A stretch of DNA of 25,409 nt from a virus. Under the pieces are notes generated by a model. That model searched no databases and had not been told where the DNA came from. It worked only from the letters and a program-made list of their open reading frames with translations. The stretch spans positions 1-25,409 of IMG/VR virus record IMGVR_UViG_3300050019_000278. One strand, 5' to 3'. Within the stretch, counting starts at the first letter, position 1, and each line of letters starts with the position of its first letter. Below are positions 1 through 25,409 of the stretch, piece after piece. Position numbers and translations under genes: made by a program.

Positions 1-543
1 TGGCTTGAACGTCTGTCCAAAGATCCCGAAATCAGGAGCAGTGTCAGGTCCTGAAAACAGGTTCACGTTCACGTCAAATTTGAACGTTGACGCGTACGAT
101 GTAGCGATTTCTTGGAGTGGAATAGAAAACTCATCCTCTAACGACGTTCGAGACACTCTTCCGACTCTGGCTAATTGGTGCCAGCAACGGATGAGGTTCC
201 AGATTCTAGAATTTTGCTGCGGAAATAGAGAACCGTCAGATTTCGTTTGACCGGCTTCAACCATAAAATCGACTCTGATTTGACCAATGGGTTCATCAAA
301 TCCAGGGTACTCAATTGGCACAGAATGCCGCTTCGACTCCAATGCCATCATGCTGATGTCTGGAAAAATCACCTGACGCGCATAGTATTTGGACGTGTTA
401 GGGTCAGGAAGTGTCATCCCGGCAAATTGTGGGACTCCTCTCACGCCGTTGACGACCTGTTCTAACTCGACAACCCATAGGTCAGAGCGTTGAGGCTCTA
501 GACCACCCTGCTTGCTCCATGGGTTAACCGTTTTGACAACCAT
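1..543 (-). CDS. Tail tube-like protein, paralogue of the main tube (partial, runs off left edge)
   Basis: The minus strand is open from the ATG at 543 through position 1 with no stop: 181 codons, C-terminus missing. The N-terminus (NPWSKQGGLEPQRSDLWVVE) aligns with the N-terminus of the tail tube protein at 5890-6570 (NQWGATGSGLDQQRSDLFYV). Further on, both have a short 'PI.Y' strand, an amphipathic segment and a tryptophan helix (IWNLIRCWHQL here, LLERWHWLI in the tube). This supports common ancestry and a tube-fold role. In T4-like tails, tube paralogues (gp48/gp54) cap or initiate the tube on the baseplate, so a baseplate tube-initiator role is inferred, though a second tube subunit is possible. 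It diverges from the gp5-like gene at 558, with only 14 bases between the two start codons. Confidence 0.72.
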   Translation of the reverse strand, partial: MVVKTVNPWSKQGGLEPQRSDLWVVELEQVVNGVRGVPQFAGMTLPDPNTSKYYARQVIFPDISMMALESKRHSVPIEYPGFDEPIGQIRVDFMVEAGQTKSDGSLFPQQNSRIWNLIRCWHQLARVGRVSRTSLEDEFSIPLQEIATSYASTFKFDVNVNLFSGPDTAPDFGIFGQTFKP

Positions 544-557
544 GAGGTATCTACAAC

Positions 558-1379
558 ATGCCGCATCCTAACCTTTTTGGCACCTACTCCGGTGTCATCG
601 AGTCAACAAAAGACTCAGAAAAGCGCGGTCGCATGAAGGTGCGTGTTCCTTTAGTTTATGGGCCGGCAGAAGGTTCGATCCCAACATCGGACCTGCCTTG
701 GGCTCTTCCTGCTGGGCTTCCTGCTGGTGGAAGCCCTAGTTCTGGTGGTATCGATTGGCTTCCAGAAGTCGGAGACCAGGTGTGGGTGAGGTTTCTTGAT
801 GGAGAACCAGAGAAACCGATCTGGGAGTGGGCACTTCAAAACTCAAAACAGGCAAAAGACTACCCCTTCAGAAGTTATGACGGAAGCACCCCAAACCGAC
901 ACGCCCTACTATCGAGATATGGACAGTCGATTGAAATCAGCGAGGCAGGAATATCGCTGGTCACGAGCAAAGGATATTCCATCCAGTTGATCGACTCCGG
1001 CGCAGGTCAACTGTCAGGCTCGTTAGAGATTCAGACAGGAAAGGCATACTACTTCAAGATGATGGACGATGTGGATCAGCTTGCATTTTATTGCAAGTAT
1101 GTCAACGGCACGTACACGGAGTTGCACCATCAGGGAAACCAAGCTGTATTTGACCTGGTCGCTAAGTTCGAAGTGATCACGTGCCGCGCAAATATCAAAG
1201 CGGCTCGAATCGACCTTGGCAACGGAGCAAATGATCCCGTTGTGCGAAGGAGTGATTTAGAAAACGTTGTTCGTCAAATAGTGCTGCAGTTTGACCTACA
1301 CACTCACCCGTATGTTCCACCTCCTGAAACTCCGATGGAGGTCAGAGTGACAGCCAGTAGAGTCGTCTATGCAGTGTGA
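558..1379 (+). CDS. gp5-like / gpV-type baseplate OB-fold protein
   Basis: 273 residues. The N-terminal ~100 residues read as the OB-fold of phage tail-spike hub proteins (T4 gp5 N-domain, P2 gpV, VgrG-like): 'GTYSGVIESTKDSEKRGRMK' is followed by VRVPLVYG, a glycine/proline loop, then 'WLPEVGDQVWVRFLDGEPEKP'. The combination of 'R..V.VPLV' and 'P..GD.VWV.F..G....P' is typical of this domain. The middle (~residues 110-200) is beta-rich, with short alternating strands. The C-terminal region (~215-273) contains 'LQFDLHTHPY', the H.H motif seen in many such hub proteins. No lysozyme domain like that of T4 gp5 is present. Its likely role is to sit at the tail tip below the gp27-like hub (11336-12598). 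The ATG at 558 has GAGG about 10 bases upstream. Its stop is followed within 35 bases by the next structural gene. Confidence 0.75.
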   Translation: MPHPNLFGTYSGVIESTKDSEKRGRMKVRVPLVYGPAEGSIPTSDLPWALPAGLPAGGSPSSGGIDWLPEVGDQVWVRFLDGEPEKPIWEWALQNSKQAKDYPFRSYDGSTPNRHALLSRYGQSIEISEAGISLVTSKGYSIQLIDSGAGQLSGSLEIQTGKAYYFKMMDDVDQLAFYCKYVNGTYTELHHQGNQAVFDLVAKFEVITCRANIKAARIDLGNGANDPVVRRSDLENVVRQIVLQFDLHTHPYVPPPETPMEVRVTASRVVYAV

Positions 1380-1411
1380 GTTCTCATACGTTGATAGATA
1401 GGATTAACACC

Positions 1412-1945
1412 ATGGTCACTGGATTTCTCACACTGTCTAAGGTCACCGGAAGATCCGGCGAAATACTACGCGGACTTGACGCGGCGCAAGCTCTTGGAAT
1501 CGTCCCAGCCTGGGACGCGGCAGAGAAGGAAAAAATTAACCTGGTTAACGGCGAGATCCCAGTCAGCAAAAACCTGTTCGTTGATGGCGGACGGCAAGCG
1601 CTGTGCTATGTGTTCGGAGGCCGTTCACCGATGGCTGACTACGCATGCCAAAATTTCGGCATCGGCACCGGCACGTCTCCAGCCGCAGTTATCGATACTG
1701 CTCTTGAGTCTCCTATCGCGTTTTCAACAGGAGTCTACTTGAAAGCCGTCGATGCGGTTTCGTTCATTACACCTTTTGAAGCGAGGGTCGAGTACACGAT
1801 CGGCGCTGGACAGGCGAATGGTTACCTCATCACAGAATTTGGCCTTTTCAGCGGGAACGGGATACTGCTCGCGCGCATCGTCAACGTGGGCATAAATAAA
1901 ACGAGTGACTGGAGCCCGAGTTTTACGTGGCGCCTGCGGTTTTGA
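1412..1945 (+). CDS. Fibre/baseplate-type virion structural protein
   Basis: 177 residues from the ATG at 1412, which has AGGA at 1400-1403 with an 8-base spacer. The frame is open further upstream to a GTG at 1376 that overlaps the previous stop, so a 189-residue product is the alternative. The C-terminal half has a pattern common in phage tail-fibre and baseplate-associated proteins: 'FGIGTGTSPAA', then 'ANGYLITEFGLFSGNGILLA' and a terminal '..W.LRF' strand. Here a recurring 'ITE.GLF...G.LLAR' motif closes a small beta-domain. No enzyme motif is visible. The position after the gp5-like gene on the same strand supports a tail-tip or fibre-attachment role. The exact function is not recognised. 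Confidence 0.55.
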   Translation: MVTGFLTLSKVTGRSGEILRGLDAAQALGIVPAWDAAEKEKINLVNGEIPVSKNLFVDGGRQALCYVFGGRSPMADYACQNFGIGTGTSPAAVIDTALESPIAFSTGVYLKAVDAVSFITPFEARVEYTIGAGQANGYLITEFGLFSGNGILLARIVNVGINKTSDWSPSFTWRLRF

Positions 1946-1963
1946 ATTAGGTTCTAACAAAAA

Positions 1964-1978
1964 GCCGTTCTTAACGGC
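1964..1978. other. Short perfect hairpin abutting a homing endonuclease start codon
   Basis: GCCGTT-CTT-AACGGC forms a 6-bp stem with a 3-base loop and ends immediately before the ATG at 1979. On the minus strand it is followed by a T5 run (AAAAA at 1959-1963 on plus), so it could act as a weak leftward intrinsic terminator. However, no minus-strand gene lies directly upstream of it. On the plus strand it has no U-tract and occupies the place where a ribosome binding site would be expected. Confidence 0.45.
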
Positions 1979-3013
1979 ATGCATATCTGGAAAGGTTGGA
2001 ACCACAGGACTCCTATCACTGTATTAACGTTTGACACAGTTGAACTTGCGCACAAGTTTCAAACTGACAATCTGGTATCTGTCACCGGACACACAGTAGG
2101 AAGTAGGCCAAGAGCGCACCTTAACCGCATCTTTTTAGCGGGAATTGTAGCACTAAAGACACTCAAGCTTCTCGGAGAGGATCTGTCCATATTCAAAGAT
2201 TGGAAACCCCAGTCGACGACTCGTCACTATGACGTAACAGACGACGAGATCCTCAAAGATGCAGCTCAGTTTTCCACGCGGTCAGAGTGGAAAAGAAAAG
2301 GAAAGTTCTATCAACTCTGCTCAAAACGCAGAAGAGAGCTGTTCAAGCAAGCCGTAGCTCACATGGCTCCGCCGATCGACCCGTTGGCTCAAACTCAGGT
2401 TTACGTTTATGAGTTTACTGATCACTCATGCTATGTCGGTCTCACGTGCAATCCTAAGCGCCGGCACAAGGATCATCTTGAGCAAGGAACTGTGTACAGG
2501 AAGATCTTGACCGGAGTCCCGCACACGCTGACAATCTTGCACTGTGGAATTTCTCAGAATGAAGCAGCTGAGCTTGAGATACGCGAGATAGAGGCACGCA
2601 AGTTGGATGGATGGACCGTCTACAACAAACATAAAGGAGGGGGTCTAGGTGGGGGATTCAAGTATTCCTACGCAGACGTCTTGAAGGTCGCAAAAACCTG
2701 TGTGTCAAAGAAGGATTTTGACACAAGATTTCCTGCCGTGAGCCAAGTTGTTAGCCGAAGAAAGTGGAACGATAGGTTCGACAAAGATATGGGATGGCCA
2801 TCCCATGTAAGTCACAAGTGGACGATAGAAAACTGTCTGTCAGAGGCTCAAAAATTTCAATGGAAAACAGACTGGGTCACAGGTTCTCCCGTGTCGTACG
2901 TCGCTGCAAGGAAGCAGGGATGGCTTAAGGAGATCTCTAAGCTCCGTGGTTTTAAGCCAAAGTCTCGTGCATGGGAAACAAGAGAAAAGCGCGGTACTTA
3001 TCAAAATCCATGA
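1979..3013 (+). CDS. GIY-YIG homing endonuclease with three DNA-binding repeats
   Basis: 344 residues. The nuclease core is at ~140-218: the GIY element reads VYVYEF (141-146) and the YIG element CYVGL (151-155). An arginine-rich helix NPKRRHKDH (158-166), a glutamate helix around E200 (AELEIREIE) and an asparagine in VYNKHKGGG (N216) complete the family's catalytic set. Around the core are three copies of a ~43-residue repeat (about 87-129, 229-272, 281-322) of the form 'a..F.t.sew.k.s...Y..a.r..W...', best preserved in the last copy (YVAARKQGWLKEI). Such repeats serve as sequence-specific DNA-binding modules in phage freestanding endonucleases. The gene sits between structural genes, consistent with an intron-less homing element. 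No convincing Shine-Dalgarno sequence precedes the ATG at 1979, where a hairpin lies instead. The first ~80 residues match nothing I recognise, so the true start could be further downstream. Confidence 0.82.
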   Translation: MHIWKGWNHRTPITVLTFDTVELAHKFQTDNLVSVTGHTVGSRPRAHLNRIFLAGIVALKTLKLLGEDLSIFKDWKPQSTTRHYDVTDDEILKDAAQFSTRSEWKRKGKFYQLCSKRRRELFKQAVAHMAPPIDPLAQTQVYVYEFTDHSCYVGLTCNPKRRHKDHLEQGTVYRKILTGVPHTLTILHCGISQNEAAELEIREIEARKLDGWTVYNKHKGGGLGGGFKYSYADVLKVAKTCVSKKDFDTRFPAVSQVVSRRKWNDRFDKDMGWPSHVSHKWTIENCLSEAQKFQWKTDWVTGSPVSYVAARKQGWLKEISKLRGFKPKSRAWETREKRGTYQNP

Positions 3014-3363
3014 ATATCTTGATCGCAGATCAACAAACAGTCGGCGAAACTGAATCCACCATCTTTTCGCTACTCCAAAACAGCCCTGTATCTGCTCTCG
3101 TTACGTTGACAAACAACGGCACGAACACGATGAACTACCGTTTTCAGCAGCTATCGGCGGGAACGTGGAGCAACCTCGATGTCATCGGCACTGACATGAA
3201 CAACACCCTCAGCACAGGACAGGTAAAAGCCGTCTCCGTTTCGTCCTCTTATCCTCAGGTTCGCCTTGTCGGTAACGCATCAGGAGGTGCTGTCCTCGAG
3301 TTCGGCGTGCTTCGTTACTATGCCCGCGCTGCTGGTGGAGCTCTCCCAATCCTGTCGCTTTAA
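3010..3363 (+). CDS. Small beta-rich structural protein, paralogue of the 13028-13477 product
   Basis: 117 residues starting MNILIADQQ at 3010; the ATG overlaps the TGA of the upstream endonuclease (ATGA). The frame is open upstream to 2971, but that part lies inside the endonuclease gene. The protein is rich in S, T, N, V and L, without charged clusters or cysteines, as expected of a virion beta-sandwich. It shares a pattern with the minus-strand product at 13028-13477: 'ALVTLTNNGTNTMNYRF' here against 'AVLVNVKNTGSASLTVMF' there. Further on, 'YPQVRLVG..GGAVLEFGVLRY' matches 'YPKLKYLEFIG..GYAHVKLTSQLRF'. The function is not recognised; a decoration, fibre or baseplate accessory protein is an inference. 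Confidence 0.6.
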   Translation: MNILIADQQTVGETESTIFSLLQNSPVSALVTLTNNGTNTMNYRFQQLSAGTWSNLDVIGTDMNNTLSTGQVKAVSVSSSYPQVRLVGNASGGAVLEFGVLRYYARAAGGALPILSL

Positions 3364-3371
3364 CTTTTTTG

Positions 3372-3399
3372 TTTACAACGTCCTAAATCTGGACTACGC
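3372..3399 (+). promoter_or_regulatory. Candidate sigma70-type promoter for the 3414 gene
   Basis: TTTACA (3372-3377), a 16-base spacer, then CTACGC (3394-3399), 14 bases before the ATG at 3414. The same -10-like hexamer and spacer length occur on the minus strand upstream of the exonuclease gene (4961-4988). A 13-base stretch TTTTTGTTTACAA is shared with the leader of the ligase gene (21999-22011). Prediction from sequence only. Confidence 0.35.
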
Positions 3400-3413
3400 T
3401 CAGAATTGTAAAA

Positions 3414-4016
3414 ATGTACCGCGACCCATTTGAAAACCCGAGCTACGTCACGGCGGAGATCTACGAGTCTCCGAAAGAGATCCCCGACATGAGCTTTGCG
3501 GTCAACAATCCTGGAAGGGGTGGAGAATGGTTGGCTAAACTGAAAGCTGATGGAGCGCACCAGATTGACACGTATAAGGAAGTGCCAATTTATTCCTCTG
3601 GGAATTACATCTACACGGAGCAAGATGGCGCGCTGACGTATTTCGTCAAATGGGAAGACCGCCCCATGCCAGGAAAGCGAGGAAAGTACGTCACTCAAAT
3701 CGCTATAGAGCGTAGTCCAAGCAGAGGAGAGATAGGGCTGGTCTCTTATGTTTTTTGGAATCATCTGTTGAAGATGCACGGAGCTATCATGACAGACAAC
3801 GCACAGACAAGGTTAGGAAAGCAGTTTTGGGGCCGTCAGGTGCACAGAGCTTTTGTGGAAAACCACACATATGTTTACTACGTAGACCTATCAGATAACT
3901 CTTACTCGCGGTTAAATGACATAGGTGAGTATGAGAAAGCTATGGAACGCGCGTACGGAAAAGACAACCAGCATAGACAGCGCAGGATTTTGATCACCAA
4001 TTATCCGTTAGAATAG
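3414..4016 (+). CDS. Uncharacterised 200-residue phage protein
   Basis: 200 residues, not recognised. The composition is soluble, mixed alpha/beta and aromatic-rich. A central stretch (about residues 103-145) reads like an N-acyltransferase-type or T7-like 'conserved phage protein' core: a strand (GEIGLVSYVFWNHLL) followed by 'MTDNAQTRLGKQFWGRQV', where '..D..QT..G...W.....' recurs in phage proteins of unknown function. No catalytic motif can be asserted. The gene ends 3 bases before the stop of the convergent exonuclease gene. It has its own candidate promoter just upstream, which separates it from the structural genes and suggests expression with replication or host-takeover functions. Confidence 0.6.
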   Translation: MYRDPFENPSYVTAEIYESPKEIPDMSFAVNNPGRGGEWLAKLKADGAHQIDTYKEVPIYSSGNYIYTEQDGALTYFVKWEDRPMPGKRGKYVTQIAIERSPSRGEIGLVSYVFWNHLLKMHGAIMTDNAQTRLGKQFWGRQVHRAFVENHTYVYYVDLSDNSYSRLNDIGEYEKAMERAYGKDNQHRQRRILITNYPLE

Positions 4017-4019
4017 GGG

Positions 4020-4889
4020 TCACGGATTCCAGTCTTCGATTGCAGCAATCGCGGCTTCTGGGTCGAGTGCCAAAACTCCCCGTTCCCACTCGTCCGCAGC
4101 TCGTCCTTCGATAGACAGAGTTTTTGATGGCAAAAATGGAACCGGCATCGCGTCAGTTTGGACGTCGAGATGGAGAAGAGTGTATTCGAGACTCTCGAAA
4201 AACTGTCCTTTCTGAGTCTCAGACATCTTCAGCACGGCGCGATCAATAACCTCTTCAAGAGGGGCATCTTTGTGAAGGTCCTTGAATATCTTATCGACCG
4301 CCTTAGCCCCCAGTTTGTCGACTCCATTGATTCCGTCTCCTTTGTCACCGATGATGGCGAGCGCGATCGAAACATGGACAGGTTTGTTTACACACCATTT
4401 TTCGCAGATCTCGCGCTCCGTCATCAGTCTCTTCTTTGACAGGTCAAAGTAGTCGATTCTGGGCTCTTTCAATTGTTGAAGGTCCTTGTCTCCAGATACC
4501 ACGATCACGTGGCGCCCCAGGTTAGCGACTCGGCATGCTACGGTCGCCACCGTGTCATCCGATTCGTGATCGGGGTGTAGCACATAGGCACTGTCGCCGA
4601 ATGCCTCTTTTATGACCCGTTGGAACTCATCCAGCTTGATGTACCAGTCAGCCGGCTTGGGAGGACGTTTCTTGTTTGTCTTGGCTTTTCCGTCAAAACT
4701 GAACAGGATCCTCTCAGGAATTCCTGTCTCAAATTTAAGCATAGCAAAGAAGCACTTGAATGCCGCTGTTAAGTAACCATCCTTGTCGTGTCGAAGGTCT
4801 GATTCTGGTGAGGCTGCAGCATAATACCCTTTGGCGAATAGGCCATTGGAGTCCACTACCATGTCAGTGTTTGGTCGTTTTTTAAGCAT
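4020..4889 (-). CDS. FEN/T5-type 5'-3' exonuclease (RNase H-like flap nuclease)
   Basis: 289 residues from the ATG at 4889, preceded by AAGGTG at a 5-base spacing. An in-frame upstream ATG at 4946 would add 19 basic residues and is less likely. The metal-binding acidic residues of the FEN/PIN superfamily are in order: VVDSNG near the start (D13), FSFDGK, HPDHESDD, VVSGDKDL and IIGDKGDGINGV. The last begins a helix-hairpin-helix-type H3TH DNA-binding segment (GINGVDKLGAKAVDKIF). The length matches phage flap exonucleases such as T5 D15 or T4 RNase H. These enzymes remove RNA primers and 5' flaps during lagging-strand maturation, and the phage's own DNA ligase (22057-24021) would seal the resulting nicks. 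The gene is convergent with the 3414 gene, with only 3 bases between the stop codons. Confidence 0.88.
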   Translation of the reverse strand: MLKKRPNTDMVVDSNGLFAKGYYAAASPESDLRHDKDGYLTAAFKCFFAMLKFETGIPERILFSFDGKAKTNKKRPPKPADWYIKLDEFQRVIKEAFGDSAYVLHPDHESDDTVATVACRVANLGRHVIVVSGDKDLQQLKEPRIDYFDLSKKRLMTEREICEKWCVNKPVHVSIALAIIGDKGDGINGVDKLGAKAVDKIFKDLHKDAPLEEVIDRAVLKMSETQKGQFFESLEYTLLHLDVQTDAMPVPFLPSKTLSIEGRAADEWERGVLALDPEAAIAAIEDWNP

Positions 4890-4890
4890 A

Positions 4891-5067
4891 TCACACCTTA
4901 GGAAGGTCTTTCTTTTCTTGCTCGGCAGCTTCAGTCGCCCAATCATACAACCACGTCAAAGCGTAGTCTGGGGTCTTCGTGAGGTCAATGATCATTCCTC
5001 TGTCGGCCCAAGCGAGTTCAAATCGTTCGCGCCAACGGGCTTGTTCACTGGCTAAGACCCCGTCAAC
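4891..5067 (-). CDS. Possible frameshift-encoded C-terminal extension of the gp26-like protein (or separate 34-residue ORF)
   Basis: Downstream of the gp26-like gene, the frame one base forward stays open for 58 codons (5067 to the TGA at 4893-4891) and ends directly before the exonuclease start. Its translation begins VDGVLASEQARWRERF and continues with two more tryptophan-rich amphipathic stretches and an acidic/basic tail, which looks protein-like. The only ATG in this frame is at 4995 (34 residues, Shine-Dalgarno-like AGAGGA abutting it). There is no start codon between the preceding in-frame TAG and that ATG. Access to the full 58 codons would therefore need a +1 (or -2) ribosomal frameshift at the TTT-TTT-C run at 5074-5068. 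It could equally be a short standalone gene or non-coding leader. Confidence 0.4.
   Translation of the reverse strand, partial: VDGVLASEQARWRERFELAWADRGMIIDLTKTPDYALTWLYDWATEAAEQEKKDLPKV
4961..4988 (-). promoter_or_regulatory. Candidate promoter for the exonuclease gene
   Basis: Minus strand: TTGACC (4988-4983), a 16-base spacer, CTACGC (4966-4961). This gives the same -10 hexamer and spacing as the plus-strand candidate at 3372-3399. It would start transcription about 65 bases upstream of the exonuclease ATG. It lies inside the short open frame 4891-5067, so promoter and coding explanations compete for this segment. Confidence 0.3.
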
Positions 5068-5815
5068 GAAAAAATTCCGCGTCTAGCGACAGGTTGTGCA
5101 TGAACTCAGTTCCGCATTTGTCGCATTTGTGCTTGAGATCCGTTCCGAGATGAGGCTCCAGTTTTGCTGTGGTCTCGACATAGAAATCAAAATCAGAGGG
5201 TTGGAGTGCTTTGAACCACGTGGCAGCTTCCTCTGGAGAATCTGGTGGTCCACCGTTCACGCTGACAAGGTGGGTGATTGCGCGCGCGACACTGCGCGGG
5301 ATGGCGTCGTTGTCTGGATGGTCGAGAAGAGCGCGTTCATCGCGGACCAGAAGCGGCCTGACTCTGACCGTGTCTTGGCATGCTGGAAGAGTAAATTCAT
5401 CCCAGCCTGGATAGTCAGGACCTTTCTCTCCGATGCGCTCGAGTTGGTCTGGAATTGTGAGACTGATCACCTCGACATGGTTGCATGCAGGACAGGTCGC
5501 CTTGTATGTGACCTTGCAGTCACGCGCTGCAGCTTTTGCCACAAGGAGAATCGTGTTTACGTCTCCAGCAGGAAGTGCCTCGATGCTTTCGAGACCAACA
5601 AGTTTCTTTGTGATCTCGTATGGCAGAGTTGCCATCTGGACTTTCTTGATGTTTTTGATGACCCAATCATCGATCGATTGGTCCCATGGGTAGATTGTGA
5701 TCATTCCACCTGGAATGATGTCCTTCATCGAGAAACCGCCGGAAAGTAGCTTGATCTCGCGCTTAAACCGTTCGCGTGCCGGCTTAAGGCTTTTCAGATT
5801 GGTTTGGATGGCCAT
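5063..5815 (-). CDS. T4 gp26-family (T4_baseplate) zinc-containing baseplate/tail-assembly protein
   Basis: 250 residues from the ATG at 5815 (MAIQTNL). A frame extension to 5881 would translate through the strong terminator at 5837-5865, so I chose the inner ATG. The layout fits the T4 gp26-like family: an N-terminal 'GG.ITIYPW' strand and a helical segment (MATLPYEITKKLVGLESIEA). Then come ATCPACNHVEV (first CxxC), 'FTLPACQDTVRVRPL', a helical region with 'LQPSDFDFY', and a second CDKCGTEF (CxxC) before the terminal LDAEFFR. The two CxxC pairs probably bind zinc. In T4, gp26 acts in hub assembly. Here the gene directly follows the tail tube gene, the position taken by tail-assembly chaperones in many tailed phages. 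The 3' end carries a T6 run (codons TTT TTT) and an open +1 frame, which raises the possibility of a frameshifted long form. Confidence 0.78.
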   Translation of the reverse strand: MAIQTNLKSLKPARERFKREIKLLSGGFSMKDIIPGGMITIYPWDQSIDDWVIKNIKKVQMATLPYEITKKLVGLESIEALPAGDVNTILLVAKAAARDCKVTYKATCPACNHVEVISLTIPDQLERIGEKGPDYPGWDEFTLPACQDTVRVRPLLVRDERALLDHPDNDAIPRSVARAITHLVSVNGGPPDSPEEAATWFKALQPSDFDFYVETTAKLEPHLGTDLKHKCDKCGTEFMHNLSLDAEFFR

Positions 5816-5836
5816 GGAGCTTAGAACCTCAAAACT

Positions 5837-5865
5837 AAAAAGGGCGCCGCGGTTAAACGGCGCCC
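5837..5865 (-). terminator. Intrinsic terminator after the tail tube gene
   Basis: Reading leftward, GGGCGCCG (5865-5858), an 8-base loop (TTTAACCG), CGGCGCCC (5849-5842), then TTTTT (5841-5837). The 8-bp GC-only stem followed by a U-tract is a textbook rho-independent terminator. It sits 24 bases past the tail tube stop and 22 bases before the gp26-like start. It should make the tube and sheath transcripts end here, or attenuate read-through into the gp26-like gene. Confidence 0.88.
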
Positions 5866-5889
5866 AGTCTAAATCAAACAAAGGTGAAA

Positions 5890-6570
5890 TCAGGCCGTCA
5901 GGCTTCTGTTGATGCCGGCGATCACAGAAGAAAGACCTCTGCTGATCTCGCTCATGTAAGCTGTCGGGTTCAAGTCCGACACGTTTTCTGGGTAGTAACG
6001 GTCGATCTGGAGGGAAACGTTCAATGTGACACCTTCATTGGTGGTCGTCATGTTGCCGTTCGACGGCTTCAAATTGCGGATCCACACACCTTCAAGAAGG
6101 TAACGGGCACCAAGCGTGTAGGCATTGGTCGTTGTGACAGAATCGACGTTTTTCTGGACGTCCATGTTCGGGATCATCCAGTAGAAGTAGCCGGTCGTTT
6201 TGACCGCACTTCCAAGTCCTGAACCGCCCGTGCGAGGATTCGAGATCAGCCAGTGCCAACGCTCGAGAAGTTCCGCAGTGCGCTTGTTGAAAGCGTACCT
6301 GACAGTCATGTCGACCGCACCGGATTGTGTATCTGCGCCTGGGACACTGTTCGTCTGGTTGAGGTATTTGATCGGAATGACCTCCTGAGCGCGATCAGGG
6401 AACGGGAACTCCTGCACGGCAAAGGCAACTTCTTTGTCCCAGAGCGACGCACCTGCGATGTCGCTTAAGATACGAGGAAACAGGAGCTGGACATAGAATA
6501 GGTCGCTGCGCTGCTGGTCCAGTCCGGAACCAGTTGCACCCCACTGATTTTTGAAGTTTACGAGACTCAT
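5890..6570 (-). CDS. Tail tube protein (T4 gp19-type)
   Basis: 226 residues, immediately downstream of the sheath gene on the same strand, which is the canonical sheath-tube order in contractile phages. The N-terminus (NQWGATGSGLDQQRSDLFYV) starts the beta-sandwich. 'FPFPDRAQEVIPIKYLNQ' and 'DMTVRYAFNKRTAELLERW' correspond to the second sheet and the conserved helix of tube proteins. The C-terminus continues with 'LEGVWIRNLKPSNGNM', a long strand (TLNVSLQIDRYYPEN) and a helical tail. Its size is somewhat above T4 gp19 (163 residues). The partial protein at 1-543 is a paralogue. A strong terminator follows the gene. Confidence 0.88.
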   Translation of the reverse strand: MSLVNFKNQWGATGSGLDQQRSDLFYVQLLFPRILSDIAGASLWDKEVAFAVQEFPFPDRAQEVIPIKYLNQTNSVPGADTQSGAVDMTVRYAFNKRTAELLERWHWLISNPRTGGSGLGSAVKTTGYFYWMIPNMDVQKNVDSVTTTNAYTLGARYLLEGVWIRNLKPSNGNMTTTNEGVTLNVSLQIDRYYPENVSDLNPTAYMSEISRGLSSVIAGINRSLTA

Positions 6571-6593
6571 GGTAGATGGTTTTTTCGGATGGC

Positions 6594-8669
6594 TTACTGG
6601 TTGCTGATGTTGGTCAGGGTCGTGCCGCTCTTCTCGACAGTAGCCGTGATGATGAAGACCTCAGCGACATCCTCAGGGATGATGGAGAGATTGACAATCA
6701 CCTGGCGCCGGTTGCGGGTATCCGCGGTGTTGTTGTTCGCGTCGAGCTGGAGCGAGTAACCTTCGACACCACGCTCGGACTTGACCGCTTCCATGAAGTT
6801 GGTGTAGTCGAGGCGGAGCTGTGAGAAGAGGATCTGGTCGATTGGATCGAACGTGTAACCACGAGCGATGTTGGCAAATCCTTTCAAGATGTAGTTCACG
6901 AGCACCACAGAGTGTAGCGCCGTGAGCTTGCTTTCGTCGCGCTGCATCGTGCGATCTCCGTAGATCTCGATCGAGTTGCCCATCGGCAAGATGACGTTGA
7001 CCGAGTTGCCGTTGCCGTAGACGGCATTCTTGACGTCCATGCTGGCGCGACGATAGCGGAGGCTCAGTGCCTCTGGGATCAGGCCGCGAACGTCGCCTGC
7101 AACTGCAGACCATGGCTTATCCACATCGAATGTGCGAGCAGCGGCACGGAGGTAGCCGAGAGCGGGTGGAACGTATTTCAGCTCACCGGTGAAAGTGTCA
7201 GCGATCTGGAACCAGTTCCAGAAGATGGCAAAACGATAGTTGTCGATTCGGCCGTTTCCGGCATAGAGACCAACGCCGTTGTGCCAGTCACCAGCTTCGC
7301 GAAGGTTGAGACCATCTGGAACGCTTCCAACACCAACAGAGTTAATGCGAGCGGCGATCCGCGCAATCTCCTGCGCGACCGCGGTTGATGTGGAGTCTGG
7401 GACGCAGAGGAAGTCGACGTCAACGTTGGTGTCGTTCGGGTCGTCGAAGAGCTTGAGACCGGTCGGCTGGTCATCTGCAGGATCAATCGTGCCGATGTAA
7501 TCAGCGTCAGAGACGTTTTCGCCGTTGTATCCGTTGGAGAACTGGGCGATGTTCGACGGAGTCGAGATGGAAAGGTTCCACGGATTGTACGTGTTGCCAG
7601 GATGTTCGGTTCCGAAAACATACACCACGTTGATGTATGACGAATTGCCATTGATGCGCGTGATGTAATAATCAGCGCTTGTAGGATCCATCGAGAGGGA
7701 GTCGATCGTCTCGACAAGGGTCGAACCGTCGAGCACGAGAAGTTTCTTGGTACCAGCGTTTGAACCTGGACCGACCTGAACCGTGATTCCAGAGGTGGAA
7801 CCCTGAGTGTTTGCCCACGTGCCGGCGGTGTTTGCCTGGAGTTGAAGCGCGATCGGACCAACCTGCGCAGTGACCTTGTACACGGTCGCGGCGGTGTAGG
7901 AGTCCTGGAGGGCGAGAGCTTGGTAACCGATGTCTGTGAGGTTGATCACCTCGAGAAACACAGTGTTATCGGCGCGTACAGATTTGACTCGAACTTCGTT
8001 CGTGGTGGTGTGACCGGACTGAACGATTTTGATGGTGTCACCAGGATTGAGTTGTGTCTGGTCTCCGCTGACCTGAAATTGATACGAGTTCTTGTCACCG
8101 ATGATCGTACCGAGGAGAGTAAGAGCAGAATCGTATGTTGGCGCGGTGAGGAACGCTTCGGCAGGGTTGGCGGCGTTTGGCACACGAGAACGACCGACGG
8201 TAGCGCCGTTGTAGGAATCCGCCAGCTGAACGGCTTCTCCGCCGACGCTTACGGTGTTGATGGTCGAACCAACGATCGTATCGATCTTGGCGTTAACCGT
8301 AGTGACCTTTCCGATCTGACCGATTCGGAGATAGTCTCCAGGAGAGAAAAGGTTTGCATTCGGCGTGACAACGGCATAAGATCCGGACGCGCCAGACGCG
8401 TTGTTGCTAGATGTGTCGACGTACTGCGCTCCGACGCGGGCAACTTTGCAGCCGTCGCTTGAATCAGCGGCCAGCGCAATTGCGTCGCCCATGAAACTGC
8501 CGTCGATTGGTTGACCGAACAGACGCGCGAATTCGTAGATCGACGGGGTGTTTGTCACCTCGTTGAACGCGCCCTTCTGCGCGATGCCTACAAACCCAGC
8601 GCGGAAACGGCTAAACTGTTGCGGAATCTGGCTGACGTCTTTGACGAGTGTGATGACTTGAGGGAACAT
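6594..8669 (-). CDS. Tail sheath protein
   Basis: 691 residues, the major contractile sheath subunit (T4 gp18-type). The N-terminus 'FPQVITLVKDVSQIPQQFS' and 'AGFVGIAQKGAFNEVTNTPS' followed by 'FARLFGQP' is the sheath handshake/first-domain pattern. The C-terminal third carries the conserved features 'DKPWSAVAGDVRGLI', 'NVILPMGNSIEIYGDRTM' and 'LHSVVLVNYILKGFANIARG', then 'LDYTNFMEAV' and a final beta arm (VIVNLSIIPEDVAEVFIITA). Between them is a large variable insertion (about residues 70-350). It includes two diverged copies of a beta-domain: 'LFSPGDYLRIGQIGKVTTV' ending in 'QLADSYNGATV', and 'QLNPGDTIKIVQSGHTTT' ending in 'ALQDSYTAATV'. These inserted domains probably decorate the tail surface. 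The tube gene follows after 23 bases. Confidence 0.93.
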   Translation of the reverse strand: MFPQVITLVKDVSQIPQQFSRFRAGFVGIAQKGAFNEVTNTPSIYEFARLFGQPIDGSFMGDAIALAADSSDGCKVARVGAQYVDTSSNNASGASGSYAVVTPNANLFSPGDYLRIGQIGKVTTVNAKIDTIVGSTINTVSVGGEAVQLADSYNGATVGRSRVPNAANPAEAFLTAPTYDSALTLLGTIIGDKNSYQFQVSGDQTQLNPGDTIKIVQSGHTTTNEVRVKSVRADNTVFLEVINLTDIGYQALALQDSYTAATVYKVTAQVGPIALQLQANTAGTWANTQGSTSGITVQVGPGSNAGTKKLLVLDGSTLVETIDSLSMDPTSADYYITRINGNSSYINVVYVFGTEHPGNTYNPWNLSISTPSNIAQFSNGYNGENVSDADYIGTIDPADDQPTGLKLFDDPNDTNVDVDFLCVPDSTSTAVAQEIARIAARINSVGVGSVPDGLNLREAGDWHNGVGLYAGNGRIDNYRFAIFWNWFQIADTFTGELKYVPPALGYLRAAARTFDVDKPWSAVAGDVRGLIPEALSLRYRRASMDVKNAVYGNGNSVNVILPMGNSIEIYGDRTMQRDESKLTALHSVVLVNYILKGFANIARGYTFDPIDQILFSQLRLDYTNFMEAVKSERGVEGYSLQLDANNNTADTRNRRQVIVNLSIIPEDVAEVFIITATVEKSGTTLTNISNQ

Positions 8670-8689
8670 CGGATTAAGTTCTGGTTGAG

Positions 8690-9628
8690 TTAACTACGTG
8701 TAGAAGGAGGAGGCAAGTTCGCCCTGGATTGAATGGCTGGGTTGGCTTGACCGACTCTGACATCTTCCAGTCCACCATAAATATCATTGAAGTCGAACCA
8801 TTGTGATAATGTGCTAGGATCGACAGTCGTTTTCTCCTGTCCGAGGCCTACAGACCACATTACGGGTGAGAAATTTGTCTCATAGTCCATGTGGTAACCT
8901 TCAACCACGATGGTGAAACTTGTGCGGATTTCTTGGTTCTGGTCTGGGAGTGCGTCGTTGTTTACATTTTCAATCCCAGACTCAAGATAGCATCGCACAA
9001 ACTGCCTGGTGTGCGGGAATGGGTACCTCGCCATGAGGAACGTGTAGCCATTGTTTCTGAACTCTTTCATGACCCGGTTGACGAAAATCGACTGGGTCTG
9101 AGGCTGGTTGCAGTAATGGTCAATTTGGAACCTGAAGTCCCATGCGGTTGGGCGGTTGACAGATGCTGCCCATGCCATATCGTCCTGCGTGACAGTGCCG
9201 TTTCCTATCGCGATTCCGTCGCTTCCCACTGTTCCATTTCCGTTGATGGTCGGGTAGTAGGCAGTTCGGTCTGTGAAGTGTCCATAGCTCTGGCTTAGGC
9301 GTAGGTTCCAATTCAGGCGAGCAACCGAGATCAAAGGATAGACCACAGTCGGAGGATACGGAGGAAAGACCTGTTTACCGTTCGCGTCCTTCATCTCTGT
9401 GAGGTAACGAAATGGATTATTCTCAAGCTTCCAGAGCTTGAGGAATTCAGCGTGTGCGTCACGAGGAGTCGCGAATATGACAGGAATCGGGTATCCCTCC
9501 TTGAAAATGAATGCCTTGTTCAACCAGCGCAGGATGCACAGTTCGTGAATCCTCATGCTCGTCATCTCGAGAGAGTCGGTCTTATCGTCAACGTACGGCG
9601 GTTCGTACCGTGGAGGGAGCGTGGTCAT
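8690..9628 (-). CDS. T4 gp15-like tail sheath terminator / tail completion protein
   Basis: 312 residues from the ATG at 9628 (MTTLPPRYEPP). The frame extends to 9694, but only through the terminator at 9647-9678. The segment order matches T4 gp15: 'IPVIFATPRDAHAEFLKLW', then 'PLISVARLNWNLRLSQSY'. A dimer-type strand/helix (NRPTAWDFRFQIDHYCNQ) precedes a long helix ending MKEFRNNGY. Finally 'QEIRTSFTIVVEGYHMDYE' corresponds to the gp15 strand near 'SLTFEVNGWMY'. gp15 forms the hexameric ring that caps the sheath and tube at the neck. The position directly upstream of the sheath gene is what this role predicts. Similarity was judged by pattern, not by a search. Confidence 0.72.
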   Translation of the reverse strand: MTTLPPRYEPPYVDDKTDSLEMTSMRIHELCILRWLNKAFIFKEGYPIPVIFATPRDAHAEFLKLWKLENNPFRYLTEMKDANGKQVFPPYPPTVVYPLISVARLNWNLRLSQSYGHFTDRTAYYPTINGNGTVGSDGIAIGNGTVTQDDMAWAASVNRPTAWDFRFQIDHYCNQPQTQSIFVNRVMKEFRNNGYTFLMARYPFPHTRQFVRCYLESGIENVNNDALPDQNQEIRTSFTIVVEGYHMDYETNFSPVMWSVGLGQEKTTVDPSTLSQWFDFNDIYGGLEDVRVGQANPAIQSRANLPPPSTRS

Positions 9629-9646
9629 GCTGTTTAAGTACGAAAC

Positions 9647-9678
9647 AAAAAGACCTCTCCCGATAAAGGAGAGGTCTT
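9647..9678 (-). terminator. Intrinsic terminator upstream of the gp15-like gene
   Basis: Leftward reading: AAGACCTCTCC (9678-9668), a 7-base loop (TTTATCG), GGAGAGGTCTT (9660-9650), then TTT. Together with the last two stem bases this makes a T5 run. The 11-bp perfect stem is very stable. It lies 43 bases past the stop of the small 9721-9981 gene and 19 bases before the gp15-like ATG. It separates the neck genes from the sheath/tube block. Confidence 0.88.
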
Positions 9679-9720
9679 GACGAGCGCGAATCATTCACGC
9701 TCAAAGTACTTGGCGTTGCG

Positions 9721-9981
9721 TCAAACTGGCACCAGCAAATTGCACTGAAGAGGAACGATTGCTCCGTTCGGAAATTCAACGTCCGCGTATCCCTCGCTCA
9801 TTTTGCGAACGACTCCCTTCTGGCCGTTGAATGGATAGGTCGGATCGCCGAGGACAGCCACGCTCGCTCCAACTTTGACACCGCTGTCACCGAGGAGGTT
9901 GCCGACAGCTTCTTCCACGCTGATCTTGCCTTCGCTAAGTTTTGCGACTGTTTCTTCGACTTGAGTGTCTAGGTTTTTCAT
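9721..9981 (-). CDS. Small SH3/KOW-like barrel protein with N-terminal helix
   Basis: 86 residues from the ATG at 9981 (MKNLDTQ); an upstream in-frame start at 10011 would overlap the preceding gene. The N-terminal ~40 residues form an amphipathic helix region (QVEETVAKLSEGKISVEEAV). The C-terminal half has the spacing of an SH3-like or KOW-type barrel: 'KVGASVAVLGDPTYPFNGQK', then GVVRKMSEGYADVEFPNGAI and a final strand. Related small 'hypoxic/translation-type' barrels occur in phages as virion or nucleic-acid-binding accessory proteins. The function is not recognised. The gene follows the neck genes closely and ends just before a strong terminator, so it is the last gene of that transcription unit. 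Confidence 0.62.
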   Translation of the reverse strand: MKNLDTQVEETVAKLSEGKISVEEAVGNLLGDSGVKVGASVAVLGDPTYPFNGQKGVVRKMSEGYADVEFPNGAIVPLQCNLLVPV

Positions 9982-9986
9982 GGCTG

Positions 9987-10313
9987 TTATCGTGTAATAA
10001 TTACGGACCAAAGTTTAAGATTGAGTTGATCTATGCCATTGAACCAGCCGGAGCCTCGTGTGACCAAGGTTAGAGTGGCATTGTCAAGCGGCTTACATTG
10101 AACTACAGGTCCTAGTTCACCGACCTTAAAAGACAACCCATCAATCAGCGACTCCAGACGAGGCCTAAACTGATCTACCCATGGTCCTGGTTTTAAGATT
10201 GCGGCTTCTGAAATCCACTTCTCGAACCACTTGTGCAATTTTTTGCGGTCATCATCTGTGAGCTCTACAAGCTCCTCGAGAACCGCATCAGATAGTTTTC
10301 TGTCCAGGAACAT
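9987..10313 (-). CDS. Hypothetical neck/tail-region protein
   Basis: 108 residues from the ATG at 10313 (MFLDRKLSDAVLEELV), which overlaps the upstream gene by 26 bases. The frame is open to 10487, but that would put it 200 bases inside the neighbour. Starts at 10400 or 10313 have no strong Shine-Dalgarno sequence, so translational coupling is likely. The N-terminus is acidic and helical (EELVELTDDDRKKLHKWFEK). The C-terminus is beta-rich, with 'PVVQCKPLDNATLTLVTRGS' and a final 'LNLKLWSVIITR' strand. The family is not recognised. Its location between the neck-like protein and the gp15-like block suggests a head-tail connector component. Confidence 0.5.
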   Translation of the reverse strand: MFLDRKLSDAVLEELVELTDDDRKKLHKWFEKWISEAAILKPGPWVDQFRPRLESLIDGLSFKVGELGPVVQCKPLDNATLTLVTRGSGWFNGIDQLNLKLWSVIITR

Positions 10314-10875
10314 TTGGAGGACTGTTGACTTCTGTTGTATCAAGACTTGGGAGTCTAATCTGGCGCAAGTCTTCAACTGTTGGAACCATCGGTTTTCCAT
10401 CACCTTCTGGAGGGATGATACAGCGGACCTGAAGACCAAGCCACACGTTTGTCTGTTGCCAATATGCTTCTCCAGGGATGTCGACATGGATGATCATGTA
10501 GCGGTATCCATTCCATAAGACGTAGTCGCCCCTGTTAGGAAACCAGTCGAACTTGATCAGAGACAGATGTGAAAGCGTAAAGTCATCACGGCGCTGTGGA
10601 ACGTAGCCGACCTTGGTCATCGTCCACTCATTCTTGGAAAAGTGGTTAATCGATGGGATGTCGAGCCTTCGAGAGATCACCTCGCGTCCTCCGACTGGAG
10701 TGTTCCACAGGGGGTCTAGGTTTTCTGTTGAACGATCTACCTCAAAGAAAGAGGGAGGAGTTCTGCCTCCATGTTTGCGCGTCGCCTCATCATAAATCCT
10801 CAACGCAGTCTGAGTGTCCCGCAGTCCGAAGACGGTGGGATCGACTGGAAACTCTGGGCGTTCTGTGTATCGCAT
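10288..10875 (-). CDS. Neck-type (head-tail connector) structural protein
   Basis: 195 residues starting MRYTERPEFP. The N-terminal third contains 'LRIYDEATRKHGGRTPP'. The centre is a run of beta-strands around 'FPNRGDYVLWNGYRYMIIHV', then 'PGEAYWQQTNVWLGLQVRC'. The combination of 'GDYV.WNG..Y.I..VD..G' and a following strand resembles the small beta-barrel of head-closure or stopper proteins (SPP1 gp16-like, T4 gp13/gp14 position). The C-terminal ~40 residues look extended and unstructured (IRLPSLDTTEVNSPPNV). Lying upstream of the gp15-like and sheath genes, it is inferred to be part of the neck. The start is only 12 bases from the divergent nuclease gene at 10888. Confidence 0.6.
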   Translation of the reverse strand: MRYTERPEFPVDPTVFGLRDTQTALRIYDEATRKHGGRTPPSFFEVDRSTENLDPLWNTPVGGREVISRRLDIPSINHFSKNEWTMTKVGYVPQRRDDFTLSHLSLIKFDWFPNRGDYVLWNGYRYMIIHVDIPGEAYWQQTNVWLGLQVRCIIPPEGDGKPMVPTVEDLRQIRLPSLDTTEVNSPPNVPGQKTI

Positions 10876-10887
10876 TGAAATCTAAAT

Positions 10888-11358
10888 ATGAAGAAGAATG
10901 GTTTGCCTGAAGTCTGCGTTTGTTGTCACAAGCTTAAGATGCCTCACCTCGGACGCCTTGTCAAGAAGAAAGGACGAGAGCACGAGTTCAAGTGGGTGTG
11001 CCTTCACTGTCTGTCCAAGCCAACGTCTCTGACGTGTTCGAAGATGTCGCCGCTTGAGCGCGATGCGAGACACGCAGTGCTAGACACGGGTTACAAGTTC
11101 CAACAAGAATACGAGCTCGGTCCGTACAGGTATGACATCGCAATTCCTGCACTAAGGCTTTTGATTGAAGTGGACTCAAAGAGATGGCACAGTCATCCAT
11201 CAAGGATCGCAAGGGATAGAAAGAAGACAGAACTTGCAAAAAAAGAAGGATGGACTCTTACGCGCGTGTCATCAAAACATGCAGAATCTGTGGAGTTTCT
11301 TGTCAAACAGTCTGTCTTGAGGCGCGAGTCAGAACTTACGCTCGACCAGGATCGTTGA
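10888..11358 (+). CDS. Vsr/DUF559-type (EDxHD) endonuclease with N-terminal zinc ribbon
   Basis: 156 residues. An N-terminal zinc-ribbon-like part (CVCC at 10-13, CLHC at 38-41) precedes a nuclease core. In the core, 'LERDARHAVLDTGYKFQQEY' leads to 'YRYDIAIPALRLLIEVDSKR', then WH and 'RIARDRKKTELAKKEGWTLT'. The acidic and histidine residues E57, D83, E94-D96 and H101 fit the EDxHD arrangement of Vsr-like and DUF559 nucleases. In phages this fold is used by freestanding homing endonucleases as well as by repair nicking enzymes. It lies on the plus strand between two minus-strand virion genes, its 3' end overlaps the end of the hub gene by 23 bases, and it is absent from any visible operon. I favour a homing-type element over a host-like repair enzyme. 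Confidence 0.75.
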   Translation: MKKNGLPEVCVCCHKLKMPHLGRLVKKKGREHEFKWVCLHCLSKPTSLTCSKMSPLERDARHAVLDTGYKFQQEYELGPYRYDIAIPALRLLIEVDSKRWHSHPSRIARDRKKTELAKKEGWTLTRVSSKHAESVEFLVKQSVLRRESELTLDQDR

Positions 11359-12598
11359 CTTCAACGACCATTCCAGACTCGTTTTGGAAACCACCGGATG
11401 TCCCGGATGTTAATCCTGACGAATCGACCGCAAGACCGCTCAGCTTCTTTCCTTGCGCAGGAACGCCATCTTGAGAAACATACTCACCTCTGGTCATCTT
11501 GTAGTGTGACAGCACTCTGGAATTTTCGATTGAATGGGTCACTTTTTTGACAAGGTACAATCCCTCCCACCTATCTCCTTGACCACGCTGGAGTTTTGAC
11601 GAGACGACATCGCCAACTCCAATGTAAGGATAGTTTGAGATTGTGAACTCAAACTCGTATGCAGATGCTTTGTCGATGGAATACTGCCACTGACTTTCTG
11701 CGTACATGTTGGACAGTTGGTTCTGACCAACGTGACCCGTTTTGTATGACACGCCAGCGCGCTGAGGAGATGAGTCCGATAGGATCAGCTCTCGGCTCGG
11801 ATTCGTCTTCCAATTGATGGTTACTCCTTGTAGAGGATCGACTGCCACCAAGTTTAATCCGTTGATTTGAAGGATCTCGTTGCTGTTTCCCATGTTCGAG
11901 ATCGAGATATTTGTCGCATCATGAACCGACGATCCATAGTTGAACTCATAGACACCTGATAACTGATAGTTTGCGGTGTGGAAGTGAATAAACTCTCCAC
12001 GCGTGAACAGAAGAAAACTTGACGCGCTGTCCTTGTTGGACGCTATCGGGAGTAGTCGATTGGTGATAAAGTCGTAGTCAGACTGGAAAGTCTGAACGAG
12101 CGCGTAATCGAGGTCTGTTGGTTCAATCGAGAACTTTTCAAAACCAGCGACGGTCGCCATCGCTTGGACCATGTCGCTGATCCTTCCCTTCCGCGTAGAA
12201 ACGCGCTCGTCTTTCTGCATCACGTACAGAAAGTCGGCTGTTACCATCGTGAAGAAATCTCCGAGGGATGTGTCAGCTGTACTTGACGGATTTGACTTCA
12301 CGCTAACAATTGTGTGAAGTTCCCAATCTGTCATCTTTCCTTGATCGCCAGTCTGAAGTCCATATCTGATCCAAACTTTTGGAATGGGATTGCTGTCAAC
12401 GTAGTCGTTGATCTCGTTGTAAGCGTCGCGGTTGAACGACTGGAATACGTGATTGAACAGCTTCGGATGACCGATCGCTGACATCGCGCTTCCTCCGAGG
12501 TACGTGGCCGTTCCTCGCGAGATAAGAGCACTTCCTCCTCGAGTTTTTGCAAACTCAATGGTAAACGACCCTTGAAGCGATGTGATGGTTTGGCTCAC
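11336..12598 (-). CDS. gp27 / gpD-like baseplate hub protein
   Basis: 420 residues from a GTG at 12598 (AGG about 6 bases upstream). The central part has the hub protein signature of T4 gp27, P2 gpD and VgrG: an N-terminal beta-barrel, 'GRISDMVQAMATVAGFEKFS', then 'ALVQTFQSDYDFITNRLLPI' followed by 'SSFLLFTRGEFIHFH'. 'Q...SD..F...LLP.A' followed by a strand describing stored field values is typical. A second barrel contains 'ISNYPYIGVGDVVSSKLQRG' and 'GLYLVKKVTHSIENSRVLSH', another recurrent hub pattern. The last ~60 residues are Gly/Ser-rich and probably flexible. As a trimeric hub it would bind the gp5-like OB protein (558-1379) and the tube. The 3' end overlaps the convergent nuclease gene by 23 bases. 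Confidence 0.8.
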   Translation of the reverse strand: MSQTITSLQGSFTIEFAKTRGGSALISRGTATYLGGSAMSAIGHPKLFNHVFQSFNRDAYNEINDYVDSNPIPKVWIRYGLQTGDQGKMTDWELHTIVSVKSNPSSTADTSLGDFFTMVTADFLYVMQKDERVSTRKGRISDMVQAMATVAGFEKFSIEPTDLDYALVQTFQSDYDFITNRLLPIASNKDSASSFLLFTRGEFIHFHTANYQLSGVYEFNYGSSVHDATNISISNMGNSNEILQINGLNLVAVDPLQGVTINWKTNPSRELILSDSSPQRAGVSYKTGHVGQNQLSNMYAESQWQYSIDKASAYEFEFTISNYPYIGVGDVVSSKLQRGQGDRWEGLYLVKKVTHSIENSRVLSHYKMTRGEYVSQDGVPAQGKKLSGLAVDSSGLTSGTSGGFQNESGMVVEVNDPGRA

Positions 12599-12611
12599 GC
12601 CTTACCTACGA

Positions 12612-13064
12612 TCACGAAGATTTATCGCCAGAAAGATCAGATGCCCAACTACTCCTCTTGGCATAGAGTGACTTAACAAACGAAGTTAGGATATTTTTTG
12701 CAAATGTCAGGTCTTTTGATTTCCTGTCCTTCTCAGCGGCTCCAACTTCTTTCTTTGCGGCTCTTTCTACCTCGACTTTGATCAATTTCTTGATCTCAGC
12801 GCGGTCATCTGCAGAGATTGACTCATGGATCCTGGTTGAAGGCATCGGCGTTGCTTGGAGCGCTTGGTGAAGCATCACAAGTTCTGGAGCGACTCTCTTT
12901 CCAAGAAAATACCAAGTACTAAAACGGGGAAGGTCGACTTCGAGATACTTGACATCTGCAGCGTCTTCTCCCAGGTCGAGGGTGAAGAGCCGAGATTCGA
13001 CGTCCTGGTCGATCAGTGACCGAGCGCTTACAGCGTCGACCAACCTGGCTGGTTGTCGTCCCAT
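12612..13064 (-). CDS. Hypothetical tail-cluster protein with basic helical C-terminus
   Basis: 150 residues from the ATG at 13064, overlapping the upstream gene by 37 bases. Alternatives are the in-frame ATG at 13106 or a TTG at 13043, and no Shine-Dalgarno sequence settles the choice. The middle has short strands (LFTLDLGEDAADVKYLEVDL, then STWYFLG). The second half is a long charged helix (DRAEIKKLIKVEVERAAKKE) and ends with a helical 'NILTSFVKSLYAKRSSWASD' tail. The family is not recognised. Overlaps on both sides of the operon suggest co-translation with the neighbouring structural genes. Confidence 0.5.
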   Translation of the reverse strand: MGRQPARLVDAVSARSLIDQDVESRLFTLDLGEDAADVKYLEVDLPRFSTWYFLGKRVAPELVMLHQALQATPMPSTRIHESISADDRAEIKKLIKVEVERAAKKEVGAAEKDRKSKDLTFAKNILTSFVKSLYAKRSSWASDLSGDKSS

Positions 13065-13477
13065 AGAAGCGCAGATGCACGACCTTCCGTGCGGTCGAAT
13101 GCACACTCGTCGAAGCGGAGTTGCGATGTGAGCTTCACGTGAGCATAACCAGTTCCGGTCACGCCGATGAACTCGAGGTATTTCAACTTCGGATAGATGA
13201 CGTTCGTCGCATTTCCAAGAGGGGCAATCGTCATGACGCCGCCATTTTGGACAAACGGTCCGTTGACGTAGTCGTTCGTGTCTGAAAACATGACCGTCAG
13301 CGAAGCGGAACCTGTGTTTTTAACGTTGACAAGGACCGCTTGATCTGAGGATGTGCTTCCGTTGAACGTTGCTTGAATGGAGCGGAGACGTCCTGTGACC
13401 AATCCAGCGATGACTGGAACGCGGAGTTCAGTTGTCCTCAGAAGAGGCTGCGGATATTCGCCTGGTTGTTGTTGCAT
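13028..13477 (-). CDS. Small beta-sandwich structural protein, paralogue of the 3010-3363 product
   Basis: 149 residues starting MQQQPGEYPQP. It is S/T/N/V-rich with no cysteine cluster except one near the C-terminus. The core 'AVLVNVKNTGSASLTVMF' and 'YPKLKYLEFIGVTGTGYAHV' parallel the 3010-3363 protein, indicating duplication of one virion gene onto both strands about 10 kb apart. The extra C-terminal ~30 residues (FDECAFDRTEGRASALLWDD) are absent from the paralogue. The function is not recognised; a decoration, fibre or baseplate accessory protein is inferred from context and composition. Tightly packed genes flank it on the same strand. Confidence 0.62.
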   Translation of the reverse strand: MQQQPGEYPQPLLRTTELRVPVIAGLVTGRLRSIQATFNGSTSSDQAVLVNVKNTGSASLTVMFSDTNDYVNGPFVQNGGVMTIAPLGNATNVIYPKLKYLEFIGVTGTGYAHVKLTSQLRFDECAFDRTEGRASALLWDDNQPGWSTL

Positions 13478-13482
13478 GGTGC

Positions 13483-14499
13483 TTAAGCCTCAGAGGGTGG
13501 TGGTTCAGGAAGATCGTCAGGTGTTGGGCCTTCTTTGCCCTTATCCGCTTCTCCTTTGTCCTCAGCAGGAGGAGGTGTGGTCTTTTCTTTGTCCTGCTCT
13601 TCCTCTTTCGCGGCGAGGATGCGTAAGCTGTCGCGGATGTCGCGCAGAATTTGCAGCGCCTCAGAAGCCTCAGGATCAACCTGAACTTCGTCCGCTTCTT
13701 TGATGAGTTGAGAGATGGCGTTCACGTCCATAACTACGCTCTCAACCTTGGAGAAGCGTTTCTGTGTCTGCTTGGCAAACTCTCCTGGCAGCTGATTCTT
13801 CTGCGCAGCCTTTTGAACTCCCTTTGGACGCACCATGGTAGCGTTCGGCTTTGTTGGTTTGACGATGTCTGGACGTACCTCAGCTTCTGGACCTTTGTAC
13901 AGAAGTCCGCCTTTCCAAGCTTTTGGATCTTGCTTGTCTGGTCGCTTCGTGGGCAGAGGTTGGGTCGACTTTGTTCCCTTCGACTGGATGTCCTTTACGA
14001 CGGCGTCTAAGCGCTCCGGTGTTCCTCCTTCTATGCCATCGAAGTTTTCATACTCACCGTAGATGAAGTCGCGCAGAGCCAAAAGATGTTTACACAAACC
14101 AGACCGACCGGTTGGGTTGGCGATCTTTGGAGCCTTGTTCCAGGCCTGGTTGAGACTTTTTGAGCCGACAACGGAGGATCCGCGTTGCTTGTTTGCCCAT
14201 GCCCAGCGGAACTTGTAGTCCTTGCAATCGCAGTCGACAAGACACTCCACTTTTTCAAGCGGTGTTTTCTTCTTCGGCTTGAAGAACTTGATGTAGCCTT
14301 TGTGACGCTTCTTTTCAGTTGACGGATAGGCCTTGAAGTTGAACGAGTAGTAGACGCCATCGTTCTTGGCGTCTACGGCAAGGGGTGGACCACGGACAGT
14401 CTTACTTCGCAGGACACGTTTCGGCTCTGACACGGCCATAAGCTGGTCGAATGTCAGGCGTTCCAGGAGTCGTTGTCCTTCGCAGAAAAAGCAGTTCAT
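13483..14499 (-). CDS. SWIM-like zinc-motif virion-cluster protein with disordered C-terminus
   Basis: 338 residues; its ATG overlaps the upstream TGA (ATGA). A CxxC pair opens the protein (NCFFC). The main motif, at ~95-160, is VDCDCKDYKFRWAWANK, then 'NPTGRSGLCKHLLALRDFIY'. The C.C...(n)...CKH order is that of SWIM-type zinc-binding domains. A positively charged region (STEKKRHKGYIKFFKPKKK) precedes it. From ~170 onward the chain is rich in P, K, E and T, with a coiled segment (EALQILRDIRDSLRILAAKE) and an acidic/proline tail ending PEPPPSEA. The position among tail genes suggests a structural or packaging-associated DNA-binding protein. SWIM domains are known for DNA or protein binding, but I know of no assigned role in this family. 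Confidence 0.6.
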   Translation of the reverse strand: MNCFFCEGQRLLERLTFDQLMAVSEPKRVLRSKTVRGPPLAVDAKNDGVYYSFNFKAYPSTEKKRHKGYIKFFKPKKKTPLEKVECLVDCDCKDYKFRWAWANKQRGSSVVGSKSLNQAWNKAPKIANPTGRSGLCKHLLALRDFIYGEYENFDGIEGGTPERLDAVVKDIQSKGTKSTQPLPTKRPDKQDPKAWKGGLLYKGPEAEVRPDIVKPTKPNATMVRPKGVQKAAQKNQLPGEFAKQTQKRFSKVESVVMDVNAISQLIKEADEVQVDPEASEALQILRDIRDSLRILAAKEEEQDKEKTTPPPAEDKGEADKGKEGPTPDDLPEPPPSEA

Positions 14500-15071
14500 G
14501 CGCGTCTCCAGGCCAGAAGGTGGGTTCCGACCGCTTCTTTCGAAGGGATCAGGTTAGGTGCGACAGAGTCATATCCGTCCAGCCACACAAGCTTTTCAGC
14601 CACTCGGTCGAACACTTTCTTCGTGGTGCCAAAGTCTCTAACGGCACGGCTTGGATTTCTTGCCATGATCTGGTTGAGAACGCCGTCTTCACCGAAAACG
14701 ACGATCATGCCGTGGCGGATTGCGGCGTTGGTCATCTCTCTGACAGACATCTTCTTCATGTCCTCTTTAGCTTCAGGGAAGATTGAAGGTAAGTCCTCTC
14801 TAAAGAACGTGTTGCACATTTCCTTAGGATTGATAGGACCGGCAGCTGGAATTCCTTGGTCAAGACCAGGATAGAAAAAAACTGCCGAATCGCAGTTGAG
14901 CATCTTCGGTGGAGCACCGATCAATTCGCGGTATCTCTCCTCCTGCTCATCTTCACCAATCATGCGCCGAGCTTCTTTGAGCGCGTCTTTACGTCGACGG
15001 ATCCTCTTAATCTTCGCCGAAACGGAGTTCAAAAGTGCGCTGTTATCGAAACTTGTTGCAGAAGCGTCCAC
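14496..15071 (-). CDS. Uncharacterised phage protein
   Basis: 191 residues from a GTG at 15071, inside the left copy of the 23-bp direct repeat. The N-terminus has a basic helix (AKIKRIRRRKDALKEARRM). 'LNCDSAVFFYPGLDQGIPAA' follows, then a helix-rich C-terminal half (KKMSVREMTNAAIRHGMIVV). I recognise no domain. The 4-base overlap with the SWIM-like gene indicates translational coupling, so the two products may act together. The gene is divergent from the HNH cassette, which has evidently been inserted just upstream of its start. Confidence 0.55.
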   Translation of the reverse strand: MDASATSFDNSALLNSVSAKIKRIRRRKDALKEARRMIGEDEQEERYRELIGAPPKMLNCDSAVFFYPGLDQGIPAAGPINPKEMCNTFFREDLPSIFPEAKEDMKKMSVREMTNAAIRHGMIVVFGEDGVLNQIMARNPSRAVRDFGTTKKVFDRVAEKLVWLDGYDSVAPNLIPSKEAVGTHLLAWRRA

Positions 15072-15088
15072 GACTATTTACCGGTTCT
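15066..15088. repeat. Left copy of 23/24-bp direct repeat flanking the HNH-AP2 gene
   Basis: GTCCACG-ACTATTTACCGGTTCT is repeated at 15605-15628 with one extra base and one C/T difference (22 of 24 aligned positions identical). This copy spans the GTG start of the minus-strand gene 14496-15071. Confidence 0.85.
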
Positions 15089-15100
15089 AAGACAGCGTGC

Positions 15101-15601
15101 ATGAAGACAGAGTTGACGCATGAATTGCTAACCGAGTTGCTTCGCTATGACGAAGAGACTGGAAGGTTCTTTTGGAGAACTTCTGGTTCAGGCCGAAGAT
15201 CCAACGTTCCAGCTGGAACGCGCAGCAAGGGATATGTTTTTATAGGGATCAGAGGGGCGAAAATTAGCGGTCATCATCTAGCTTGGTTTTACAAACACAA
15301 GGTCTGGACAGACGCCAAAATTGACCACGTCAACGGAATTAGTGACGACAACCACATCAACAATCTTCGAAAGGCCACTCACGCAGAGAACGGCCGTAAC
15401 CGCAAACTAAATGAAAACAACACCAGCGGCTACAAGGGAATCTATCGAGGAAAAGGCGGAAAATGGGTAGCACGCACTATGTTTGAACAGCGATATGTTC
15501 ACATTGGTTGTTTCGACTCGGCAGAAGAAGCAGCCAGAGCATACGACGCGAAAGCGCGCGAGCTTTTCGGACGGTTTGCGCGGTGCAACTTCTCTGATTA
15601 A
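15101..15601 (+). CDS. HNH-AP2 homing endonuclease
   Basis: 166 residues from the ATG at 15101 (MKTELTHELL); an upstream in-frame start at 15035 lies inside the neighbour. N-terminal half: an HNH nuclease with 'GRFFWRTSGSGR', 'ISGHHLAWFYKH' (first His pair), 'IDHVNGISDDNHINNLRKAT' and a following Asn-rich linker. The D-H-V-N-G-x-x-x-D-N-x-x-x-N-L-R core is the hallmark of phage HNH homing endonucleases. C-terminal half (~110-166): an AP2-type DNA-binding domain, 'SGYKGIYRGKGGKWVAR' followed by 'YVHIGCFDSAEEAARAYDAK' and a terminal 'LFG..A..NF'. The gene is flanked by 23-24 bp direct repeats and sits between divergent genes. That placement is consistent with a recent mobile insertion. Confidence 0.93.
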   Translation: MKTELTHELLTELLRYDEETGRFFWRTSGSGRRSNVPAGTRSKGYVFIGIRGAKISGHHLAWFYKHKVWTDAKIDHVNGISDDNHINNLRKATHAENGRNRKLNENNTSGYKGIYRGKGGKWVARTMFEQRYVHIGCFDSAEEAARAYDAKARELFGRFARCNFSD

Positions 15602-15604
15602 CCT

Positions 15605-15628
15605 GTCCACGCACTATTTACTGGTTCT
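15605..15628. repeat. Right copy of 23/24-bp direct repeat flanking the HNH-AP2 gene
   Basis: Second copy of the repeat at 15066-15088, ending 8 bases before the GTG start of the SbcC-like gene. The unit defined by repeat plus gene is about 540 bp (period 539-540). Because the repeat contains an ACTATTTAC element close to the starts of both plus-strand genes, it may also carry a promoter. Confidence 0.85.
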
Positions 15629-15636
15629 CTTGCCCC

Positions 15637-18600
15637 GTGGCCGTCATCCCAAAGAAAGTCTATATCCGTCACTTCGGAACCATCAGAGAAACAGAGCTTG
15701 TGCTCCCTAAACCAGGACTGTGTCTTGTAGTTGGGCATAACATGACCAGCTCTGGAGTTGAGTCGATCGGGTGCCACGCAAAGGGTCAGAAAGTGCTGAT
15801 GTTTGACGGCACGCTCAAGCAAGTCGAAGACATAGTAGTTGGTGACTTTCTGATGGGTCCTGACTCAACGAGGCGCACCGTGTTGAACCTTATTAGAGGG
15901 CACGGTGACATGTTCACGATCACTCCATTGCGCGGAAAGCCTTTTGTTGTAAACCGTGATCATATCTTGGCCATGAAAATCAGCCCTAACAGGGTTTACA
16001 AGGCCACTCCTGAGCATGGGTTGATCTGCCACAAGACTTCGCGCCCGACCGGAGGAGAGGTTCATCTGTCAGTTGGAGAGATACTCAACAGGAAGGGAAA
16101 GACGTTGACGCGCGGTATCCTGAAGCTCTTCAAAACAGGAGTAGAGTTTAAGAAAAACTCAAATGTGCTTGAGATTCCTCCTAGAATACTGGGCATGTGG
16201 CTTGGTGATGGCGACAGCACGCGCCCAGATTTAGCAACTGCTGACAAAGAGCTATCAGATCTATGGAGAATGTGGGCGTCCACTCTCGGTCTTAAGTTCA
16301 GAGAAATACCGAGTCCGTCCAAAGCTGTCAATTGCAGGATTTCATACGGTCATACGTGGAAACGTGGCATGAACACCGGACTCGTGCTCATCAGAAAGCT
16401 TGGTTTATGGAAGAATAAGCATATACCTCACAAATACAAAGTGGCAAGTAGGACAGACAGACTAGAGCTTCTTGCAGGGCTCATAGACACGGATGGATCG
16501 CACGGAAAAGGATCACTCTACTATGTCTCAGTTAACAAAAGATTGGCAGAAGATGTGGAATTTCTGTCAAATTCACTTGGTTTTAACGCCACCATTAAAC
16601 CGAGAAGAGTGCGCTGTCAGAATGGAGGGTTTTCTGATTGCTTTCTTGTTAAGATCATCGGAGATTGCTCTGCTGTGCCGTGCGCTCTCTCTAGGAAACA
16701 AGCGCTGATAAGGTCGAAGACTAGGAGTCACCCAACTGGTGCACGGAAGTTCAAAGATCCTCTCGTAAGCGGATTTTCAATCACTTCTGCTGCTGCGTCA
16801 GATTACTACGGTTTCTCTCTCGATAAAGATCAACTCTATCTTTTAGACGATTTTACTGTTACCCACAACTCAGGCAAAACTCTCCTTGGAGAGGCAATCA
16901 GCAGAACCCTTCTTGGCGTGAGAGGACGCTTTGAAGGTGCCGGTCTTGGAGCATACAGCTCAGACCTTTGTGGAAACAAAAATACACTTATCCAACTCGA
17001 GTGTGATCTCAACGGCCAATCTCTCACGATTTGGTCTGGTTACAAATGCGCCGAGCTAAGCAAGTCTGGAGAGGGACTGAGATTTAAGCTGGGTGACAGC
17101 GATCCAGTCGAGCGCGGAACTATCCAAGAGACGCGTGAAGAACTCAACCGACTTCTTGGAATCACTCAACCTCTGTCGGAGTTTGCCATCCACCTCGACG
17201 GAGAAAGACTCAAATTCAACCACCTGAGTGAACGCCAGCTCGTCGAACTATTTCTGTCAGCGTTGTCGACACCAAACTGGGAAGGAGCACAAAAACGTGT
17301 GAGCGCGGAACTTTCAAGATCTTCTGAGGAACAAGCAGGTCTTCAGTCGAGGAAGGAACTTTACGAATCGTCACTTGCCCAGTACGACGATGACATGAAG
17401 GAACTTGAGCTAAAGGCCGTTGAGATCGAGGACAGCATTAACCTTCAGAAGAAAGAGCAAGAAGACAAGATCTCGAAGGTAGAAGAGTCAAAAAAGAAGA
17501 AAGAGTCAAAGCTGTCGAAGCTTAAAAATAGACGCGCAGAGATCAAGGTCGAGTTGAAGAAGATTGAAGACGCAAATGCTGTGACATATGCCGATCTTGA
17601 GTTGAAATTCAAACGGGCAAAAAGCGCTGTTGTAGAAGCGTCGTCAGTGGTCGAAACTGCGACTGGTTCAGTTAGTGCAGAGGAATCTCGTGTTGACACA
17701 GCCTCAGACGAACTTCTGAAGCTGAAGGAACCTGACACATGCCCGACGTGCGGAAAGCCTTGGGACAAGAAGCACTCAGTCGCGCTTTTGGAATCGAAGA
17801 AGAAAGCGCTGTCTGACGCAAAAGCCACGCTTTTGGAGAAAGAGAAGGAGCTCGCAAAGGCAAGATCAAAACGAAGCGATGCTCGCAATTCACAGGATGA
17901 GATCCAAGCTCAGATGAAGGAACTCAACCTTGGAACAGCGACGCAGGCGTTGAGCAAAGAGTACGAAGGCATTGAATCCGATGAGCAGGATCTTGACGAC
18001 CAGATCAAAGACGACGATAGAGACATCGCGGATCTCAAGAAACCAATCTCTGACTCAAAATTAGTAGCAGTGCGCACTCGCATTCAAACTGCAAAACAGT
18101 CGAAGAAAACCATGCAGAGTGACCTCTCTGAGACCAATAGGAAGCTGGTAGAGGTTGGCGCATTCATCCAGCTTCTGTCCTATCTGTACAAGGCATTTGG
18201 ACCGACAGGCGTGCCAAACATGGTCCTACAAGATTGCCTTGAGTATTTGAACCGCGCGGCTGGACATCTTTCGTCAGTCTTGACAGGAGACCTCGTTGAA
18301 ATCTCCTTCAGCTCGACTAAAGTGCTTGCAACCAGTGCAGAGAAACCGTGTCTCGTCATCAATGCCAAAAACCGCGCAGGTTCAAAAAAGTTCATCGGAT
18401 CGTCAAAGGGAGAGGCCGGTATCTCAAACCTGATTATCTCTGAGACTCTCTACAACCTGGGACGACTCTGGCAGAAGGTGGCGTACCGTTGGCTCGATGA
18501 AGCGGTCAACTCACAGGACAAGACTGTGCGCGGCACTGCTTATTCGTACTACAGGAACCAAGCAAAACAACGTCAACAGATCATTTTCGTGGTTGATCAC

Positions 18601-18684
18601 AGTCCAGACGTTGAGGCACATGCCGACAGCATCATTCTCGCCGAAAAATGCGGGTCTGGATTTACCACATACCGCGCGCTTTAG
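15637..18684 (+). CDS. gp46/SbcC/Rad50-like recombination ATPase containing an intein
   Basis: 1015 residues from a GTG at 15637; about 649 remain after intein removal. Exteins: the N-terminal strand 'GTIRETELVLPKPGLCLVVG' leads to a P-loop interrupted after 'ESIG' and resumed with SGKTLLGEAI. Long coiled coils (~560-860) flank a zinc hook CPTCGKPW (C702, C705). The ABC signature region is SSKGEAGIS (~922-930), Walker B is YRWLDEAV (D954-E955) and the H-loop strand is 'IIFVVDHSPDVEAHADSIIL'. This is the large subunit of the Mre11/Rad50-type nuclease (T4 gp46; partner gp47 not in this window). It would process DNA ends in recombination-dependent replication. The spliced P-loop, ESIGSGKT, departs from GxNGSGKT at two positions. 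No Shine-Dalgarno sequence precedes the GTG. The 3' end overlaps the convergent gene by 4 bases. Confidence 0.92.
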   Translation: MAVIPKKVYIRHFGTIRETELVLPKPGLCLVVGHNMTSSGVESIGCHAKGQKVLMFDGTLKQVEDIVVGDFLMGPDSTRRTVLNLIRGHGDMFTITPLRGKPFVVNRDHILAMKISPNRVYKATPEHGLICHKTSRPTGGEVHLSVGEILNRKGKTLTRGILKLFKTGVEFKKNSNVLEIPPRILGMWLGDGDSTRPDLATADKELSDLWRMWASTLGLKFREIPSPSKAVNCRISYGHTWKRGMNTGLVLIRKLGLWKNKHIPHKYKVASRTDRLELLAGLIDTDGSHGKGSLYYVSVNKRLAEDVEFLSNSLGFNATIKPRRVRCQNGGFSDCFLVKIIGDCSAVPCALSRKQALIRSKTRSHPTGARKFKDPLVSGFSITSAAASDYYGFSLDKDQLYLLDDFTVTHNSGKTLLGEAISRTLLGVRGRFEGAGLGAYSSDLCGNKNTLIQLECDLNGQSLTIWSGYKCAELSKSGEGLRFKLGDSDPVERGTIQETREELNRLLGITQPLSEFAIHLDGERLKFNHLSERQLVELFLSALSTPNWEGAQKRVSAELSRSSEEQAGLQSRKELYESSLAQYDDDMKELELKAVEIEDSINLQKKEQEDKISKVEESKKKKESKLSKLKNRRAEIKVELKKIEDANAVTYADLELKFKRAKSAVVEASSVVETATGSVSAEESRVDTASDELLKLKEPDTCPTCGKPWDKKHSVALLESKKKALSDAKATLLEKEKELAKARSKRSDARNSQDEIQAQMKELNLGTATQALSKEYEGIESDEQDLDDQIKDDDRDIADLKKPISDSKLVAVRTRIQTAKQSKKTMQSDLSETNRKLVEVGAFIQLLSYLYKAFGPTGVPNMVLQDCLEYLNRAAGHLSSVLTGDLVEISFSSTKVLATSAEKPCLVINAKNRAGSKKFIGSSKGEAGISNLIISETLYNLGRLWQKVAYRWLDEAVNSQDKTVRGTAYSYYRNQAKQRQQIIFVVDHSPDVEAHADSIILAEKCGSGFTTYRAL
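15772..16869 (+). mobile_element. Intein with LAGLIDADG (DOD) homing endonuclease in the P-loop
   Basis: Residues 46-411 of the gp46/SbcC-like protein (366 residues). The N-terminal block begins CHAKGQKVLMFDGTLKQVED and contains VVGDFL. Block B contains 'VNRDHILAM', with the conserved His but N in place of the usual Thr. Two dodecapeptide motifs, ILGMWLGDGDST (~184-195) and LLAGLIDTDGSHG (~278-290), carry both catalytic acids (D191, D284). Block F is 'YYGFSLDKDQLYLLDDFTVT', and block G ends with H410-N411, followed by Ser412 as the +1 nucleophile. All splicing residues (Cys1, penultimate His, terminal Asn, +1 Ser) are present, so it should splice. The endonuclease looks intact and able to home into empty P-loop alleles. 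Confidence 0.93.
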
Positions 18685-19541
18685 AGTCCCTTGTAACCAA
18701 GCAGTGAACTGTTTCCAAGCTGGTTTGGGTTCTTGCTCGGATCTGCTTGATCCGCAATCGACAGCAAATCGACTGTGTTGTAGAGCTGATTCTTCATGAG
18801 CTTCGCTCCAACCTGAGGGATGACTTGGAGAGCATTTAAGAAATCGACGCTATTGCTGTACCCTGGGACGTGAACGAATGTCAACTTAAATTCTCCGAAA
18901 CTTGGAAGGTTTCGGTTGACAGACGTACTTCCAGAATTTAACCACGGTCCTTTGATCAGCGCGCTGACGGATTTTACGTATCCGATACATCTGATGCCGA
19001 GACCGGACGCTCCTCCGCTTCCGATCATCAAGTCAAGCACGCACGCTGGAGGAAAATAGAAAGCCTGACCTCCAGCTGCTCCAACGGCTCCGACTCCGGA
19101 TGTGTCCGTGTCACCAGCAGACTCCTTTTTTGCCTCATCAGAAGACGATGGTCCTCCTGGAGTTGTTGCGCTGGACGACCCACGTGTTAACGCCGTTTTT
19201 CCAGTGATCACAGGAAGAGTTAACGCGTGGAGACGAGCCGCAATCTCGAGGATGGTCTCCGGTCCGTTGACGGCATAGTCGTCAAATGCCGATAATTTAA
19301 ATGTCAGCGGAATCGTTAGAGGAGCTGTATGCTGATAGATGTGGAACCCGTCTGGCATCATCTGATTTGAGTAGACACGCCATTCAGTGTCACGATCCAG
19401 TGGAATCTCGTCTGGAAGATTTGGAAAATTGATGACGATCTGATCATCTCCCTCAGACTGAGGAAGTCCTTGCCCCGGGTTGTTTGACGACAACGAGTAG
19501 ATTGTGGCAGCCGGACCTAGAGTTTTTGGAAATTGTCCCAT
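18681..19541 (-). CDS. Baseplate/tail-tip structural protein downstream of the tape measure
   Basis: 286 residues, 3 bases after the tape measure stop. The N-terminal half has 'IVINFPNLPDEIPLDRDTEW', then 'PLTIPLTFKLSAFDDYAVNG' leading into a helix (ETILEIAARLHALTLPV). A low-complexity Gly/Ser/Thr/Ala linker (~120-160) follows. The C-terminal half has 'PPACVLDLMIG' and 'GIRCIGYVKSVSALIKGPW', then 'GEFKLTFVHVPGYSNSVDFL'. The order of an 'I.LTF...' strand, a helix, a linker, 'CIG.V..V....' and '..F.LTF..V' suggests a tail-tube-like or XkdP/gpU-type baseplate fold. The gene after the tape measure in contractile phages is usually such a distal tail component. Its specific family is not certain. 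Confidence 0.62.
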   Translation of the reverse strand: MGQFPKTLGPAATIYSLSSNNPGQGLPQSEGDDQIVINFPNLPDEIPLDRDTEWRVYSNQMMPDGFHIYQHTAPLTIPLTFKLSAFDDYAVNGPETILEIAARLHALTLPVITGKTALTRGSSSATTPGGPSSSDEAKKESAGDTDTSGVGAVGAAGGQAFYFPPACVLDLMIGSGGASGLGIRCIGYVKSVSALIKGPWLNSGSTSVNRNLPSFGEFKLTFVHVPGYSNSVDFLNALQVIPQVGAKLMKNQLYNTVDLLSIADQADPSKNPNQLGNSSLLGYKGL

Positions 19542-19544
19542 TTG

Positions 19545-21980
19545 TTAGAAGCCTTGCATAACTGGACTTGGAAGCGGGAGCCTGGACATGTCGCTGACGC
19601 GCTGACGCTCTTCACGAACTTTGTCCGCGTCTTCGCGTTTCTTCGCGTCTTCGATGTCTTTTTTGTTTTGATCAACCATGCGCGTCATCGTGACATTCAC
19701 AAGATCTACTGCTGTCTTGATGCTGTTGAGAGCTTCAAGATTGTCAGCGACGGTCGAAGGATCAACCGCCTGGCGCCTCTGAGCGTATCCAATGAACCCC
19801 TGAACCTGCATGTTCATCAAACGGTTTGCTTCAACCTTGAACGCCTCGATGTCAGTCTCTGTAGTTCCGCGCAAACGGGCTCTCTGCCACGCTGTAAAGA
19901 TTGCGTCGTTGATCTTTGAGTGGTCCTTTGTTGCCACTGCATTAGCGATGTTTTCAGCAAGTGAAGGAATCAGCATTGCGAACTGGCTCTCTCCCTTTGG
20001 TCCAGTCGCACCGATTCCTACTTGATTGATTGACCATCCCTTTCCTTTAACCATGCTCACGATGTTAGGCCAGAACTGACCGATCAACGTGACCACCAGT
20101 CCGATGATCAATGACCAACCTCCAGTAGCACATGCACCAACAAGCATCGCAAGTCCACGACCAAGAAGACTTCTCAAAGCGGCTCCTCCGAAAAATGTAG
20201 CGATTCCACCAAAGATTCGCGCGAACATTCCCTTGACAACCGTTCCACCAATGGATTCTGCTCCGGCTTTAACCACACCTCTCTTGAAAAGATTCGTCAA
20301 CAGTCCGCCGGCGGCTTCTGCGCCAACCGTCGTGGCCACGTTTTTAACAACTCCACCGGCAGCGCTTCCAGCTCCGGCTCCAAATCGCGCGTTTAGAGCT
20401 GTGGTCAAAGCGATTGTGCTCAGCGCAAACTTGTATAGCGCCAATGACATCCTGGCAACGGAGCTCACAACAGTTGCCGTTACGAGGATCATGGCTGGGA
20501 TAGCAATGATCTTAAAGTCTGAGAATTTGTCAGCCATCCAAATGATCCTGTCAGAAACGGCATTTGCAATCCTGATCAACGGGCTCAAGACTCCAGTTGT
20601 CAAGTAGAGAAGCTTATCTCCTAACAGTCGAAGCGCCTGATTTTCGAGCGCAAGCTGTTCACGGTAGCGTCTCTCCAAATTCTGTCTTTCTTTCATCTCA
20701 GGAGAGATCTCGAAAATTTTTGCTCCCTGTTCATTGTAGAGATCGCCGAGAGCTCTGAGTGTTTCTGCACTGGTTCCGTACATATCTGCTTGCATCTCGA
20801 GCATCACGCTGTTCGAGTTTTTCACAGACTTTGCGATGTTCGTCATGACACGACGAGCAGCTGCTTCATCTTTTGCCAGGAAGTCAACTCCTCCTGTTCC
20901 CATGAACAATCCCATTCCACCTTGCTTCTGGAACGAGCTGAACTTTGTCATCATCGCAGCAATCTCTCCTTGGACTGCGATGGTTCCTTTCAAAGCACCT
21001 TCAACTTGAGACACGACCTGAAGATTTTGTGTGTAAGATGCAGAGCTAAGCTTGTTGGTCGGACCTGACGCAACTCTTGCAGCGACTGACAACTCCCTAG
21101 CATATCTTGCAGCTTCGTTCGCAGCCAAAGCTGTCTTATCCACGATTCCGGAGATGATGTTTGACATATCCCTGAACTGAGTGTTTGTCGAACGTGCTGT
21201 GATAGACAAACTGGCCGCTTGATCCGCTGACATGCCGAGTCCGTCAATCAAACGAACGGTCGTTTTCAGTGTGTCTTCGTACGCGTCATTCAGATCAAGA
21301 CCAATGTCGACGAGTGCTCTCTGCGCTTCATCCATCGTCTTGGTTCGAGCACCTGTTGCAACTGCAACTCTAAAACCAGCTTCCTGAAGCTTGTTGCGCG
21401 TTGCGAGATCTGAGTTTGCGTTGATAAGAGATCTGTTGAATTCTCCGCTCATCTCCAGTGATCTCGACAGCATCCTATACCCGATGTTGTCAGTCCAGCT
21501 TTTTTGGGCACGAGCCATCACATCCAGCGCCTTTCCAGCTGGGATCGAGAATTTTGTCATCGTCTCGATGTTTTGGCTCACCTTCTCAAGTTCATCTGAG
21601 AAGACCTCCGCCTGCTTCATGGCAGACTCGAGTTCAAGTTCCAGGCGCGAGCGTTTCTTTGCGCCGATGTCAGACCTCTTCAAGACATCCTGAATCTTTT
21701 GGATTTGCTGAAGCTGAACGTTGTAGGTTCCGTTGAGAGCTTGACGCTTGACAAGCTGATCTTGAATTGACTTTTGAGCCAACCTGTCATGAACGTTCTC
21801 GATGACAAGCTTGTCGATCCGCGACTGGAACAGTTTTCCGATCACGCCGAGGCTTCCGGTCAATTCCTTGTACCTGGCAACGATGGACGTCGTAATGTCC
21901 TCGATCGCAGACGTTTCTTTGCGCGTCGTGATCGTCGCATCGACGAACTTTTGAGCCAAAGATAGGTGTGAATCTGCCAT
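19545..21980 (-). CDS. Tail tape measure protein
   Basis: 811 residues from the ATG at 21980 (MADSHLSLAQ); a TTG at 21998 would add six. The N-terminal ~300 residues are almost continuous coiled coil (IQDQLVKRQALNGTYNV, EVFSDELEKVSQNIETM). A repetitive helical middle with 'DMSNIISGIVDKTALAANEA' follows. Two hydrophobic, potentially membrane-inserting regions lie at ~490-530 ('IIAIPAMILVTATVVSSVA') and ~600-645 ('GWSLIIGLVVTLIGQFW'), separated by Ala/Gly-rich stretches. This is the classic tape measure architecture: scaffold helices that set tail length, plus a channel-forming segment ejected with the DNA. At about 0.15 nm per residue the length predicts a tail of roughly 120 nm. It is about 14 kb away from the sheath/tube genes, further than usual. 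Confidence 0.85.
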   Translation of the reverse strand: MADSHLSLAQKFVDATITTRKETSAIEDITTSIVARYKELTGSLGVIGKLFQSRIDKLVIENVHDRLAQKSIQDQLVKRQALNGTYNVQLQQIQKIQDVLKRSDIGAKKRSRLELELESAMKQAEVFSDELEKVSQNIETMTKFSIPAGKALDVMARAQKSWTDNIGYRMLSRSLEMSGEFNRSLINANSDLATRNKLQEAGFRVAVATGARTKTMDEAQRALVDIGLDLNDAYEDTLKTTVRLIDGLGMSADQAASLSITARSTNTQFRDMSNIISGIVDKTALAANEAARYARELSVAARVASGPTNKLSSASYTQNLQVVSQVEGALKGTIAVQGEIAAMMTKFSSFQKQGGMGLFMGTGGVDFLAKDEAAARRVMTNIAKSVKNSNSVMLEMQADMYGTSAETLRALGDLYNEQGAKIFEISPEMKERQNLERRYREQLALENQALRLLGDKLLYLTTGVLSPLIRIANAVSDRIIWMADKFSDFKIIAIPAMILVTATVVSSVARMSLALYKFALSTIALTTALNARFGAGAGSAAGGVVKNVATTVGAEAAGGLLTNLFKRGVVKAGAESIGGTVVKGMFARIFGGIATFFGGAALRSLLGRGLAMLVGACATGGWSLIIGLVVTLIGQFWPNIVSMVKGKGWSINQVGIGATGPKGESQFAMLIPSLAENIANAVATKDHSKINDAIFTAWQRARLRGTTETDIEAFKVEANRLMNMQVQGFIGYAQRRQAVDPSTVADNLEALNSIKTAVDLVNVTMTRMVDQNKKDIEDAKKREDADKVREERQRVSDMSRLPLPSPVMQGF

Positions 21981-21998
21981 TGTGTAACTAACCAACAA

Positions 21999-22026
21999 TT
22001 TTTGTTTACAAAATCTTGAACTATGC
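21999..22026 (+). promoter_or_regulatory. Candidate promoter/leader element upstream of the ligase gene
   Basis: TTTTTGTTTACAA (21999-22011) is identical to 3366-3378. It is followed by AATCTTGAACTATGCC, which resembles AATCTGGACTACGCT upstream of the 3414 gene; the spacing between the two blocks is 6 bases shorter here. It lies in the short divergent region between tape measure and ligase. Sequence similarity only; the unequal spacing weakens a standard promoter reading. Confidence 0.3.
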
Positions 22027-22056
22027 CAGGATAGACGTGAACGTTCTCAACATACC

Positions 22057-24021
22057 ATGGACACCCCATCTCTTAAAAAGCGCCACGCAGAGTTAGCTTT
22101 ACAGATCGCAGAGGCCAACCACGAGTACCACATTCTGGCTCGTCCAACACTGACCGACGCGGAGTACGATTCACGCGTTCGAGAGATGAGAGAGATTGAG
22201 TCAAAAGTGCCTGAACTGAAGGCTCGTGTTCTTCAGCAGGTTGGTGCACCATCGCCTGGGTCAAAGGTCAAACATTCACGACCGATGTTGAGTCTGGACA
22301 ATGTATTCACACCGGATGAGCTCAGAAGGTTTTTCAAGACCGACTACTCCATCGTGCAGGAGCCGAAGATCGACGGACTTTCGCTTGGAATCCACTATGA
22401 CTGCGGTCGACTGACGCGAGCAGTTACACGCGGAGATGGAAAAGAGGGCGACGATGTTACACACAATGCGCTGGTGATTCCGTCAATTCCTCAAACCATC
22501 ACATTCATGGGTCCTCTCGAGGTGCGCGGTGAGGTTTATATCTCAACCTCCGACTTTGAAGAGATCGTCAAAGAGATGGAAGCAGAAGGAGACGAACCAT
22601 TCTCCAACGCCAGAAATGCCGCGGCTGGTTCGCTCAAACTGAAAGACAGCGTCGAAGCCTCAAAACGGCGGCTGAGTTTCATCGCCTACCACGGATACGG
22701 ACTTCAAGTGAAGACACAGGTTGAATTATGCAATGCTTTGGAGGTCCTCGGATTTACCACCACGGATCCTGAGGTGCTCAGCATCTCGGATGTCACCAGC
22801 GACACGATGGACAAGATCAACACGGAAAGGAAATTGCTTCCATTCGAGACAGATGGTGCCGTGTTCAAGATCAACGATTTTAAGATCAGGGAAGAGCTCG
22901 GAATCGGCGCTAAGTCACCGAAGTGGGCTGTCGCGTACAAGTTTCCTCCTGAGGAAGGTCGCTCCGTGCTCCGGTCGTGCTCATGGCAGATAGGCAGAAC
23001 TGGGACGCTTAATCCAGTCGCGATCATGGATCCCGTGCGACTCGGAGGAGCGACAGTAACGCGCGCGAGCCTTTGCAACATGGATGAGATTCGGCGGTTG
23101 AACATTGCACTGAATGATGAGATCGTCGTCGTTCGAGCCGCAGAGGTCATTCCTAAGGTCTTAAGGGTCGCGAAACGCGTTGATGGTCGCGTTGACATCA
23201 ATCCTCCAGCGGAGTGCCCGTCGTGCGGAACTCCGCTATTCAAAGATCCTGGACTTGTCGCCTACATCTGCCCGAATAAAGAAGGGTGTGTGGCTCAGGC
23301 GCAGCAGCGGATCGAGCATGCGATGAGCAAGTCATGCCTTGATTGGGACGGTTTCGGCACGGCTCAAGTTGCCGAGTTCGTGTCGCGTGGATTTACAACA
23401 CTGTCTTCGGTTATGGGAGTGACTGACGTCGACTGGATGAAGGCAGCCGCAAAGAAGAAGTTCATCGCTGAACGCGAACGTATCAAGATGGTTCCGCTAT
23501 GGCGCAAACTTCATGCACTCGGTTTTGATCATATCGGAAAATCGTTCTGTCAGGATCTCGCTTTCAAGTATGGAAGCATCATGAAGATCGTCGATGATTA
23601 TGATGGTGTGCTCTCGATCGTGGGACCGAACCGTGGTGCTACGATGTTCAAGCAGATCGGGGAGCTATCCGCGGAGATAGAAGCGCTGGACTCCCTTGGC
23701 TTCAAATTGGAAGAGGTTAAGACAGAGGTCACACAAACTGCGGCCACTGGAAAGGTTTTTGTAATAACTGGAACACTGGTCACTGGCACGCGTGACAACG
23801 TGGCCACGAAGATCGAGAAAGCTGGAGGCGTGGTCAAGTCCAGTGTGACGAAGGCCACGAACTACCTTGTCGTCGGAGAAGAACCTGGCGCCAACAAGAC
23901 AGCCGGCGCCAAAAAGAATGGCGTTCCGCAGATTTCTGAAGAGGAGTTATACGCGATCCTTGGGCTCAACTTTGATGTGGCGTCTGACCCGCTCAACGGG
24001 GTCAATATCGACGACCTTTAA
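22057..24021 (+). CDS. ligA: NAD-dependent DNA ligase LigA
   Basis: 654 residues, full length for bacterial-type LigA (~670). Domain Ia: 'ANHEYHILARPTLTDAEYDS' and 'MREIESKVPEL' bind NAD+. Adenylation domain: EPKIDGLSLG with catalytic Lys104, then 'TRGDGKEGDDVTHNALVIPS', 'LEVRGEVYI' and 'ETDGAVFKIND'. OB fold: 'GRTGTLNPVAIMDPVRLGGA' and 'GDEI'-type 'NDEIVVVRAAEVIPKV'. Zinc finger: CPSCGTPL with a following C...GC (~387-415). Helix-hairpin-helix segments and a BRCT domain complete it (~560-640, 'GKVFVITGTLVTGTRDNV' and 'ATNYLVVGEEPGANKTAGAK'). The enzyme seals nicks during phage replication, downstream of flap removal by the exonuclease. NAD ligases are less common than ATP ligases in phages. 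It is divergent from the tape measure gene and has no clear Shine-Dalgarno sequence. Confidence 0.97.
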   Translation: MDTPSLKKRHAELALQIAEANHEYHILARPTLTDAEYDSRVREMREIESKVPELKARVLQQVGAPSPGSKVKHSRPMLSLDNVFTPDELRRFFKTDYSIVQEPKIDGLSLGIHYDCGRLTRAVTRGDGKEGDDVTHNALVIPSIPQTITFMGPLEVRGEVYISTSDFEEIVKEMEAEGDEPFSNARNAAAGSLKLKDSVEASKRRLSFIAYHGYGLQVKTQVELCNALEVLGFTTTDPEVLSISDVTSDTMDKINTERKLLPFETDGAVFKINDFKIREELGIGAKSPKWAVAYKFPPEEGRSVLRSCSWQIGRTGTLNPVAIMDPVRLGGATVTRASLCNMDEIRRLNIALNDEIVVVRAAEVIPKVLRVAKRVDGRVDINPPAECPSCGTPLFKDPGLVAYICPNKEGCVAQAQQRIEHAMSKSCLDWDGFGTAQVAEFVSRGFTTLSSVMGVTDVDWMKAAAKKKFIAERERIKMVPLWRKLHALGFDHIGKSFCQDLAFKYGSIMKIVDDYDGVLSIVGPNRGATMFKQIGELSAEIEALDSLGFKLEEVKTEVTQTAATGKVFVITGTLVTGTRDNVATKIEKAGGVVKSSVTKATNYLVVGEEPGANKTAGAKKNGVPQISEEELYAILGLNFDVASDPLNGVNIDDL

Positions 24022-24022
24022 T

Positions 24023-24038
24023 GAGTTCTCTTGAACTC
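24023..24038. other. Small hairpin between convergent genes
   Basis: GAGTTC-TCTT-GAACTC, a 6-bp stem with a 4-base loop, begins 2 bases after the ligase stop. There is no U-tract on either side, so a role as a terminator for the convergent ligase and lipoprotein transcripts is only possible. Confidence 0.35.
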
Positions 24039-24048
24039 TCTAAACAGC

Positions 24049-25158
24049 TTAAGTCTTCGCAGGAACCGCTGTTTTCAGATTCATCATTACAAGACGCCGG
24101 TCTATTTCGTCTTGAACCGCCTCGTCCGGTGCTCCGTCAGCTGTCCTGTGCCACTCGTTGAGATATGGGACAACTGCTGAGAATGTCTTAGTGTTTGATA
24201 TGACGTCATCATTTTTCATGTCCTGTAGAGCTCCGATGGTGTTTGTGCTGATCTTGGAGTCCATGGCAGCTACCTTGCGTTGTTTTAGAGCACGGTAGAC
24301 CATAAACCCGAATAGGATTAACCCTGAAATCAAAACCCCTCCCAGTGAGTACTGAAACCATTTCTGGTTCAAGAGTTGCTCCACGTAGGTGATAAGCCAA
24401 CCGATCGTGAACATAGCAGCGCCTGCGATGAGACCTGTGAGCAGCACTCCTGGAACGTGCAAGATTGTAGCCACGATCGCCGCCACGATAATGATTCCTC
24501 CGACCGACATGAAGGTCACAGCAACTTTCATCCTGGCTTTTGACGCGGCTTCTTCTTGAGCCTGTTTGCGCGCCTCGTCAGCCTCAGCCGCTTTGATTTT
24601 TATGGCAGCCTCCGCACCGGCCAGTTTCGTCACTGTGGCCGTAGTTGACGTCGCAGCTGTTTCAAGGTCTTTCTTTTTCTGTTCAACCTCAACTGTCAAC
24701 CTATCTGATGTTGCTTTAAGATCGTCGGCTTTCTTCTGGAGTTCGGCATATTTAGCGGCGAGATCATCCTTGTCTTTCTGCGACTTGCTCAGTGCCTGTT
24801 GAAGGTCGATAATCGACTGAGCTTTAACCTCGTCACTGGCCTGAGGAACCACTTTCTGTACAAGTATAAGATTTGTGTCGACCAACCCGGTGTACGGGTT
24901 CTGAAGTGGATTCTGGATGTTTGCAAACTGCGCTGTGAACACGCGATCAGCAACATACTGAAGGGTTTCTTGCGTCTTTGCACTCTTGGCGTTCTGAGCA
25001 TCAATGAATGCCTGCTGTCCTGCTTTCATTGTGTTGAAGCTGTCTTTTACCTCCCCAAGGATCTTTGTCACCTCAGTAGCCGTTCCTGAATTCGGTTGAG
25101 GCGCGACGCAACTTGAGCAGGAAATGAGCAGGAATACTAACAGAAGTCTTGATTTCAA
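24049..25158 (-). CDS. Lipoprotein with periplasmic coiled coil and C-terminal membrane helices (spanin-like architecture)
   Basis: 369 residues from a TTG at 25158, with GGAGGA (25171-25166) 7 bases upstream. The frame extends to a TTG at 25173, but that start overlaps the ribosome binding site. The N-terminus MKSRLLLVFLLISCSSC is a lipoprotein signal peptide: lipobox LISC (Cys14), or SSC at Cys17. Residues ~25-105 are moderately helical. About 105-200 is a long charged coiled coil ('LSKSQKDKDDLAAKYAELQK', then 'DRLTVEVEQKKKDLETA'). Three hydrophobic helices follow (VGGIIIVAAIVATILHV; LLTGLIAGAAMFTIGWLITY; GGVLISGLILFGFMVY), then a basic stretch (RALKQRK) and a ~75-residue soluble tail. A lipidated end linked by coiled coil to inner-membrane helices recalls unimolecular spanins, which fuse the outer and inner membranes at lysis. 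An envelope structural role is the alternative. Confidence 0.7.
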   Translation of the reverse strand: MKSRLLLVFLLISCSSCVAPQPNSGTATEVTKILGEVKDSFNTMKAGQQAFIDAQNAKSAKTQETLQYVADRVFTAQFANIQNPLQNPYTGLVDTNLILVQKVVPQASDEVKAQSIIDLQQALSKSQKDKDDLAAKYAELQKKADDLKATSDRLTVEVEQKKKDLETAATSTTATVTKLAGAEAAIKIKAAEADEARKQAQEEAASKARMKVAVTFMSVGGIIIVAAIVATILHVPGVLLTGLIAGAAMFTIGWLITYVEQLLNQKWFQYSLGGVLISGLILFGFMVYRALKQRKVAAMDSKISTNTIGALQDMKNDDVISNTKTFSAVVPYLNEWHRTADGAPDEAVQDEIDRRLVMMNLKTAVPAKT

Positions 25159-25162
25159 GTTT

Positions 25163-25409
25163 TTATCCTCCAATTAAGGGGTTAAATTCCTGCTTCATCG
25201 ACTGGCCGTCCAAGTCTCCACAGGCTGACGCGGCCAATCTAGCCGCGGTTTCCAACATAGGAAATAGTTTTAGGTTCATGGCTGCGTTGAAGTCACGGTC
25301 GTGATACGTACCGCACGCGCAAGTCCAGTCTCGGTCAGCCAATGTCAGCGCACGATTTATTTTTCCGCAAACGTGGCAACGTTTAGACGATGGGAAGAAG
25401 CGGTCGGCG
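25163..25409 (-). CDS. TnpB/OrfB-family RNA-guided nuclease, C-terminal fragment (runs off right edge)
   Basis: 81 codons are visible before the TAA at 25165-25163; the 5' part lies beyond the window. The fragment has the TnpB zinc ribbon, '[20 protein letters not shown]' then TCACGTYH (CxxC and CxC), followed by the RuvC-III motif [10 protein letters not shown] with its catalytic Asp. This is the standard end of IS200/IS605- and IS607-type TnpB, and of freestanding phage TnpB. The TAA overlaps the GGAGGA ribosome binding site region of the downstream lipoprotein gene, so the two may be co-transcribed. TnpB guide RNAs are usually made from the 3' end of the gene and the flanking right end, which here would run into the lipoprotein gene. 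No TnpA is visible in the window. Confidence 0.87.

Follow-up and report, generated by a model that had tools for sequence, protein, structure and literature searches.

A probable G/GT-like translational frameshift at the end of gp26-like genes in tailed phages

In tail assembly chaperones of the G/GT type, the short form binds the tape measure protein, the long form binds the tail tube protein, and neither form is found in the virion. The frameshifting that produces these two forms is widely conserved in long-tailed phages, with T4 listed as an exception (PMC5009743). In the contractile-tailed viruses Mu and HSTV-2, tail chaperone genes are decoded into the +1 frame, by a -2 shift and a +1 shift, respectively (PMC5009743), and this is a likeness in decoding to the locus described here. 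T4 gp26 and gp51 are both listed as hub assembly chaperones, and gp51 is reported to be required for assembly but not to be part of the particle (PMC3004832). In the open-access papers searched, we found no earlier report of a frameshift in the gp26/T4_baseplate family.

The window analyzed here is the whole of a viral sequence of 25,409 nt (IMGVR_UViG_3300050019_000278, positions 1 to 25,409). Its gp26-like gene and the neighboring genes have the following layout:

4020..4889 (-): 5'-3' exonuclease, the next gene (Pfam PF02739, E 2e-15)
4891..5067 (-): +1-frame extension of 58 codons plus stop, the proposed "T" part of a ~307-residue fusion (homology; pN/pS ~0.33)
5063..5065 (-): zero-frame stop TGA, one codon past the shift site
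5068..5074 (-): putative shift site TTT TTT C, with UUU in the P site, C as the next base, and CGU as the A-site codon (sequence and aligned DNA)
5063..5815 (-): zero-frame gp26-like protein of 250 aa with two CxxC motifs (PF12322, phrog_150, AlphaFold2 model)
5890..6570 (-): tail tube protein, upstream neighbor (phrog_45, E 1e-9)
6594..8669 (-): tail sheath protein, upstream neighbor (phrog_23, E 7e-39)

The gp26-like gene starts with the ATG at 5815, and its 3' end reads GAA TTT TTT CGT TGA, the T6C run lying at 5074-5068 (-). Its zero-frame protein, the proposed "G" chaperone form, matches Pfam T4_baseplate PF12322 at 33.3 bits (cut-off 24.5; E 5e-8) and the phrog_150 "baseplate hub" family at E 2e-10. 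When one base is skipped after the T6 run, a 58-codon frame opens, VDGVLASEQARWRERFELAWADRGMIIDLTKTPDYALTWLYDWATEAAEQEKKDLPKV, with its coding part at 5067-4894 and its stop at 4893-4891 on the minus strand. The initial annotation had described this +1 frame, open for 58 codons to 4891, and every sequence detail of that description was verified; its placement of the gene downstream of the tail tube was borne out by the phrog_45 match of 5890..6570. It had also placed a promoter-like element at 4961-4988, which a consensus scan did not recover. The exonuclease gene most likely starts at the ATG at 4889, directly after the extension stop, and the extension would therefore occupy the whole gap between the two genes. 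The downstream neighbor in the window is thus the exonuclease, not a tape measure gene.

Conservation of the slippery run and the shifted extension

Relatives of the gp26-like gene were found through its main domain, not through the extension. A scan with the extension only returned no relatives with one query sequence and two loci with three. The scan of genome contigs returned no relative, and in the phage collection the window had distant relatives but no close one. The first two relatives, 62% and 54% identical, both keep TTTTTTCGTT, and their extensions lie in the +1 frame and are 63% identical to that of the window. Profile searches brought the set to 23 distinct close relatives, the window included. 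All 23 keep TTTTTTCG, which is also invariant across the 19 sequences of the DNA alignment, and all 23 have TTT TTT CG at the site, even at a locus that is 68% GC. Elsewhere in the same 23 genes, phenylalanine is encoded by TTT in 28% of cases. The independent-site probability printed for the TTT TTT pair (7e-26) is not to be read literally, because it ignores shared descent. Every relative that was read has the extension frame open, with protein-like and homologous content. The shifted open reading frame and the slip run are retained in relatives down to 33-40% identity, and in 9 of the 23 close relatives the extension stop overlaps an ATG as ATGA.

The extension is under purifying selection. 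Past the zero-frame stop, pooled pN/pS was 0.25/0.76, compared to 0.25/0.69 in the main domain; with pS near saturation, these values show constraint and are not a calibrated dN/dS. The initial annotation had suggested checking aligned homologues for conservation of the T run and +1 frame and for a dN/dS below 1 in the extension. The run and frame are conserved in 23/23 close relatives, and the pN/pS is well below 1.

For the wider family, two further scans were added, the first of which matched at least 600 stretches, and the survey came to cover 133 non-identical loci drawn from many metagenomes and isolated phages. Extension profiles placed the extension in the +1 frame at 125 loci, in the -1 frame at 6, and in the zero frame at none, and had no match among 3,742 decoy ORFs. 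The shifted extension was thus detected by profile in 131 of the 133 loci; at the two others, a +1 extension could be seen by eye, shortened in L119. Clustering at 90% identity gave 128 clusters (120 +1, 6 -1, 2 in neither), and clustering at 70% gave 95 (87 +1, 6 -1). The median open length past the zero-frame stop was 68 codons, versus 11 in the other frame. On these sequence comparisons, the occurrence of a shifted extension behind a slippery run is confirmed as not due to chance. Homopolymer runs are error-prone in general, and a misread run, or a pseudogene with a newly arisen frameshift mutation, could give a broken frame of this kind; this explanation is refuted by the same layout in 133 non-identical loci from so many sources, and we consider its chance negligible. 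At one locus (L078:2001-2790), the site reads TTC TTT TGG CCC and the extension is in the -1 frame within a clade that uses +1, perhaps through an indel or an assembly error.

Several named phages carry the arrangement. A +1-frame extension is present in Bacillus SP-15, Listeria LIS04, Flavobacterium immuto, Microcystis Mel-JY01, and Streptococcus GXN1, and a -1-frame one at U_UUU_UUC in Pseudomonas Paride and Agrobacterium Atu_ph07. Two huge-phage records were assigned to the +1 frame (LR756508) and the -1 frame (LR756511), and direct reading of Rhodothermus RM378 revealed a +1 extension. The SP-15 site is GAA TTT TTT CAC, within the stretch GAATTTTTTCACGCC. According to the annotations of SP-15, LIS04, and immuto, the gene order is sheath, tube, gp26-like gene, and tape measure, the tube gene of immuto being annotated as "tail completion". 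In Mel-JY01, sheath and tube precede the gp26-like gene, the long gene that follows has no name, and the extension appears in the annotation as a second gene, a hypothetical one. A frameshift throughout the family would call for corrected annotations in the cultured phages SP-15, LIS04, immuto, Mel-JY01, RM378, Paride, and Atu_ph07, where the extension is either lacking or given as a gene apart.

The two-gene annotation of Mel-JY01 corresponds to another explanation, in which the extension is a small gene of its own, with an independent start codon or reached by re-initiation, and never fused. Start codons within the overlap of some wider-family members would suit it: at 79 of 131 loci (ATG in 38), the shifted frame contains a start codon ahead of the extension or among its first codons, and independent initiation is therefore conceivable there. 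The window has no such start. The earliest ATG, GTG, or TTG in its +1 frame is the ATG at 4995, codon 25, within the conserved part, and the initial annotation's statement that no start codon precedes this internal ATG held for the window. Most close relatives have no start upstream of the extension domain, and in most of them the shifted frame opens just 2-4 codons ahead of the T run. A separate gene would also leave the synonymous conservation of TTT TTT CG unexplained, and we give this explanation a very slim chance. A single gp26-like gene very probably makes two proteins, judging from the sequences compared here.

Decoding at the shift site

At 121 of the 125 +1 sites, UUU is followed by C or U (UUU_Y), so that tRNA-Phe would be able to re-pair perfectly one base forward. 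The remaining 4 sites belong to one subclade without UUU_Y, in which CCC_A may serve as the shift site. UUU_Y has been reported as especially prone to +1 shifts in bacteria, and the influenza PA-X cassette is UCC_UUU_CGU (PMC5009743). The UUU_CGU core of PA-X is identical to that of the window's clade, though it belongs to another system and is read by another ribosome.

In the proposed mechanism, most ribosomes would decode GAA UUU UUU CGU and terminate at UGA, which yields the 250-residue protein. A fraction would slip one base forward with peptidyl-tRNA-Phe on the second UUU, before CGU is decoded. The tRNA would then re-pair with UUC, and reading would go on as GUU GAC GGG and so forth for 58 codons, yielding a fusion of ~307 residues. 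From the site, its conservation, and its position, we infer that such a shift probably takes place in cells.

In the initial annotation, tRNA-Phe was suggested to slip by +1 from UUU to UUC, with the remark that a -2 slip leads into the same frame. The +1 slip is supported by the 121 UUU_Y sites. A -2 slip, as used by Mu (PMC5009743), would give the same fusion with one extra phenylalanine, and re-pairing after such a slip would be perfect at the T6 or T7 sites of 105 of the 125 loci, the window among them; for the window's site alone, it is possible on sequence. Against it stand 16 family sites (for example, TTC TTT CGT, TTC TTT TGG, and TTT CTT TGG) that allow re-pairing after +1 and none after -2, together with the documented standing of UUU_Y as a +1 motif (PMC5009743), and we regard a -2 slip as unlikely. 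RNA polymerase slippage on the run could also produce some mRNA one U shorter, translated straight through, and a T6 run in the window and T6 or T7 in most relatives would allow for it. The T run is at most 4 at 15 of the +1 sites, however, and members with runs of 3-4 keep the shifted extension at the same place, while the -1 members have the tandem-slip heptamer U_UUU_UUC. Polymerase slippage is very unlikely as the source of the fusion. The 16 sites that pair only after +1 and the 15 short runs thus argue against both of these routes, and ribosomal +1 slippage is the likeliest shift direction from the sequences. In most -1 members, U_UUU_UUC is found at the same aligned position.

Stimulatory RNA structures are common with programmed frameshifts and are not required for +1 shifts. 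No conserved stimulatory or consensus RNA structure was found downstream of the site across the family sequences examined. A stem just 3' of the site had been suggested for the window; its arms, GACGGG and CCCGUU, are present, but the stem folds no better than shuffled sequences (z = +1.41), is not conserved, and is not supported. A GC-rich hairpin just past the zero-frame stop was observed in one subclade (L006, L012, L141, L142, and L143), beginning 5-6 bases 3' of TTTTTTC, its base showing a single compensatory change. L008, L139, and L140 have a hairpin at that place with different arms. This post-stop hairpin is a possible clade-specific stimulator.

Comparison with lambda G/GT and with T4 gp26 and gp51

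The layout of the gp26-like gene resembles lambda G/GT in several ways. In both, two frames overlap towards the end of a chaperone-like gene, and the long form is extended at its C-terminus. The lambda genes lie between tube and tape measure, as does the gp26-like gene in SP-15, LIS04, and immuto, and in both cases the shift is conserved among phages despite sequence divergence. Unlike lambda G/GT, the gp26-like family has two CxxC motifs and is annotated as baseplate hub, and it shifts by +1 at UUU_Y in most cases and by -1 in a minority alone. From the position, the two-product design, and the persistence through divergence, we infer by analogy a lambda G/GT-like chaperone role for the products. 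The two forms would most likely act like lambda gpG and gpGT: the short one would coat the tape measure protein, and the long one would recruit the tail tube subunit. Based on the sequence comparisons, we consider it highly likely that the gp26-like gene and its extension represent an unrecognized chaperone frameshift of the G/GT type with two products.

Structures were modeled for the zero-frame protein and for one gp51 homologue. Modeled confidently with AlphaFold2 (pLDDT 94), the zero-frame protein had gp26-type proteins as its top matches in a viral library, and its two highest-ranked PDB matches were chains of the HK97 tail assembly chaperone 2OB9, a weak and non-significant match (E 0.5, prob 0.72). 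The T4-type gp51 model did not retrieve 2OB9 in the PDB fold search, and the 2OB9 match is therefore only suggestive.

The family profile aligns with Straboviridae gp26 up to the terminal EFF (hhalign E 2e-9), and T4 gp26 ends at the same EFF as the window's zero-frame protein. T4 gp26 has no extension, and gene 25 begins at once. Its paralogue gp51 (E 5e-16) is longer: gp26 ends at gp51 residue 204, and gp51 carries 45 further in-frame residues past the gp26 domain, where the extension would begin. In predicted secondary structure order, gp51 tracks the window's zero-frame protein closely and then has three added helices. Compared profile to profile with a more diverse gp51 set, the extension profile matched gp51 best at its C-terminus, weakly (E 6e-4, prob 29%), and had no match to gp26. 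Extension HMMs searched directly against T4-type gp51 gave no match.

T4 differs from the family described here in having two separate genes and no frameshift. On a reasonable, unproven reading of these alignments, T4 divided the two products between separate genes, gp26 and gp51. More broadly, we lean towards the view that T4-type and many large contractile phages have their missing G/GT chaperone in the gp26/T4_baseplate superfamily. A frameshift, +1 and rarely -1, would be its common state, and T4-like phages would have a duplication instead, in which gp26 serves as the short form and gp51 as the long, fused one. Replacement of the frameshift by gene duplication would then explain the T4 exception. 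If true, the exception to the G/GT rule is largely removed, and the "baseplate hub" proteins gp26 and gp51 gain a concrete role as tape measure and tube chaperones. The puzzle of T4 genes 26 and 51 becomes directly testable, and the +1 and -1 shifts at one aligned position offer a natural experiment on the evolution of shift direction.

Other features of the window

Between the tail tube and gp26-like genes, a terminator-like hairpin followed by T's was observed at 5842-5865 (-). Strong hairpins occupy the same intergenic place in L002, L003, L004, and L105, and a terminator is annotated at the corresponding junction of SP-15; the hairpin may lower chaperone expression relative to the tube. 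The motif GTTCT[AT] lies ~9-14 bases upstream of the start of the window's gene (5827 (-)) and of many close relatives (L002-L158), and an AGGAGG-type ribosome binding site is absent upstream of these motif-bearing genes. GTTCTC was found at that distance before two other window genes (22057 and 15637).

The second of these, 15637-18684 (+), encodes a long protein with Hint and LAGLIDADG domains by Pfam matches. The two domains make up a probable intein within what resembles the ATP-binding loop of an SbcC/gp46-like ATPase, the host protein being identified by reading its sequence. Two probable homing endonucleases were also observed, one with a GIY-YIG domain at 1979-3013 (+) and one with AP2 and HNH domains at 15035-15601 (+). 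Finally, an open frame at the contig end, 25163-25408 (-), resembles by eye the C-terminal zinc ribbon of IS605-type TnpB/OrfB.
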